NCBI GenBank assembly: GCA_902364645.1
Contig: CABJEP010000001.1
Span: 315,947 to 379,946 of the forward strand
Length of the DNA: 64,000 bases
Direction of reading: 5' to 3'
Source of the DNA: Coriobacteriaceae bacterium
Lineage (GTDB): Bacteria > Actinomycetota > Coriobacteriia > Coriobacteriales > Coriobacteriaceae
Shown: positions 1 through 64,000 of the stretch, piece by piece
Layout of the letters: each line of letters begins with the position of its first letter
How positions within the stretch are numbered: position 1 is the first letter of the stretch
Notes under the pieces: generated by a model
What the model was told of the DNA's origin: nothing
Database searches by the model: none
The model's input: the letters and a program-made list of their open reading frames with translations, nothing else
Position numbers and translations under genes: made by a program

Positions 1-16
1 ATGAGAACGCCTCCAT
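1..16 (-). CDS. Start of a downstream ECF gene, probably EcfT (partial)
   Basis: Only the first five codons (Met-Glu-Ala-Phe-Ser) are inside the window. The ATG overlaps the TAA stop of the fused ECF ATPase (TAATG) and follows a GGAGGG Shine-Dalgarno-like sequence, so translational coupling is likely. In riboflavin ECF operons the remaining member is the transmembrane coupling subunit EcfT. That identity is inferred from gene order only. Confidence 0.4.
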
Positions 17-1920
17 TAGCAGCCCTCCTCTCGCGTGGGCGCCTTGGAACCAGCCTGACACGGAACCCTCAAAGGCACTTCCGCGCAGCCCAGCAGCAAG
101 CCGGCCAGCTCGTCGGCCAGCGCCTCAACCGTATAAAGCTTGTCGCAGCGGAGCGGCACACCGGCCTGCGCAAGCGCCAGCGCCATACGCTGGGCGGCAG
201 GAACGCCCAGGCCGATTGACTTGAGCTCGTCCGCATGCGCAAAAACCTGCGCGGGCGTTCCCTCGGCAAACACGGCGCCCTCGTTCATCACAACGATACG
301 GTCACAACAATTTGCCAGGTCATCCATGCTGTGCGAAACCATGACAACAGTCAGACCCTCGCGATGGAGCCGATCGATGAGCCCCAGGAAATCTCTGCGC
401 GCAGCCGGATCGAGCCCCGCCATGGGCTCGTCGAGCACCAGGACCTCGGGTTCCATGGCGAGCACGCCGGCAAACGCCACGCGGCGCTGCTGGCCGCCCG
501 AAAGCTCAAAGGGGCTCTTGTCGCCTATCGCGGCAAGGTCGAGGCCCACGCGCGCAAGCGATGATGCGACACGGCGCGCGACCTCGTCTTGTGGCAGGCC
601 AAGGTTACGCGGGCCAAACGCCACGTCCTGTGCCACGGTCTCGGCAAATAGCTGACGCTCGGGATACTGAAACACCACGCCGACCTTGGCCTTAACCGCG
701 GCGGCGTCTTTCTTGTTTGATAGGTCGAGCCCCAGCGCGCAAACGCTTCCCTCCTGCGGACGAATCAACCCGTTGAGATGCTGAACCAGCGTCGATTTAC
801 CCGAGCCGGTATGACCCGCCAGACCCAGAAACTCACCGCGACGCACCGTCAGCGAAACATCGCGCAGTGCCCAGGGGCTGTTTGGATCGTTGCCCCAAAG
901 GGCCTGTTTGCTCGATGCGTCCGCAGTGGTCGAGCGCTTGCGCCAGCGACGGCGCTCGCGGGCGCTCAGCGAGTAACTATGCGAGAGGTGCGAAATCTCG
1001 ATGACGGGCTCCGACGCGGCCGCCCCGTCAGTCACGGAGGATACATTGTCGAGCATACGAGAATCGGATGCGGAAGACTGCCCTGCGACGTCCGCCCCAC
1101 TCCGCTCGGCATAAGCCTGTGCAATCTCGGCGACCATATCCGCCTCGCGCACCTGCGCGCAAACGCGTACGCCCTTCTCACGAAGTGCCCTACCTAGACA
1201 GCACGACGCCGGCATATCCAGGTTGAGCTGCGCAAGTTCGTCCGCCCGCGTCAAGATTTCCTCGGGCGTACCGAGCATGGCAACGCGCCCCGCCCGAAAC
1301 ACCGCGACACGATCGGCCTCGGCGGCCTCTTCCATAAAGTGCGTAATCATCACGATGGTCATGCCGCGATCGCGTAACGCGCGGCAAGCCTTCATGAAGC
1401 CCTGACGTCCACGCGGATCGAGCATCGAGGAAGCCTCATCCAAAATGAGAACGCGCGGTTCCATGGCGAGCACGCCGGCAAGCGCCACGCGCTGCTTTTG
1501 GCCGCCCGAAAGCGCGTGGGTCTCATGGCGCTCAAAGCCCACCAGGCCCACGCCCTTCAGCGCCTCGCGTACGCGCTGCGCGATTTGTGCCGATGGCACG
1601 CCAAGGTTTTCGGGACCAAATGCAACGTCATCTTCGACAAGCGTTGCCACCAGCTGATCATCGGGATTCTGGAATACCATGCCCGCGGTCGAACGAATGT
1701 CATAGACCAGCTCGGGGTCGGACGCATCCATGCCGTTGATACGTACCGTGCCCGCATCGGGCTGCAACAGTGCGTTCAGATGCTTGGCAAACGTCGACTT
1801 ACCCGACCCATTGCCACCGAGGATGCAGAAAAACTCGCCGTCCTCAATGTTCAGATCGACACCGTCGAGTGCCGGTACGGCACCGTCATAGCTAAAGGAA
1901 ACGCCCCGACACTCAATCAT
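16..1920 (-). CDS. Energy-coupling factor transporter ATPase, fused EcfA1-EcfA2
   Basis: This 634-aa protein carries two complete ABC ATPase domains in one chain. Domain 1 (about residues 1-245) has Walker A GGNGSGKST at 35-43 and signature LSGGQKQRV. Domain 2 (about 305-600) has Walker A GHTGSGKST and signature LSGGQQRRV. Each has a Walker B-type LILDE or LVLDE. ECF transporters normally use two separate ATPases (EcfA and EcfA') on the cytoplasmic face to drive an S component through EcfT; here both are fused. Domain 2 has an Arg/Lys-rich insert of about 30 residues between its first strand and the usual core. The start ATG overlaps the stop of ribU (ATGA), so the two are translationally coupled. 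Confidence 0.93.
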   Translation of the reverse strand: MIECRGVSFSYDGAVPALDGVDLNIEDGEFFCILGGNGSGKSTFAKHLNALLQPDAGTVRINGMDASDPELVYDIRSTAGMVFQNPDDQLVATLVEDDVAFGPENLGVPSAQIAQRVREALKGVGLVGFERHETHALSGGQKQRVALAGVLAMEPRVLILDEASSMLDPRGRQGFMKACRALRDRGMTIVMITHFMEEAAEADRVAVFRAGRVAMLGTPEEILTRADELAQLNLDMPASCCLGRALREKGVRVCAQVREADMVAEIAQAYAERSGADVAGQSSASDSRMLDNVSSVTDGAAASEPVIEISHLSHSYSLSARERRRWRKRSTTADASSKQALWGNDPNSPWALRDVSLTVRRGEFLGLAGHTGSGKSTLVQHLNGLIRPQEGSVCALGLDLSNKKDAAAVKAKVGVVFQYPERQLFAETVAQDVAFGPRNLGLPQDEVARRVASSLARVGLDLAAIGDKSPFELSGGQQRRVAFAGVLAMEPEVLVLDEPMAGLDPAARRDFLGLIDRLHREGLTVVMVSHSMDDLANCCDRIVVMNEGAVFAEGTPAQVFAHADELKSIGLGVPAAQRMALALAQAGVPLRCDKLYTVEALADELAGLLLGCAEVPLRVPCQAGSKAPTREEGC

Positions 1921-2507
1921 GCGCGGCCTTTGACCTGGTCCTTCTTGGGCGTGATGAGATTAGAGACCGCCTTGTACACCGCCAGCGTCAACACCGAGTT
2001 AAGCACGGTCTTGATGAGGTTGAACGGCAGCACGGCAGGAATCATGAGTGGGGCGATCACATCGACCGAGCCATACCAGAACCATACGCCAATGGTAAGG
2101 TTTGCGACCATAGACAACGCCGTAGCAGCAATAACGCCGAGCACCAAGCCAATCACGGCACCCTTATAGGTATGCATCTTCTGGTAGACGATAGCCGCGG
2201 GCAGAATGTAGCCCAGCGTGGCAACCAGGTTCATAAGCGCGCCGACCCAGTCACCCGTAGTGAGCGCATGGATAACGATCGCCATGGCGGCAACAGCGGT
2301 ACCGGCACCGGGGCCATATGCAAACCCACACACCATCGCCGGCACCAGCGACGGGTCATAGGTCAAAAACGGTGCCGAAGGAAGAATGGGCAGCTGCACG
2401 TACATAAACAGGGCGCCCAAGGCGCACATCAACGCCATGGTAACGAGCTGTTTAGTGCTCCACCTATTCGTGTTCTCAAAATGGATATGCTGCGACTGTT
2501 CAGACAT
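1917..2507 (-). CDS. ribU: Riboflavin ECF transporter S component (RibU)
   Basis: A 196-aa polytopic membrane protein with about six hydrophobic segments and the S-component pattern of a conserved N-terminal helix (TKQLVTMALMCALGALF). The substrate is assigned as riboflavin because an FMN riboswitch lies immediately upstream. The chosen ATG (MSEQS) has AGGTGAT a few bases upstream. A longer reading from an ATG at 2528 would begin inside the conserved 3' end of the riboswitch, so it is rejected. It captures riboflavin in the membrane and works with the EcfA/EcfT module encoded downstream. First gene of the operon. Confidence 0.9.
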   Translation of the reverse strand: MSEQSQHIHFENTNRWSTKQLVTMALMCALGALFMYVQLPILPSAPFLTYDPSLVPAMVCGFAYGPGAGTAVAAMAIVIHALTTGDWVGALMNLVATLGYILPAAIVYQKMHTYKGAVIGLVLGVIAATALSMVANLTIGVWFWYGSVDVIAPLMIPAVLPFNLIKTVLNSVLTLAVYKAVSNLITPKKDQVKGRA

Positions 2508-2519
2508 AAGATCACCTGC

Positions 2520-2703
2520 CTCTTTCATCCGGACTCTAACCGTTGGTACTGGGATCTCACCAGTTCAGCCGGCATGCGAACCAACGCACACACGGGTCGC
2601 GGACTCATCGGCTCGGTCGCAGGCACTTTACCTGCGCCACGGCGCCCCTTTGACACCGCCCGATTTACCGCCAGTGGGGAATTCCACCCCGCCCTGAAAC
2701 AGT
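2520..2703 (-). promoter_or_regulatory. FMN riboswitch (RFN element)
   Basis: On the minus strand the conserved RFN blocks occur in order: TTCAGGGCGGGGTGGAATTC, CCCAC..GGCGGTAAAT, a GAGTCCGCGAC-like block, and the 3' block AGTCCGGATGAAAGA. These are the FMN-binding junction elements. The terminal ..GATGAAAGAGGCAGGTGAT runs straight into the ribU ribosome binding site, and I see no separate terminator. FMN-dependent closure of the RBS (translational control) is therefore the more likely mechanism. Confidence 0.95.
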
Positions 2704-2705
2704 GA

Positions 2706-2903
2706 GGAAAAGTGTAGCACGAGGGAAGACAGGTGCAAGTATGCCGAGGATAATTTATGACGGGGATCAGTTACCGCAACAACCACGTTCCCCACCCATC
2801 CCAAAGTAACGCGCCTTTCGCGCAAAGCGCGAAACAGCGACCGGGACACGTACCCCTATCAACCACGTCCTCCGCCCACGCCGACCTCAAGGCCGTAAAC
2901 GCA
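2706..2903. other. Non-coding stretch with small direct and inverted repeats
   Basis: No credible gene. It holds a short palindrome (TTTCGCGCAAAGCGCGAAA, near 2815-2835) and an imperfect direct repeat beginning CAACCACGT at about 2779 and 2859. The ribU promoter should lie at the left end, upstream of the riboswitch on the minus strand, but I cannot pick one with confidence. Confidence 0.4.
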
Positions 2904-3048
2904 GGGGATCCGGGGGCGTGACGGGGGTTTCTCTCCGGAACATTCCACAGGACGCAAAGAGGCTCCGCAGCGCGAAGCGCGATGCGGAGCCTCTTTGCAT
3001 GTCCGAGGGCGTTCCGGAGAGAAACCCCCGTCACGCCCCCGGATCCCC
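2904..3048. repeat. Long perfect inverted repeat downstream of groEL
   Basis: The arms 2904-2941 and 3011-3048 are a perfect 38-bp inverted repeat (GGGGATCCGGGGGCGTGACG... and its complement). A second nested perfect 16-bp stem (2954-2969 with 2983-2998, GCAAAGAGGCTCCGCA) closes on a GC-rich loop. The element begins about 26 bp after the groEL stop, so it can fold into the 3' end of that transcript. It is much longer than an ordinary terminator and lacks a clear U-tract. Confidence 0.9.
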
Positions 3049-3074
3049 GGTGGGAGTTCTAGACCTTGTCGGCC

Positions 3075-4790
<1,716 letters not shown>

Positions 4791-4808
4791 TCAGAGATTC
4801 TGACGAGA

Positions 4809-5102
4809 CTAGGCCTCGACGACGGCGTAGATGTCGTCGGCGCGCATCAGCAGATACTTCTCACCGTCGACCTTGACCTCGTTGCCACCGAACTTACCGT
4901 AGATGACAACGTCGCCAACCTTGACGTCCATGGGGATGCGCTCGCCCTTGTCGTTGACCTTACCGGCGCCAACGGCAACGATGGTGCCGCGCTGCGGCTT
5001 CTCCTGAGCGTTGCTGGCGATGTACAGACCAGAAGCGGTCTTCTGCTCGGCCTCGTCGGGCTTGACCAGGACGCGATCTGCAAGCGGCTTCAAAGACGAC
5101 AT
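4809..5102 (-). CDS. groS: Co-chaperonin GroES (Hsp10)
   Basis: A 97-aa protein with the GroES pattern: LKPLADRVLVKPDEAEQKTASGLYIA at the N-terminus (mobile loop region) and VIYGKFGGNEVKVDGEKYLLM near the C-terminus. It caps the GroEL ring. The ATG has AAGGAGG at optimal distance. The leader contains a GC-rich stem-loop with two CCGCGCGG arms (about 5126-5148) just before the RBS, which may modulate translation. First gene of the groES-groEL operon. Confidence 0.98.
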   Translation of the reverse strand: MSSLKPLADRVLVKPDEAEQKTASGLYIASNAQEKPQRGTIVAVGAGKVNDKGERIPMDVKVGDVVIYGKFGGNEVKVDGEKYLLMRADDIYAVVEA

Positions 5103-5239
5103 GCTTGTTTCCTCCTTTTTGGGCCGCGCGGTTATGCCGCGCGGGTTAACCCTTTTTGTTTGCGTACGCGTTGAATGGTACCCACGAATGGCGGGTTATA
5201 CAACACAGAGTCAAAAAATCTTATTTTTTGGCACTTAGA

Positions 5240-5450
5240 TTTTCTGAATGCCGGGGGATAACTTAGCGATGCCTCCCGTGTGGCTCCGGAGGGGCGGGGC
5301 ATAAGGTTTCCTGCTCGGGCAGTCCTGCTCGCACGAAGGCCACATTAAGTGGCCTTCGGCTCGTGCGGAACTCGCGATGAACCTTATGCCCCGCCCCGCC
5401 GGAGCCACACGGGAGGCAGGTTAACTAATTCGGGCCCGGCATTCAGAAAA
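5240..5450. repeat. 211-bp nested inverted repeat upstream of groES
   Basis: Outer arms TTTTCTGAATGCCGGG (5240-5255) and its exact complement (5435-5450) enclose a second pair of about 39 bp (5271-5309 with 5379-5417, two mismatches). Those enclose a third hairpin with GAAGGCCAC/GTGGCCTTC arms around an ATTAA loop (5335-5357). It fills the interval between the amidohydrolase stop and the groES promoter region, so it could terminate the former and insulate the latter. No ORF is supported inside it. Confidence 0.88.
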
Positions 5451-5537
5451 GTCAGTGCAGCAAAATGGCGATGCAGATGGTGCGAACAAGAAAGGGGCAC
5501 GTTGCAGAAACGCGCCCCTTATGGGTGGGGTATGGGG

Positions 5538-7187
5538 CTAGCGCTCGTAGATCAGGTTGCCGGCTAGGTAGGTGGCTTGGACTTTGGTGGCTTGGAGTTC
5601 TTGGGGGTCGATGGTGAGTGGGTTTTGGTCCAAGACTACCAGGTCGGCGTATTTACCGGGTTCCAGGCTGCCGAGGTTTTGCTCGTCGCCCGCTGCATAG
5701 GCGCTGCCCAGAGTGTAGTTGCGCAGAGCCGTTGCCGCATCGATGCGCTCGCTCGGCAACCAGCCGCCCTCGGGCCAGTGGCTTTTGGGGTCCTGGCGCG
5801 TGATGGCCGTGTAGAGCACGTTCATGCTGGTAACGGGCGTGATAGGGCTGTCAGTTCCGAAGGCTTGGCGGATGCCGCGCTGCTTATAGGTTGCGAACGG
5901 CCACATGATTCGGCTTCGCTCCAGGCCAAAGTCGCGCTCTGGGCCACCCGGATCGAGCGTGATGTGGCAGGGCTGGCTCGAGGCGACCACGTTGAGCTTG
6001 CGCAGGCGATCGATGTCCTGGGGCAGGAGGTTCTCCAGATGCTCGAGTGTGTTATGGCCGTGCTGGGGCAGGCCGTAGAGCTCTGCCGCCTCCTCAAAGA
6101 TATCGAGCGCAGCATGGATGGCACCGTCGCCGATGACGTGGATACGCACAGTGTGGCCGCGCTCCGCGGCCGCCAGAACCAGCTTACGCATGCGCTCGGC
6201 AGGAACTGTCAGACGGCCCTGGTCGCCCGGGAAGCGCGGATTGGTATAGGGCTCGGTGAGATATGCCGTGTGTTCGCTCGACACGCCGTCGAAGAACTGC
6301 TTAAAGCCTGGCGCCGAGAGCAGCGCGTTGTTCGCGTAGCGGGTCTGTAGCTCTTCCAAGCGCGATTGGTCATCCAGCAGCGTGGGAAACAAATGGGCGC
6401 GGATGCCCAGCTTGCCGGCTGCCTGCAGTTTGTCGTAGACATCGTCGCGGATAAAGTCGCAGCCCGGCATGGGCATGAGCGACATATCGCATATCGAGGT
6501 GATGCCCTGCTCGGCCATCCGCCTCATTTGATCGGCGTAAGCGCTTGCGATGCGATCCTCGCCCAGCCACTCAAGGCAGCGCGGTAGCAGCTGCATGGCA
6601 GCCGCCTCGTGAGCAATGCCCGTGAGCTCGCCGCTTGCGTCCTTGTCGTAGCCACCGCCCGCTGGCGGCTCGCTGTCGCGCGTGACGCCGAGCGCCTCGA
6701 GTGCGCGGCTGTTGAGCCACAGCGTATGGCCGTCGCCCGAATACATAACGCAGGGGCGATCGGGGAATGCCGCATCGAGCGACGCCTTGGTAGGATGCTC
6801 GGGCGGGTCCCAACGGTAGTCGCGCCAGCCCTGAGTCACAACCCAAGCGTCGTCGGGCAGGTCCTGGGAAAACTCGAGCGCGTGTTGCACCAGCGCCGCC
6901 TCGGACGTGCCCATATCCATGAGCATGTACGGCGAGGAGCCGACCGAGGTATGGAAGAAGTGCAGATGAGCGTCATGGAAACCTGGGCAGACAAACTGCT
7001 CGCCGTAGTCGATAACCGGCGTGGCGGCAGGCGCGGCGGCAATCACGTCATCGGGCGCACCGACTGCGACGATACGGTCGCCTGCGATGGCAATCGCCAG
7101 CTCGCGGGCGGTATCGATGCCGTCTTGCGCGGTAAAGACGTTCTTGGAGCGGATAATCCGATCGATATGTTGCATGGGCATCCCCAT
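5538..7187 (-). CDS. YtcJ-like metal-dependent amidohydrolase (Amidohydro_3)
   Basis: About 549 aa. The N-terminal part has the composite beta-sandwich start and the metal-binding FVCPGFHDAHLHF motif. The middle has RIHVIGDGAIHAALD with the second histidine pair. The C-terminus has AFGTDSPITPVTSMNVLYTAI with a catalytic Asp and a final PGKYADLVVLDQNP. These features define the YtcJ/LAF3 branch of the amidohydrolase superfamily, whose substrates are mostly unknown. Three closely spaced in-frame ATGs (7187, 7181, 7175) are possible and none has a strong RBS; the frame open further upstream is shadow sequence of the divergent M20 gene. Cytosolic. Confidence 0.9.
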   Translation of the reverse strand: MGMPMQHIDRIIRSKNVFTAQDGIDTARELAIAIAGDRIVAVGAPDDVIAAAPAATPVIDYGEQFVCPGFHDAHLHFFHTSVGSSPYMLMDMGTSEAALVQHALEFSQDLPDDAWVVTQGWRDYRWDPPEHPTKASLDAAFPDRPCVMYSGDGHTLWLNSRALEALGVTRDSEPPAGGGYDKDASGELTGIAHEAAAMQLLPRCLEWLGEDRIASAYADQMRRMAEQGITSICDMSLMPMPGCDFIRDDVYDKLQAAGKLGIRAHLFPTLLDDQSRLEELQTRYANNALLSAPGFKQFFDGVSSEHTAYLTEPYTNPRFPGDQGRLTVPAERMRKLVLAAAERGHTVRIHVIGDGAIHAALDIFEEAAELYGLPQHGHNTLEHLENLLPQDIDRLRKLNVVASSQPCHITLDPGGPERDFGLERSRIMWPFATYKQRGIRQAFGTDSPITPVTSMNVLYTAITRQDPKSHWPEGGWLPSERIDAATALRNYTLGSAYAAGDEQNLGSLEPGKYADLVVLDQNPLTIDPQELQATKVQATYLAGNLIYER

Positions 7188-7343
7188 CTCTGGCAGGAAA
7201 TTCAACACCCCCGAGTGTACTCCCCCGCCCTTGTAACAAAACCCCAAGCGGCAAACGGCAACTTTACCAGCCCTAGCGGCAGGTGGCATACTGGAGAGAG
7301 CCTGTACGATTTTGCGATCAACCCAGCAAGGAGCAAATCGACC

Positions 7344-8807
7344 ATGACGAAGACCAAGGCACAGCAGATTATGGCGGCGACCGAAGTGCGAGCGGCTGAC
7401 GACGTCACCGCAGCCATCCAAGATATCGCTACCGAGTTTGAACCCTATATCATCAAGCAGCGCCGGCACTTCCATAAGCACCCGGAGCTGAGCCTTGCCG
7501 AGGAGCGCACGACCTCCGACATCGCCAACCAGCTCGACGCCATGAATATCCCCTACGAGCGTCCCCTCAAGACGGGCCTGGTGGCGACCCTTCGCGGCAC
7601 CGCGCCCGACGCCTATCGCGAGGACGGCACGCCACGCCGCCGCATCCTGCTGCGCGCCGACATCGACGCCCTGCCCGTCACCGAGCAGACCGGCGAGGAG
7701 TTTGCCAGCGTCAACGAGGGCTGCATGCACGCCTGCGGCCACGACTGCCACATCGCCATGATGCTCGGCACGCTGCAAATCCTGCGCCATATGACCGACG
7801 ACATCCACGGCGAAGTCCGCATCGTCTTCCAGCCCAGCGAGGAAAACGGCCAGGGCGCCAAGCTCATGATCGGCACGGGCGTGCTCGACGGCGTCGATGG
7901 CGCCTACGCCGCGCACATCTGGAGTGAGGTCGACGCCGGCACCGTGAGCTGCGAGCCCGGACCGCGCATGGCCAATACCGACTGGTTCCGCATCGACGTC
8001 CGCGGCACCTCGTGCCACGGCGCCATGCCCCAGCGCGGTCACGACGCCGTTATGGTTGCCGCCGAGATCGTCAACGCTCTGCAGACCATCGTTTCGCGCG
8101 AGATCAGTCCCTACGAGCCGGCCGTCATTACCGTCGGCGAGCTGCACGGCGGCACCGCGCGCAACGTTATCGCCGGCACGGCCTACCTCGCCGGCACGGT
8201 GCGCACCTACGGAGATTCGACCCACGAGGAAATGCCGGAGCTCATGCGCCGCATCGTGGAGCATACCGCGGCCGCCTTGGGCGCCGAGGCAGAGCTCACC
8301 GACTACACCATCGCCAATTACAAGGTCGAAAACGATGCCGCCTCGAGCGAGCGCTGCCGCCAGGCAGTAATCAAATGCCTGGGCCCCACCGGCCAAGGCC
8401 ATTATCGCGGCACGCTTTCGGGCGAGGATTTTTCAGAGTACCTGCGCCGCGTACCGGGCGTGCTCGCCTTTGTTGGCACGCGCAACCCCCAGATTGGCGC
8501 CACGTACGCCCAACATTCTTGCTTCTACAAGATTGACGAGTCGGTACTGGCCAAGGGCTCCATGGTGGCCGCCCAATATGCCATCGACTTTTTGGCCGAG
8601 CCCACACAAGAAGAGCTCGACGGCCCCACGATTGCCGCGGTCGCCGAGACCAATCCCGACCTGGCAGCCAAACTGCGCTCTGCCAAGGCCACGGCCGCCG
8701 AGGCCCGCGACGCCATGCACGATGCCCGCACCGCCCGACACGCCGCAATCAAGGGCATCCACGACGCTCGCGCCGCCGCCCGCCGCGAGGAGAAGCACAA
8801 CGAGTAG
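7344..8807 (+). CDS. M20 family metallopeptidase / amidohydrolase
   Basis: About 487 aa. The M20D pattern is clear: RRHFHKHPELSLAEERT near the N-terminus, RADIDALPVTEQTG, the metal-binding CMHACGHDCHIAMMLG, VFQPSEENGQGAK, and a dimerisation domain with GTSCHGAMPQRGHDA. Members hydrolyse N-acyl amino acids, aminobenzoyl-glutamate or similar amides; the exact substrate is not evident. The start has AAGGAG about 9 nt upstream. The last 50 or so residues are an Ala/Arg-rich helical tail (AAEARDAMHDARTARHAAIK) beyond the usual family end. Divergent from the YtcJ-like gene. Confidence 0.92.
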   Translation: MTKTKAQQIMAATEVRAADDVTAAIQDIATEFEPYIIKQRRHFHKHPELSLAEERTTSDIANQLDAMNIPYERPLKTGLVATLRGTAPDAYREDGTPRRRILLRADIDALPVTEQTGEEFASVNEGCMHACGHDCHIAMMLGTLQILRHMTDDIHGEVRIVFQPSEENGQGAKLMIGTGVLDGVDGAYAAHIWSEVDAGTVSCEPGPRMANTDWFRIDVRGTSCHGAMPQRGHDAVMVAAEIVNALQTIVSREISPYEPAVITVGELHGGTARNVIAGTAYLAGTVRTYGDSTHEEMPELMRRIVEHTAAALGAEAELTDYTIANYKVENDAASSERCRQAVIKCLGPTGQGHYRGTLSGEDFSEYLRRVPGVLAFVGTRNPQIGATYAQHSCFYKIDESVLAKGSMVAAQYAIDFLAEPTQEELDGPTIAAVAETNPDLAAKLRSAKATAAEARDAMHDARTARHAAIKGIHDARAAARREEKHNE

Positions 8808-8851
8808 TCGATCCACGACCATCTCGCAGTCATAGCCGCATCGCGATATCA

Positions 8852-8893
8852 AAGCGGGGGCGGACGCTTCGGCACGTCCGCCCCCGCTTATTT
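8852..8893 (+). terminator. Rho-independent terminator of the M20 gene
   Basis: A 15-bp perfect stem AAGCGGGGGCGGACG closed by a short loop containing CTTCGG and followed by TATTT, 44 bp after the M20 stop. Confidence 0.9.
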
Positions 8894-8947
8894 GTCAAGC
8901 GCTATTTCTACCGTTTCTACCCCGTCCCCAAATGGCAGGTGGCAGGG

Positions 8948-10234
<1,287 letters not shown>

Positions 10235-10384
10235 CGAGATCATCCCTTCGTATCTTGAGCGAATCATCTGGATCGCAAACGATGTCTTTGGCATCATTAT
10301 CACCCAATGTGGGGACAAATACTCCAACATGACGCATTTGCAATGCGCAGGGCGCTATTCGATTGTTTGATAAGCTCGACCGCG

Positions 10385-11407
10385 TTAGTTCGTTCCGCGG
10401 AAACCCTTGCCGACGATCTCGGAGCTGTCGACGATCGTGATAAAGGCACCCGGATCGATCTCGCGAGCGTAGCGACGCAGCTGCACGGCCTCGCGACGAC
10501 TCAGCACGCTCATGATCACCGTCACGCACTTGCCCGAGAAGGCGCCGTAGCCGCGGCTGATCGTCGCCGTGCGGTTGAGATGTTTGACGATAAACTCCTC
10601 GACCTTAAGGGGCTCGGAGCAAATGACCGTGCAGACTTTGCGCAGGTGAATGCTCTCGATGGCCTTGTCGACCACGAGCGTCTTGGCAAACAGGCCAAGC
10701 ACGCAATACAGACCGACGCGCGGGCCGTACAAGAAGGCCGCGATGGTCACGATGCCGATATCGACCAACAGCAGGGCGCGGCCAATCTCGAGCGTCGTGC
10801 GACGTTTGAGGATCATGGCGAGAATGTCCGTGCCGCCCGTCGAGGCACCAATATCAAAGACGATAGCGCTGCCGAGCGCCGGCAGAATCACGGCAAAGCA
10901 CAGGTCGAGCCACATATCGCCCGTCATCGAGACATCGGTCGGAATAAAGAGCTCAAACAGCGAGACATAGGCGGACAGCGCAAACGAGGCAAAGACGCTC
11001 CACAGGATTGCCTTGCGCTCCAAAAAGATAAAGCCCAAAACGACCAGGACCGCATTGATAATCCACATAAAAACGCCGACGGGCAGGGTCGGGAACAGCG
11101 TGGACAGAATGACCGACACGCCCGAGGTGCCGCCAAAAGCAAAGTGATTAGGGGTTTTAAACGCAACGATGGCAAAGGCCGTGAGGATCAGGCCCAAATT
11201 GAGCTCGGCAAAAAAGCGCGGAAAGCCCGGCTCCTGACTGCGCTTGCGACCAGCGCGCTCGCCCCGCTCGATAACATCGCGATCGACCACGCGCTCCATC
11301 GGCACCACGGGAGGACGATGCACCTCCTCGGCAGCACGCGACGCCGCCTCTGCCGCAGCGGCCTCAATCGCCCATGCCTTGCTTTCTGTTTCGTGCTCGT
11401 CGGCCAT
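10385..11407 (-). CDS. YitT family membrane protein (DUF161 + DUF2179)
   Basis: A 340-aa protein. Residues 1-70 are charged and cytosolic. About six transmembrane helices follow, including GASTGGTDILAMILKRRTTLEIG, the typical YitT signature. The C-terminal domain of about 80 residues (VCTVICSEPLKVEEFIVKHL...TIVDSSEIVGKGFRGTN) is the DUF2179 ligand-binding-like domain. YitT proteins are widespread in Gram-positive bacteria but lack a firmly assigned transport substrate. The ATG is preceded by GAGGGG. It stands alone between two convergent-type spacers. Confidence 0.9.
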   Translation of the reverse strand: MADEHETESKAWAIEAAAAEAASRAAEEVHRPPVVPMERVVDRDVIERGERAGRKRSQEPGFPRFFAELNLGLILTAFAIVAFKTPNHFAFGGTSGVSVILSTLFPTLPVGVFMWIINAVLVVLGFIFLERKAILWSVFASFALSAYVSLFELFIPTDVSMTGDMWLDLCFAVILPALGSAIVFDIGASTGGTDILAMILKRRTTLEIGRALLLVDIGIVTIAAFLYGPRVGLYCVLGLFAKTLVVDKAIESIHLRKVCTVICSEPLKVEEFIVKHLNRTATISRGYGAFSGKCVTVIMSVLSRREAVQLRRYAREIDPGAFITIVDSSEIVGKGFRGTN

Positions 11408-11517
11408 TACGGCAACCCCTCGTTAACAATTTGGAAACAATGCGCCCATTAGAGTAACGCGGAACGTAGGGATTGCAACCCCCAGTTAGACGAGCGGTAT
11501 GACTACATCGGGAGCGT

Positions 11518-11562
11518 ACAAAAACGGCCGGCCACGCTTTTGCTTGCGCGGTCGGCCGTTTA
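11518..11562 (-). terminator. Terminator after asp23
   Basis: On the minus strand AAACGGCCGACC pairs with GGCCGGCCGTTT and is followed by TTGT. It lies about 50 bp past the asp23 stop, just beyond a copy of the dispersed palindromic repeat. Confidence 0.75.
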
Positions 11563-11615
11563 ACGTTTTCGCAGATAAAACCTGCCAAAACAAACCTGTC
11601 CCTTTTTGGAAGGTT
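11561..11615 (-). repeat. Dispersed palindromic repeat, copy 1
   Basis: The copy contains AGATAAAACCTGCCAAAA and CCTGTCCCTTTTTGG, matching six other loci in this window. Its AACCTGCC/GGCAGGTT arms are imperfect here (GGAAGGTT). The end of the repeat supplies the TAA stop of asp23. Confidence 0.85.
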
Positions 11616-12129
11616 ATTCGTGCTGGCTGGTGCGATGCTCGTACTCCTCGGGGGTGATGACATCCTCGATGCGCAGGTTGACGCCCGCCACCTCAAGGCC
11701 GGTCATCGCGGCAAGACGCTCGGCGACACGTGCCTTGACATCGTCGAAGATCGCGGGCGCATAGGCGCCGTACTCGATGATGACGGAGATGTTGACGACC
11801 ACGCGATTGTCATCGGTGACCTCGACCGTCACGCCCTTGGTCAGATTCTCGGCACCAAACTGCTCCTGCACAAAGTGCATGAGGTTGCCCTTCATGCCCA
11901 GAACGTGCGGAACCTCGCGGGTGGCCATAGCAACGATCTTCTCGATCACGCCGTTGGAATAGGTGAGCGAGTCCTCGGACTCGTCCGCTTCCTCGTCGTC
12001 CTCATCCGTATCGGACTCGGCCTCGACGAGAGCCTCATTCTCGAGCGTCACATCCTCAGCTTCGGCGACGACCGCCTCGTTCTCCTCGAGCTCGGTATCG
12101 GCTACATCGACCTTCGTATTAAAAGCCAT
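11614..12129 (-). CDS. Asp23/Gls24 family envelope stress response protein
   Basis: A 171-aa protein. The N-terminal 55 residues are very acidic (ESDTDEDDEEADESED). The Asp23 domain follows, with SNGVIEKIVAMATREVPHVLGM and VVVNISVIIEYGAYAPAIF...VAERLAAMTGLEVAGVNLRI. Asp23-type proteins form a membrane-associated cell-envelope stress layer held by the anchor AmaP, encoded two genes upstream. The start has AAGGAGG. The acidic N-terminal extension is longer than in staphylococcal Asp23. Confidence 0.93.
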   Translation of the reverse strand: MAFNTKVDVADTELEENEAVVAEAEDVTLENEALVEAESDTDEDDEEADESEDSLTYSNGVIEKIVAMATREVPHVLGMKGNLMHFVQEQFGAENLTKGVTVEVTDDNRVVVNISVIIEYGAYAPAIFDDVKARVAERLAAMTGLEVAGVNLRIEDVITPEEYEHRTSQHE

Positions 12130-12173
12130 GGTTCCTCCTTATGCCTGCCGCGGATGCGACAGTCGAATACATA

Positions 12174-12551
12174 TTAGCGGCCGCTAAACAAACGGCCGAA
12201 GAAGTTGACGATCCCGTTCTCGCCGTCGCGAATTTGACCGATCACAGCGCCGATCAGCACGAAGAATGCAATGACGAGCGTGTCCCACAGGCCCAACGTG
12301 AGCACCAACACGGCGAGGATAAAGCCGGCGACGGCGCCGAGCGTGGTGTTGGGACGACGCACCGCATAGCTCCAGATGGCAGCGCCCGTACCCTTGATGA
12401 GACCCACAGCCTCGTCAAAATCCGCGGCTGCCGCTTCTTGTAACTCGGTTGCCTCTGCTTTGAAATCAACAGGTTCGCTCGCCGGCGTGGCGCTCTGGTC
12501 AATCGTCAGACGCGGCGTACGAGCGGTCTTATCTTGATTGGTATCACTCAC
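12174..12551 (-). CDS. Small DUF2273-like membrane protein of the asp23 operon
   Basis: About 125 aa. A soluble N-terminal half is followed by two hydrophobic helices (TTLGAVAGFILAVLVLTLGLWDTLVIAFFVLIGAVIG) and an amphipathic end (GIVNFFGRLFSGR). This layout and the position between amaP and asp23 match DUF2273 proteins. The GTG start is chosen because it has a perfect GGAGG upstream and overlaps the amaP stop by a few bases; the longer open frame is antisense shadow of amaP. Probably part of the envelope-stress membrane complex. Confidence 0.85.
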   Translation of the reverse strand: MSDTNQDKTARTPRLTIDQSATPASEPVDFKAEATELQEAAAADFDEAVGLIKGTGAAIWSYAVRRPNTTLGAVAGFILAVLVLTLGLWDTLVIAFFVLIGAVIGQIRDGENGIVNFFGRLFSGR

Positions 12552-13089
12552 CGGAAACCTCCACGGTCTGGACGGTAGTCTTGGACGGCAAAAAACGGAC
12601 GCGCGCGGTCGTACCCGGCGCGCCGAGCATGGTATCGCAGGCTTCTTCGATGCGCTGCTGCATCGCGGTAGCCAGAGATGCCACGTCCTTATCGTCAAGC
12701 GCGATAGCCTCGACCTTAAAACGGACGTGCGAATCGTCGGGGCCTTGGACGCGGGCCTCGACATGCTCGACCATCACGCGGTCGTCGCGCTCGGCAGCAA
12801 CCCTGGCGCACGAAGAAAGCGCCGCAAGGGTAACCTCGATATTGCGCTCCCCCGCCGGATGCACGCAGGACGGCTCGCGACGGGCGAACATCAGGCGGAA
12901 AAAGCTCAGCAGTACGCCAAACGCCACGACGCCGGCGCACGCCGTCACGACGATGCGCGGCATGGGGTCGCGCATCAGCAGCATAAAGCGATACGTATAC
13001 GGCCCCCAAAACTGGCAGACAAGCGTACCCAGCGCCACGATGGTGGCGGCAAGATACACGATCGCTAGGGCTCGTTTGAGTACGCGCAC
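12544..13089 (-). CDS. amaP: Alkaline shock response membrane anchor AmaP
   Basis: A 181-aa protein with two N-terminal transmembrane helices (about residues 8-30 and 45-65) and a cytosolic domain of about 115 residues that resembles an Asp23-like fold. The two-helix-plus-domain layout and the operon with DUF2273-like and Asp23 genes identify AmaP, which tethers Asp23 to the membrane. The start is GTG with GGGAG upstream. First gene of the three-gene operon. Confidence 0.85.
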   Translation of the reverse strand: MRVLKRALAIVYLAATIVALGTLVCQFWGPYTYRFMLLMRDPMPRIVVTACAGVVAFGVLLSFFRLMFARREPSCVHPAGERNIEVTLAALSSCARVAAERDDRVMVEHVEARVQGPDDSHVRFKVEAIALDDKDVASLATAMQQRIEEACDTMLGAPGTTARVRFLPSKTTVQTVEVSGE

Positions 13090-13143
13090 GCGGCGCTCCC
13101 TTCAAATCTCGGCTCTCGAAATGCAGAACGGTTCGCATCATTA

Positions 13144-13188
13144 TAAAAGAGCCGGGTCCGGTGCTCTACGCACGCGGATCCGGCTCAT
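13144..13188 (-). terminator. Terminator after the YebC-family gene
   Basis: On the minus strand GAGCCGGATCCG pairs with CGGACCCGGCTC, followed by TTTTAT. It lies about 70 bp past the stop. Confidence 0.85.
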
Positions 13189-13255
13189 CTATTCCACGAG
13201 GCTTGCATGCTCGCTTCATTATGCCCAGATATGCACGGCTTAACCCGTGCGGGCG

Positions 13256-14062
13256 CTACTCCTCCTCGAGGGCAGCGATGACCTCGTCGGTCATGTCCAT
13301 GGTGCTGTAAACATCCTGGACGTCGTCGAGCTCCTCAAGACGGTCGATGAGGCGCTGGACCTTCTTGGCGTCGGCGCCGGAGACCTCGGTCGGGGTGGTC
13401 GGGACCATGGTGGTCTCGGAGCCCTTGACCTGGACGCCCTGCTCCTCGAGCGCCTTGGAGACAGCCATGACCTCGTTGGCAGTAGTCCAGACAATCCACT
13501 CCTCGCCGGCATCCTCGTAGTCCTCGCCACCGGCCTCGGCGATGGCCATCATGAACTCATCCTCGTCACCGGCAGCACCGTTGGCGATCATGGTCTCCTT
13601 CTTGGCGTTCTCGTCCAGGATCTCCTTGGCGACGACGATCTGGCCCTTACGCTCAAACTGGAAGGCGACGGAGCCGGAGGTGCCCAGGTTGCCACCAGCG
13701 TGGGAGAAGGCGGAACGGACATCAGCGGCGGTACGGTTGCGGTTGTCGGTCAGGCAGTCGACGTAGACGGCGACACCGGCGGGACCGTAGCCCTCGTACA
13801 CGATGTTCTCGTAGACGGCGGCATCGGCACCCGAACCAAAAGCCTTGTCGATAGCGGACTTGATCTTGTCCTTAGGCATGGACTGAGCCTTGGCCTTGGC
13901 AACGGCAGCGGCGAGGCTGGCGTTGTTCTCGGGCAGCGGGTCACCGCCGAGACGGGCAGCAACGGTGATGTTGCGGCTGAGCTTGGAGAAGAGGGCGGAA
14001 CGCTTGGCGTCCTGCGCGCCCTTACGATGCTTGGTTGTGGCCCACTTAGAGTGTCCGGACAT
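13256..14062 (-). CDS. YebC/PmpR family (TACO1-like) protein
   Basis: A 268-aa protein starting MSGHSKWATTKHRKGAQDAKR, the hallmark of the family, with AAVAKAKAQSMPKDKI and YEGYGPAGVAVYVDCLTDNRNRTAADVRSAF in the middle. The family includes transcription regulators (PmpR/YebC) and, more recently, translation factors that relieve ribosome stalling on proline stretches. Either role is possible here. The Pro-Glu-rich protein at 8948-10234 is the kind of nascent chain a stalling-relief factor could serve, but that link is speculative. RBS AGGAGA. Confidence 0.95.
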   Translation of the reverse strand: MSGHSKWATTKHRKGAQDAKRSALFSKLSRNITVAARLGGDPLPENNASLAAAVAKAKAQSMPKDKIKSAIDKAFGSGADAAVYENIVYEGYGPAGVAVYVDCLTDNRNRTAADVRSAFSHAGGNLGTSGSVAFQFERKGQIVVAKEILDENAKKETMIANGAAGDEDEFMMAIAEAGGEDYEDAGEEWIVWTTANEVMAVSKALEEQGVQVKGSETTMVPTTPTEVSGADAKKVQRLIDRLEELDDVQDVYSTMDMTDEVIAALEEE

Positions 14063-14229
14063 ACGTGTCTCCTATCGGTTTCGACCTAAAGCCCAGCGCA
14101 GATGCTCGGGCAATATAAACAAACGTCGTTATGATATACCTACTGGCCTGCAAGATAAACCCCAAAATGAAGGCGTCGTGATGATGGCCCCTTTGGTGCA
14201 GCAAAGAAACCTGACCCCAATGCACCAGG
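14063..14229. other. Spacer upstream of the YebC-family gene
   Basis: No gene is visible. AT-rich TATATT and TATATC boxes on the minus strand (about 14110-14145) could be part of the promoter of the downstream gene. No regular hairpin seen. Confidence 0.3.
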
Positions 14230-16413
14230 TTAGGACCAGAGGAAGTCACTGCGGGTGACGGTGGCGCCGATGGCGAAGGGCATGCAGGCGATGACCGGAT
14301 ACAGGTAGCGCATGTAGGTCGAGCCGTTGCACGGACCAATCAGGCACACGGCGAGCACGCCCAACAGCGGCACCCAGATCGCCAGCGCACGCCATGAATG
14401 ACGACGCAGCAGGTAGACCACCACGGCGATCATAATCCACACATAGGTGGCCGAGCTCATGGTGAGCGAAATAAACGGGATGCGCTGCACCGCCACACGG
14501 TACAGATTGATCAGGTGGTCGCACCAGCGCACCACGTTGCTGTCAACCGGATGGAAGTCGAAGTACTTGAGGTTGTCGGGACGCGCCATGATCTCGGCAC
14601 TACGCGCCGTGCTGTAGACCCAGGCATCGCGCGCGCTCGGATAAAAGTAGCCGTAATAGTTATTGATGAGCGCCGAGATATAGCACTCGGGATCCTTTTT
14701 GAACATCTGCGCCCAGACCTCAAAATAGGCCTTGATGTCCTCCTGCGAGGCGTACTCGTTAAAGCAGTTCTTGACGGCATCCGACTTATCCGGGTTGTAA
14801 CGGCGGCCCAGATTCTCGTACTTGAGCACCCGGTCGATCACGGCGCGCTCCTCATCGGTCACCAAGCCGTCGCAAGGAGCCTCCACGATGGTGCCGTCCT
14901 CCTTTACCGTGGGGTTGACGCCCGAGTTGAGGCCGTCGTGCTTTTGGACGAAACGAGCCGTCTGTTGGAACGGAATCGAGAGGATTTCGCGCTTGGAACC
15001 AGGCGTGATGTCGTGCGCCGGCATAAAGACCTTGGTGAAGTACATATTAGAGGCAAGGCAGAGTGCAAGCACCGCGAGGACGCCAACCCAGCGGAAGCGC
15101 GGCGTGGCGCATGAGACCGCGGTGCCCGTCTGCTTAGCCGCACGACGGGCGACATGTACATCCCATGCGCAAAACGCCGCCGCAATCACGCAGGCCGCCA
15201 ACGGAAAGACCAGACCGCCATTGCGCAAAAACGTGGAACCCATGGCAGCCAGCGCAAGCAACAGCCAGTCGTGGCGCGCAAAGAGCACGGGCCTCTGTTC
15301 GCCCGCACGCTCGGCATTGGCATCACGACGGGGCAAGCCACATGCCACGAGCTTGACGGTCTGTACCAGCAGCACCAAAAACGCGTCGGCAAAGAGCACG
15401 TCTTTGGTGAGCAACGCCGCGTAGTTAGAGAACATCGGCATAAACGCAAAGAACAGCAGGATCGCACCGCGAACCGGCAGGCTCACGCCCAGTTTGCGCA
15501 GCGACGAAATGGAATAGGCCATGCAGGCAGCCGTGATGACAAATTGAGCGCAGGTATAGATGATGAGGCCCGCGTTAGCGCTGTTGAACAGCGAAAGCCC
15601 CAGTTGAACGCACGAGCCGATAATGGCCGTGTGCACTACGGGATGATGCCCGTTGAGCAGCACGTTGGGGTTGAGTAGGCGCAGGTAGTCGCTCGTGCCG
15701 TTGGGATAGTTGAACCACTGGCGAATCTGCGCACCCGTATCTCCCATAAAAAGGCCGGGCAGCGAAGCGATGAGCGTGGGCGCCCAGGCGATCATAAGCA
15801 CCAGGAAGGGCCCGGCAAAGGGATGGACCGAGAGCACGGCGTGAGCCACACGCCATATGCGGCCAAAGTGCGCCTCGGAAAACGGGATGCGTCGGGAGCT
15901 CAGCCAATCCAGACACTCAAAAGCCAGATAGAAGGCCACGATCGCTAGGAGCATCCAGCCCGCGCCGCCAATCCAGGCGCAGATGATGCGGGCCTTGTCG
16001 CCAAGAACAATCTCGGCCGAGTCGGTGAGGTCGTAGCTGCGGCCGAACACCATGCAGATGGCGAAAAACAGCGACGGCAGAATGATCGATGGACGCCAGG
16101 TGTCGCCACGGCCAAAGAACACGTAGCGAAACGGCAGCGTGAGCAGGCAGGCAAGCGCAAGCAGCATGACCGCGTCGGTATGGCCGGCAAACGAGAGGAG
16201 CACCTCGTAGCACACGTACAGCATGCCCGAGGCTTTGGGGTCAATCGCCAAGACTGCGTTGCTCGACACCGGGGCGGGATCGATGGAAAACGCCGTGGTC
16301 GCCAACAGCGCGAGCAGAAATGCGATGAGCGTCTGCTTGGCGGGGTAGCGCTTAAACCAGACGATGCGGGCCGCGTCGCGCGCAGCCGTTGTGGAGAGAT
16401 CGGAATCCTTCAC
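14230..16413 (-). CDS. Large multi-pass membrane protein (DUF6020-like)
   Basis: A 727-aa protein with around a dozen hydrophobic helices spread over its length. It has an Arg-rich cytosolic start and a large extracytoplasmic segment (about residues 480-620, containing SALINNYYGYFYPSARDAWVYST) before the last helices. The architecture resembles GT-C-fold glycosyltransferases and the DUF6020 family of Gram-positive bacteria: an NPNVLLNGHHPVVHT segment in a loop, then a C-terminal soluble part. No catalytic assignment is secure. The start appears to be GTG with a weak AAAGG upstream. Confidence 0.8.
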   Translation of the reverse strand: MKDSDLSTTAARDAARIVWFKRYPAKQTLIAFLLALLATTAFSIDPAPVSSNAVLAIDPKASGMLYVCYEVLLSFAGHTDAVMLLALACLLTLPFRYVFFGRGDTWRPSIILPSLFFAICMVFGRSYDLTDSAEIVLGDKARIICAWIGGAGWMLLAIVAFYLAFECLDWLSSRRIPFSEAHFGRIWRVAHAVLSVHPFAGPFLVLMIAWAPTLIASLPGLFMGDTGAQIRQWFNYPNGTSDYLRLLNPNVLLNGHHPVVHTAIIGSCVQLGLSLFNSANAGLIIYTCAQFVITAACMAYSISSLRKLGVSLPVRGAILLFFAFMPMFSNYAALLTKDVLFADAFLVLLVQTVKLVACGLPRRDANAERAGEQRPVLFARHDWLLLALAAMGSTFLRNGGLVFPLAACVIAAAFCAWDVHVARRAAKQTGTAVSCATPRFRWVGVLAVLALCLASNMYFTKVFMPAHDITPGSKREILSIPFQQTARFVQKHDGLNSGVNPTVKEDGTIVEAPCDGLVTDEERAVIDRVLKYENLGRRYNPDKSDAVKNCFNEYASQEDIKAYFEVWAQMFKKDPECYISALINNYYGYFYPSARDAWVYSTARSAEIMARPDNLKYFDFHPVDSNVVRWCDHLINLYRVAVQRIPFISLTMSSATYVWIMIAVVVYLLRRHSWRALAIWVPLLGVLAVCLIGPCNGSTYMRYLYPVIACMPFAIGATVTRSDFLWS

Positions 16414-16432
16414 AGTCCGAAAGCCTTTCTAG

Positions 16433-16488
16433 AAACCTGCCAAAAAGGGACAGGTTTATTTTGGCAGGTTTTATCTGGGGAAACGTTA
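16433..16488 (+). repeat. Dispersed palindromic repeat, copy 2
   Basis: Perfect AAACCTGCCAAAA / TTTTGGCAGGTTT arms around GGGACAGGTTTA, followed by TATCTGGGGAAACGTT. It lies just upstream of the GTG of the DUF6020-like gene, in the opposite orientation. Confidence 0.9.
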
Positions 16489-16507
16489 CGGTTCTGTCAT
16501 CATTGCC

Positions 16508-16560
16508 CAGCAAACCACCACAAAGGTGCCTGCCCCCTTTGTGGTCGTATGTGGTGGTTA
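16508..16560 (-). repeat. Inverted repeat (CCACCACA) at the lgt 3' end
   Basis: ACCACCACA...TGTGGTGGT arms with an inner CCACAAAGG/CCTTTGTGG pairing follow the lgt stop directly on the minus strand and could end that transcript. The block ACCACCACAAAGGTGCCTG recurs with one change at about 37303-37323. Confidence 0.7.
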
Positions 16561-17379
16561 AGCGTCGAGGTAGATGCGCTGGGGGCGATTGCGGTGTCGG
16601 GCGAAGATGATGAGCGCCAGGCCCGCAATAACGAGCGGAAGGCTCAGCAGCTGACCCATCGTGATGACGCCGCCCAGCAGATAGCCAAGCTGGGCGTCGG
16701 GCACGCGCACGAACTCGACGAGGAAGCGGACGATGCCGTAACCCATCACAAACACGCCCATAAACGTGCCCTGGGGCAGCAGCGGCTTTTTGCGGCTGAG
16801 CACCTGCAGAATGCAAAAGAGCACAATGCCCTCAAGAAATGCCTCGTAGAGCTGGGAGGGGTGACGCGACATATCGCCCGCGGTGCCACCGAAGACCACG
16901 CCCCAGGGCAGATCGGTCGGCTTGCCCCACAGCTCACCGTTGACAAAGTTGGCACAACGGCCCAGGCACAGGGCCAGCGGAGCGCCAATGACGGCAAGAT
17001 CGGCCAACGTCCATGCATCGAGCTTATACATGCGGCACACGATGATGCCGCCCAAGATGCCGCCGACCAGGCCACCGTGGAAGCTCATGCCGCCCTCGTT
17101 GGTGGCAAAGATCTCGAGCGGGTGCGCCCAGTAGTAGCCGTCGCCGTAAAAGATGACGTAGAACAGACGGGCGCCAATGATAAGGCCAAAGACCACGCCG
17201 ACCACGACACTCGTCAGGTCGTCAATCGTGATGCTAAAGCCCCAGCGACGCTGCGTGCGGTACATGACAACCGCCGTGAGCAGGGCACCGACCACATAGG
17301 CCAGACCATACCAGTAAATCGTGATGGGCCCCGCCGAAATCGCGACGGGATCAAGCATATGGTAGAAGTCGTTGAGCAT
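16558..17379 (-). CDS. lgt: Prolipoprotein diacylglyceryl transferase Lgt
   Basis: About 273 aa with seven hydrophobic helices. The Lgt signature is seen as GRCANFVNGELWG, preceded by MSFHGGLVGGI and followed by HPSQLYEAFLEG. Lgt transfers diacylglycerol from phosphatidylglycerol to the lipobox Cys of prelipoproteins in the membrane, and one such substrate (37463-38455) is in this window. The ATG chosen (MLNDFYHML) has GGAGGGT upstream; a 20-codon longer frame has no RBS. Confidence 0.96.
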   Translation of the reverse strand: MLNDFYHMLDPVAISAGPITIYWYGLAYVVGALLTAVVMYRTQRRWGFSITIDDLTSVVVGVVFGLIIGARLFYVIFYGDGYYWAHPLEIFATNEGGMSFHGGLVGGILGGIIVCRMYKLDAWTLADLAVIGAPLALCLGRCANFVNGELWGKPTDLPWGVVFGGTAGDMSRHPSQLYEAFLEGIVLFCILQVLSRKKPLLPQGTFMGVFVMGYGIVRFLVEFVRVPDAQLGYLLGGVITMGQLLSLPLVIAGLALIIFARHRNRPQRIYLDA

Positions 17380-17401
17380 GTCGACCCTCCTACTCCCTAC
17401 A

Positions 17402-17440
17402 TACAAATGCGGCCGCGGGCCTTGCGCTCGCAGCCGCATA
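17402..17440 (-). terminator. Terminator after the NifU-like gene
   Basis: On the minus strand ATGCGGC...GCCGCAT flanks a GC-rich centre and is followed by TTTGT. It separates the NifU-like gene from lgt. Confidence 0.6.
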
Positions 17441-17488
17441 TCTGGGCGTAACGTCTATGCGGAGCATGTCGTCCGCAGCTTTCGCATC

Positions 17489-17767
17489 TTAGAACGGCGC
17501 GTACTCGTCGTACAGGTCGTCGGTCTCGCCGGAAGCATTGACCTGCTCGACGCGGGTGACGCCGGGCACGTGCTCCTTCAGGATGCGCTCGATACCCATA
17601 GACAGGGTCAGCGAGCTCATGGGGCAGCCGGCGCAGGCGCCCTGTAGTTCCAACTTGACGACACCCTCGTCGTCGACGCCCACATACTCCATATCGCCGC
17701 CGTCGGCCTGCAGGTTGGGGCGAATCTCTTCAAGAACCTTCTTAAGCAGCTCTTCGTTAACAGCCAC
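17489..17767 (-). CDS. NifU C-terminal domain Fe-S scaffold protein
   Basis: A 92-aa protein consisting of a single NifU C-terminal (Nfu) domain: EEIRPNLQADGGDMEYVGV, then the cluster-binding CAGCPMSS (CxxC) and LTLSMGIERILKEHVPGV. It would bind and deliver Fe-S clusters in the cytosol. The start is GTG with AAAGGAG upstream. No other iron-sulfur assembly gene is adjacent. Confidence 0.94.
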   Translation of the reverse strand: MAVNEELLKKVLEEIRPNLQADGGDMEYVGVDDEGVVKLELQGACAGCPMSSLTLSMGIERILKEHVPGVTRVEQVNASGETDDLYDEYAPF

Positions 17768-17937
17768 AAGGGCTCCTTTCTCACAATAACGCGGGCACGC
17801 CCGCGGACAGGGGCTATGTTACTACAGCCATGTACCCGCTTAGGCGCCAGCCATGCGTGCGGACACGACTTTCACGAGCAGTCAATTTGGGACGGGGCTC
17901 TTTTGGCTGTTTTGCCGCCAGCTGGCGTTGGCACGCG

Positions 17938-18462
17938 CTACTGCCGAGCCTGTCCCCCGGTACCAATCTGGACATCGACGATGACCTGGCGGTAGCTGAT
18001 GCCGCAGGAGTCGAGAATGCGGCGGCTGATACGGCCGTCATCGGTGTCGGCATACTTATTGTCCAGGTAGACGACCTCGCCCACGCCCACCTGCGCCAGG
18101 ATCTTGGCGCAGTCGTGGCACGGGAACAGCGTGACGTAAACCGTGGAACCCTCGAGGTCCTTGAGCGAGCCACGGTAGTTGAGCACGGCGTTGGCCTCGG
18201 CATGGACCACGTAGTTGTGCTTGTCCTGCAGCGGGTCATCGCTCGTACCCCACGGGAAAAAGTCGTCGTTGAGCGCCGAGGGCGTGCCGTTGTAACCCAC
18301 CGAAAGGATGCGGTGGTTGGTGCTGGCGATGCACGCTCCCACCTGCGTGTTGGGGTCCTTGCTGCGGCGCTGCGCGGCGATGGCCACGCTCATAAAGAAC
18401 TCGTCCCAGCTAATAACGTCGCGGCGCTTGCCCGACGCGGTTTGATGAAGATCGTCCGACAT
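17938..18462 (-). CDS. Deoxycytidylate (dCMP) deaminase family protein
   Basis: About 174 aa with the zinc-dependent deaminase motifs HAEANAVLN and PCHDCAK, plus QVGACIAS and NGTPSALNDDFFPWG typical of the ComEB/dCMP deaminase group. It would convert dCMP to dUMP to feed dTMP synthesis. The chosen ATG (MSDDL) has a strong GGAGGTG RBS, better than the ATG 12 codons upstream. Between its stop and the next gene (17768-17937) only a short GCGGGCACGCCCGC hairpin is seen. Confidence 0.92.
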   Translation of the reverse strand: MSDDLHQTASGKRRDVISWDEFFMSVAIAAQRRSKDPNTQVGACIASTNHRILSVGYNGTPSALNDDFFPWGTSDDPLQDKHNYVVHAEANAVLNYRGSLKDLEGSTVYVTLFPCHDCAKILAQVGVGEVVYLDNKYADTDDGRISRRILDSCGISYRQVIVDVQIGTGGQARQ

Positions 18463-18544
18463 GGCAGACACCTCCGCAATCGCAATAGTTTGGCCCATTG
18501 TAGCAGGTGAAAGGTAGGGGCGCTTATCCCACCAGCCCCTCGCC

Positions 18545-19396
18545 CTACGCGCGGCGGGGCTTTTGGTTGATGCGGTAGAGCTCGGCGAGACCCCGCAACG
18601 TCAGCGCGTCGTCTACCGTCAGGCTATGGCCGACCAGCGCCGCAAGTGCCTCGGCATCGTCGCCGGTAATGACGATGGGCACATCGCCCTCCCCCGCAGC
18701 CTTGGTCGCGCGCATCTCGGCAAGCACCATGTCGAGCATTCCGTCGATGCGGGCTACCTCGCCCAAAACCACACCCGAGCGCATGGCCTCGCGCGTGTTG
18801 CGTCCGATGACGTGCGTTGGCGCCGAGGGCTCAACCTGGGGTAGGCGCGCTGCTGCCGCCGAAAGCGAACGGGCGCCGAGGGCCAGGCCTGGCGCGATAA
18901 CGCCGCCCACAAAGGTACCGTGCACGTCGATGACCTCGATATTGGTCGTCGTGCCCAGGTCAATCACGATGCACGGCGAGCCGTAGACGGCGCGGGCCGC
19001 CACGGCATCGGCGATGCGGTCGGGGCCGATCTCGGCCGGATCGTCGTAGTGCACGGGTATGCCGGTCTTAAGTCCCGGCCCCACGGTGAGCACGCGCCCC
19101 GTGCAGGTGCGGGAAAGTGCCGCCTTCCACGGGCGCTCGAGCGCCGGGACTACACAGCTCAGCACGGCCGCGGCGGGTGCAAGCACCCCGGGCACACCTG
19201 CATCGGCGGCGAGCGCGCCCATGACCTGCATAAGTCGCATGCGCGCTTCGTCGGCCGTAATGCTCGACGGCGTCGTGATCTCGCATGTCGCAAGCGGGCG
19301 CTCCTGCGCCGCGGCCGAATCCTCGGCAAACAGGCCAAAGCGAATGAACGTGTTGCCCACGTCGACCGTCAATATATATGCGCACCCATTAAGCAT
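18545..19396 (-). CDS. coaX: Type III pantothenate kinase CoaX
   Basis: About 283 aa of ASKHA fold: ILTVDVGNTFIRFGLF (phosphate 1), ETG-less AEIGPDRIADAVAA, and CIVIDLGTTTNIEVID (phosphate 2), followed by GGVIAPGLALGARSLSAAAARLP. It catalyses the first step of CoA synthesis and, unlike type I/II kinases, is not inhibited by CoA. The ATG with AAAGGAG upstream is chosen over an 18-codon longer frame. Confidence 0.95.
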   Translation of the reverse strand: MLNGCAYILTVDVGNTFIRFGLFAEDSAAAQERPLATCEITTPSSITADEARMRLMQVMGALAADAGVPGVLAPAAAVLSCVVPALERPWKAALSRTCTGRVLTVGPGLKTGIPVHYDDPAEIGPDRIADAVAARAVYGSPCIVIDLGTTTNIEVIDVHGTFVGGVIAPGLALGARSLSAAAARLPQVEPSAPTHVIGRNTREAMRSGVVLGEVARIDGMLDMVLAEMRATKAAGEGDVPIVITGDDAEALAALVGHSLTVDDALTLRGLAELYRINQKPRRA

Positions 19397-19588
19397 CGTC
19401 GGCGCTCCTTTCGTCTGCCCAGCAGTATATCGCCTACCTAAACCAGTCATCCCAAAATGACTAACTTGCGGCTATACTGGTGCGCGGTCGCGCGCGAGCT
19501 CACGCGGCGGCCCTTGGTAACCCGACTTCCCGCGCCGTATCCGTATCGGCGCTCCCGGGGGAAGCGGATATACGCAAAGGAGTTTTAT
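19397..19588. promoter_or_regulatory. Divergent intergenic region coaX / OPT transporter
   Basis: It contains TATACT at about 19484 on the plus strand, a possible -10 for the OPT gene without a convincing -35. A hairpin of CTTCCC..GCCG with CGGC..GGGAAG arms (about 19527-19564) lies just before the OPT ribosome binding site and could act in leader control. Confidence 0.4.
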
Positions 19589-21292
19589 ATGAGCAATCCC
19601 TCGAACCGCGCTTCGATGCGCGGGCAACTCACGCTGCGCGGCGTCGTCATCGGCGTCCTCGGCTGCGTGATCATCACGGCAAGCTCGGCCTACACCGCCC
19701 TCAAGATGGGTGCACTCCCCTGGCCGATCGTCTTCGCTGCCGTCATCTCGCTGTTCTTCCTTAAGCTCATGGGCAACGCCAGCCTCAACGAGGCAAACGT
19801 CACCCACACCATCATGTCCGCAGGCGCCATGGTCGCCGGCGGTCTGGCATTTACCATTCCGGGCGCCTGGATGCTGGGCTATGCCGACCAGATCAGCTGG
19901 CTCGACATGTTTATCGTGGCACTCGCCGGCACTATCCTGGGTCTGCTGGCCACGGCGCTCATCCACCGTCACTTTATCGTGGACGCCGCGCTGGAGTTCC
20001 CCACCGGCAACGCCGCAGCTCAGACCCTGCGCGCCACCGAGGCAGGCGGCAAGACCGGCAAGCAGCTCTTTGGCTCCATGGCCATCGCCGGCATCTACAG
20101 CGTGCTGCGCGACGCTCTGGGCATTGTGCCCAGCATGTTGTGCACGCTCAACATCCCCGGCGTGACCTTTGCCATCTACAACTCGCCCATGTTGCTCTCC
20201 GTCGGCTTCCTCGTGGGCTTCGCCCCGGTCGCATTCTGGTTTGCCGGCGCGCTACTGGGCAATTTTGGCATCATTGTCGGCGGCACCGCTACCGGTCTGT
20301 TTGACGTTATGACCGCACAAGGCATTGTTAAGTCCCTGGGTATGGGCCTTATGATAGGCTTTGGCGTCGCCGTCGTCCTCAAGGACATCCTGCCGCAGGT
20401 CGCCGGTATCGTCCGCGGCCTCGCCGCCGACAGCTCCACCGACACCGACGAGCAGTCGCTCATCTCGGGCTCCCTTAAGCTCGACGCCGGTATCATCGGC
20501 CTGGGCGCTGCCGCCATCGCCGTGATCATCGCCATCGTGCTCGACCTTGGCCCCGTTCCGGCCGTCATCGTCACGCTGTTCACCTTTGTCACCACCATCA
20601 TGAGCGCGCAGAGCTGCGGCCAGACGGGCATCGACCCCATGGAGATCTTCGGCCTCATCGTCATGCTCATCGTTGCCGCCTTCGCGCAGCTCGCTCAGGT
20701 CAAGCTGTTCTTTATCGCCGGCATCGTGGCCGTAGCGTGCGGCCTTGCGGGCGACGTCATGAACGACTTTAAGGCCGGCGCCGTGCTGGGCACCAACCCG
20801 CGCGCACAGTGGGTCGGCCAGGCCATCGGCGGCATCGTGGGCGCCCTGGTCGCTGCCGCCGTCATGGTCGCGCTCGTCACCGCCTATGGTCCGGACGCCT
20901 TTGGTCCCGACAAGAGTTTCGTTGCCGCACAGGCAAGCGTCGTCGCCACCATGGTCTCGGGCATCCCGAGTGTGCCGTGGTTCGCAGGCGGCTTTATCGC
21001 CGGTATCGTCATGTACTGGCTCGGCATTCCAGCCATGATGATCGGCCTGGGCGTGTACCTGCCGTTCTATATGTCGCTCACGGCTTTCCTGGGCTCCTGC
21101 GTTAAGCTCGCCTACGACAAGTGGTCCGCCCACCGCGACGCCACCGCTGGTCTTTCGGACGAGGAGAAGGCTGCCAAGGACGCCGCCTTCCAGGAACAGG
21201 GCCTTGTTGTCGCCAGCGGCCTGCTCGGCGGCGAGTCCATCGTCGGCGTTATTCTGGCGTTTGTCTCTGTTGGTCTGAGCCTGCTGGGGTAG
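19589..21292 (+). CDS. OPT family oligopeptide / metal-chelate transporter
   Basis: About 567 aa, almost entirely hydrophobic with around 14 helices. It begins with an OPT-like segment (LTLRGVVIGVLGCVIITASSAYTALKMGALPWPI) and contains EFPTGNAAAQTLRA, the conserved 'FPTG.A' motif of bacterial OPT proteins. The family imports peptides or siderophore/metal complexes using the proton gradient. The start ATG has AAAGGAG. Monocistronic, with a terminator close behind. The substrate cannot be read from sequence. Confidence 0.92.
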   Translation: MSNPSNRASMRGQLTLRGVVIGVLGCVIITASSAYTALKMGALPWPIVFAAVISLFFLKLMGNASLNEANVTHTIMSAGAMVAGGLAFTIPGAWMLGYADQISWLDMFIVALAGTILGLLATALIHRHFIVDAALEFPTGNAAAQTLRATEAGGKTGKQLFGSMAIAGIYSVLRDALGIVPSMLCTLNIPGVTFAIYNSPMLLSVGFLVGFAPVAFWFAGALLGNFGIIVGGTATGLFDVMTAQGIVKSLGMGLMIGFGVAVVLKDILPQVAGIVRGLAADSSTDTDEQSLISGSLKLDAGIIGLGAAAIAVIIAIVLDLGPVPAVIVTLFTFVTTIMSAQSCGQTGIDPMEIFGLIVMLIVAAFAQLAQVKLFFIAGIVAVACGLAGDVMNDFKAGAVLGTNPRAQWVGQAIGGIVGALVAAAVMVALVTAYGPDAFGPDKSFVAAQASVVATMVSGIPSVPWFAGGFIAGIVMYWLGIPAMMIGLGVYLPFYMSLTAFLGSCVKLAYDKWSAHRDATAGLSDEEKAAKDAAFQEQGLVVASGLLGGESIVGVILAFVSVGLSLLG

Positions 21293-21317
21293 GCCGAACA
21301 ACAACGCACCAGCGCAG

Positions 21318-21356
21318 AGCGCGGAGTCGGAATCAAACCGGCCCCGCGCTTTTTTG
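21318..21356 (+). terminator. Terminator of the OPT gene
   Basis: AGCGCGG pairs with CCGCGCT, followed by six T residues. Confidence 0.85.
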
Positions 21357-21507
21357 TCTATTTGATTCTTATGATCCTCACGGCGTTTTAGCCATGTCGA
21401 TTGGCCTGACTTCCAGGTCAACAAACCTTGTCTGACACCTCGCCTAACGCGGTGTAGAGTAAAGACGACAGACGCAAGAAGCGGCTCAGAAGCTAAACGA
21501 GGTAAGC

Positions 21508-22647
21508 ATGGAACTCGACAAACAACAGATCAAGCGGCTGCGCGAGCGTCATCATCGTCGTCACGGTATACGCCCTGCACACAGCGAGGCCATGGAGAAT
21601 GCTACCCGTTTCCTTAAGCAGGCGTTCAACATTCGCGAGGGACGCGCGCCCTATCACGTGATTCGCAAGCGCTTTGTAAACGGGGCGCGCCTGACTGGCT
21701 CGCACTTATGCATCCTGATCATTGCCATGTTGATCGCGAGCATCGGCCTCGATATCGACTCGGATATCGCCATTGTAGGTGCCATGCTCATCTGCCCGCT
21801 CATGGGCTCGGTCCTTGCCATGGCATATGGCATCGCCACGCTCGACCGCGAGATTACCGTCGAGGCCATTGCCGGTCTCGCGTTGCAGATGGCCTTCTGC
21901 CTGATCACGTCCACGCTGTACTTTAAGCTCTCACCGCTCGGCACCACCACGGCCGCTATCATCGACAACTCGACACCCACCGTCTGGGATCTTGCCGTCG
22001 CGCTCGCGGGTGGCTTTGCCGGAGGCCTGGGCAACTCGCGCGACCAGGAGCCCGCGACGCTTATCGCGGGCGTGGCCGTGGCAACCGCGCTCATGCCGCC
22101 CCTGTGCGCGGCGGGTTACGGCATCGCCATCGCGAGCGGGTCGCTGTTTCTCTCGGCGCTCTACGAATTTGGCATCAACGTTGTCTTTATCGCGCTGGCG
22201 GCCGAAGCCGTATTGCTTCTTCTACGTGTACCGCTCAAGCGTGACCTCAACGGCGACGGTATTGTGACCGCCGAGGAAAACGCCGAGGTCGATGAGCTGT
22301 CACACAAGGTGCGCCGCCGCATCATCGTGGGCACGGTGATCTTTGCCATCCCCTGCATCGTTATGACCGCGGGGTCTATTGGCTCGGCGCAGGCCGGCGT
22401 GCAGGACGGCTATGGCGTCACCGAAACTACGCGCGAGCTTGCCGCGGTACTGCCGGGCTTTAAGGATTACACCGTCGCCGTCGAGACCTCGGCCACCGAA
22501 GGCGGGGAGGAGGGCCTCGTCGAGCGCGAGGTTGTCGCCCATGTGACGACAAGCGAGACACTTGGGGCGCACGACCGTCGTGTTGCCCGCAAGCTCATCG
22601 ACCTCAATGTGCCCGAACTCGATCGCGTGGAGTTCGATGTGAAGTGA
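21508..22647 (+). CDS. DUF389 family membrane protein
   Basis: A 379-aa protein. A basic, His-rich N-terminus (KRLRERHHRRHG) is followed by about six helices carrying the family pattern IASIGLDIDSDIAIVGAMLICPLMGSVLAMAYG and GLGNSRDQEPATLIAGVAVATALMPPLCAAGYG. The C-terminal 100 residues are soluble. DUF389 proteins are conserved membrane proteins without an established function. The frame after helix 6 includes an EF-hand-like acidic loop (DLNGDGIVTAEENAE), which may bind calcium (inference). Confidence 0.88.
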   Translation: MELDKQQIKRLRERHHRRHGIRPAHSEAMENATRFLKQAFNIREGRAPYHVIRKRFVNGARLTGSHLCILIIAMLIASIGLDIDSDIAIVGAMLICPLMGSVLAMAYGIATLDREITVEAIAGLALQMAFCLITSTLYFKLSPLGTTTAAIIDNSTPTVWDLAVALAGGFAGGLGNSRDQEPATLIAGVAVATALMPPLCAAGYGIAIASGSLFLSALYEFGINVVFIALAAEAVLLLLRVPLKRDLNGDGIVTAEENAEVDELSHKVRRRIIVGTVIFAIPCIVMTAGSIGSAQAGVQDGYGVTETTRELAAVLPGFKDYTVAVETSATEGGEEGLVEREVVAHVTTSETLGAHDRRVARKLIDLNVPELDRVEFDVK

Positions 22648-22772
22648 TGCCGGCGCGGGATGAGCGCTCGCACGGACGCAAGTTATGACGAGGCGCAGAC
22701 GCGATACGGACGCGAGCAAATAGCGTGGTGCAGTTCACACCCGCGCCCCGCTCGCCGTTTTATTGCCGTGAA

Positions 22773-23222
22773 TCAACTGTCCGCATCGACATCGCCAGAC
22801 TCCACCATAAACGCCGGATCGGTGCTCACCAGATAAAAACGGGTCACCTTGGTATCTCTAAATAGGTAGAGCAAGCCCTGATCGCGTCGGCGCGAAATAT
22901 GCGCCACGTGGACCGTACCGAATATTTCGCCGTTTTCATTCTTTAATACCAGAATGTTGGGGTCATCCGTACGCTTAAACTGCCCGTCTGTGCAGATTCC
23001 GTCTTGGTCAACCAGCTGCCATCGACAGTTGTCCTCCTCAAGAAAAGCCAGGGTTTCCCGACTCGTTTTGTCATCCCGATAGTAGCCATCAATGGCGAAG
23101 CCTTCGGAAGCACATTCCCGCATATAGGATGTTTCTCGACTTATAGCGAACTGCCCCATAGCGCCCAGGAGCACAGCTAGGCAAACCACTGCAAGGGTTA
23201 TCGAGATAGTACGGCGGCCCAT
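22773..23222 (-). CDS. Small membrane-anchored protein of unknown function
   Basis: A 149-aa protein with one N-terminal hydrophobic helix (about residues 7-26) acting as signal anchor. An extracytoplasmic domain of about 120 residues follows, with four Cys-containing positions including ECASEGF and EDNCRWQLVDQDGICTDG. The beta-rich pattern resembles small secreted lipocalin-like or DUF-type folds, but no family is recognised. The RBS is weak. DNA here is somewhat AT-richer than its neighbours, so recent acquisition is possible. Confidence 0.6.
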   Translation of the reverse strand: MGRRTISITLAVVCLAVLLGAMGQFAISRETSYMRECASEGFAIDGYYRDDKTSRETLAFLEEDNCRWQLVDQDGICTDGQFKRTDDPNILVLKNENGEIFGTVHVAHISRRRDQGLLYLFRDTKVTRFYLVSTDPAFMVESGDVDADS

Positions 23223-23492
23223 ATTAACCAGCCCGATACTTGTTTAACGGAGCGTGAAACATACTTGGTACCTCCGATATCAGAGCAAACGTCACCCGCA
23301 GCCCGGCGGCAGTCATATGTTTCCAACATCAAACCATATGGCAACCACTCGCGAGAGGAGTATCGGCGAACGGTGCATTTTTGCGCTCCATTGGTCAAAC
23401 GTCAACGCGCGCTACAGCTCTTGCCCGATCAATTCAGATTTTGTCGCATACTACCGTAGATCCCCAACGCTTCCACCCCCAAGAGATCATTT
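23223..23492. other. Spacer with a copy of a repeated motif
   Basis: AT-richer than the genes around it. At about 23438-23463 it holds ATTCAGATTTTGTCGCATAC, which recurs at about 24724-24748 with only a couple of differences. No credible gene. Confidence 0.5.
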
Positions 23493-24452
23493 TTAGTACG
23501 TAAAGAAGCCCTCGCCCGAGCTTTCGCCCAGCTTGCCTTCGTCGAGCATTTTCTTGAGGACGGACGCCATAGCCTTAAAGTTGTAGGGCATCATCATTTT
23601 TTTGAGCAGCGGGCTCACCAAGCCCGGCACCTTCTGATACTGCATGACGATGTTGTAGGCCGTCTGGATACCCACCGTGTCGAATACGCGAAACGGACCC
23701 TTGGGGGCACCGGTGCCACGCGTCCACGCGAGGTCGATGCTCTTGGGATCGCTCACGCCCGAAACGTACAGGTCAAGGCCCGAAAGCAGCCACGGCACCA
23801 GCATGGAATTGAGCAGGTAGCCGTTCTTTTCCTTGTTGACGGGCAGGGCAAGCATACGGATATCGTTGGCAAAGTCGACGAGCTCGTCGAAGTAGCGCTT
23901 GTCGGTTTGGTCCTGTGCCATGACCTCGGTCATGTTGTTCTTCCAGATGGAGTTGGCAAAGTGCAGCGACAAGTACTTCTCGGGACGGCCGGTGTACTTG
24001 GCAAAGGTGCTCGGCAGCAGCGTGGAGGAGTTGGTCACGACGACGGTCTTTTGCGGGAGTACCGGGGCGAGCTTCTTGTAGAAGTCAATCTTTGCCTGGG
24101 CGTCCTCGGCCATAGATTCGATGACCAGGTCAGCGTCGGCCACGGCCTTGGCAAGATCGAGCTCCAGCTTGAGTGTGGAGTAGGCACGCTCGACGGCGGC
24201 GAGCGCCGCTTCCTTGTCGAAGGGCTGGGTGCCATCGGCGATACCGGCGCACCACTCGCCCGTACCGTCCGCCATGCCCTCGATTGCCGCGATGTACTCC
24301 TTGCGCACGTGATCGATCTTGGGCTGGGTGCGGCCGATGCTGCCCTCGCTGCGCAGCCAAATCGTTACATCAAAGCCGCAGTAGGCAGCCTGAAAGGCAA
24401 TCTGGCTTCCCAACACGCCGCCGCCGGCAACACAAACGGTCTTGTAGCTCAT
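23493..24452 (-). CDS. 3-hydroxyacyl-CoA dehydrogenase (NAD-dependent)
   Basis: A 319-aa protein with an N-terminal Rossmann fold (VAGGGVLGSQIAFQ), DADLVIESMAEDAQAKIDFY, VVVTNSSTLLPSTFA and the catalytic-His region YLSLHFANSIW. A C-terminal helical domain (NGYLLNSMLVPWLLSGLDLY) follows. The family oxidises 3-hydroxyacyl-CoA in fatty-acid or butyrate-type pathways. Here the usual HFFNP becomes HFANS, an unusual variant. Its neighbour, the acyl-CoA-dehydratase-activase-like protein, suggests a role in acyl-CoA fermentation (inference). Confidence 0.88.
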   Translation of the reverse strand: MSYKTVCVAGGGVLGSQIAFQAAYCGFDVTIWLRSEGSIGRTQPKIDHVRKEYIAAIEGMADGTGEWCAGIADGTQPFDKEAALAAVERAYSTLKLELDLAKAVADADLVIESMAEDAQAKIDFYKKLAPVLPQKTVVVTNSSTLLPSTFAKYTGRPEKYLSLHFANSIWKNNMTEVMAQDQTDKRYFDELVDFANDIRMLALPVNKEKNGYLLNSMLVPWLLSGLDLYVSGVSDPKSIDLAWTRGTGAPKGPFRVFDTVGIQTAYNIVMQYQKVPGLVSPLLKKMMMPYNFKAMASVLKKMLDEGKLGESSGEGFFTY

Positions 24453-24618
24453 GGAACGGTCCTCTCTTACGTAATTCCATAGATGTGTATTTATTCAACC
24501 GTAAGGATGGCACGCGCAGGGGTTGGGTTCTATAAACGGGCGGTATTTCGCGGCAAACGGCTACATATGTTCATTATCTCAGGGCTTCAAGGGCAATTTA
24601 TGGTGCCACCGAGACGTC

Positions 24619-24753
24619 ATTTTCGAAAGTATGCGGCAAACTCCGGAACTCTTGAGCACATCCTGGTTTTTCACCAATAAAACCGCAGGTACAGAGCTTG
24701 GACATATCCGGTGTGCTCGGCCTATTCAGATTTTGCCGCATACTTCCGAAATC
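24619..24753. repeat. Long inverted repeat between activase and dehydrogenase genes
   Basis: Arms around CGAAAGTATGCGGCAAA (24619-24641) and TTTTGCCGCATACTTCCG (24731-24753) are about 110 bp apart. Nested pairs GAGCACA/TGTGCTC and CTGGTTTT/AAAACCGCAG lie inside. A half of the same motif lies at 23438-23463. No gene fits in the 24453-24868 interval. Confidence 0.7.
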
Positions 24754-24801
24754 TAAGTTCGCAAAGGGTGATAGTTGGGGCGTTTACGCAACATATGTCC
24801 A

Positions 24802-24843
24802 GCAAAAACGGGTGGTAGCCGGCACGGCTGCCACCCGTTTGTC
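24802..24843 (-). terminator. Terminator of the activase gene
   Basis: On the minus strand AAACGGGTGG pairs with CCACCCGTTT, followed by TTGCT. It lies 26 bp after the stop. Confidence 0.85.
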
Positions 24844-24868
24844 TCATATCTAGCCCATAGCGGGCAAG

Positions 24869-27800
24869 CTACTTCTTAATGCCGCGTCCCAGACGCTTGG
24901 CGACCGATGTGACGGCCTCCTCGCTGGCCGGCCCGCAGCTCACGCAGCCGTCATGGGCACGCATCTGACCGGTGACCTCGTCCATCGCGAGCGGCGCCAC
25001 CTTCTCGAGCTTAAAGCCCTTGCCGGCGCGCATGTTTTCCTTTGCCACGCTGATCATAAGCTTAATACGGTTGAGCTGGTTGACCTCGGACGCACCGGGG
25101 TCGTAGTCCACCGCGACAATGTTGCTCTCGGGATGCTGGCGGCGCAGCTCCTTGATCACGGCCTTGCCCACCACGTGGTTGGGCAGGCACGCGAAGGGCT
25201 GCGTGCAGATGATGTTGGGCGCACCATGGTCGATCAGGTCGAGCATCTCGGCCGTGAGCAACCAGCCCTCGCCCATGTTGTTGCACACCGAAAGTACCGT
25301 ACGGGCCTTTTCGGCCATGGTGCCGATGCGCTCGGGCGCCTCGAAGCGGCGGGACTTCTCGAGCATCTCCTCCACCGGCGTGCGCATCCAGTCCACAAGC
25401 TTGATGAGCGCTTGCATGCCCGCGCGTGTAGTAGCAGAGCTTCCCAGCTCGTCTTTCTGCAGCTCGGCGTTGCTCATGGAGTAGAGGAAGAAGTCGAGCA
25501 GGCCCGGCACCACGGCCTCGCAGCCCTCGCGCTCAATGACATCGACCACGTGGTTGTTAGCCGTGGGATGGAACTTGACCAAGATCTCACCGACCACGCC
25601 CACGCGCGGCTTGGTGCCCTCGCCCACGAGCGGCATGGTGTCGAACGCGCGGATGGCCTCGCGGCACAGCTTGGTGTAGTTGTGGCGGTTAAACTTGGGC
25701 GCCAGCTTGCGGGCACGCGCCATGTACTCCTCGTAGAGCGCGTTGGCGGCACCGGGCGTGGCCTCGTACGGGCGGCAGCGGTAGAGCATCTGCATCATCA
25801 CGTCACCAAAGAGCACCGCGTAGACTGCCTGCTTAAGCAGCGCCGGCGTCAGCTTAAAGCCGGGGTTGTCCTCGCCCAGCGCCACGGCCGAAAGCGAGAT
25901 GACAGGAATCTCGGGGTGGCCGCTCTCGCGCAGGGCCTTGCGGATGAGCGCGATGTAGTTGGTGGCACGGCAGCCGCCGCCGGTCTGGCTGATGACCACG
26001 GCGGTCTTGGACAGGTCGTACCGACCGCTCTCGATGGCCTCCATAATCTGGCCCGTCACCAGAATCGACGGGTAGCAAATGTCATTGTTCACATAGCGCA
26101 GGCCAGCCTCGACGGCATCGTGGTCGGTCGAGGGCAGCAGCTCAAGGTTGTAGCCGGCACCGCGGAACACCTCTTTGACCAGGTCAAAGTGGATCGGCGC
26201 CATCTGCGGGCACAGGATGGTATAGCCCTCGTCGCGCATCTGCTCGGTAAAGGGCACCTTGGGCCATGCGGTCGAGGCGCTCTCACGCTGTGCCTCGAAC
26301 GTGTACTTGCGGCTCGCGAACGCGGGGGCATCCGTGGAGGGCGCCACCGGCGCAGCGTCGCCCTGCTCAAAGACCTTGCCCGCGGCCGTGGCCTCGGCCA
26401 AGCGCTCGGCCTCCTGGTCCTTGAGTGCCGCCATGAGCGAGCGGATGCGAATGCGCGCGGCGCCCAGGTTGGACACCTCGTCGATCTTGAGCACGGTGTA
26501 GATCTTGCCACTGGCCTCCAGGATCTCCTGCACCTGATCGGTGGTCAGGGCATCGAGGCCGCAGCCGAAGGAATTGAGCTGGATCAGGTCCAGGTCGTTG
26601 CGCATGGTCACAAAGCGGGCGACGGCGTACAGGCGGCTGTGGTACATCCACTGGTCGACGACGCGGATCGGGCGCTCGGGCTTCACCAGATGCGCAAGCG
26701 AATCCTCGGTAAAGACCGCAAAGCCAAAGCTCGAGATAAGCTCGGGCAGGGCGTGGTTGATCTCGGGGTCGTTATGGTAGGGACGACCGGCGAGCACGAT
26801 GCCGTGACCGCCGTGGTCCTCGACCCACTTAAGAGCCTCCTCGCCCATGGTCTGGATGTCCTCGTGGAAACGCGCATCGGCCTCAAAGGCGGCGTTGACA
26901 GCGGCATCGACCTCGGAGCGCGTGATCTTGGGCCCACGCACGCGACCGCGTCCGGCCTCAGCGTCGGCCACACGGTCGACGGCGAGCACCTGGTACAGAC
27001 GGCGCTTGAGCTCGGTCTTGTCATGATAGGGCACAAACGGGTACAGGAACTCGATGTTCTGCTCGCGGATGTCGTCGATGTTGAGTGCCAACGCCGTGGG
27101 GTAGCTCATGACGATGGGGCAGTTGTAACAGTTGCCGGCGGTCGGGTCCTCTTTGCGCTCCCAGCGCACGCACGGCATCCAGATAAAGTCGACGTCGCGG
27201 TCGATAAGGTTCATCACGTGGCCGTGGCTCATCTTGGCTGGATAGCACACGCTCTCGGACGGCATGGACTCGATACCCGCCTGATAGGTCTTTTTGCTCG
27301 ACTGGTCGGACAGCTGCACGCTAAAGCCCAGGCGCGTAAAGAACGCATGCCAGAAGGGGTAGTTCTCGTACATGTTGAGCGCGCGCGGAATGCCGACGGT
27401 GCCGCGCGGGGCCTCGTCGGGGCTCAGCACCTCGCGGTTAAAGAGCAGCTCGTTTTTCTTTTTGAAGAGGTTGGGGGCCTCGGTCTTTTGCTTTTTGTGG
27501 CCGGCACCCTTCTCGCAGCGGTTGCCGGTAATGAAGCGCCTGCCGCCGCCAAAGTCGTTGACGGTAAGCTGGCAGTTGTTGGAGCAACGGCCGCAGCGGA
27601 CATGCTTTTGCGTCACGGTGAGGTGCGCGATATCCTCAGCCGAAAGGATGGTCGAGGTGCCGTCGACGCCGGCGCGATCGCGGGCGAGCAAGGCCGCACC
27701 ATAGGCGCCCATGCAGCCGGCGATGTCGGGACGCACGGCGTGCACGCCGGTGAGCTGCTCAAACGCGCGCAGCGTGGCATCGGACATAAAGGTGCCACCC

Positions 27801-29650
27801 TGGACGATCACCTGACTGCCGATCTCCTGGGGGTCGCGCAGCTTAATGACCTTGAACAGGGCATTCTTGATGACGGAATAGGACAGGCCGGCCGCGATGT
27901 CGCCCACCGTGGCACCTTCTTTTTGCGCCTGCTTGACGCGCGAGTTCATAAAGACCGTGCAGCGGCTGCCCAGGTCGACGGGGGCCTTGGCATGGATGGC
28001 GGCGTCGGCGAACGCGCGCACGTCCATGTTCATAGAGACGGCGAAACTCTCGATAAAGCTGCCGCAGCCCGACGAGCAGGCCTCATTGAGCATGATGTGC
28101 TCGATGACGCCGTCCTTGACGCGCAGGCACTTCATGTCCTGGCCGCCAATGTCCAGAATGAACTCGACGCCGGGCAGGAACGCCTTGGCGCCGCGCAGGT
28201 GCGCGACGGTCTCGATCTCGCCGGAATCGGCCTTGAGAGCCTCGATGAGCAGCGCCTCGCCGTAGCCCGTGGTGGTCACGTGGCCGATGGTGCAGCCCGC
28301 GGGGATGTGGTTGTAGAAATCGGCCATGATGACCTTGGCCGTGCCCAGGATGTCGCCGTTGTTGTTGCCGTACCAGGTGTGCAGCAGCTGACCGTCCTCG
28401 CCCACGAGTGCGGCCTTCATGGTGGTGGAACCGGCGTCGATGCCGATGAACACGCGTCCGGTGTAGCCGTCGAGCTTGCCCTTGGGGACGACCTCGGTGT
28501 CGTGGCGACCCTTGAACTCGGCAAAGTCCTCGTCGGTGGCAAAGAGCGGATCCAGGCGCTCGACCTCAGCACCCTGCGTGTCGCCCAAGCTGTCGATGGC
28601 CTCGATAAGCTGTGGGAACGTGCTGAGCTTGTTGGACTCGTGCGCCATGGCGGCGCCGCTCGCTACAAACAGGTGGGCGTTTTGGGGCACGATACGGTGC
28701 TCCTCGTCCAGGTTGAGCGTGAGGTAGAAGCGGTGGCGCAGCTCGGAGAGATACTGCAGCGGGCCGCCCAGGAAGGCGACGTTGCCGCGGATGGGGCGGC
28801 CGCACGCCAGGCCCGAGATGGTCTGGGTCACGACGGCCTGGAAGATGGAGGCAGCCACGTCCTCGGGACGGGCGCCCTCGTTGAGCAGCGGCTGGACGTC
28901 GGTCTTGGCAAAGACGCCGCAGCGGCTGGCGATGGGATAGATGGTAGTGGCGTTGGCCGCGAGCTCGTTGAGGCCGCTCGCGTCGGTGTGCAGCAGGGTT
29001 GCCATCTGGTCGATGAAGGCGCCCGTACCGCCGGCGCAGGTGCCGTTCATGCGCTGCTCGATGCCGTTGTCGAAGTAGATGATCTTGGCGTCCTCGCCGC
29101 CCAGCTCGATGGCGACATCGGTGGCCGGGATAAGGGTCTCGACGGCGCGTTTGCTGGCGATGACCTCCTGGACAAACTCCAGGTCGAGCCACTGGGACAG
29201 CAGCAGGCCGCCCGAGCCGGTAATGGCGCAGGTCATCTGGGCCGTCGGCAGCACGGTCGCGGCACCCTCGAACAGGTCGCGGGCGCAGGCACGGACGTCG
29301 GTGTGATGGCGCTGGTACTTGGCGTAGACGATCTGGTTGTCGTCGTTGAGCACGGCGAGCTTAACGGTAGTGGAACCCACGTCGATGCCCAGGTGCAGGT
29401 TGCCACGAGCGTTCTCGGGGTTGAAGATCGCGCCTTCGGGGGCGTGGGCGGCGGCTACGGGCTCAGCGGCGGCAGCGGGCTCGCCAGTGACGGACGCCTC
29501 CCCTGCCGCGTTCTTGGCATCGGCAACTGCCTCGGCAACTTTCTCGGCTGCCGCGGTCGCGGCCTTCTGCGCGGCGTCCACCACGGCGGGCGCGGCCTCG
29601 CGTGCGGCAGCGACCATGCGGTCCTTAATGCCCTCGACGAGTTTGCTCAT
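24869..29650 (-). CDS. Giant acyl-CoA dehydratase activase-related protein
   Basis: A 1593-aa protein with these regions in order. Residues 1-75: Ala/Glu-rich helical stretch. About 85-345: first BadF/HgdC-type ASKHA ATPase domain (LGIDVGSTTVKLAVL, NGTCAGGTGAFIDQMA). About 395-665: second ASKHA domain (IGIDAGSTTMKAALV, ACSSGCGSFIESFA). About 680-960: DUF2229-type domain starting with the cluster-like CGRCSNNCQLT...NRCEKG. About 1140-1560: a dehydratase-like domain with CPQMAPI, NNDICYPS and TGGGCRATN. HgdC-type activases use ATP to inject an electron into 2-hydroxyacyl-CoA dehydratases; this fused form may carry both the activator and its Fe-S reductase target. It is co-transcribed with the TetR gene 11 bp upstream. 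The physiological substrate is unknown. Confidence 0.88.
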   Translation of the reverse strand: MSKLVEGIKDRMVAAAREAAPAVVDAAQKAATAAAEKVAEAVADAKNAAGEASVTGEPAAAAEPVAAAHAPEGAIFNPENARGNLHLGIDVGSTTVKLAVLNDDNQIVYAKYQRHHTDVRACARDLFEGAATVLPTAQMTCAITGSGGLLLSQWLDLEFVQEVIASKRAVETLIPATDVAIELGGEDAKIIYFDNGIEQRMNGTCAGGTGAFIDQMATLLHTDASGLNELAANATTIYPIASRCGVFAKTDVQPLLNEGARPEDVAASIFQAVVTQTISGLACGRPIRGNVAFLGGPLQYLSELRHRFYLTLNLDEEHRIVPQNAHLFVASGAAMAHESNKLSTFPQLIEAIDSLGDTQGAEVERLDPLFATDEDFAEFKGRHDTEVVPKGKLDGYTGRVFIGIDAGSTTMKAALVGEDGQLLHTWYGNNNGDILGTAKVIMADFYNHIPAGCTIGHVTTTGYGEALLIEALKADSGEIETVAHLRGAKAFLPGVEFILDIGGQDMKCLRVKDGVIEHIMLNEACSSGCGSFIESFAVSMNMDVRAFADAAIHAKAPVDLGSRCTVFMNSRVKQAQKEGATVGDIAAGLSYSVIKNALFKVIKLRDPQEIGSQVIVQGGTFMSDATLRAFEQLTGVHAVRPDIAGCMGAYGAALLARDRAGVDGTSTILSAEDIAHLTVTQKHVRCGRCSNNCQLTVNDFGGGRRFITGNRCEKGAGHKKQKTEAPNLFKKKNELLFNREVLSPDEAPRGTVGIPRALNMYENYPFWHAFFTRLGFSVQLSDQSSKKTYQAGIESMPSESVCYPAKMSHGHVMNLIDRDVDFIWMPCVRWERKEDPTAGNCYNCPIVMSYPTALALNIDDIREQNIEFLYPFVPYHDKTELKRRLYQVLAVDRVADAEAGRGRVRGPKITRSEVDAAVNAAFEADARFHEDIQTMGEEALKWVEDHGGHGIVLAGRPYHNDPEINHALPELISSFGFAVFTEDSLAHLVKPERPIRVVDQWMYHSRLYAVARFVTMRNDLDLIQLNSFGCGLDALTTDQVQEILEASGKIYTVLKIDEVSNLGAARIRIRSLMAALKDQEAERLAEATAAGKVFEQGDAAPVAPSTDAPAFASRKYTFEAQRESASTAWPKVPFTEQMRDEGYTILCPQMAPIHFDLVKEVFRGAGYNLELLPSTDHDAVEAGLRYVNNDICYPSILVTGQIMEAIESGRYDLSKTAVVISQTGGGCRATNYIALIRKALRESGHPEIPVISLSAVALGEDNPGFKLTPALLKQAVYAVLFGDVMMQMLYRCRPYEATPGAANALYEEYMARARKLAPKFNRHNYTKLCREAIRAFDTMPLVGEGTKPRVGVVGEILVKFHPTANNHVVDVIEREGCEAVVPGLLDFFLYSMSNAELQKDELGSSATTRAGMQALIKLVDWMRTPVEEMLEKSRRFEAPERIGTMAEKARTVLSVCNNMGEGWLLTAEMLDLIDHGAPNIICTQPFACLPNHVVGKAVIKELRRQHPESNIVAVDYDPGASEVNQLNRIKLMISVAKENMRAGKGFKLEKVAPLAMDEVTGQMRAHDGCVSCGPASEEAVTSVAKRLGRGIKK

Positions 29651-29661
29651 TGTCTCTCCTC

Positions 29662-30372
29662 TTAGTTGTTGGACTCGACGGTTGCGGCGGTGTCGACCGC
29701 GTCCTCGAGCTGCAAGTTCAATAGCTTCATGCCGTATTCCGGCACGTTGATATCGATGGGTTGGCCATACAGGTCGCCGGGGCGCACAAAAGCGAGCACC
29801 GTCATAATGCGCGCCATGGCCTCGGGCGATTCGGTGAGCCCACGCTCAAACCAGCGCTGAATCATGCCGACCTCGGCGCTCACGACGTAGGTGACGTAGT
29901 AGTCAAAGAACGTGCCCAGCGCCAGGCCCAAAATGCCCGTCTGCGCACGCGGCACCACAGCCTCACGCGCGGTGTCGATAATCCTTTTAATAAAGGCCTG
30001 GTCGCCGCCCGGACCCAGCAGCGCACCGATTAAGTCGCGGTTGGCCGCAAGATAACGCAGCAGCTCAACCGAACCGGGCGCCGGCTCGAGCTCATCGATG
30101 TTGTGATAGAGATCGGGTAGCTGAGCTGCAGTGATGAGCTCAATGCGCTCACGGATCTCGGCCAGCAAGCCGTCCTCGATTTGATTGATAAAGTCGGGAA
30201 TATCGCGGTAGTGCGAATAGAACGTGCGGCGCGTAAGACCGGCGCGCTCGGTGAGCGACGCAACGTTAATGCGCGAAAGGTCGCCGCTTTCGGCAAGCTC
30301 GCTGGCAAGTGCCTGGCGAAGGGCACGCTGCGAGCGAAGGGATCGGCGATCGCATTTCTCGAGCTGGGACAA
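29662..30372 (-). CDS. TetR/AcrR family transcriptional regulator
   Basis: A 236-aa protein. The N-terminal DNA-binding domain contains LRQALASELAESG and the helix-turn-helix VASLTERAGLTRRTFYSHYRDIPD. The rest is a helical ligand domain. The start is TTG, supported by an excellent GGGAGG RBS (AGGGAGGACGC before TTG). It ends 11 bp before the giant activase gene, so the two form an operon and it probably regulates that gene. Two dyads lie upstream at 30394-30438 and are candidate operators. Confidence 0.92.
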   Translation of the reverse strand: MSQLEKCDRRSLRSQRALRQALASELAESGDLSRINVASLTERAGLTRRTFYSHYRDIPDFINQIEDGLLAEIRERIELITAAQLPDLYHNIDELEPAPGSVELLRYLAANRDLIGALLGPGGDQAFIKRIIDTAREAVVPRAQTGILGLALGTFFDYYVTYVVSAEVGMIQRWFERGLTESPEAMARIMTVLAFVRPGDLYGQPIDINVPEYGMKLLNLQLEDAVDTAATVESNN

Positions 30373-30393
30373 GCGTCCTCCCTGTTACTCAAC

Positions 30394-30438
30394 CTGTGCA
30401 CTATTGCACAGTGCGAGTATTATTGCACACCGTGTGCA
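30394..30438 (-). promoter_or_regulatory. Two candidate TetR operators
   Basis: Dyad 1 is CTGTGCA-CTAT-TGCACAG at 30394-30411 (perfect 7-bp arms). Dyad 2 is TGCACAC-C-GTGTGCA at 30424-30438 (perfect 7-bp arms). Both share the TGTGCA/TGCACA half-site and their centres are about 28 bp apart, just upstream of the TetR start. This is the layout expected for autoregulation. Confidence 0.7.
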
Positions 30439-30493
30439 TCAACACGTAAAGGCAATATTTAGATTGTGGCAAAAGCGCAGTCCCTTGGTCACA

Positions 30494-31351
30494 TTATTCG
30501 ATGACGGTGCGGGAGTTTTGCTTGCGCATGGTGGCGAGCATGTGCTTGGGAACGGCGTGGGTCATGCAGCTGCCGATAGTCGCGCCTGCGGCGGCCTTGG
30601 CTGCATCGCTGCCGTTTTTGGTCGCATAACTGTGGCGGAAGCGTTTGAGCATGGCAATGTCGTTGCCGCCGTCGCCGTAGACCGCCACCTCGTCCTCGGC
30701 AATGCCGTAGTAACCCGCCAGCCAGGCAACACTCTCGCCCTTGTTGCACGCCACGTCCGTGATCTCGAACATCACCGGATCGAACGGCGCGTTGACCACG
30801 CGGTCCGATCGTTCGGCCAAATATGCCTTAAGGTCGCGCTCCAGCTCGGGCGAGGTCACGCGACAATTGATCTTGCATACATCGTGACGCAAGATATCGC
30901 CGATCGACTGGTCGAAATACTGTTCCTCGTGATAGCCGCCACGCGCACGCATGCCGCGCATCACAATACGCTTGATGGGGCTGTCCTTTTTAAAGCCCGC
31001 CTGATGCATCTCGAACGAACCGCTCGAGAACATGCCATCGGGCGTGGAGCAATCAAAGCAGATATCCGGGAACGCCTTGAGCAGCTCCTCGGTAACCTGC
31101 GGGTCGATGGTCCAGGTTTTGAGCACCTCGCCATGACTGTCGCGCACGATGGAGCCGTTAGAGCAGCAGGCATCGATCGCCAGCCCCGTAAAGCCATGCT
31201 CGCCGATTGGCAACGTCGAGCGCCCGGTCGCGGGAACCACATGCAAGTCAGCCTCGGTCAGCTCGCGGATGGCACGGCGGATGGTCCCATCCGCCTCGTG
31301 CAGGGCGTTCAGCAGCGTTCCGTCTAAGTCACTCGCAAACATCTTGATCAT
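30494..31351 (-). CDS. Cof-type HAD-IIB phosphatase
   Basis: A 285-aa protein with HAD motif I DLDGTLLN near the N-terminus, motif II-like ATGRS, and motif III/IV GDGGNDIAMLKRF near the C-terminus, with a type IIB cap between. Such proteins dephosphorylate sugar phosphates, nucleotides or flavin/PLP cofactors in the cytosol. The substrate is not assignable. AGAGG lies upstream of the ATG. Confidence 0.92.
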   Translation of the reverse strand: MIKMFASDLDGTLLNALHEADGTIRRAIRELTEADLHVVPATGRSTLPIGEHGFTGLAIDACCSNGSIVRDSHGEVLKTWTIDPQVTEELLKAFPDICFDCSTPDGMFSSGSFEMHQAGFKKDSPIKRIVMRGMRARGGYHEEQYFDQSIGDILRHDVCKINCRVTSPELERDLKAYLAERSDRVVNAPFDPVMFEITDVACNKGESVAWLAGYYGIAEDEVAVYGDGGNDIAMLKRFRHSYATKNGSDAAKAAAGATIGSCMTHAVPKHMLATMRKQNSRTVIE

Positions 31352-31392
31352 GGGCGTGCCTCTCCTTCGTCTGCACGATATTGTAGACGAGA

Positions 31393-31424
31393 ACGGGCGC
31401 GCCCCAAGAGAGGCACGCCCGTCG
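31393..31424 (-). terminator. Hairpin after glnK
   Basis: ACGGGCGTGCC pairs with GGCGCGCCCGT around an 8-nt loop on the minus strand, followed by TCTCGT. The U-tract is poor. Confidence 0.6.
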
Positions 31425-31438
31425 GGCGAAAGATTGTC

Positions 31439-31777
31439 CTACACCGCGGCAGGGCCATGTTCGCCGGTACGGATGCGGATAACTTCCTCGACCGGCTCGA
31501 CCCAAATCTTGCCGTCTCCGACGGCACCGGTGCGAGCAGCGTTGCAGATGATCTCGACAATGCCGTCGACATGTTCATCGGCGCAGATGAGGATGAACTG
31601 CACCTTAGGGATCGTGTTGACAAGCAACTCGTTGCCGCGCACGTATTCCTTCCAGCCATGCTGCGCGCCGCAGCCCTGCACCTGGTTGATGGTCATGCCG
31701 CGAACATCGGCAGCAAACAGCGCGTCTTTGAGAACCTCAAGTTTTTCCTGACGGACGATCGCCGTGATCTTCTTCAT
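31439..31777 (-). CDS. glnK: PII nitrogen regulatory protein (GlnK/GlnB family)
   Basis: A 112-aa PII fold: MKKITAIVRQEKLEVLKDAL at the start, a T-loop GCGAQHGWKEYVRGNELLVN, and the C-terminal VEEVIRIRTGEHG. Trimers sense ATP/ADP and 2-oxoglutarate and block the ammonium channel, encoded just upstream. The usual uridylylated Tyr51 of the T-loop is Leu51 here, and Tyr46 is Val, so classical GlnD uridylylation seems impossible. RBS AGAGGA. Confidence 0.93.
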   Translation of the reverse strand: MKKITAIVRQEKLEVLKDALFAADVRGMTINQVQGCGAQHGWKEYVRGNELLVNTIPKVQFILICADEHVDGIVEIICNAARTGAVGDGKIWVEPVEEVIRIRTGEHGPAAV

Positions 31778-31821
31778 AGTGAATTCCTCTCTTTAGTAAA
31801 GAAATGAATTGCCATTCAATA

Positions 31822-31932
31822 ACGCGGGTTTTCCAAGTGCCCGAGATTGCCCCGAAAGAGGAGCGCCGCGTACTTCGGTACGCAAGCGACGGTTTGAGGG
31901 GCAAGGTCGGGTGCTTGGGAAAGCCGCGCTGC
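31822..31932. repeat. Imperfect inverted repeat between amt and glnK
   Basis: Arms GCGGGTTTTCCAAGTGCCCG.. (31824-31853) and GGGGCAAGGTCGGGTGCTTG.. (31898-31928) pair imperfectly. A central perfect GCGTAC-TTCG-GTACGC hairpin (31867-31882) is a stable UUCG tetraloop. Lying inside the presumed amt-glnK transcript, it may reduce or separate glnK expression. Confidence 0.75.
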
Positions 31933-33209
31933 TAATCGAGTCCGGAGAACGAGGGGTACGCGCTCTCGCCGTGCTGACTCGCATCCAGGCCCAGTGCCTC
32001 GTCGGCCTCGTCCACGCGCAGGCTACCGTGGAACAGCGCCTTGACCACCGCGGCGATCACCAAGTCGAGCATCAGCACAATAACGACCGTCACCACAATG
32101 CCCAGAACCTGCGAGACAAGCAGCGACACGTCGCCCGTGTAGAACAGGCCGCCCTTACCGGTCCACGAGAGCTCCGGCACGCAGAACAGGCCCGTGAGCA
32201 CACCGCCCAAGATGCCGCCGATACCGTGGCAACCGAACGCGTCGAGCGCATCGTCGTAGCCGAACTTGGTCTTAAGATGGCTGATGGCCAGATAGCAGAC
32301 GGGCGATACGATCAGGCCCATGACCAGCGCCGCCCACGGCTCGACAAAGCCCGCACCCGGCGTAACCACCACAAGGCCCGCAACCAAACCGGTGCTAGCA
32401 CCCACCAGCGTGGGACGACCGGTGTGCACGCGCTCGACGACAAGCCACGAGACCATGCCCGCCGCGCTGGCCGTCACGGTGTTGAGGATGGCGAGTGCCG
32501 CCACGGCGTCGGCCTTAAACTCGCTGCCGCCGTTAAAGCCAAACCAACCAAACCAAAGTAGACCGGCGCCCAGCGCCACAAACGGCACGTTATGCGGACG
32601 GTAGCTCACCATGCCAAAGCCGCGACGACGGCCGAGCATTAAGCAGAGAATCAGGCCCGTGAGACCGGACGAAATGTGTACCACGTCGCCGCCGGCAAAG
32701 TCGAGCGCGCCGATGATGTCGCCGATAAAGGAACCATCGCCGCCCCAAACCATGTGGGCGAGCGGCGCATAGACCACGAGCAGCCAAATGCCCAGGAAGG
32801 CCGTCATGGCACCAAACTTAACGCGGCCTGCCAGACTGCCCGTAACGATAGCGGCGGTGATCATGGCAAACGCCATCTGGAAGGCGATGTTGATGATCTG
32901 AGGGTAGACGGCACCATCCGCAGCATTGCCCTCGGCCGCCTGCAGCACCTGGTTGAGCACCGGCAGGCACAGCAACTGGTCAAAGCCGCCAATAAACGGG
33001 CTAGAACCGTCGCCACCGTAGGCCAGCGACCAGCCGGCAACAATCCACAGCACACCAACCAGGCCAATGGCGCCAAAGCACATAAGCATGGTGTTGATGA
33101 CATTTTTGCGCCTGGACAGGCCGCCATAGAAAAACGCCAGACCCGGTGTCATTAAAAACACGAGCATGGTGCAGATGAGCATAAACGTTGTCGATCCCGT
33201 ATCGTACAT
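31932..33209 (-). CDS. amt: Ammonium transporter (Amt)
   Basis: About 425 aa with 11 hydrophobic helices. Family markers include FMLICTMLVFLMTPGLAFFYGGLSRRKN at the N-terminus, GALDFAGGDVVHISSGLTGL and the DALDAFGCHGIGGILGG signature near the C-terminus, with the pore histidines in place. It conducts ammonium into the cell and is gated by the PII protein encoded downstream. The ATG at MYDTGS is preceded by GGGGGAG and is preferred over the ATG 13 codons earlier, which has no RBS. Confidence 0.96.
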   Translation of the reverse strand: MYDTGSTTFMLICTMLVFLMTPGLAFFYGGLSRRKNVINTMLMCFGAIGLVGVLWIVAGWSLAYGGDGSSPFIGGFDQLLCLPVLNQVLQAAEGNAADGAVYPQIINIAFQMAFAMITAAIVTGSLAGRVKFGAMTAFLGIWLLVVYAPLAHMVWGGDGSFIGDIIGALDFAGGDVVHISSGLTGLILCLMLGRRRGFGMVSYRPHNVPFVALGAGLLWFGWFGFNGGSEFKADAVAALAILNTVTASAAGMVSWLVVERVHTGRPTLVGASTGLVAGLVVVTPGAGFVEPWAALVMGLIVSPVCYLAISHLKTKFGYDDALDAFGCHGIGGILGGVLTGLFCVPELSWTGKGGLFYTGDVSLLVSQVLGIVVTVVIVLMLDLVIAAVVKALFHGSLRVDEADEALGLDASQHGESAYPSFSGLD

Positions 33210-33407
33210 TCGCTCCCCCTTGGTCGCATGAACGTTGTCGGCGCTCATGATGCGGCCGAGGGGCAACTGGTGTAGACCAGATACGGCGTTGTTAAACGCT
33301 GCGTTGTCGAATGGAAACGGCACCGCAATCTTGGAAACGGCGCGGCAACGGACGCGAAACGAACGGGAAACGTGCGAACGAGAAGGGCGCGCTTGGCTCC
33401 GCTCTGG

Positions 33408-34427
33408 CTAGCGCCGGAACAGCTCGCGGGCTCGGTCGCGGAGGTCGGTAGCTCGAATGACACCCTCGTAACGATTGATGCGCAGACGCGGGAAGGCGTT
33501 AAAGAAGCGTAGGTCGCGGCGGCTGAGTGACACGCTCGGTACCGGGCGGCTCATGCGCTTGCCGGCAAGGCGACGACCGAGCGACGGACGCGGCATACTC
33601 GGCGCGGCATCGGCCACGCGGCGGGCAGCGAGCGCCAGGCCGCGAGCACCATCCGAGATAAACGTCGGCATCGAAGTCTTCTCGCGCAGGGCATCGAGCG
33701 CCGCGTCGCCCAGCTCGGCCAGCCAAGCGTTAACGGCGCGACCGCGGATATGCGTCTGCGCCACCGAGTCAATCGCCGAATCGGGAATACGTTCGAGCAT
33801 AGAGTCGGAGGCGTCGGCAAGCGACTCATTGATGCGGTCGGCAAGGTCGGCACGCACACGCTCAAGCTGATCGGACAGACGCCGCCAGCTCGCCAACGAG
33901 CACACCGCATCGACCATCATCGCGACCGCGACGATAAAGGCGGCCAAGCGCACGATTAGCACCGGCAGATGGCCAAGCAGCCCCAGCAATGCCGGCTCCA
34001 CTAAACGGCAAATACACAACGCACCCAAGCCAAACGCGCAGGCCCAGTACAGGCAGATGCGTCCGTGCAGGTTAAACGGCAGATGCGAGTAATCCCAAAA
34101 CCGGGCACCCGTCGTTTTTTCCAACAGCACGCCCACGCTATATTCGATCACGCTGCATACGAGCGCGGCAGCGACAAACTGGCTCGAGGCGTCTGGGATT
34201 CCACGCAGCAGCAACCAGCACGCAATGCCGCCCGCACCGTAGATGGGACAACACGGCCCTAGCAAAAAGCCGCTGTTGGCAAAGCGTCCGTGGTTGAGCA
34301 TGGCGCAGACTGTCGACTCCCATACCCAGCCGCAAAAACCGTAGAAGGCAAACGAGAGTACCAGCGCCGAGAGCGGACAGGCGGCAAGCGTCGCGCCGTC
34401 AAATGCCATGTCGATCGCGGTTCCCAC
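33408..34427 (-). CDS. CmpB-like (PF06541-type) membrane protein
   Basis: A 339-aa protein with about six N-terminal helices and the family pattern FYGFCGWVWESTVCAMLNHGRFANSGFLLGPCCPIYGAGG and ARFWDYSHLPFNLHGRICLYW. The C-terminal 140 residues are cytosolic and Arg-rich. Annotated widely as a putative ABC transporter permease, though the function is unproven. The start is probably GTG behind GAGGAG; an ATG six codons later is an alternative. It lies 3 bp after the HD-domain gene, so they share an operon. Confidence 0.85.
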   Translation of the reverse strand: MGTAIDMAFDGATLAACPLSALVLSFAFYGFCGWVWESTVCAMLNHGRFANSGFLLGPCCPIYGAGGIACWLLLRGIPDASSQFVAAALVCSVIEYSVGVLLEKTTGARFWDYSHLPFNLHGRICLYWACAFGLGALCICRLVEPALLGLLGHLPVLIVRLAAFIVAVAMMVDAVCSLASWRRLSDQLERVRADLADRINESLADASDSMLERIPDSAIDSVAQTHIRGRAVNAWLAELGDAALDALREKTSMPTFISDGARGLALAARRVADAAPSMPRPSLGRRLAGKRMSRPVPSVSLSRRDLRFFNAFPRLRINRYEGVIRATDLRDRARELFRR

Positions 34428-34430
34428 CGT

Positions 34431-34988
34431 CTACCCACTCCTCTTTTCGTTCGATTCTTTGCTCGAGCCGTCACTCGGGCCCTCGTTCAAATCGTTCGCG
34501 CCGCCTTTGCGCGGCAGACGGCCGGCAATCGTCTCGCGCAGTGCGCACCATTTATCCGCCAGGCACACAATCCATGCCTCACGACACGTCGGCGGCACCG
34601 GTACCAGCGGAAACATATGCCGTACGATAATATTCCGCTCGCGCGGCGTCAGCTCAAAATCTTCCTCCGCACGCGCCAAGGCAAAAAACGGGTGACGAAA
34701 GCCATGCAGTCGATGGCTTGGGTCGGGATCGTGCCAGTCATAGAGAAAGTAATCGTGCAGCAGGGCCCCGCGCAGCAGCGATAAGCGGTCGACGGAGATA
34801 CCGACGCGGCCCAGGCGCTCGGCAAAGGACAGACTTGCCCGCGCTACCGAGGTCACATGCGTATAGACCGTCACATCGCCATGTTGGATAAACTCATGCA
34901 TCAGGTCCAAGCGGCCCGCCTGGGCAAGCTGACGGGCGGCATCGTCGACCTCGCGCGCGATTTTCTCGGCACGAACGGTATCGGACAT
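34431..34988 (-). CDS. HD-domain phosphohydrolase-like protein
   Basis: A 185-aa protein with HVTSVARASLSFAERLG, the metal-binding LLHDYFLYDWHD and a later HGFRHPFFALARAEEDFELTPRERNIIVRHMFP, forming an HD-type metal site. Small HD proteins like this are common in Firmicutes and Coriobacteria and have no fixed substrate. RBS AAGGAGG. Upstream gene of the pair with the CmpB-like protein. Confidence 0.87.
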   Translation of the reverse strand: MSDTVRAEKIAREVDDAARQLAQAGRLDLMHEFIQHGDVTVYTHVTSVARASLSFAERLGRVGISVDRLSLLRGALLHDYFLYDWHDPDPSHRLHGFRHPFFALARAEEDFELTPRERNIIVRHMFPLVPVPPTCREAWIVCLADKWCALRETIAGRLPRKGGANDLNEGPSDGSSKESNEKRSG

Positions 34989-35216
34989 GCGGCCTCCTTC
35001 CGGCGGCGCTCGGCGGCAAGCCGCGGCCTGCGCGCAATGAATAAAATCATCATCGAATTTACCAGTATGGCATCGGACAAAACGTTTTGCCCCACCAGTT
35101 GGCGAATTACCGCGCCGCCGTCACATATCAAACGCCAAAATGTGCGAGACTGTCTTGTGCAATTGTGCCGGCCGAGGGAGTGCCGGCGCACGATTCGCAT
35201 GGAGTAACCCACAACG
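34989..35216. promoter_or_regulatory. Divergent intergenic region HD gene / dxs
   Basis: It contains the palindrome CAAAACGTTTTG (about 35079-35090) and a hairpin GTGCCGGC...GCCGGCGCAC (about 35165-35191) immediately before the dxs start. The promoters of both genes must lie here; I cannot define them. Confidence 0.4.
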
Positions 35217-36998
35217 ATGCTGCTTACGCAAACGACAACGCCCGAGGACGTCAAGGCTCTCGATCGCGCCGAGCTTCCGCTGCTCTGCGGCGAGATCCGC
35301 CACGCCATCCTCGAAAGCTCCGCCGCCGTCGGCGGGCACGTTGCCCCCAACCTGGGCGTCGTTGAGCTTACGGTTGCGCTCCATCGCGTGTTTAACTCCC
35401 CCATCGACAAGATTGTCTTTGATGTTTCGCACCAGACCTACGCCCACAAGGCGCTGACTGGGCGCGCGTACACTTATATCGATCCGGAGCGTTATGGTGA
35501 GGCTTCTGGCTTTGCCAATCCCGACGAGTCCGAGCACGACCTGTTCGCCATGGGCCACACCTCCACGTCGGTGAGCCTGGGCTGCGGCCTAGCGCACGCT
35601 CGCGACCTGGCGGGGGATACATACAACGTCATCACCATCATCGGCGACGGCTCGCTTTCGGGCGGTTTGGCGTTTGAGGGCTTTAACAATGCCGCCGAAC
35701 TCGATAGCAACCTGATCATCATCGTCAACGATAACGACCAGTCCATCGCCGAGAACCACGGTGGCCTCTATCGCAATCTGGCCGAGCTGCGCGCCAGCAA
35801 CGGCACCTGTGAGCGCAATGTTTTCCGCGCGATGGGGCTCGACTACCGCTATCTGGACGCCGGTAACGACGTGTTGGCCCTAGTCGACGCGCTGCAGGAA
35901 CTACGCAATATCGATCATCCCATCGTGCTGCACGTCTCCACCGCCAAGGGCAAGGGCTTTGAGCCGGCCCAGAACGACCCCGAGCGCTGGCATCACGTAG
36001 GCCCCTTTGACATGGCGACCGGCCGAAAGCTCTGCCCGGGCCATCCGAGCGAGCCTGCGCCGCGCACCTACGCCGACATTACGGGCGAGGCGCTCAGCGC
36101 CGCCATCGAGCGCGATCCGCAGGTTGTGGGCATCACGGCTGCCACGCCCTACATCATGGGCTTTACACCCGAGCTTCGCGCCGCGGCAGGCAAGCAGTTT
36201 GTCGACGTGGGCATTGCCGAGGAACACGCCGTGACCTTTGCCACCGCGCTCGCCAGCGCCGGTGCCAAGCCGGTCTTTGGCGTGTACGGCACGTTTTTGC
36301 AGCGCGCCTACGACGAACTGTGGCACGACCTGTGCCTCAACGACGCCCCCGCAACCATCTTGGTGTTTGGCGCGTCGATCTTTGGCACCACGTCCGAGAC
36401 GCACCTTTCGTTCTTTGATATTTCCATGCTGGGCGGTCTTCCCAACATGCACTACTTCGCGCCGGCCTGCATGGAGGAATATCTGTCCATGCTGAGCTGG
36501 TCGCTCGATCACCGCGAACATCCCGTGGCGATTCGCGTGCCGGGCATTGGCTTGGTAAGCCGCCCCGACTTGGCGCCTGCCGAGGACGACGATTACGGCG
36601 TCGCGCGCTACAACGTGGTGTGTCAGGGCCGCGACGTAGCCGTGCTCGCGCTCGGCGATTTCTTTGAACTGGGCGAGCGCGTGGCAAACCGCTTGGCTGC
36701 CGAGTACGGCATCGAGGCCACGCTCGTCAACCCGCGCTTTGCAACCGAGCTCGACCACGAGTTCCTCGACAGTCTTGCCGCCGAGCATCGCGTTGTCGTC
36801 ACCCTCGAGGACGGCATCTTGGACGGCGGCTGGGGCGAACGCGTGGCATGTTATCTGGCATGCACGCCGTTGCGCACGCGCACCTTCGGCATCGCCAAGG
36901 GCTTCCCCGACCGCTACGACCCCAACGAACTGCTTGCGCGGAACGGCATGACGGTCGAGAACATGGCCGCCGAAGCCGTAAGGCTACTGAACGAGTAA
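35217..36998 (+). CDS. dxs: 1-deoxy-D-xylulose-5-phosphate synthase
   Basis: A 593-aa transketolase-fold enzyme. The thiamine-diphosphate motif is GDGSLSGGLAFEGFNNA. DXS markers are SHQTYAHKALTGR, GHTSTSVSLGCGLA, the catalytic-Glu segment VGIAEEHAVTFATALA and a C-terminal VTLEDGILDGGWGERV. It condenses pyruvate and glyceraldehyde 3-phosphate in the first step of the MEP isoprenoid pathway. It is a little shorter than the usual 620-640 aa. GGAG lies upstream of the ATG. Monocistronic, with a strong terminator. Confidence 0.92.
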   Translation: MLLTQTTTPEDVKALDRAELPLLCGEIRHAILESSAAVGGHVAPNLGVVELTVALHRVFNSPIDKIVFDVSHQTYAHKALTGRAYTYIDPERYGEASGFANPDESEHDLFAMGHTSTSVSLGCGLAHARDLAGDTYNVITIIGDGSLSGGLAFEGFNNAAELDSNLIIIVNDNDQSIAENHGGLYRNLAELRASNGTCERNVFRAMGLDYRYLDAGNDVLALVDALQELRNIDHPIVLHVSTAKGKGFEPAQNDPERWHHVGPFDMATGRKLCPGHPSEPAPRTYADITGEALSAAIERDPQVVGITAATPYIMGFTPELRAAAGKQFVDVGIAEEHAVTFATALASAGAKPVFGVYGTFLQRAYDELWHDLCLNDAPATILVFGASIFGTTSETHLSFFDISMLGGLPNMHYFAPACMEEYLSMLSWSLDHREHPVAIRVPGIGLVSRPDLAPAEDDDYGVARYNVVCQGRDVAVLALGDFFELGERVANRLAAEYGIEATLVNPRFATELDHEFLDSLAAEHRVVVTLEDGILDGGWGERVACYLACTPLRTRTFGIAKGFPDRYDPNELLARNGMTVENMAAEAVRLLNE

Positions 36999-36999
36999 A

Positions 37000-37041
37000 A
37001 AACCTCCGCAAGGGAAGCACCCCTGCGGAGGTTTTTATTTT
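37000..37041 (+). terminator. Terminator of dxs
   Basis: AACCTCCGCA pairs with TGCGGAGGTT, followed by TTTATTTT. Confidence 0.95.
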
Positions 37042-37054
37042 CGCGACGCGATTA

Positions 37055-37270
37055 TCTCAATCTGTAACATCTAGGGCCCGAATTCCCGTCTATCTGTTAC
37101 AGATCAAGACAAGACGTCTTAGTCCCTGACCTTTGTCTCAATCTGTAACAGATAGAGACCTTTTGGCCGTCCAGATGTTACAGATTGAGACATTCGAATT
37201 CCCCTGAAGAGAAAATCTCAATCTGTAACAGTTACTCGGCAAAAATGGCTGCAGATGTTACAGATTGAGA
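37055..37270. repeat. Three tandem inverted-repeat modules (TCTCAATCTGTAACA)
   Basis: Six copies of TCTCAATCTGTAACA or its complement lie at 37055-37069, 37095-37109 (two mismatches), 37136-37150, 37176-37190, 37216-37230 and 37256-37270. They form three convergent pairs, each exactly 55 bp long with a 25-nt centre, starting 81 and 80 bp apart. The centres differ in sequence. The core is itself near-palindromic (ATCTGTWACAGAT). The array lies between dxs and the amino acid transporter operon; no ORF is present. Confidence 0.95.
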
Positions 37271-37302
37271 CAAAACAGTAAGGCATGCCGTTGCATCGGT
37301 CA

Positions 37303-37347
37303 AAACCACCACGAAGGTGCCTGTGAACCTGTCCCTTTTTGGTAGGT
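37303..37347. repeat. Composite of two dispersed repeats (partial copy 3)
   Basis: ACCACCACGAAGGTGCCTG, like 16512-16530, is joined to GAACCTGTCCCTTTTTGGTAGGT, the right half of the dispersed palindromic repeat. The left half of the latter is missing. Confidence 0.7.
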
Positions 37348-37390
37348 ACAATAACCCATAAGGTAAGTATGTTTCTGAGTTATTTCGTGT

Positions 37391-37420
37391 TGACCCATTT
37401 GAGCGCGATAGGGTATAACT
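37391..37420 (+). promoter_or_regulatory. Sigma-70-type promoter of the amino acid ABC operon
   Basis: TTGACC (37391-37396) and TATAAC (37415-37420) are separated by 18 bp, about 43 bp upstream of the start codon of the binding-protein gene. Confidence 0.7.
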
Positions 37421-37462
37421 CTACTCAACCGCTAGGGATTTTATTGAGAAAGGTGTTCTACC

Positions 37463-38455
37463 ATGAGCAAGAACCTCTCCCAGCAGGTCGTTCTCGACCG
37501 CCGCGGCTTCGTCGCCGCCACCTTCGCAACCGTCGCCGGCCTTGGTCTTGCCGGCTGCTCCGACACCAGTACCGAGGCCGACAAGGGTTCCGCCGGTTCC
37601 TCCAAGAGCTCCGAGGATACCGAGGTTTCCGCCACGCTCGACGCCAAGGCATTCGACAAGCTCGTCAACGACGGCCCCAAGGCCGATGACGACGCCATCG
37701 CCGCCAGCACCTGGGCTACGGCCGTCAAGGATGCCGGCGTCTTTACGATCGGTGGCGTCCAGACCTCCACGCTCTTCTCCCTCCTCAACGAGAAGGACGG
37801 TCAGACCCGCGGCTTCGACGCCGGTATCGCACAGCTCCTGTCCAACTACATTCTGGGCGAGAACAAGGTCGAGATCACCCAGGTGACCTCGGACACGCGC
37901 GAGTCCGTCCTGCAGAACGGCCAGGTCGACGCCGTCTTTGCCACCTACACCATCACTGACGAGCGCAAGAAGCTCGTCTCCTTTGCCGGTCCCTATTACT
38001 ACACGCAGCAGGCCATCCTGGTACTCGCCGATAACGACGACATCAAGAGCGTCGACGACCTGGCCGACAAGAACGTCGCCGTCCAGTCCGGCTCCAACGG
38101 CCCCGCCATCCTGGAGGAGCTCGCTCCCAAGGCCAGCCAGCAGGAGTTCAAGACCGACGAGGAGGCCCGCCAGGCACTCCAGCAGGGTCGCGTTGACGCC
38201 TACGTCATCGACAACAACATGCAGCAGAGCGCCCTGGTCCGCGAGCCCGGTAAGTACAAGATTGCCGGCAAGCCCTTCGGCAGCAAGGAGCCCTATGGCA
38301 TCGGCCTGCCGCTCGATTCCGACGGCGTCGCCTTCGTCAACGACTTCCTTAAGAAGATTGAGGACGACGGCACCTGGACCGAGCTGTGGCAGATCTGCAT
38401 CGGCGACCGCACGGGCGACACCAATGTTCCCGAGCTGCCCGAGATCGGCGCCTAG
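37463..38455 (+). CDS. Amino acid ABC transporter substrate-binding lipoprotein
   Basis: A 330-aa protein. The signal sequence has a twin-arginine pair (DRRGFVAATFATVAGLGLAGC) with lipobox LAGC at about residues 29-32, so it should be a Tat- or Sec-exported lipoprotein needing Lgt. A Ser/Asp-rich linker leads to an SBP_bac_3 domain (FTIGGVQTSTLFSLLNEKDGQTRGFDAGIAQLL, DAVFATYTITDERKKLVSFAGPYYYTQQ). It captures polar amino acids, likely glutamate/aspartate by similarity, for the permeases encoded downstream. RBS AAAGGTG. Confidence 0.93.
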   Translation: MSKNLSQQVVLDRRGFVAATFATVAGLGLAGCSDTSTEADKGSAGSSKSSEDTEVSATLDAKAFDKLVNDGPKADDDAIAASTWATAVKDAGVFTIGGVQTSTLFSLLNEKDGQTRGFDAGIAQLLSNYILGENKVEITQVTSDTRESVLQNGQVDAVFATYTITDERKKLVSFAGPYYYTQQAILVLADNDDIKSVDDLADKNVAVQSGSNGPAILEELAPKASQQEFKTDEEARQALQQGRVDAYVIDNNMQQSALVREPGKYKIAGKPFGSKEPYGIGLPLDSDGVAFVNDFLKKIEDDGTWTELWQICIGDRTGDTNVPELPEIGA

Positions 38456-38543
38456 GCAACGCGCCTAGTAACGGCCGCAACGAAACCATACGGAAACGCA
38501 CGGTGCGCTTTATTGCGCTAAACTGTTTCTTCACTGAGTTGTC

Positions 38544-38575
38544 GGGGCTTCCGTACACACGGGAGCCCCTTTCCT
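38544..38575 (+). terminator. Intra-operon hairpin after the binding-protein gene
   Basis: GGGGCTTCCGT and ACGGGAGCCCC form a stem with an ACAC loop followed by TTTCC, in the 138-bp gap before the first permease. Such partial terminators commonly make the binding protein more abundant than the membrane subunits. Confidence 0.8.
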
Positions 38576-38593
38576 TATCGGCGGGAGGTCCGC

Positions 38594-39253
38594 ATGAGTC
38601 TCTCCGAGCTCTGGTCGCTCTATGGCCAGAACTACATTGACGCGCTGCTCGCAACCTGGGGCATGACGCTTGAGTCGTTTGCCATCGCCATGGTGCTGGC
38701 CGTCGCCGTCACCGTGATGCGCGTGTCGCCGCTCAAGCCGCTGCGCGTCTTTGGCGACCTGTATGTCCAGGTCTTCCGTAACATCCCCGGCATCGCGCTG
38801 CTCATTATCGTCGTCTACGCGCTGCCGCCGCTCAAGGTCGTCCTGCCCTATCGCACCTGCGTTATCGTCGCCACAGTGCTCTTGGGTTCTGCCTTTGGCT
38901 CCGAGAACTTTATGAGCGGCATCAACACCGTCGGCGTCGGCCAGGTGGAAGCCGCTCGCTCGCTGGGCATGAGCTTCAACCGCATCCTCGCCAAGATCGT
39001 GATTCCGCAGGCACTGCGCTCGAGCGTGCTGCCCATGACCAACCTCTTTATCGCCGTCATGCTCACCACCGCGCTCGGTAGTCAGGTGCCGCTTAAGCCC
39101 CAGGAGCTCACCGGCGTGGTGAGCTATATCAACACGCGCTCGCTCGGCGGCGTCGCCGCGTTCTTTATCTCGGCGCTCGGCTACCTGGGCACAGCCTTTG
39201 TGGTGAGCCACATTGGCAACTACATCGATAAGAAGGTGAGGATCCTCCGATGA
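38594..39253 (+). CDS. Amino acid ABC transporter permease 1
   Basis: A 219-aa HisM/GlnP-type permease with about five helices. The binding-protein-dependent transport signature is seen as AARSLGMSFNRILAKIVIPQALR (EAA loop). It pairs with the next permease to form the membrane channel. RBS GGGAGG. Its TGA overlaps the next ATG (ATGA). Confidence 0.94.
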   Translation: MSLSELWSLYGQNYIDALLATWGMTLESFAIAMVLAVAVTVMRVSPLKPLRVFGDLYVQVFRNIPGIALLIIVVYALPPLKVVLPYRTCVIVATVLLGSAFGSENFMSGINTVGVGQVEAARSLGMSFNRILAKIVIPQALRSSVLPMTNLFIAVMLTTALGSQVPLKPQELTGVVSYINTRSLGGVAAFFISALGYLGTAFVVSHIGNYIDKKVRILR

Positions 39254-40083
39254 GCAAGCACTCCTCCCCCGCGCTCACCATGCGCGATGCGCTCTACGAG
39301 GCTCCCGGCCCCAAGATGCGCGCCAAGATTCGCATCGGCACCGCCATCTCGCTTGTTGCCGTCGTCGCACTCGTTGCCCTCGTGTTGCAGCGCTTTTATG
39401 TGACCGGCCAGCTTTCGGTCCACTATTGGTATTTCTTTACGCACCTCACCACTTGGAAGTTCCTGCTTGCCGGCTTTGAGGGCACCGTTAAAGTCGCACT
39501 CACCGCTGGCGCCATCGCGCTGGTGCTCGGCCTTGCCCTTATGCTCGGTCGCACCAGTGACATTAAGCCGCTGCAGCTGGTCTGCCGCGTGCTCACCGAT
39601 TTCTTCCGCGGCGTGCCGAGCCTGCTGTTCATCTACTTCTTCTTTTTGGTGCTGCCCCAGTACAAGATCGCGCTGCCGTCGTTTTGGATGCTCACGCTTC
39701 CCGTCGCGCTCGCCGCAGCCGGTGTACTGGCCGAGATCTTCCGTGCCGGCGTCAACGCCGTGCCGCGCGGCCAGGTCGAGGCTGCCCAGGCGCTCGGCCT
39801 CTCCAAAGCTAAAATCACCTTTAAAATCGTATTGCCCCAGGCTATTCGGTTTATCATTCCGTCGTTGATTTCGCAGCTCGTGGTCGTCGTCAAAGACACC
39901 ACCGTCGCCTACGTGGTGAGCTACCCCGACCTCATGCAAAACGCCCGCGTGCTCATTACCAACTACGACGCCCTCGTGTCGGTCTACCTGGTGATCGCGG
40001 TCATCTATATCCTCATCAACGTCGCGATCAACAAGGCCGCCGTCTACGTCTCGCACAAGACCGGCGCGACCATCATCCGCTAA
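39250..40083 (+). CDS. Amino acid ABC transporter permease 2
   Basis: A 277-aa HisM/GluD-type permease. The first 40 residues are cytosolic, five or six helices follow, and the EAA loop reads EAAQALGLSKAKITFKIVLPQAIRFI. FFRGVPSLLFIYFFFLVLP is typical of the polar amino acid uptake family. Translationally coupled to permease 1. Confidence 0.94.
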   Translation: MSKHSSPALTMRDALYEAPGPKMRAKIRIGTAISLVAVVALVALVLQRFYVTGQLSVHYWYFFTHLTTWKFLLAGFEGTVKVALTAGAIALVLGLALMLGRTSDIKPLQLVCRVLTDFFRGVPSLLFIYFFFLVLPQYKIALPSFWMLTLPVALAAAGVLAEIFRAGVNAVPRGQVEAAQALGLSKAKITFKIVLPQAIRFIIPSLISQLVVVVKDTTVAYVVSYPDLMQNARVLITNYDALVSVYLVIAVIYILINVAINKAAVYVSHKTGATIIR

Positions 40084-40119
40084 CGATTTACCATTTCGAG
40101 TCATAAGGAGCCGAGCACC

Positions 40120-40884
<765 letters not shown>

Positions 40885-40896
40885 CCCCATTGCCAC

Positions 40897-40929
40897 GCGG
40901 GGCAAATTCATCAACAGCGTTTGCCCCGC
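40897..40929 (+). terminator. Hairpin after the amino acid ABC operon
   Basis: GCGGGGCAAA pairs with TTTGCCCCGC around a 13-nt loop. There is no U-tract, so termination efficiency is uncertain. Confidence 0.55.
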
Positions 40930-40972
40930 GCCGCCCCTGCGCCATGTCCACCCGGATTCGAAAGCCACGCCC

Positions 40973-41782
40973 ATGATCGGAACCCGCACCTCATCGTCCT
41001 ACACCCCGCATGTCAACGTCGACCCCGCCGACCGCCCACTCATCCTCGTCGCACCGCGTTGGGAAGAGGCAAAGCCGTTTTTGAGCGAGACGCTCTCCCC
41101 CAACGAGGAAATCGCCAGTGTCTTTGTCGATGCCATTCTTGCCGCCGGCGGCCTGCCGCTGCAGATGTCCATCACCGAGGACATTGAGGTTATCCGTCAT
41201 TACGTCGACATCGCCGACGGCATCGCCATTCCCGGCGGCCCGGACGTCAACCCCAAGCGCTGGGGCGACGAGCGCCCCTACGACCCCACACTGTGCTGCG
41301 AGATTCGCGACCGTTTTGAGTTTAAGCTGGTTAACGAGGTGCTCTGCGCCAAAAAGCCACTCTTTACCACCTGCCGCGGCACGCAGCTGCTCAACGTCGC
41401 CACCGGCGGCACCCTGTGCATGGACGTGCCGAGCCTAGGTGCGCGCGAGGGTCGCACGCAGTGGCGCCATACCCACGTGCTCAACGACCCTGTGCATCCT
41501 GTCGAGGTCGTGCCGGGCTCGCTGCTGGAGCGCGCGGTTGGCGGGCACAGGTTGATCCAGACCAACTCGGCACATCACTGCTGCGTCGACCGCCTGGGCA
41601 AGAGCACGCGCTTGGTCGCCAAGGCAACCGACGGCGTGCCCGAGTGCATCGAGGTCGAGGGCCAGCCGTTCTGCCTGGGCGTGCAATGGCACCCCGAGTA
41701 CACCTGGCAAACGCTCGAGACCGACTTTAACCTGTGGAAGTCGTTTGTCGAGGCAGCGGCTAAGGTAAAGCAGGCTCGTTAG
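40973..41782 (+). CDS. Class I glutamine amidotransferase-like hydrolase (peptidase C26, PuuD type)
   Basis: About 269 aa. GIAIPGGPDVNPKRWG, the nucleophile-elbow FTTCRGTQLLNVATGG (catalytic Cys in TCRG, where GCRG/GICRG is usual) and GVQWHPEYTWQT (catalytic His-x-Glu) place it with gamma-glutamyl-GABA hydrolases. It would cleave gamma-glutamyl amides in the cytosol, which fits its place just behind a probable glutamate-type transporter. The RBS is weak (GAAAG). The frame continues upstream through the ATPase gene, but that part is shadow. Confidence 0.88.
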   Translation: MIGTRTSSSYTPHVNVDPADRPLILVAPRWEEAKPFLSETLSPNEEIASVFVDAILAAGGLPLQMSITEDIEVIRHYVDIADGIAIPGGPDVNPKRWGDERPYDPTLCCEIRDRFEFKLVNEVLCAKKPLFTTCRGTQLLNVATGGTLCMDVPSLGAREGRTQWRHTHVLNDPVHPVEVVPGSLLERAVGGHRLIQTNSAHHCCVDRLGKSTRLVAKATDGVPECIEVEGQPFCLGVQWHPEYTWQTLETDFNLWKSFVEAAAKVKQAR

Positions 41783-41812
41783 CTCGCGAACCACATAGGC
41801 TAAAGCTACCCA

Positions 41813-41851
41813 TACAGGGGGGGACACCAACTACGGTGCCCGCCCCCTGTA
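41813..41851 (+). terminator. Terminator of the amidotransferase-like gene
   Basis: TACAGGGGG pairs with CCCCCTGTA, with an inner GGCACC-like pairing, followed by TTTGAT. Confidence 0.75.
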
Positions 41852-41887
41852 TTTGATACGCTCGGTATGATCATCCCTCACAAACAA

Positions 41888-42706
41888 TCAAAGAAATCTC
41901 GACCGCAATCGGTCGACGGTAAAGCAGATGGCAAAAACGCTTGCTACGTTTATTAGGCAGTCAATCAAAATCGAAACGCATTGACCGCCCCCCAACGGGG
42001 TCACGCCGCAAATCCACATGAGCATCGAGGACGGAAACGGAAGCATGGAATTGGCTCCGACCTGTATGTAGATCGTTACGACGTTGACAAGCAACAGCAT
42101 GCCAATAGAACCGAAGCCGGATCCAAAATAGGAAACAACGATCACGCAAGAGACCACGTATGCAAGGCAGACCGCACTCGCCAGAAGAAGTCGATCGCAA
42201 AACATATTCAGGTTGAAATACTGTTGAGCATCCAAAACGATTGCGCAGTTAAGACAGTACAAAACGACACTTGACAGGATAAACGCGCCCAATAGGGCGA
42301 AAGAAGACAGCATCGCTCGCGCAACGGTAACGCACGCCCGCTTCCCTCCCCGAGCCTCCGACAGCCCCCACGGTTCCTCGACAAAGCCCGAACTGACAAA
42401 GCGCGGCACAATACAAGCCGCGATGAACGGAAAGAACAATGCATGAGCCAACGGGGCTACGTTGAACAGCAGACCGCGAAAAACCTCTGCATTACCAAAT
42501 AGAAGGACATCCTCCGCCGATAGCCGAAGCGTCGGGTCTGGGAAGAAGCCCAAGAAACTGTTCTCACGGAGGCTGCAGAACCACATCGGGAAAGAATTAA
42601 GCTGCAATACCACCATGCACGCATAAATTACCGGGATTAAGGCGTACGTCCATTTACTCACGTGCTTCAATTCTGAATGGAGGAATCTTTTAATCTGACG
42701 AGCCAT
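41888..42706 (-). CDS. ABC-2-type permease, third gene of exporter operon
   Basis: About 272 aa with six hydrophobic helices and little else. It overlaps the end of the preceding permease gene and is one of two dissimilar permeases behind one ATPase, the layout of lantibiotic immunity (MutE/F/G, EpiEFG) or bacitracin-type (BcrAB) exporters. The DNA is AT-richer than the flanks. The ATG (MARQIK) behind GGGGGTG is preferred; a GTG six codons earlier is possible. The substrate is unknown and no precursor peptide is seen nearby. Confidence 0.8.
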   Translation of the reverse strand: MARQIKRFLHSELKHVSKWTYALIPVIYACMVVLQLNSFPMWFCSLRENSFLGFFPDPTLRLSAEDVLLFGNAEVFRGLLFNVAPLAHALFFPFIAACIVPRFVSSGFVEEPWGLSEARGGKRACVTVARAMLSSFALLGAFILSSVVLYCLNCAIVLDAQQYFNLNMFCDRLLLASAVCLAYVVSCVIVVSYFGSGFGSIGMLLLVNVVTIYIQVGANSMLPFPSSMLMWICGVTPLGGGQCVSILIDCLINVASVFAICFTVDRLRSRFL

Positions 42707-43514
42707 TGAGCACACCCCCAGCACGAAAGCTCACGAGAGCGTAAATCAATACCGATAAACAGCTGGCTGCCACGCCATAGCCCAGAAGCGCCAGTTGCCC
42801 CATATCGCTATACCCAAGGGCGCATCCGACTCCAAGGTACGGCCCAGGAAGGAAGAAGATCCATCGCAAGGATGGTATAGGTGCCTGAAGGAAGGCTCCG
42901 TAGAGCGTCAAGCTCATGACAAATCCGATTATTATTGCAGCCCCGCTCAATACAGCGCTGCCTGTAATCCGATAGATGGTCACCGTCTCCAGCGCAACCG
43001 ATATCACCAATACGGTGTTGACTATCATTGCAGGCAAAAATGCAGCCAGCATGCCATGCGCGTAGCTATGCCCTCCACGTATTATGGCTATTGCAAACAG
43101 AAGAAAGCAAAGCGCACTATATGCTGCGCCAATTATTAAAGCAGACGAAAGCGCATGAGCTAGAACCCCATAAAAGCGGGTAAGACCTCTTGCTGAAGAA
43201 ATTCGGTATCCCTCTTCATAGCCGTGCTCCTGTAAAATCGCCAGGCAAACGATGAGTGGAACGAACAGAGAGGTGCCGGCAAAAGCACTGCGCACAAGGG
43301 ACTCATCGGGTGCAGAAGGATCGATTACATTCCAGAAGAAACCAATATCCTCCCCAAAAACGCTATTGCCAAAGGCGAGCAACGTTGTTCCGTTTTTTAG
43401 AAAGACACCGAAGAGAAGGCCGAACGCCAGCATAAGCGCAAGACCAAGCTTCGCCGGAAACATCCTGTACAAACGCATCATATCTGCCTTTATGGGATGG
43501 ATCGCCCGCTTCAT
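42690..43514 (-). CDS. ABC-2-type permease, second gene of exporter operon
   Basis: A 274-aa protein with six predicted helices: a first helix (about 17-37), a gap with an extracytoplasmic loop, then five more. It matches the paired-permease pattern of bacteriocin-immunity-like ABC exporters. The start overlaps the ATPase stop by 4 bp (ATGA), so it is translationally coupled. Confidence 0.8.
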   Translation of the reverse strand: MKRAIHPIKADMMRLYRMFPAKLGLALMLAFGLLFGVFLKNGTTLLAFGNSVFGEDIGFFWNVIDPSAPDESLVRSAFAGTSLFVPLIVCLAILQEHGYEEGYRISSARGLTRFYGVLAHALSSALIIGAAYSALCFLLFAIAIIRGGHSYAHGMLAAFLPAMIVNTVLVISVALETVTIYRITGSAVLSGAAIIIGFVMSLTLYGAFLQAPIPSLRWIFFLPGPYLGVGCALGYSDMGQLALLGYGVAASCLSVLIYALVSFRAGGVLNGSSD

Positions 43515-44272
43515 AGCGAGACCGCCTTCATCAAGCGCCTGTAATACTCTTTTAAGGACGACGCCTCATCCCTTATGATGTCCATCGGTTCCTTTTTCAG
43601 CAGTTCGCCGTCATGAAGAAACAGGCAGCATGTTGCAACCGATGCCAGCTCATCCAAGTCGTGGCTAGAAATAAGCATGGTTTTGCCCTGTTCTTGATTC
43701 AATCGACCGATAAGGGCCCATATACTCTCGATGCCCAACGGATCCAATCCATTTGCCGGCTCATCGAAAATTAGTACGTCGGTATCGCCCAACAAAGCCG
43801 TAGCTATATCCAGCCGCCGTTTCATTCCCAGAGAAAAACTGCCCACGCTCTTTTTCTCTTCGACGTCCAGCCCGACTAGGCTCAAAACGCGAGGAATCTC
43901 ACAATTCGCATCAAGCCCCCATTCCGAACATCGGATTTGGAGATTCTCAACCGCACTGAGGGATTGGTATGCTCCGCTGGAATCTGGCACATAGCCGACA
44001 CGCGTCCGCATCAGGCCAAGCTCTCTTTTTGATTTGCCTCCAAAGAGCTCCACGCTCCCCGACGATGGCTCGCAGAGGCCCAAGACGATTTTAATAAGCG
44101 TGCTTTTGCCCGCACCGTTTGCACCGACAAGGGCACAGAGCTCAGACTGATGCACCTCGAAAGAAACGTCATGCAAAACGCGCCGTTTCCCGTAGCGCTT
44201 TGATACTTTTGATAGCTTTATCGCTGATGCGTTCATTGGCCTCCCGTTCTGCTTGATAGCAAAACCGCTCAT
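43511..44272 (-). CDS. ABC transporter ATPase, first gene of exporter operon
   Basis: A 253-aa protein with Walker A GANGAGKST, LSLVGLDVEEKKSVGSFSLGMKRRLDIATAL (signature SLGMKRR, the variant seen in BcrA/CcmA-like exporters) and Walker B LIFDEPANGLDP with an H-loop ISSHDLDEL. It powers the two permeases encoded after it. AAGGA precedes the ATG; a second start at MNAS (44236) also has a good RBS. Confidence 0.93.
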   Translation of the reverse strand: MSGFAIKQNGRPMNASAIKLSKVSKRYGKRRVLHDVSFEVHQSELCALVGANGAGKSTLIKIVLGLCEPSSGSVELFGGKSKRELGLMRTRVGYVPDSSGAYQSLSAVENLQIRCSEWGLDANCEIPRVLSLVGLDVEEKKSVGSFSLGMKRRLDIATALLGDTDVLIFDEPANGLDPLGIESIWALIGRLNQEQGKTMLISSHDLDELASVATCCLFLHDGELLKKEPMDIIRDEASSLKEYYRRLMKAVSL

Positions 44273-44310
44273 ATCGTTCCTTCTTTCCTTTATCGTTTTC
44301 CATGGTTGTT

Positions 44311-44339
44311 ATTGTTTTTCGATAACTCATATTTGTCAA
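44311..44339 (-). promoter_or_regulatory. Candidate promoter of the exporter operon
   Basis: On the minus strand a consensus TTGACA (44339-44334) is followed 17 bp later by AACAAT (44316-44311), about 40 bp before the ATPase start. Confidence 0.5.
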
Positions 44340-44343
44340 GATA

Positions 44344-44384
44344 ATCTAAAAGAAGGGACCCGTGTTAGACACAGGTCCCTTCAC
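44344..44384 (-). terminator. Terminator after the XRE gene
   Basis: On the minus strand GAAGGGACC(TGTGT) pairs with (ACACG)GGTCCCTTC, followed by TTTTAGATT. Confidence 0.85.
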
Positions 44385-44416
44385 GCTGATACTTCGTTTT
44401 AGTTGTTTGCCTTAAG

Positions 44417-44746
44417 CTACTCGTCACTCAAATCGACAGCGAAGACTGATGTCGGAAGCGATACCTCATTGCCTCCGCCGTCCCGCATCTGTCTCACGAC
44501 ATTTTTTGCGCGCTCGACAATAAGCTCCTCAAGCTCTTTCTCGCTCACGCGCTGAATAATATCTCCCGGTTGACAATCAAGCTCATCACAGATATCGAGA
44601 AGCGTCTTTAGGCGAATAGCTTTTATCTTTCCGTTTCTAAGCTTTGAAATATTAGCCGGAGTATGCCCCGTCGCCCGAATCAGATCAGCGCTGGTCTTTC
44701 CGGTCTTAAGCAGCTGCGTCTCAAGCTCGATGATGAGATAGCTCAT
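44417..44746 (-). CDS. XRE-family regulator paired with a DUF2975 protein
   Basis: A 109-aa protein. Residues 1-60 form a Cro/XRE helix-turn-helix (TSADLIRATGHTPANISKLRNGKIKAIRLKTLLDICDELDCQPGDIIQ). The C-terminal 45 residues are acidic, a longer tail than in the minimal DUF2975-linked regulators. It is translated 8 bp after the membrane protein gene with a perfect AGGAGG. Probably represses its own operon. Confidence 0.9.
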   Translation of the reverse strand: MSYLIIELETQLLKTGKTSADLIRATGHTPANISKLRNGKIKAIRLKTLLDICDELDCQPGDIIQRVSEKELEELIVERAKNVVRQMRDGGGNEVSLPTSVFAVDLSDE

Positions 44747-44754
44747 GTTTCCTC

Positions 44755-45315
44755 CTACACAAGCTCGTCAGACTGCTCTTGGAGCAGCGAGGCATAACTC
44801 CAGATCGCCGAGATAAACAAACAGACAACTGCGCCGATAAACGACCCCGCATCAAAGGTAGCGCCTTGGCAAATCTCAATAACGAAGGAATGAGGCACGA
44901 TGTAAAGCTCCAGTCCGCCAATGGTGAGATTGACCGATCCATAGGCACCAACAAGCGAAACCGCGGCGTTAACAGCAAAGGCAAGCGCGAGAACACGGAT
45001 AAGCCGCACATGCGTCTTGGTAAAGGGCGAGACGCCCCGAGAGATGTTATGGCTGATTCCGCACAAAACGACAAGCGAAACACCCACGACGAGTGCCAGG
45101 CACAGCCCGCTTGGGATAACGATGCTCCCGCCATCGAGAAGCGTCACGACACCGAAAGAATCGACAGAAACAACGTTTGCAACCGCATACCAGATCACGT
45201 AAACAACCAACGCGGCAAAAGCGACGAGCATTCCCGCAAAAACGACCGCCATGCAAAAGCCAAGCTTCCTTACAGTCTCGCCCGCCTTGGCCATACGCTG
45301 AACGCTGTTGGACAT
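44755..45315 (-). CDS. DUF2975-type four-helix membrane protein
   Basis: About 186 aa with four hydrophobic helices. VLCGISHNISRGVSPFTKTHVRLIRVLALAF is the recognisable DUF2975 core between helices 2 and 3. Members occur next to a small XRE regulator, as here, and the pair is thought to act as a regulator and membrane partner of unknown function. The ATG (MSNSVQ) has GAGGGTG upstream, better than the longer frame. Confidence 0.85.
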   Translation of the reverse strand: MSNSVQRMAKAGETVRKLGFCMAVVFAGMLVAFAALVVYVIWYAVANVVSVDSFGVVTLLDGGSIVIPSGLCLALVVGVSLVVLCGISHNISRGVSPFTKTHVRLIRVLALAFAVNAAVSLVGAYGSVNLTIGGLELYIVPHSFVIEICQGATFDAGSFIGAVVCLFISAIWSYASLLQEQSDELV

Positions 45316-45457
45316 ACACTCACCCTCATCGAATCTATCGTTATCCGAATAGTTTATCGAACAACGATATGGATTGCATGCGGAAAGCCCCGCCAGTGCG
45401 CATAGGCCATTCACCAATCAGAAGGGGTGAGAGTGGATTTTTGGACACGTATCGAAC

Positions 45458-45521
45458 GAGAGTGGATAATCTCCCACTTTGAGGTCGCCACCGGGCCTAA
45501 AACGGGAGATTATCCACTCTC
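45458..45521. repeat. Perfect 18-bp inverted repeat (GAGAGTGGATAATCTCCC)
   Basis: GAGAGTGGATAATCTCCC (45458-45475) and its exact complement (45504-45521) flank a 28-nt centre. A third partial copy GTGAGAGTGGAT lies at 45427. The 45316-45545 spacer otherwise contains the putative promoter of the DUF2975 gene, with an ATCGTT/AACGAT dyad near 45340-45370. Confidence 0.9.
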
Positions 45522-45545
45522 ATAGCCATCAAAGCTCGCGAGCTC

Positions 45546-45902
45546 TTACTCGGCCACCTCGCGCAGGGCCGACATCGTAGCCGCATATTGCTGCTGCAAC
45601 GCATGCATTCCCGCGCGAGCGCCGTCAACGGCATCGGCGCCGCGCAGCGCCTCGGTCACCACGACCGCCGGCTCGTACAGATTATCGAATCCCAGGTTCT
45701 GGCTCACGCCCTTGAGCGTGTGAGCTGCCATAAACGCTTCCTTGGCGTCTCCTGCCGCCATGGCGGCCTCCAGCTTGTCCATGCTCTCGTCATCCAAAAA
45801 CTTGAGGGCAAAGCGGGCAAGCATCTCCTCGCCCATCAGCCGAGTGCAAGCGTCATCATAATTGGCGCCGATCTTCTCATACGCTTCACGCATGGAAATC
45901 AT
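45546..45902 (-). CDS. Hpt (histidine phosphotransfer) domain protein
   Basis: A 118-aa all-helical protein. AAHTLKGVSQNLGF carries the phospho-accepting His61. It relays phosphate between a hybrid kinase and receiver domains. It starts 23 bp after the REC-containing protein gene, so the two are a functional operon. No histidine kinase is in the window; the kinase must be elsewhere. Confidence 0.92.
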   Translation of the reverse strand: MISMREAYEKIGANYDDACTRLMGEEMLARFALKFLDDESMDKLEAAMAAGDAKEAFMAAHTLKGVSQNLGFDNLYEPAVVVTEALRGADAVDGARAGMHALQQQYAATMSALREVAE

Positions 45903-45925
45903 GGATTCAAACTCCTTTGGTCAAA

Positions 45926-47806
45926 CTAAATCGTAGGAAGCGCAACGACCTCGGCAGGGCGCGCCAATGTTTCGGCAATACGGTCTTGCACCTCGAGCAG
46001 ACAGTCGAGCAGCAGCGGGTTAAAGGTGCCGCACTTACCGTCCAGGATCATCTGGATCGCCTCCTCGTGCGGGATGGCATCCTTGTACACGCGCACGCTC
46101 GTCAGCGCATCGTATACGTCGGCCACCGAAACCACCTGTGCGGCGATGGGGATATCGTCGCCCTTAAGGCCATCGGGATAACCCTTGCCGTCCCAGCGCT
46201 CGTGGTGCCAACGCGCAATCTGGTACGCATATTCCATAAGCGCATTACCGGCGTGATGGCTACCCAGCTCAAGCAGCATGTCGGCGCCGATCGTGGTATG
46301 CGTCTTCATAATCTCGAACTCATCGGGCGTAAGGCGTCCGGGCTTGTTGAGGATCGCATCGTCAATCGACATCTTGCCGATATCGTGCAGCGCCGAAGCC
46401 AGGGCGATCGTGGAGCGTTCCTCATTGTCGAGGGAGATCGTGCCGCTACGCTGGACCAGATAGCCAAGCAGCAGCTCGGTCAGCTTTTCGATGTTCGTAA
46501 CGTGCCTGCCGCTCTCGCCGTTGCGAAGCTCCATGACGCCGGCCATGATGTCGATGAGCATGCGACTGTTCTTGACGCGCTCGTTGTACTGTTGGGACAG
46601 CAGGTTCGTCAGGCGGCGCTGTTTGGCGTACAGGCGGATGGTGTTGCTTACGCGGCGGCGCACGACACGGGAGTCAAACGGGCGGTTGATATAGTCCGAG
46701 GCGCCCAGCTCGTACGCGCGCAGAACCGCATCATCGGAATCTTCGCTCGAAATCATGATGACAGGCAGATTATCGATACCCGATCGGCGCGACAGATCGG
46801 CCAGCACCTCAAAGCCGCTTATGCCCGGCATCACAATGTCCAACAGCACGAGCGACAACTCATCGCCATAGCGGTCGACCATGTCGAGCGCCGCACGACC
46901 GTTATCGGCCTCGAGGATGCAATGCTCGTCCTTGAGCATCTCGCTGAGAATGGCTCGGTTCATCTCGGAGTCATCGGCGATAAGCACCAAAGGCTTTTCG
47001 CTTTGGAAGGCCTCGATGGAATCGGCATCGGTCACGACCGTACCGGCTTTTGCCTTAGCGCGGCTCAGTAACTGAGCAGCGCGGCCAACGCCCTCATCGA
47101 CCGTCTCGCCATGAATGCGAACGCCACCAACACATGCCGTCAAGCTCACGTACTCATGGCCCGGAATAATCGTGGAATGAACGGCATCGGACACCTGATG
47201 CAGGCGACGGGTGAAGTCATCGGAGGGAATATTGGGCATGACAACCACAAACTTGTCGCAGCCATAGCGCACAAGCTCGTCAGTCGAACGAATTCCGCTG
47301 CGTATGGCTGTCGCCACAGCACCGAGCGCAAGGTCGCCGGCATGACGGCCACACGTATCGTTGAAGGCCCTAAAATCATCAACGTCGATCATCGCAACGC
47401 CGGCATTCATGCGGGCGCTGCGAAGCTTTTCCTCGTAATATCGGCGATTGCGCACGCTCGTCAGCACGTCGGTGTAGACAAGGTCCTCTTCCGCGGCCTC
47501 TTGCTCATCAATCGGACGCACCATCAGCAAGACGTGAGGCTCGCCCTCGACCTTCAGAGGGCGTAGACGGGCGCGGTACTCAGTGCCATCATTGAGCAGT
47601 TGCTCCGACACCTCATCGGAGTCTGCCAAAGCCTCAAGACTCGACTGACGCAGACAAGGGCAGCGATCGCCGGCGAGCAAGCAGTTAGGCTCGCTCTTAA
47701 TCTGATCGGCCGACAGCAAACGCACCACGGGGTAGTTCTTCGCGACACGGGCGACCTCAGCGGCAGCCTCCTCGTCGGTTAGATTGACCTCGTGATTATT
47801 GAGCAT
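45926..47806 (-). CDS. GGDEF-REC-HD-GYP signalling protein
   Basis: A 626-aa protein. About residues 1-100: an N-terminal sensor-like part with a Cys cluster (CLLAGDRCPCLRQ). About 108-260: a GGDEF-type cyclase domain (LTSVRNRRYYEEKL) whose active loop reads RYGCDKF instead of GGDEF, so it is probably not catalytic. About 275-395: a receiver domain (ADDSEMNR, phospho-Asp in LLDIVMPG, IMISSEDS). About 420-600: an HD-GYP phosphodiesterase with intact HDIGK and HHERWDGKGYP. It would degrade cyclic dinucleotides under phosphorelay control by the Hpt protein. Confidence 0.92.
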   Translation of the reverse strand: MLNNHEVNLTDEEAAAEVARVAKNYPVVRLLSADQIKSEPNCLLAGDRCPCLRQSSLEALADSDEVSEQLLNDGTEYRARLRPLKVEGEPHVLLMVRPIDEQEAAEEDLVYTDVLTSVRNRRYYEEKLRSARMNAGVAMIDVDDFRAFNDTCGRHAGDLALGAVATAIRSGIRSTDELVRYGCDKFVVVMPNIPSDDFTRRLHQVSDAVHSTIIPGHEYVSLTACVGGVRIHGETVDEGVGRAAQLLSRAKAKAGTVVTDADSIEAFQSEKPLVLIADDSEMNRAILSEMLKDEHCILEADNGRAALDMVDRYGDELSLVLLDIVMPGISGFEVLADLSRRSGIDNLPVIMISSEDSDDAVLRAYELGASDYINRPFDSRVVRRRVSNTIRLYAKQRRLTNLLSQQYNERVKNSRMLIDIMAGVMELRNGESGRHVTNIEKLTELLLGYLVQRSGTISLDNEERSTIALASALHDIGKMSIDDAILNKPGRLTPDEFEIMKTHTTIGADMLLELGSHHAGNALMEYAYQIARWHHERWDGKGYPDGLKGDDIPIAAQVVSVADVYDALTSVRVYKDAIPHEEAIQMILDGKCGTFNPLLLDCLLEVQDRIAETLARPAEVVALPTI

Positions 47807-48017
47807 ATGGGGCCCTTTCGATAGTTTCGCATGGTAGCGGTGGGTTCCAAATGCTACAAGGGTAACACCTTGTCGATGCAGGTAAGTACGTGAATGCTGT
47901 TACATTTTTATGAGTTGGCAGGCGGCGCGATTGAAGTCGCAGACGTGAGGTTTTGAGCACATTTGTTAACACGGCCGAAACGTTTGCGGGTGAAGCCTGC
48001 TTTGGCCATTGCGGGTG
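47807..48017. other. Spacer upstream of the signalling operon
   Basis: No gene. GTTAACA-like and GGTAACACC-like AT-rich stretches are the only notable features. The promoter of the signalling operon should be in the left part. Confidence 0.3.
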
Positions 48018-48815
48018 TTAGAGCCCCAGGATGCCACGGACAGCCCGGGCAGCCGCTGCCGGGCGATCGCGCAGACCGTTATGCGCGCCCGGGATCGTCA
48101 CGAGAGGGCAATCGAGATATTCGGCAGCCGCTCGCGTGCCAGCCTCGCGGGGCGTGCCAATCGAGAGCTCGCCCAGGAGCACGGCGGCCACCGTTTTTGA
48201 CGCGCGAACGCTATCCCAATCGGGAACGCAGGTCATAGTAATCCCGTATTCATTGGCCATGAAGCAACGACCATTGCGCAGGGCATGTTTGGCTTCCGCT
48301 TCGGTCGTTCCAGGAGCCTCGGGGTCCAAGTCGCCGAGGGCTCCCAAGAAAAGCCGGAGCGCCCTTGAAACCTTTCCAGCCGCAATCATATCGAGCAAAA
48401 CCGGGGCTGCGCCCATGCCGACGCCTTCGGCCGACACAGCCGGCTCATGCAGAATCGCACGGGCGACGAGATGGGGTTCGGTACGAAGAAGCTCCAGCGC
48501 CACCAACGTACCGGCGCTGTGCGCAAGCACATTTGTCGGAGCGCCAACGTGTTCGATCACGGCTTGCAGATCGGCGGCCTGAGCGGCAAGATCATAGCTG
48601 CCGTCTGCCGCATCGCTGCTGCCACCACAGCCGCGGCGGTCGTAGGCAATTACGCGGTAGTTGCGACTGAGCTCACAAGCGATGCCGTCGAAAAATGTGC
48701 CGTCGACACAAGCGCCGTGCACGCACACCAAGGCAGGAGCATCAGGCGACACATCCGGGTCGGCATATTCGCGACAGGCAATCGTGGTGCCCGCATTCTC
48801 GACCGTAAAATCCAT
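48018..48815 (-). CDS. Alpha/beta-fold hydrolase
   Basis: A 265-aa protein with the oxyanion region VCVHGACVDGTFFDG, the nucleophile elbow NVLAHSAGTLVALEL (Ser in AHSAG), DRRGCGGSSDA, and a C-terminal catalytic His in TIPGAHNGLRDRP. Typical of small esterase/lactonase-like hydrolases; substrate unknown. GGGGGC precedes the ATG weakly. Confidence 0.9.
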   Translation of the reverse strand: MDFTVENAGTTIACREYADPDVSPDAPALVCVHGACVDGTFFDGIACELSRNYRVIAYDRRGCGGSSDAADGSYDLAAQAADLQAVIEHVGAPTNVLAHSAGTLVALELLRTEPHLVARAILHEPAVSAEGVGMGAAPVLLDMIAAGKVSRALRLFLGALGDLDPEAPGTTEAEAKHALRNGRCFMANEYGITMTCVPDWDSVRASKTVAAVLLGELSIGTPREAGTRAAAEYLDCPLVTIPGAHNGLRDRPAAAARAVRGILGL

Positions 48816-49040
48816 GTTGTGCCCCCATCATCAATGCTCATCCAGTTGCACGTCAGCACGGTTGGATGGACCCGCATTGCTTTACACCTTGTTAACAGAT
48901 TAACTTTACCCGACCCGAGGCTTTTCATGGCACGGCATCATGAGCGACGTGAAAAAACGAAACTTGTAAAGCAAGAGCCCACACCTTGCTTTGGAGCCGA
49001 TGCTATGCTTAGGCACAATTGTCTTGAGGAGCATATGCCT
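48816..49040. promoter_or_regulatory. Divergent intergenic region
   Basis: Between the alpha/beta hydrolase and radical SAM genes. TTGTTAACAG (about 48891-48900) forms a small dyad and GAGGAG at 49026-49031 is the RBS of the radical SAM gene. No gene seen. Confidence 0.35.
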
Positions 49041-49817
49041 ATGTCTACGTTTTTGAATGCCAGCCCCATCTTTGGGCCCGTTCGCAGCCGTCGCCTTGGT
49101 CTCTCGCTCGGCGTCAACATGATGCCGGCCAGCGGCAAAATCTGCACGTTCGACTGCATCTACTGCGAGAACGGCCTCAACGCCGAGCGCCCCTGCCATG
49201 AGCCGTATAACACGGCTGCCGTGGTACTCGAAGCGCTCGAGGCAAAGCTGCGCGAGATGGCAGCCGAGGGCGAGCTCCCCGATGTAATCACCTTCGCAGG
49301 CAACGGCGAGCCCACCGCCGCACCGGAGTTTCCACGGGCCATCGCCGGCGCCGTCGCACTGCGCGACGAGCTTGCCCCAAACTCCAAGATCGCCGTGCTC
49401 TCCAACGGCACACGCGCCGACCGCCCCGAGGTGCACGACGCGCTCATGATGGTCGACGACAACATTCTTAAGCTCGATACCGTCGACCCGGCGTTTATCC
49501 AGCTGCTCGACCAGCCTGTTGGCCCCTACAACGTCGAACACCAGATCGAGACGTTCGCAAGCTTTGACGGTCACGTTATTATCCAGACGATCTTTTTGAC
49601 CGGCGAGTATCAGGGCAAGCTCATCGACAATACCGGCGAGGAGTATGTTGCCCCCTGGCTCGCGGCGCTTGAGCGCATTCGTCCGCAGGAGGCGACCATC
49701 TACACGGTCGCGCGCGAGACACCAGTCGCCGGCCTTGCCAAAGCAGCGCCCGAGGTGCTCGACGCCATTGCCGCGCGCGTGCGCGCCCTCGGTATTCCCT
49801 GCCAGGTGAGCTACTAG
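49041..49817 (+). CDS. Radical SAM protein
   Basis: About 258 aa. ICTFDCIYCENG is the CxxxCxxC [4Fe-4S] motif, preceded by GPVRSRRLGLSLGVNMMP and followed by ITFAGNGEPTAAPEFPRAI, the glycine-rich SAM-binding strand. The closest named group is the YfkA/MoaA-like 'radical SAM protein' set of Gram-positive bacteria (VRSRRLG...), without a defined substrate. GAGGAG lies 9 nt before this ATG; another ATG two codons upstream (49035) is too close to it. Confidence 0.9.
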   Translation: MSTFLNASPIFGPVRSRRLGLSLGVNMMPASGKICTFDCIYCENGLNAERPCHEPYNTAAVVLEALEAKLREMAAEGELPDVITFAGNGEPTAAPEFPRAIAGAVALRDELAPNSKIAVLSNGTRADRPEVHDALMMVDDNILKLDTVDPAFIQLLDQPVGPYNVEHQIETFASFDGHVIIQTIFLTGEYQGKLIDNTGEEYVAPWLAALERIRPQEATIYTVARETPVAGLAKAAPEVLDAIAARVRALGIPCQVSY

Positions 49818-49909
49818 CGCGGCCGCCCGCCAGCAGCTAAATTAGCCCCATCCCAAATGAGCTGGTCTGCGGGTGGGCTATACTAGCTGCGAATGAAAGG
49901 AAGTTAGCC

Positions 49910-50797
49910 ATGTTTGACAATGGACCCGTGCCCGGCCGCAACGACGCCTGCTGGTGCGGCAGCGGCAAAAAATATAAGAAATGCCATAGCGCCTTTGATG
50001 AGCGCCTCGAGCGCTTGTGGGAAGAGGGCTGGGAGGTTCTGCCCCGCACGCTCTACAAGACACCCGCCGACATCGAGGGCATCAAGCGCTCGGCCGCCAT
50101 CAACGTGGGCGTGCTCGACTACGTAGGCGAGCACATCGCCGCGGGCATGACCACCAACCAGATCGACCAGATGATCTACGACTACACCATCGATCACGAT
50201 GGCACGCCGGCTGACCTCAACTATGAGGGCTACCCCAAGAGCGTGTGCACCTCGATCAACGACGTGGTCTGTCACGGCATCCCCTGCGATACGGACGTGC
50301 TGCACGAGGGCGACATCATCAACGTCGATTGTTCCACGATCTTGGACGGCTACTTTAGCGATTCGAGCCGCATGTTCTGCATCGGCAAGGTCTCTGCCGA
50401 GCGCCAGCGTCTGGTCGACGTCACTCGCGCCAGCGTGGAAGCGGGTCTAGCCGCCGTCAAGCCATGGCTACCGCTGTCCGTGATGGCCGAGGCCGTGCAA
50501 AAGACGGTCGAGGACGCCGGTTTTAGCGTGGTGCGCGAGTACGGCGGACACGGCATTGGCAAGGAGTTCCACGAGGACCCGTTTGTAGGCTTTACCACCG
50601 AGGCGCCCGATGTGGACACCATCATGGCTCCGGGCATGGTCTTTACCATCGAGCCCATGGTCAATGCCGGAGCGCCCGACATCAAGATTAGCAAGGGTGA
50701 CGGTTGGTGCGTGCGCACCAAGGACGGCAGCGATTCGGCCCAGTGCGAGGTACAGCTCGTAGTGACCGAGGACGGCTACGAGCTGCTGAGCTGGTAG
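49910..50797 (+). CDS. map: Type I methionine aminopeptidase with SEC-C zinc motif
   Basis: A 295-aa protein. Residues 12-30 (NDACWCGSGKKYKKCH) are a SEC-C zinc-binding motif also found at the C-terminus of SecA; an N-terminal SEC-C extension occurs in a subset of actinobacterial and clostridial MAPs and may aid ribosome binding. The catalytic domain has VCHGIPCDT, the metal ligands in VDCSTILDGYFSDSSRM, GHGIGKEFHEDP and FTIEPM. It removes initiator Met from new proteins. RBS AAAGGAAG. Confidence 0.96.
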   Translation: MFDNGPVPGRNDACWCGSGKKYKKCHSAFDERLERLWEEGWEVLPRTLYKTPADIEGIKRSAAINVGVLDYVGEHIAAGMTTNQIDQMIYDYTIDHDGTPADLNYEGYPKSVCTSINDVVCHGIPCDTDVLHEGDIINVDCSTILDGYFSDSSRMFCIGKVSAERQRLVDVTRASVEAGLAAVKPWLPLSVMAEAVQKTVEDAGFSVVREYGGHGIGKEFHEDPFVGFTTEAPDVDTIMAPGMVFTIEPMVNAGAPDIKISKGDGWCVRTKDGSDSAQCEVQLVVTEDGYELLSW

Positions 50798-50807
50798 CCG
50801 CACGGAC

Positions 50808-50858
50808 GCCGGGCGCTCATGGACTTATAAACCGTCCATGAGCGCCCGGCGCTTTATT
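50808..50858 (+). terminator. Terminator of map
   Basis: A perfect 17-bp stem GCCGGGCGCTCATGGAC around TTATAAACC, followed by GCTTTATTT. Confidence 0.9.
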
Positions 50859-50861
50859 TAA

Positions 50862-50915
50862 GCGTTTTGCCTGATAAAACCTGCCAAAATAAACCTGTCC
50901 CTTTTTGGCAGGTCA
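50862..50915 (-). repeat. Dispersed palindromic repeat, copy 4
   Basis: GATAAAACCTGCCAAAATAA then CCTGTCCCTTTTTGGCAGGT. It lies directly before the RBS of the D-2-hydroxyacid dehydrogenase gene. Confidence 0.9.
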
Positions 50916-50932
50916 AGCGGAGAGGACTGCTT

Positions 50933-51868
50933 GTGAACATCCTGGTTTTGTTGCCCGTCAACGACCGCCATCGCGCAATTCTTGAGTCGAGCGCTCCGGG
51001 CGAGAACTTTATCTATACGAGCGCCGACGCCATCACGCATGAACAAGTCGCCAACGCCGACGTGATCTTGGGCAACATAGACCCTGCCCTGCTTACCGCA
51101 TGCGAGCACCTCCAGCTACTGCAGCTGCAGACCGCGGGCTATGACGACTACCTTGCTGCCGGCACCGTGCCGGCTGACGCCAAGCTGTCTTGCTCGGTGG
51201 GCGCCTACGGCCAGGCCGTGAGCGAGCACATGTTTGCCATGGTGCTGTCAATGATGAAGCGCCTGCCCGGCTACCAGGACCTGCAGCGCGAACATCGCTG
51301 GGAGGACTTGGGCCCGGTCACCTCGCTCAAAAATGCCAACGTGCTGGTGCTGGGCGCGGGCGATATCGGCGGCCACTTTGCCACGCTCTGCCGCAGCATG
51401 GGTGCGCACGTCCGCGGCATCAAGCGCCATCCGCTCGTCTATCCCATTGTGTTTGAGGACATGGACGGCATGGATGCCCTGTCCGAGCGCCTAGCCGAGG
51501 CCGACATCGTCGCATCCTTTATGCCCAGCACACCCGAGACCCGCGGCCTGGCGAACGCCGAGTTCTTCGCCGCGATGAAACCGGGCACCTTCTTTGCCAA
51601 CGGCGGCCGCGGCGATCTTGTGGTCGCCGACGACTTGGTTGCCGCCCTGGAGTCGGGACATCTCGCCGGCGCCGCGGTCGACGTCACCGACCCCGAGCCG
51701 CTGCCTGAGACAAGCCCACTGTGGGATGCACCCAACATGCTCATCACGCCGCACGTCTCCGGTTGGTTCCACCTGGCAGCCACACTTAACAACGTGGTCG
51801 ACATCGCCGCCAAGAATCTGCGTCACCTGCAGGCCGGCGAGACCCTGCGCTGCTGGATCGAGCACTGA
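50933..51868 (+). CDS. D-2-hydroxyacid dehydrogenase family protein
   Basis: About 311 aa. The NAD-binding VLVLGAGDIGGHFATLCRSMGA, the conserved MKPGTFFANGGRGDLV and the C-terminal LITPHVSGW with the catalytic His mark the family (phosphoglycerate/lactate/2-ketoacid dehydrogenases). The YGQAVSEHMFAMVLSMMKRLPG segment is the substrate-domain hinge. The substrate is undetermined. The start is GTG behind AGAGGA; the open frame upstream includes the dispersed repeat and is not coding. Confidence 0.9.
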   Translation: MNILVLLPVNDRHRAILESSAPGENFIYTSADAITHEQVANADVILGNIDPALLTACEHLQLLQLQTAGYDDYLAAGTVPADAKLSCSVGAYGQAVSEHMFAMVLSMMKRLPGYQDLQREHRWEDLGPVTSLKNANVLVLGAGDIGGHFATLCRSMGAHVRGIKRHPLVYPIVFEDMDGMDALSERLAEADIVASFMPSTPETRGLANAEFFAAMKPGTFFANGGRGDLVVADDLVAALESGHLAGAAVDVTDPEPLPETSPLWDAPNMLITPHVSGWFHLAATLNNVVDIAAKNLRHLQAGETLRCWIEH

Positions 51869-51871
51869 TTT

Positions 51872-51899
51872 GTTCCGGCGTTTTACCAAACGCCGGAAC
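51872..51899 (+). terminator. Terminator of the D-2-hydroxyacid dehydrogenase gene
   Basis: GTTCCGGCGTTT pairs perfectly with AAACGCCGGAAC around a TACC loop. Confidence 0.8.
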
Positions 51900-51910
51900 C
51901 CCTCGACGCT

Positions 51911-52090
51911 GCGAGCCCGCCGTTTGGCCAATCTGCCGTTCAATTTCAAAGGCGCGACCAGAAGGTCAGCGCCTTTTCATTTCACGGCACCTTGGCTCAA
52001 ACGGCGGGCTCTCGCTGACTTTTGTTCAACCTGCGGCGCTTTGCTGGCGCGGCCCTACCTGTGGACTCTCGCTGACCATTATTCGACCAG
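51911..52090. repeat. Inverted and direct repeats next to the toxin gene
   Basis: Arms GCGAGCCCGCCGTTTGGCCA (51911-51930) and TTGGCTCAAACGGCGGGCTC (51992-52011) enclose an inner AAAGGCGC/GCGCCTTT hairpin. The adjacent sequence TCTCGCTGAC recurs at 52010 and 52066 with similar following bases (TTTTGTTCAACC and CATTATTCGACC). No gene. Confidence 0.8.
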
Positions 52091-52102
52091 AGGGGTCTAG
52101 CG

Positions 52103-52597
52103 CTATTTAAGCGTTGTTAGATAGTTTCTTGCGTTTTCGACGTTCATTGCTGCGACGGGCGCATGCGAAGAGAGCTTGACATCGTTGGTGACCAGGAGAT
52201 CTGCCTTTGCGCGTATCGCTGCCGCAATGATTAAATCGTCTTCGTAATCGCTATGGAGCTCACGCTGCCTGCTCGCCATCCATATATCGCTCAGGTCACA
52301 GGGCACTGGCGTGGCAAGCTGCGACAGCACGCTAAGACAATCCCATGCAAGCGAAGTCGCTACCGTAGCGGCATACTGGGAAAGCGAACCATGCTCGCGC
52401 CGATACCATGCCTTATGTTCGCTTGAAATCAAATAAAACAGGTCTTTGGACGATGTCGCCGCGTACAGCAAATCAACCTGCGCCGTGCATGCATCGCGTA
52501 AAAACTCAATCGCCACCGAACGACCACGTCGTGAGGGAATGAAGTAATCGAGCCACACGTTGGTGTCAACCAAGATGCGCTTTGGAGTCTCACTCAT
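52103..52597 (-). CDS. PIN-domain ribonuclease toxin (VapC-like)
   Basis: A 164-aa protein with the PIN acidic residues in DTNVWLDYF (N-terminus), a central Glu region, DYEDDLIIAAAIRAKAD and TNDVKL. PIN toxins cleave RNA with Mg2+/Mn2+. Its ATG overlaps the antitoxin stop by about 8 bp, so it is co-translated and presumably neutralised by it. Confidence 0.9.
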   Translation of the reverse strand: MSETPKRILVDTNVWLDYFIPSRRGRSVAIEFLRDACTAQVDLLYAATSSKDLFYLISSEHKAWYRREHGSLSQYAATVATSLAWDCLSVLSQLATPVPCDLSDIWMASRQRELHSDYEDDLIIAAAIRAKADLLVTNDVKLSSHAPVAAMNVENARNYLTTLK

Positions 52598-52970
52598 AGA
52601 GCCAGCTCATCTCCTCGCCATAGCGATCCGCATAGGCATTCCGTTTGAGCTCTTCGTCGTCCGATGGCTGAGCCTTGACCATATCGATTCCCGACTCACA
52701 GCAAGCGGCAGCGAACAGCTTCGACCCCTGATCCATGAGCTCGAGCTTACGTTTGGCGGCCTTTTCGCGCTCGCGCTGTTCCGCCCGGGCACGACTGGGC
52801 AGCAGGATATCCTCGAGCGCACCGGGGCGATCGGCCAGCGACGCTGCAAGCTGCCAGAGCGCTCGCACCGCTTGGCTCGGCGTCATACCGGCCTTGGAGA
52901 GAGCGGCGTCCCCACTCCTTTTAAGATCGGCATCGAGACGTACGTTGATCTGAGCGGCTGTTGTGGTCAT
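52590..52970 (-). CDS. RelB/DinJ-type antitoxin
   Basis: A 126-aa protein. The N-terminal ribbon-helix-helix AQINVRLDADLKRSGDAALSKAGMTPSQAVRALW is DinJ/RelB-like. The charged helical middle and C-terminus (about 70 residues) should wrap the toxin. RelB antitoxins more often pair with RelE/YafQ toxins than with PIN proteins, so the pairing is mixed. RBS AAGGAGG. Likely autorepressor of the pair. Confidence 0.9.
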   Translation of the reverse strand: MTTTAAQINVRLDADLKRSGDAALSKAGMTPSQAVRALWQLAASLADRPGALEDILLPSRARAEQREREKAAKRKLELMDQGSKLFAAACCESGIDMVKAQPSDDEELKRNAYADRYGEEMSWLYE

Positions 52971-53184
52971 AACCCCTCCTTAATACTTCAAAACTATCAT
53001 AAAACTCTATGGTAGATACGTAAAGCATGTATAGCATTTATAAGCATTAGCCGTACTCTGTACACAAAAAGCCGCCGAGGCACACTGCACCTCGGCGGCT
53101 ACGCATCACCAATCCAGTTCGGTTTCACCCTTTGCATTCGCCCAGATAAACCCTGCCAAAATTAACATCCCTTTTTGGCAGGTT
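52971..53184. other. Spacer between antitoxin and M18 peptidase
   Basis: It holds the antitoxin promoter region, the peptidase terminator (53063-53100) and repeat copy 5 (53139-53187). No gene. Confidence 0.5.
53063..53100 (-). terminator. Terminator of the M18 peptidase gene
   Basis: A perfect 11-bp stem AGCCGCCGAGG/CCTCGGCGGCT followed on the minus strand by TTTTTGTG. Confidence 0.9.
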
Positions 53185-53187
53185 TTA
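53139..53187 (-). repeat. Dispersed palindromic repeat, copy 5
   Basis: CAGATAAACCCTGCCAAAAT then TCCCTTTTTGGCAGGTTTTA; the stop codon of the M18 gene lies in its right end. Confidence 0.88.
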
Positions 53188-54570
53188 GAGCTCCACACTT
53201 TCGGCGCCGTTGATGGTTAGGTTGCGCTCGTAGAAGGCGGTGAGGGCGCGGATAGCGTACATCACGTCGCGCACGCCGCCGGTCTCGTAGCTCGAGTGCA
53301 TGGCAAGCTGCGGCAGGCCCACGTCCACGGCATGCATGCTCGCCTGCATATTGGACAGATTGCCCAGGGTAGAACCGCCGGCCATATCGCTCTTGTTGGC
53401 AAAGGCCTGCGTGGGCACGTCGGCGTCATCGCAAATGGCCTGGAACACCGCGCGGCTAAAGGCGTCGGTGCAGTAGTGCTGGTTGGCGGCCTCCTTGATG
53501 ACGATGCCGCCGTTGAGTACCACCTGATTGCGGGCATCGCACTTCTCGGCATGGTTGGGGTGCACGGCATGTGCATTGTCGCAGCTTACAAGCATCGAGG
53601 CGGCAAGTGCGCGGTGGTACGACTCGTCGTCAAAGCCCAACGATCCGTTGATGCGGCGCAGCGCGTCGGCCAAGAACGTCGACATGGCGCCCTGCTTGGT
53701 CTCGGAGCCAACCTCCTCATTATCAAAGCAGCAGAAGACCGAAACGTCGTGCGCGTTCTCGGCACCCAAAAATGCCTGCAGTGAGGTGTAGGCGCAGGCC
53801 AGGTCGTCGAGCTTGGGCGTCGAGATGAACTCGTCGGCCCAGCCCCAAATGCGCGCATCCTGACGATTGACCAGGAACAGATCGCGGCCCAGGATCTGCT
53901 CGGGCTCAACGTCCAGTTCGTCAGCGATCAGGGCGTCAAAATCTCCCTGCTTAAGGTCACCGGCGCTGATGAGCGGGCACAGATCAATGGCTCGGTTGGG
54001 AGCAAAGTCCTCGTTAACGCCGCGGTTCATGTGGATGGCAAGGCTCGGGATAATAGCGACCTCGCGCTCGGTGGCAAGCAGGCGGCTCTCAATACGGTCG
54101 CCCTCGCGCACCAGCACGCGTCCGGCCAGCGCGAGCGGACGATCAAACCAGGTGTAGTCGATCATGCCGCCGTAGGCCTCGGTGTTCAGGCGCAACGTCT
54201 CGCCTGCGCCGTCAAGCTCGGGCACGGCCTTGACCTTAAACGTCGGCGAATCGCTGTGCGACGCCGTGAGCTGAAAATGATAGTCACCGGCAACGCCGTC
54301 CTCGCCCCACGTCGCAGCCAAGTCCTCGCCCACCTTAAAGGCGATAACGCTCGAAGTATTGCGCTGCGTGTAGTAACGACCGCCCGGTTCGATATCCCAT
54401 GCCGCGTTCTCGGGCAGATAGGTAAAGCCTGCCTCGTCGAGCTCGGCCATAATGGTCGCCGCCGTATGGAACATGCTGGGGCATGCCTCGATAAAGTCGA
54501 TAAGGTCGTTGGCGGCCTCGATATCGTCGGCCGTCACGTGCGCGCGCTCGGGCGTTTCCTGATCCGTCAT
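53185..54570 (-). CDS. M18 family aminopeptidase
   Basis: About 461 aa. M18 markers: QLTASHSDSPTFKVK (first zinc His), GGMIDYTWFDRPLALAGRV, DDLACAYTSL, FDNEEVGSETKQGA and a late CDNAHAVHPNHAEKCD. It is a zinc exopeptidase of the aspartyl-aminopeptidase/ApeB type that forms large cytosolic particles. The ATG (MTDQET) has GGGGAG upstream; the longer frame has no RBS. Monocistronic. Confidence 0.95.
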   Translation of the reverse strand: MTDQETPERAHVTADDIEAANDLIDFIEACPSMFHTAATIMAELDEAGFTYLPENAAWDIEPGGRYYTQRNTSSVIAFKVGEDLAATWGEDGVAGDYHFQLTASHSDSPTFKVKAVPELDGAGETLRLNTEAYGGMIDYTWFDRPLALAGRVLVREGDRIESRLLATEREVAIIPSLAIHMNRGVNEDFAPNRAIDLCPLISAGDLKQGDFDALIADELDVEPEQILGRDLFLVNRQDARIWGWADEFISTPKLDDLACAYTSLQAFLGAENAHDVSVFCCFDNEEVGSETKQGAMSTFLADALRRINGSLGFDDESYHRALAASMLVSCDNAHAVHPNHAEKCDARNQVVLNGGIVIKEAANQHYCTDAFSRAVFQAICDDADVPTQAFANKSDMAGGSTLGNLSNMQASMHAVDVGLPQLAMHSSYETGGVRDVMYAIRALTAFYERNLTINGAESVEL

Positions 54571-54731
54571 GCTCTCCCCTTTCGCTGGGTTGATGGTCCC
54601 TTCCAGCATACCCCGCCGCGCCAGCGCCGCACTCTTCATTCCGTGCTTAATTCCGCGCCGCTCACCAAGTTGAGTCATCATGCCCGCACTCCTTTTGCGA
54701 CAATTACGCTAACAGGACGAGAGGAGTCGTC

Positions 54732-55817
54732 ATGAAGCCACGTAACATTGCCATCGCCTACGGTGTCGCGGGAGCCGCCGTCGGCCTTGCCGCTGCCACC
54801 GGTATCGTTTATCACAAGCAAATCAAGTCCGCCGCGTCGCTCAAACGCTTGACCGACTATGCGGATGGCTATGACCTGTACGCAATCGACATCGCCTACG
54901 ACTACGATCTTGATCGCATCATCGCTGCTGGCGTGCGCGACGACCAGGCCTACATCGATGCCGTGGTGGCGCAGGTGCTGCCCGGTGTGCCGACACATGT
55001 CCAGGCACCCCAGTTTGCCTGCAGCGCTTTTGTCGCCGTAGATGCCGAAGGCCGCGTGCGCACCGGTCGCAATTACGACTTTAAGGACGACACCTCGGCG
55101 CTGCTGGTGCGCAATCACCCGCGTGACGGCTATGCCTCCATCGGCTTTGCGGCCCTCAATAACCTGGGCGATAACACTCCGCTTGACTCCATCGCCGGAC
55201 GCGCCGCGGCGTTGATGGGCCCGTTTGCCCAGCTCGACGGTGTTAACGAATGCGGCGTGTCCATTGCCGTACTCACTCTGGATTCCAAGCCCTGTGACCA
55301 GGACACGCAGCGCCCCGTCATCAATACCTCGCTCGCCATCCGCTTGGTGCTCGACCGCGCGGCTACCACACAGGAGGCCGTCGACCTGCTTTCTGCCTAT
55401 GACATGCACGCCATGGCCGGACGCGACTACCACTTCTTTATCAACGACGCCGCCGGTGACGCGCGCGTAGTAGAGTGGGATCCGCACGATCCGGACCGCG
55501 CTTTCAAAGCGACTCCCGTACGCCAGGTTACGAACTTCTACACCTGCTATGGCGACGAGGTGCTCCCCAACCAAAAGAATGGCGAGCTGGGCCATGGTAA
55601 AGAGCGCGCCGTCGCAATCGCCGATGTCCTTGACGCCCATGTCGGTGCCCAAGACGAGGCAGTCGCTTGGAAGGCCCTACGCGCTGCAGCGCAAGAGCCC
55701 AATCCGGAAGACATCACCAGCAACACGCAGTGGTCGGTCGTCTTTGACAATACCGAACCCGCCGCCGCTATTACGCTGCGCCGCCACTGGGGCGACGCCG
55801 ACGCCTTCGCACTGTAA
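54732..55817 (+). CDS. Ntn-type amide hydrolase (choloylglycine hydrolase / C45 superfamily)
   Basis: A 361-aa protein with an N-terminal hydrophobic helix (about residues 7-25). The domain begins at FACSAFVAVDAEGRVRTGRNYDFKDD, where Cys97 is the likely nucleophile and the R..RNYDF stretch is the family signature; GVNECGVSIAVLTL and HFFINDAAGDARVVEWD follow. It should cleave linear C-N bonds such as penicillin, acyl-amino-acid or bile amide types; the substrate is unknown. The nucleophile is internal, so either processing or a non-N-terminal Cys is used. RBS GAGGAG. Confidence 0.85.
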   Translation: MKPRNIAIAYGVAGAAVGLAAATGIVYHKQIKSAASLKRLTDYADGYDLYAIDIAYDYDLDRIIAAGVRDDQAYIDAVVAQVLPGVPTHVQAPQFACSAFVAVDAEGRVRTGRNYDFKDDTSALLVRNHPRDGYASIGFAALNNLGDNTPLDSIAGRAAALMGPFAQLDGVNECGVSIAVLTLDSKPCDQDTQRPVINTSLAIRLVLDRAATTQEAVDLLSAYDMHAMAGRDYHFFINDAAGDARVVEWDPHDPDRAFKATPVRQVTNFYTCYGDEVLPNQKNGELGHGKERAVAIADVLDAHVGAQDEAVAWKALRAAAQEPNPEDITSNTQWSVVFDNTEPAAAITLRRHWGDADAFAL

Positions 55818-55886
55818 GGAGCCAGGCCCGTCGACCTTACGCTCGCCTGACGTTGCTTACATTTCTATACGCTTGAGCTAACACGT

Positions 55887-55919
55887 TTTACCCCCGTATC
55901 AACAGTGTGCGGGGGTAAA
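55887..55919 (+). terminator. Hairpin between the amide hydrolase and phosphofructokinase genes
   Basis: TTTACCCCCG pairs with CGGGGGTAAA around a 13-nt centre. It may terminate the upstream gene; no strong U-tract follows. Confidence 0.6.
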
Positions 55920-55957
55920 CTTATGCGCATGTTATAACTTGCCCGGAAGGATTCATC

Positions 55958-57037
55958 ATGCTCAGGATCGGTCTTCTTACCAGTGGCGGCGACTGCCAGG
56001 CGCTCAACGCCACCATGCGCGGCATCGTCAAAACACTCATGACCAATAGCGAAGAGCCTATCGAGATCTACGGTTTTGAGGACGGCTACCAGGGCCTTAT
56101 CTACAGCAGGTTCCGCGTCATGACGCCCGCCGATTTTAGCGGTATCCTCACCCGCGGCGGCACCATCCTGGGCACGAGCCGTACGCCGTTCAAGCGCCTG
56201 GATACTCCCGAGGCCGACGGCGTCGAGAAGGTGCCCGCGATGGTCCACACCTATCACAAGTTGCAGCTCGACTGCCTGTTTATGCTGGGCGGCAACGGCT
56301 CCACCAAGACCGCCAACCGCCTGCGCGAAGAGGGCCTCAACGTTATCGCCCTGCCCAAGACCATCGACAACGACACCTGGGGCACCGAGTTGACGTTTGG
56401 CTTTACGAGCGCCATCGACGTCGCCACCAAGTGCATCGACGACATCCACACCACTGCCTCGAGTCACGGCCGCGTGTTTGTCATCGAGATCATGGGCCAC
56501 AAGGTCGGTTGGATTCCGCTGTATGCCGGCGTCGCGGGCGGCGCGGACGTCATCCTGATTCCCGAGATCCCTTACGACATGGATAACGTCATCAAGACCA
56601 TCGAGCATCGCATGGAAACCGGCAGCCGCTTTACCATCGTGGCCGTCGCCGAGGGCGCTATCTCCAAGGAGGACGCGGCGCTGTCCAAGAAGGAATACAA
56701 GAAGAAGCTTGCCGAGCGCACGAGCCCGTCGATCGTCTACGACATCGCCAAGGAGATTGAGGCCAAGACCGGTCGCGAGACCCGCGTCGCCATCCCCGGC
56801 CACACGCAGCGCGGCGGCCAGCCCGATGCCCAGGATCGCATCTTTGCGACCCAGTGCGGCGTCGAGGCCGCGCTTGGCTGCCTGCGCGGCGAGTTTGGCT
56901 ACATGATCGCCCTGCGTGACGGCAAGATGTGCCACATGCCGCTCGAGGAGGTCGCCGGCAAGCTCAAGCATGTCAACCCCCAGAGCGATCTGGTACGCGA
57001 GGCCAAGGCGTTGGGCATCAGCTTCGGCGACGAATAG
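55958..57037 (+). CDS. 6-phosphofructokinase (atypical motif clade)
   Basis: A 359-aa protein with LLTSGGDCQALNATMRG, the nucleotide site MLGGNGSTKTANRL, PKTIDNDTWGTELTFGF and HKVGWIPLYAGVAGGADVILIPE. It phosphorylates fructose 6-phosphate in glycolysis. Gly follows Asn in GGNGS (Gly at the key position points to ATP), while the Lys in PKTIDND is the PPi-type residue. The phosphate donor is therefore not certain, and Asn replaces the usual Asp of GGDGS. RBS GGAAGG. Monocistronic. Confidence 0.9.
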   Translation: MLRIGLLTSGGDCQALNATMRGIVKTLMTNSEEPIEIYGFEDGYQGLIYSRFRVMTPADFSGILTRGGTILGTSRTPFKRLDTPEADGVEKVPAMVHTYHKLQLDCLFMLGGNGSTKTANRLREEGLNVIALPKTIDNDTWGTELTFGFTSAIDVATKCIDDIHTTASSHGRVFVIEIMGHKVGWIPLYAGVAGGADVILIPEIPYDMDNVIKTIEHRMETGSRFTIVAVAEGAISKEDAALSKKEYKKKLAERTSPSIVYDIAKEIEAKTGRETRVAIPGHTQRGGQPDAQDRIFATQCGVEAALGCLRGEFGYMIALRDGKMCHMPLEEVAGKLKHVNPQSDLVREAKALGISFGDE

Positions 57038-57060
57038 CCTCGGCTGGAATCCACCCCATC

Positions 57061-57157
57061 GGGCCCTCCGACCCCGCCCGACGTATTTCGATTTGGCTCC
57101 TCCCTTGACTCCGTCAAAGGTCGCCAATCGAAATCGTCGGGCGGGGTCGGAGGGCCC
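57061..57157. repeat. Inverted repeat downstream of the phosphofructokinase gene
   Basis: GGGCCCTCCGACCCCGCCCG.. (57061-57093) pairs with its complement at 57126-57157, with one extra base. The CCCTTGAC/GTCAAAGG inner stem closes the loop. It starts 24 bp after the stop and can end that transcript. Confidence 0.85.
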
Positions 57158-57218
57158 TGCGTTTACATACTCGCCGGGGCTATTCGTCTTCTTGCTGCGG
57201 GTGCCTGGTCTGAAATTA

Positions 57219-57283
57219 AGTTGCGGTGAAATAGTTCCCGCTTAGCCCGCAAATGGCTGAATCTAGAAACTATTCCACCGTAA
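57219..57283. repeat. Inverted repeat upstream of the XRE membrane regulator
   Basis: TAAGTTGCGGTGAAATAGTT (57218-57237) and the near-complement AACTATTCCACCGTAACTTA (57268-57287) face each other. The outer 12-13 bp are the same as those of the element at 58450-58518. Confidence 0.75.
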
Positions 57284-57354
57284 CTTACTGAGTGGGGACT
57301 CTTGGCTGCTACTTGCACTGACATTTGTCCTAAAATGGCTGGTCGTTAGGGGTT

Positions 57355-57420
57355 GCTACCGGTAGTTGCGGTAGGGTCGGAGCAGATTCTAACTAGAAAT
57401 GGTGGTCGCTACCGGTTGTT
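57355..57420 (+). promoter_or_regulatory. Two GCTACCGGT sites upstream of the XRE gene
   Basis: GCTACCGGTAGTTG (57355-57368) and GCTACCGGTTGTT (57408-57420) are direct repeats 53 bp apart. The first contains the palindrome CTACCGGTAG. They are candidate operators for the regulator encoded next. Confidence 0.5.
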
Positions 57421-57470
57421 CTCGGCATACTCGGCTCATTCGATTCGACCATCAAACGAAAGGAACCACC

Positions 57471-58400
57471 ATGGATCTTGCGATGGCACAGCGCCTCGTC
57501 GATCGCCGTAAAGCTGCCGGGCTTTCTCAGGAGGCGCTTGCTGCCCAGCTGGGCGTAAGCCGCCAGGCTGTTAGTAAATGGGAGCGCAGCGAGTCCTCAC
57601 CCGATACCGATAACCTTATTGCGCTCGCCTCGCTGTATGGCGTGTCGCTGGATGAGCTGCTGTATGGGGTGGCGGTGGCTAGCGCTGATGACTCACAGGC
57701 TGATGATGAGGCACAGGACAGCAACGCCGGCACCAAAGCTTCAGATGAGGCTGAGGATTCTGCCGAGCACGCCGATTGCGGCGACAAACCACTTGTCGAT
57801 ATTTCCCTCGCGCGCGGTATCCACGTCATTGATCCCAATAAAGGCGAGGAAGTCCATGTTGGCTGGAGCGGCATCCATGTGACCAACGAGCGCAAGGGCG
57901 AAGAGGTGCATGTGGGGCCGGGCGGCGTGCATATCGATACGCTTGAGGACGATGGACATAGCGTGCGTACCAATGACAACGGCACCGTCACCATCGATGG
58001 CGAGACGTTTTCCAGCTGGAAGGAAGCACACGACAAGCTCGACCATCATGGTAGGCATTTCCACACCAAGGTCGGACGTGCATGGAACAAATTCCCCTTC
58101 CCCGCACTTGTCACTCTTGCCTATCTGGTGCTTGGCATTGTCTACGGCACATGGGGCATGGGGCTCTTCCTCGTCTTTTTGGTTCCCGTCTACTACGCGA
58201 TTGGTGACTTCATCGATCGACGCCACCTGTCTAAGCTGATCGAGGTCATCTACCCGGCAGCCGCCATCGCTTGGTTCCTCTACATGTGGCTCTGTTTGGG
58301 ACAGCCCCATCCCGCATGGATCATCCTCATCACGACTCCCATCGTAAAGGCGCTCATGCGCTGGTGTCGCAAACAATGGAAGTGCCGCAAGCAGGCCTAA
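57471..58400 (+). CDS. Membrane-anchored XRE-family regulator with repeated segment
   Basis: About 309 aa. Residues 1-65 form an XRE helix-turn-helix (KAAGLSQEALAAQLGVSRQAVSKWERSESSPD). After an acidic linker come imperfect repeats of KGEEVHVGxxGIHV (GIHVIDPNKGEEVHVGWSG, then GIHVTNERKGEEVHVGPGG), which probably form short beta-strands. The C-terminus has three hydrophobic helices (about 200-300). The regulator may sense an envelope or membrane signal, but its ligand is unknown. RBS AAAGGAA. Confidence 0.85.
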   Translation: MDLAMAQRLVDRRKAAGLSQEALAAQLGVSRQAVSKWERSESSPDTDNLIALASLYGVSLDELLYGVAVASADDSQADDEAQDSNAGTKASDEAEDSAEHADCGDKPLVDISLARGIHVIDPNKGEEVHVGWSGIHVTNERKGEEVHVGPGGVHIDTLEDDGHSVRTNDNGTVTIDGETFSSWKEAHDKLDHHGRHFHTKVGRAWNKFPFPALVTLAYLVLGIVYGTWGMGLFLVFLVPVYYAIGDFIDRRHLSKLIEVIYPAAAIAWFLYMWLCLGQPHPAWIILITTPIVKALMRWCRKQWKCRKQA

Positions 58401-58449
58401 ACCGCCCCAACCAGCCAGCGCCACTCATCCGACACCGCCCGCCCCTTTC

Positions 58450-58518
58450 AAGTTGCGGTGATATAGGGACTGTTTTGAGGCTCCAAAGCGCCAAACAGTC
58501 CCTATATCACCGCAACTT
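58450..58518. repeat. Perfect 26-bp inverted repeat (AAGTTGCGGTGATATAG)
   Basis: The arms 58450-58475 and 58493-58518 are exactly complementary (AAGTTGCGGTGATATAGGGA plus CTGTTT), with a 17-nt centre. It lies 50 bp after the XRE stop. The 58519-58849 stretch holds no gene I can support; a 91-codon minus-strand frame ends inside this repeat and looks spurious. Confidence 0.9.
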
Positions 58519-58849
58519 ACAAACAACTGGGTCAGTTCCGGCACGGAGATTAGCATTGAACTGACCGCACACCAAGAAAAGGGCCCATTTACTACGTTTA
58601 ACTCGAGAAGGCCGACCATACCCGCCTTTTCCGATAATTGGCAAGCCCTCTACCTGCGGTTTTAATTTCATAATCTTTGTCATGGTCGAGGGTGTGGTAG
58701 CAAACGTAATAGATAGGCCCATTTTATGACATACGACCCATTCAAGCTCAATCTCGAAGGCTAAAGAGAGCCTCTCATCCACGCCTGTGAGCGAAAACCA
58801 AATAGAATGAAAGGCAAATGGAAAAGCCCGTTTAACGAGCGGAGGACAT

Positions 58850-59170
58850 ATGCGCGACGTAGCCGAAAGCGACTGGAAGCTGTTTAAGAAAATGCTTCCT
58901 CAATGGCAAGAACGTTATATGGAAAAGCTCATCGGCCAGTATGTTGAGATACTGAACGGCGACAGTGAAGCGTCCAGTAGATTTTGGGCACTAGAAGAGC
59001 ACCTCAATAGAGACAAGCTGTCCTCAGGCGTAATTGCAAACGACATTCGCCGCAGCACAATGCACCGCGAGATAGCCAATTTGCTTATCGACAGCGTGAT
59101 CACCCTTGACGACCTTGACGGTTTTACCGAGGACATTAAGAGCTATGCGCAACACTGGATTGGCCAGTAA
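58850..59170 (+). CDS. Small conserved helical protein (often misannotated as multidrug transporter)
   Basis: A 106-aa all-helical protein with no transmembrane segment: ESDWKLFKKMLPQWQERYMEKL, ILNGDSEASSRFWALEEHLNRDK and DDLDGFTEDIKSYAQHWI. This pattern recurs in many Firmicutes small proteins of unknown function. GGAGG precedes the ATG. Cytosolic; no partner evident. Confidence 0.8.
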   Translation: MRDVAESDWKLFKKMLPQWQERYMEKLIGQYVEILNGDSEASSRFWALEEHLNRDKLSSGVIANDIRRSTMHREIANLLIDSVITLDDLDGFTEDIKSYAQHWIGQ

Positions 59171-59203
59171 GAGCACTGAACGACAGACATCCCCGGCAAA
59201 ACG

Positions 59204-59245
59204 GGGCAAACGCCGGGCCACCTAATGGTTGTCCGGCGTTTGCCC
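59204..59245 (+). terminator. Terminator after the small helical protein gene
   Basis: GGGCAAACGCCGG pairs perfectly with CCGGCGTTTGCCC. It runs directly into repeat copy 6, making a compound palindrome. Confidence 0.75.
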
Positions 59246-59289
59246 AGATAAAACCTGCCAAAATAAACTTGTCCCTTTTTGGCAGGTTA
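59237..59289 (-). repeat. Dispersed palindromic repeat, copy 6
   Basis: GTTTGCCCAGATAAAACCTG..CTTGTCCCTTTTTGGCAGGTTA. Its end supplies the TAA of the FtsX-type gene. Confidence 0.9.
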
Positions 59290-62052
59290 CTCGGCACTCT
59301 TGAGGGCGCCGACCATGTCGATCTTATTGAGGGTGCGATTGGTAGCGAGGTTGACGATAAACGTAAAGGCAAAGGAAAGCACTACGGCGAGCACATAACT
59401 CAGCGGCTCGACCTCAACGTCAAAGTAGAGCGACGGCATCTGCAGAATGTACGTAAAGCTCTCGGCCAGCAGGCTACCCAGCGGCACGCCCAACGCGGCG
59501 CCAATCGCCGTGAGGATTAACGTCTCCTTGTTGACGTAGTGGTGCACCTCGCCGCGACGGAAGCCCAGCACCTTGATAGTCGCCAGTTCGCGCTCGCGCT
59601 CCGAGATGTTGGTGTTAGACAACGTAAATACCACCACAAACGACAGGCACGCCGCCATAAAGGTCACAAGCACCACGACCGAATTGATAATCGTAAAGTT
59701 TGCCTCATAGTTTTCCCAATGCTCGGCGGTACTCGACAGCGCAATCCAACCATCGCTCTTAAGACGGTCGGTAAACGCAATCTGATCGGCCGACGAACCC
59801 TTAAGCAGCGCAAGGATGCCGTTAAGGCGCGCGCTTCGACCGAACGCGCGCTCATAGGTGCCCTGCGTCATGTAAAGCGTATTGCCCAGATAGTTGAGCG
59901 AGATGTCGCTGACTTTGACCTTGGCAACATTGAGCGACGAATCCTGGACGTGAGCCGTGTCACCCGGCTTGATCCCCAGCACCAGCTGAGAGCTCTTGCT
60001 CAAATACACATCCCCGTCACGCAGGGCGAGCGGTTCTTTGGACTCATCCTCCAGGCGCACGTAATCGCCCAAGTCACCCGTGCGGTCGTCGGGAATCACG
60101 ATGAGCTGCACGGTCTCGCTCTTACCGCCAAATGTAAAGGTGACGTTGTCTGTCATAATTGGCAGCGTCGAAGTCACGGTCACGTTGGAATCCTTGGCTG
60201 CACTGCGTTCATCCAGTGCTGCGCACGTCTGCGAAAAATCGTCGGGGTTGGCGACCGCCAGCAAGTCGTAGCGCGTGATGTGCCCGTACTGCTTGGGCGA
60301 CAGCGCGACCGACGTATCGCGGATACCCATACCGCAGATCACGAGCGCCGTGCATCCCGCAATGCCAAAGATGGTCATAAAGGCGCGCTTTTTGTAGCGG
60401 AACAGGTTGCGTGCAGCGACCTTGTTCAAAAAGCCCATGCGGTGCCAGATAAAGCCGATGCGCTCGAGCAGAATGCGCGAACCGGCGCGCGGAGCCTTGG
60501 GGCGCATGAGCGAGGCAGGGGTCTCGGCCATCTCGTGGCGGCAGGCGATAATCGTGGCTCCCACCACGCCCACGGCAAACAGCGCCACCGAAACGATCGA
60601 GGACACGATGTCGTACGAAAGTAGCATCTGGGGCAGCGAGTACATGTCGTCGAACACCGTAAACAAGAACAGCGGCAGACCCACAAATCCGATGATATTG
60701 CCGAGCACGCCACCGATCAGACACGCCCACAGCGAGTAGTCCACATATTTGGACAGGATACGCCCGCGTGAATAGCCGAGCGCCTTGTACAGGCCAATTA
60801 GTGTGCGCTCCTCCTCGACCATGCGGGTGGCGGTGGTGAGGCTGATAAGCACGGCGACGATAAAGAAGATGAACGGGAACACCGTGGCGATGGCCTCGAT
60901 CGAAGAACTATCGCTCTCGACGCTCGAGTAGCTTGCGATATTGCCGCGGTCCTGGATGTACCAGGTGCATTCGCCTAGGTCAGAGAGCTCGGCGCGGGCA
61001 TCGGCAAACTGCTGGTCGGCGGCGGCGCGGCGCTGGTCCAGGTCGGCTTGCGCCTGCGCACGCTCGTCGCTGCCCTCGGCCATGCGATTGATGTTGTCCT
61101 GCTCGATCCCAAAGAGCATGGCGGCCTGACGCTCGGCCGTATCCAAGCTTGTCGGCGTGTCAACCGTCAACTCCTGGACGCGCACCTTCTCACGCTCCTC
61201 GCGGATCTTCTCGATATTGCCTTTGACCTCGTTGATCTTTGTCGTGTAGGCATCCGAATAGGAGTTGAGGCTCTTGGCTCCCTCGACGACCACGTGGACC
61301 GCGGAGTAGGAAGAAGATGTCGCAGCATCCTCGCTCACATAGAACTTATAGTCCGCCGCCGAAGCAGCGCGAAAGGCGTTGACTGTCGAGTCGGAGCTCA
61401 CGTCGGTAGGATCGAGGACCTCGGCCGTAATGGTGTACTCGCCCGCGGCAAACTGATCCTTGGCGCTTTGGTTCGACGAGCTCGCGTCATTGGCGGCAAA
61501 ACTCACCGTATCGCCGAGCTTTTTGCCCGAAGCCTTCAGGAACTTCGAAGTTACCGCGACCTCATCGGCGCCCTCGGGCAAATCGCCGTTCACGAGCACT
61601 GGCTGATCGATGTTCTCCTTGGAGAGACTTTGCACGACCACGCGCTCGCGCGTTGTGCCCACGGCGGTGTAGGCGGTCTCGGTGTAGATACCCTCGGCCG
61701 TCTCGACGCCGTCGACCTCTTGAATGGCCGCAAGATCGTCACGCGTAAGACCATAGGTCGACTGCACATTAATGTCATAGACATTCTGCTGGTCAAAATA
61801 GGCGTCAACCGAATCGCACAGGTCCTCGCAGCCCGCCTTAAGACCGCACATCACACTCACGCCGAGCGCGGTGATGACCACGATGGACAAGAAGCGCTTA
61901 AGACTGCCTCGGATTGTGCGGTAGATGCCACGGCGAAACACCGCCGGCACCATATCGTTTGAGCTTTGGGCAGTGCGGTAGGTCGTAAAATCCTGCTCTC
62001 GCTCCGTGTTCTGCGCGTCGCGGCGTTGGCTGTTTTGGCGGTCCTGATTCAT
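59287..62052 (-). CDS. FtsX-type ABC transporter permease
   Basis: About 921 aa. Layout: cytosolic N-terminus, TM1 (about 60-80, FLSIVVITALGVSVMCGLKAG), a large extracytoplasmic part (about 80-390, with a coiled-coil NIEKIREEREKVRVQ), three helices near 400-520, a MacB/FtsX-like second half with another extracytoplasmic domain, and three C-terminal helices. Such permeases export or sense envelope molecules rather than import nutrients. The ATG (MNQDRQ) is immediately after the stop of the ATPase gene; a GTG four codons earlier would overlap it. Confidence 0.88.
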   Translation of the reverse strand: MNQDRQNSQRRDAQNTEREQDFTTYRTAQSSNDMVPAVFRRGIYRTIRGSLKRFLSIVVITALGVSVMCGLKAGCEDLCDSVDAYFDQQNVYDINVQSTYGLTRDDLAAIQEVDGVETAEGIYTETAYTAVGTTRERVVVQSLSKENIDQPVLVNGDLPEGADEVAVTSKFLKASGKKLGDTVSFAANDASSSNQSAKDQFAAGEYTITAEVLDPTDVSSDSTVNAFRAASAADYKFYVSEDAATSSSYSAVHVVVEGAKSLNSYSDAYTTKINEVKGNIEKIREEREKVRVQELTVDTPTSLDTAERQAAMLFGIEQDNINRMAEGSDERAQAQADLDQRRAAADQQFADARAELSDLGECTWYIQDRGNIASYSSVESDSSSIEAIATVFPFIFFIVAVLISLTTATRMVEEERTLIGLYKALGYSRGRILSKYVDYSLWACLIGGVLGNIIGFVGLPLFLFTVFDDMYSLPQMLLSYDIVSSIVSVALFAVGVVGATIIACRHEMAETPASLMRPKAPRAGSRILLERIGFIWHRMGFLNKVAARNLFRYKKRAFMTIFGIAGCTALVICGMGIRDTSVALSPKQYGHITRYDLLAVANPDDFSQTCAALDERSAAKDSNVTVTSTLPIMTDNVTFTFGGKSETVQLIVIPDDRTGDLGDYVRLEDESKEPLALRDGDVYLSKSSQLVLGIKPGDTAHVQDSSLNVAKVKVSDISLNYLGNTLYMTQGTYERAFGRSARLNGILALLKGSSADQIAFTDRLKSDGWIALSSTAEHWENYEANFTIINSVVVLVTFMAACLSFVVVFTLSNTNISERERELATIKVLGFRRGEVHHYVNKETLILTAIGAALGVPLGSLLAESFTYILQMPSLYFDVEVEPLSYVLAVVLSFAFTFIVNLATNRTLNKIDMVGALKSAE

Positions 62053-62057
62053 GGGCG

Positions 62058-62759
62058 CTACCACTCGATCGTCTCGATCGGCACGGGATTTTGCTGGACC
62101 GTCTCGCTCTCCACGCGGCCGTTCTTAAAGCGGATCAGGCGATCGGCCATGGGCGCCAGCGCGGAGTTGTGGGTGATGATAATGACCGTGATGCCTTGCT
62201 TGCGACAGGTGTCCTGCAGCAGCTGCAAGATCTGCTTGCCGGTTTTGTAGTCGAGGGCGCCCGTGGGCTCGTCGCATAGAAGCAGCTTGGGGTTTTTGGC
62301 CAGCGCGCGGGCAATGGACACACGCTGCTGCTCGCCGCCCGATAGCTGCGCGGGGAAGTTAGCAAGGCGGTCGCCCAGGCCAACCTGGCAAAGCGTTTGC
62401 TCGGCATCGAGCGAATCGGGGCAGATTTGCGCCGCAAGCTCAACATTTTCGAGCGCCGTCAGGTTGGGGACCAGATTGTAGAACTGGAAGACAAAGCCGA
62501 CGTCGGCGCGGCGGTATTCCACGAGCTGCGCCTCGTTAGCGGAGCTCACATCGCGCCCGTCCACCGTCACGGTGCCGGAAGTCGCCGTATCCATGCCACC
62601 CAGAATGTTGAGCGCCGTGGTTTTACCGGCGCCCGAAGCGCCCAAGATAATGGCAAGCTCGCCACGCTCAACGGTAAAGCTCGCGCCGTCGAGCGCGTGA
62701 ATGCGGGCATCGCCCTCGCCGTATGCTTTGATGACGTCTTTAAATTCGATATAGGCCAT
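62058..62759 (-). CDS. MacB/LolD-type ABC transporter ATPase
   Basis: A 233-aa protein with Walker [18 protein letters not shown]-loop [18 protein letters not shown], signature [32 protein letters not shown] and H-loop [13 protein letters not shown]. It is the partner of the large FtsX-type permease encoded immediately downstream. The [17 protein letters not shown] segment is typical of the MacB group. Confidence 0.96.
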
Positions 62760-62812
62760 CGATCGGTTCCCATCTGGTCGGATAACTCTTTAGTATTACC
62801 CATTTCGCACCT

Positions 62813-62861
62813 ATCAAAAAGAGACAGGTTTATTTTGGCAGGTTTTATATGGGGAAACGTA
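62813..62861 (+). repeat. Dispersed palindromic repeat, copy 7
   Basis: ATCAAAAAGAGACAGGTTTA..TTTTGGCAGGTTTTATATGGGGAAACG. It lies upstream of the ABC ATPase gene, facing away from it. The left arm is truncated. Confidence 0.88.
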
Positions 62862-63123
62862 CCTCTTTGGGGGCAGCGCGGGACGCGCAGGGGCGGCCGT
62901 GCAGATCGGCACAGCCGTCTCACGTGGAATCGACCGACGCCTGCCTTTCCGTGACACCGGCAACTCGTTTTTGCTTGTTGGCATGGCCGCCATTATGCCT
63001 TGGGACTGAGCACTCAAATTCTCACTCCTCATTGCCACGCTTGCCGCAAGCTATCAGGGTGACGAGATGACAACGCTCGCTGTAGCAGCGCAGCCACACT
63101 CTATAAGCGAGGCGTTTGCCAGC

Positions 63124-63160
63124 AAAAAAGCGCGCGACAGGGTAAGCCCGCCGCGCGCTA
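63124..63160 (-). terminator. Terminator of the AIM24-like gene
   Basis: On the minus strand AGCGCGCG pairs with CGCGCGCT around a 15-nt centre, followed by TTTTTTGC. Confidence 0.9.
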
Positions 63161-63171
63161 TCCTATGCGGA

Positions 63172-63846
63172 CTAGTTATTGTTGTTGGTCATCGAGGCCA
63201 CTGCTGCCGCAAGATTGGAAATGGGCATCGTCTGCAACCAGATGCGACCGGGACCGGTGAGCACGGTGTTGAACACGCCCTCGCCACCAAACATGATGTT
63301 TTTGACGCCCTTGACCATTTGAGCGTCGATGCTCACGGTCTCCTCAAAGCCGGCCACGTTGCCGGTATCCACAATCATCTGCTGGCCAGCAGCGAGCTCG
63401 TACTCAACCAGGTCGCCGTCGATCTCGGCAAAAGCAACACCCGAGCCCGTGAGCTTCTGCATGATAAAGCCCTCGCCGCCAAAGACGCCGGCCTTTGCCT
63501 TCTTGTTAAAGTGAATGCTCAACTCGACGCCACTTTCCGCGGCAAGGAACGAACGCTTCTGCAAAATCCAGCTCTTGCCCGGACCGATCTCGATTGGCAC
63601 GATGCGGCCGGGGAAGCAGGAGCCAAACGCGATCATGCCATCGCCACGCGCGGTCCAAATGTTTTGGAACAATGCCTCACCCGAAAAAGCCTTGGAGAAC
63701 ATCTTGCCGATGCCACCGCCCGAGGTAGACATTTCCATGTTGGGGGTCATCCAAGCCATGGCGCCGCTTTCGGTGATCATGGATTCGCCATCGCTAAGGT
63801 TGCATGTAACAACCGGGAAAGCCCCTCCGCCGATCTCGTACTGCAT
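63172..63846 (-). CDS. TIGR00266/AIM24 family protein
   Basis: A 224-aa beta-rich protein with MQYEIGGGAFPVVTCNLSDGESMITESGAMAWM at the start, SFLAAESGVELSIHFNKKAKAG in the middle and GEGVFNTVLTGPGRIWLQTMP near the end, all family features. Members have a double-stranded beta-helix/TRAP-like fold and no clear biochemical role; the yeast homologue is mitochondrial. RBS AAAGGAG. Beyond its start (63847-64000) no further gene is supported. Confidence 0.93.
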   Translation of the reverse strand: MQYEIGGGAFPVVTCNLSDGESMITESGAMAWMTPNMEMSTSGGGIGKMFSKAFSGEALFQNIWTARGDGMIAFGSCFPGRIVPIEIGPGKSWILQKRSFLAAESGVELSIHFNKKAKAGVFGGEGFIMQKLTGSGVAFAEIDGDLVEYELAAGQQMIVDTGNVAGFEETVSIDAQMVKGVKNIMFGGEGVFNTVLTGPGRIWLQTMPISNLAAAVASMTNNNN

Positions 63847-64000
63847 GACCGTCTCCTTTCCACTCAGGAGCCGAATAACGATGCCTATATTTTAGCAGGT
63901 AGAGATGCATATGTTCACACCGCCCATGCCCTCTCCTGCGGACGTTTCCCCAGACCTTGATTATCGACTTTATCCGAACACCTCCCACATTCATCCGTAC

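Follow-up and report, generated by a model that had tools for sequence, protein, structure and literature searches.

The intergenic space between dxs and an amino acid transporter operon contains one of many chromosomal copies of an array built from inverted 15-bp repeats. We see about an even chance that these copies are phased, sequence-specific protein-binding DNA, probably with an architectural or insulating role. A protein lattice is the best fit because half-sites, a central A-tract and interval lengths are fixed while the remaining letters are free, the two arms of a unit vary almost independently, and the sites are dispersed among unrelated neighbours.

In the window (i.e. the whole 64-kb stretch of DNA that was analysed), the array sits between the frames at 35217-36998 (dxs) and 37463-38455 (the transporter binding protein), with the dxs and transporter names taken from a first-pass annotation made from the sequence only. 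The 15-bp repeat TCTCAATCTGTAACA occurs six times at 37055-37270 (five exact copies, one with two mismatches) in three convergent pairs; this count and the geometry given by that annotation (55-bp modules with a 25-nt centre, starting 81 and 80 bp apart) were both confirmed. At up to three mismatches, the 64-kb window held seven matches to TCTCAATCTGTAACA against 0.60 expected and a maximum of two across 100 shuffles, the seventh (37144, minus strand) overlapping the copy at 37136. Unit 1 consists of an exact plus-strand arm (37055..37069), a 25-nt core (37070..37094) with GAATTC in the middle, TAG at the left edge and CTA at the right edge, found in 13/13 aligned relatives, and the minus-strand arm with two mismatches (37095..37109). 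A 26-nt linker (37110..37135) leads to unit 2, where exact arms at 37136..37150 (plus) and 37176..37190 (minus) enclose a 25-nt core with TTTT in the middle (37151..37175). Beyond a 25-nt linker (37191..37215) follows unit 3, with exact arms at 37216..37230 (plus) and 37256..37270 (minus) around a 25-nt core with AAAAA in the middle (37231..37255). Steps between the six successive arms measure 40, 41, 40, 40 and 40 bp, with alternating orientation. Since the gaps between modules (26 and 25 nt) resemble the 25-nt centres within them, this is one alternating 40/41-bp array; the earlier description as three modules was right about the pairs and wrong about their separateness.

Directly after dxs, an inverted-repeat scan located a plus-strand terminator-like repeat with 17-nt arms (36998..37036), probably the dxs terminator; the terminator scan listed a minus-strand candidate alone near this position. 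With this repeat in place, the array would lie downstream of the likely end of the dxs transcript. Part of another Collinsella repeat, a 33-bp palindrome (AACCACCACAAAGG...CCTTTGTGGTGGTT), was recognised by eye at 37302..37324, 31 bp past the last arm. An FMN riboswitch (Rfam RF00050) is present on the minus strand at window positions 2513-2705.

The arm is abundant in the nearest genome (G001), with 82 matches at up to two mismatches compared with two for a reversed control. Searching 297 genomes of the order for whole units (CTGTAACA-N24-26-TGTTACAG), as the first-pass annotation had proposed for the motif and its spacing, recovered them in 24, all within the single genus Collinsella. Among its 43 genomes, 22 carried 19-52 units, two carried one unit and 19 had none; the 254 non-Collinsella genomes of the order contained no units. 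The genus name draws on contig titles and on the 88-96% DNA identity that the best matches of carriers showed to the dxs region of the window. Eight dxs-region loci from non-carriers contained no tandem series, with isolated inverted repeats in two. The number of array loci was 18 in G059, 22 in G024 and 15 in G014, the latter two counted from listed pair matches. A contig scan found arrays on at least 120 stretches, all from Collinsella among the matches listed; viral contigs contained no exact matches. The densest stretches held seven arrays in ∼22 kb (G024 C1, 55.8-78.2 kb) and five in 42 kb (G059, 1051-1093 kb). The single units in G028 and G013, outside the carrier group, each lie at 1493-1547 of their stretch, and the G028 unit precedes a frame whose start resembles that of a clpB-like frame beside a G059 array; they may be relics or have arrived by transfer. 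A search of open-licence PubMed Central articles returned no paper recognised as describing the arrays, and spellings of the arm sequence occurred in none.

Geometry was assessed in the window and 120 further loci, which contained 158 arm groups (nine of them single arms), 144 of which open with a plus arm and close with a minus arm. Adjacent plus-minus arms were 40 bp apart (25-nt core) in 389/394 cases and adjacent minus-plus arms 40 or 41 bp apart (25- or 26-nt linker) in 241/250, in a 120-locus set where the fetch pattern pre-set one pair per locus to 24-26 nt. G059 was read whole without the 24-26-nt condition, joining arms only at 37-43 bp, and yielded 18 arrays with 90 arms, a further pair of arms at 693952, within a frame and with four and three mismatches, being excluded as chance. 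Its cores were 25 nt long in 43 of 44 instances, and its 28 linkers measured 25 nt (18), 26 nt (nine) or 24 nt (one). Compared with the 90 arms within arrays, only two isolated arms with at most one mismatch were detected in G059, both at broken arrays. With 10.5 bp per turn, the 80.5-bp repeat spans 7.7 turns, and the helical fit is not simple.

Among 163 usable arrays, 18 flank-matched groups had at least three members; one of these groups combines two G059 arrays, i.e. not all groups are strictly orthologous. Thirteen of the 15 arm positions changed far less than the flanks: substitution per pair was at most 0.009 at arm positions 1-3 and 12-14, compared with 0.22-0.29 in flanks past 4 bp, while the variable arm positions 5 and 4 reached 0.327 and 0.193, and core positions 12 and 13 stood at 0.048 and 0.035. 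These counts exclude core or linker runs below 60% identity and incomplete arms, and arms with more than four mismatches were uncounted, which lowers the measured arm divergence. Indel events per kb numbered 0 in arms, 0.70 in cores, 3.62 in linkers and 8.53 in flanks, a roughly twelvefold deficit in cores relative to flanks; this comparison used pairs with the same number of arms, up to 60 from each group, with flank divergence ≤0.25 and arm alignment of ≥90%. Core substitution was 0.155 versus 0.102 in flanks, core swaps included. The arms behave as nearly independent half-sites under purifying selection and core length is guarded from indels, which together support protein binding.

The view that arms are kept and centres are not proved accurate for the arms and partly inaccurate for the centres, which across the family have TAG/CTA edges and a central A-tract in common. 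Before any orientation, A or T fills core positions 12-14 in 96-98% of the 332 unique 25-nt cores. When cores are oriented by their A-rich strand, 119 of 124 non-redundant ones yield the consensus nCTAGnnGnCAAAAnCGGnTCTAGn, whose central A arises by construction from that orientation. The near-palindrome ATCTGTWACAGAT noted earlier is not a family feature, since among the same 332 cores base 1 is G in 37% and base 2 is A in 4%; nor does the family conserve a palindromic extension of the arm.

The first-pass annotation had left the choice between protein binding on DNA and structured RNA. Under the latter reading, the units would be transcribed as hairpins or processed small RNAs, and both strands indeed fold far below shuffled sequences (z -11.0 and -10.1), although folding z-scores of this kind are expected from inverted arms alone. 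Most arm positions are nearly invariant, which leaves mainly the strongly variable 4 and 5 for a test of covariation, and none was seen there: across 453 units both arms were alike in 0.713 (0.709 expected) at position 4 and 0.503 (0.499 expected) at position 5. Position 6 showed a slight excess (0.936 vs 0.927 expected, z 3.1), which favours RNA. Pairing between core halves (130 non-redundant cores) was below expectation at several positions and nowhere clearly above it, with positions 1/25, 8/18 and 12/14 under-paired (z -4.0, -5.3 and -7.3; the 12/14 value reflects the A-tract). Apart from the FMN riboswitch elsewhere, no Rfam family reached its gathering threshold in the window. Because the arms are near-independent and the core halves under-paired, selection for a hairpin is not supported and the data speak for two protein half-sites, with the qualification that the arm positions closed to this test hardly vary. 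Thus, we regard structured RNA units as very unlikely and retain, by inference, the protein side of the earlier alternative.

At the dxs locus, an alignment of the window and 13 relatives (nine of 22 loci were omitted, the dxs anchor being absent from the strand read) showed six arms in 14/14 sequences with spacings within a base. For the third core, two versions unlike each other were found, in 8/14 and 6/14 sequences, the latter being dissimilar to the core of the window. Recurrence of the units in other Collinsella genomes and near-constant spacing between relatives, even though module number varies, favour a real feature over the chance duplication that had earlier been considered. Unit number differed in 16 of the 18 groups when both flanks were required and no decayed unit adjoined; in the window's group, 20 arrays have three units and two have two. 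Cores of the same array resemble each other more on the same strand (mean likeness 11.96 of 25) than on the opposite strand (9.44), compared with 10.65 on either strand for cores from different groups, although the 441 within-array pairs are not independent. The same-strand likeness fits arrays that grew as the 80-bp module was duplicated in tandem.

The strongest rival to a protein-binding lattice is mobility, in which a selfish or mobile REPIN/MITE-type element, non-autonomous and moved by a transposase of the Y1 (RAYT-like) or another kind, generated the arrays. Inverted doublets, their dispersal in intergenic DNA and the varying unit number are all consistent with such an origin, as is the presence of at least one Y1 match in 22/22 carriers compared with 15/21 other Collinsella genomes, including in G007 an IS200-like 167-aa frame ∼1.7 kb from an array. 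The 33-bp palindromic repeat also occupies the same intergenic spaces as the arrays, being found in G059 in 6/17 array intergenic regions versus 6/308 array-free ones of at least 250 bp (Fisher p 6e-6), and at two array-free G059 sites (∼1178 and 2249 kb) palindromes border the array present elsewhere. However, none of 12 Y1 matches in G059, G014, G024 and G001 had a listed array within 36 kb on its contig, and compensatory pairing is little or none. Positional conservation likewise argues against mobility: of 139 arrays from other sequences with flanks of at least 250 bp on each side, 86 coincide with an array at the corresponding G059 site, where the arms are under purifying selection, while 15 map to array-free sites and 38 were not placeable. 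The 15 correspond to five array-free G059 sites, one of which keeps a single arm, and inspection by eye of 13 arrays at four such sites revealed no clean insertion junction, some looking like loss. On balance, we consider a mobile origin rather unlikely.

Half copies of the 33-bp palindrome form three pairs in G059 with 1,474 bp between the halves, as though an insertion had divided them. One unit's core contains an insertion sequence (G059, 1828658-1830073) that matches a MULE/Mutator-type transposase, and 8 bp of the core seem to be duplicated; the insertion sequence is not array-specific, only one of its three close copies in G059 being in an array.

A regulatory role of the conventional kind, with the arrays as operators of a transcription factor controlling the flanking genes, could be suggested by the placement of the window array between dxs and the transporter operon and by the four of 18 G059 arrays between divergent genes. 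Nevertheless, seven of the 18 are between convergent genes (the other seven being co-directional), where genes are simple ORF calls; the start of one frame overlaps an array by 27 bp, and a very weak frame overlaps another. Convergent sites were weakly enriched (7/18 vs 158/826; one-sided p 0.041, two-sided 0.063). A Pfam scan of flanking frames, which omitted some flanks crossing stretch borders, gave matches for 23 of 28 references (one of the five without being a 51-aa piece), comprising enzymes, a transporter, a helicase, a kinase, a zinc-ribbon protein, a peptidase, a LacI-type regulator and a transposase. No common function or pathway was evident among the scanned genes, and operators are in our estimation unlikely.

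The lattice reading is more readily reconciled with this context, since arrays that adjoin unrelated genes in every orientation, and without a common gene function, point to an architectural or insulating role. On the scale of the chromosome, 16 of the 18 G059 arrays were within 705 kb of dnaA (p 0.011, with a cut-off chosen post hoc). Placement by origin and terminus was rejected, as the largest gap was not unusual with clusters collapsed (P 0.37), and so was an alignment of A-tract direction with replication (21 with, 19 against). A tRNA scan of four G059 stretches found none.

Among known repeats, BIMEs (bacterial interspersed mosaic elements) are extragenic, dispersed, regularly spaced and alternating in orientation, and the Collinsella arrays share these four properties. 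BIMEs also bind gyrase, IHF or Pol I. Yet the units of BIMEs are REPs, i.e. palindromes, whereas the arms here are asymmetric, and what the cores and linkers keep is their length, not their sequence. REPINs have two invariant 16-bp ends, inverted at a fixed distance, are extragenic and sometimes form tandem clusters, ordered clusters being nearly identical copies; their spacers fold into hairpins in which compensatory changes are common, and RAYT genes are found nearby (PMC3116915). The 15-bp arms, with 389/394 pairs at 40 bp, are likewise inverted doublets at a fixed distance. They differ from REPINs in that there is no preference for pairing, the cores are unlike one another and most checked Y1 matches are far from arrays. 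The arrays resemble BIMEs or dispersed chromosome-organising sites, yet lack the hairpin of REPINs and the palindromic unit of BIMEs.

Dispersed chromosome-organising sites include parS (bound by ParB), Noc sites, the ram sites of RacA and matS (bound by MatP). Like these, the arrays supply many chromosomal copies of a motif that is not tied to a regulon; structural protein binding is established for the former and would apply here by inference. The known sites are single and short, unlike the phased pairs with a central A-tract described here. The arrays are interspersed extragenic repeat arrays distinct from parS, CRISPR and TIGR-Tas. parS is a TGTTTCACGTGAAACA-type palindrome near the origin; the arms differ from it, and three exact parS copies ∼6 kb from dnaA in G059 are separate from the arrays. 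These three palindromes (1745189, 1745228 and 1745267) are themselves spaced 39 bp apart. A second, Noc-like ParB was considered and rejected, with extra matches in 9/22 carriers and 6/21 other Collinsella genomes; the main ParB is present in 22/22 and 20/21, respectively.

Conserved repeats separated by variable 25-nt spacers are also what a guide array, CRISPR-like or of the TIGR-Tas type, would look like. Here, however, the repeats alternate in orientation, the cores are conserved across species at the orthologous dxs locus and have an internal consensus in common, and the 44 G059 cores match the rest of that genome at no higher level than shuffled or column-chimeric controls. TIGR-Tas has a Nop-domain Tas protein, and Nop-domain matches were found in none of the 43 genomes, compared with 4/14 control genomes. 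A guide function is therefore extremely improbable.

Under the protein-lattice reading, the 55-bp unit would represent two inverted half-sites, TCT(C/a/t)RATCTGTAACA then nCTAG, and the A-tract in the centre between them may bend the helix or make it narrower. A putative sequence-specific protein would occupy each half-site, bridge the centre and, possibly cooperatively, contact the next unit 80/81 bp on. Such bridging and contact are proposed as the reason that core length is kept and its letters are free. The likeliest role would be to shape the chromosome locally or to insulate transcription units from one another, rather than to control one gene. More tentatively, and with some doubt, the arrays may form a chromosome-organising system of the C. 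aerofaciens group, in which an undescribed sequence-specific protein acts as a phased, possibly DNA-wrapping lattice on about twenty intergenic arrays and sets local domains. Collinsella aerofaciens is common in the human gut. The arrays are defined to the base, and a synthetic array could serve to fish out a ligand. If architectural, the arrays would be a chromosome-structuring system of new design; if BIME-like, they would shed light on the long-standing problem of BIME function.

Lastly, the window contains further inverted repeats at ∼58453-58500 and 57221-57260 (TTGCGGTGATATAGGGACT and a look-alike), which may be another dispersed repeat family; a similar string was also found on another stretch.
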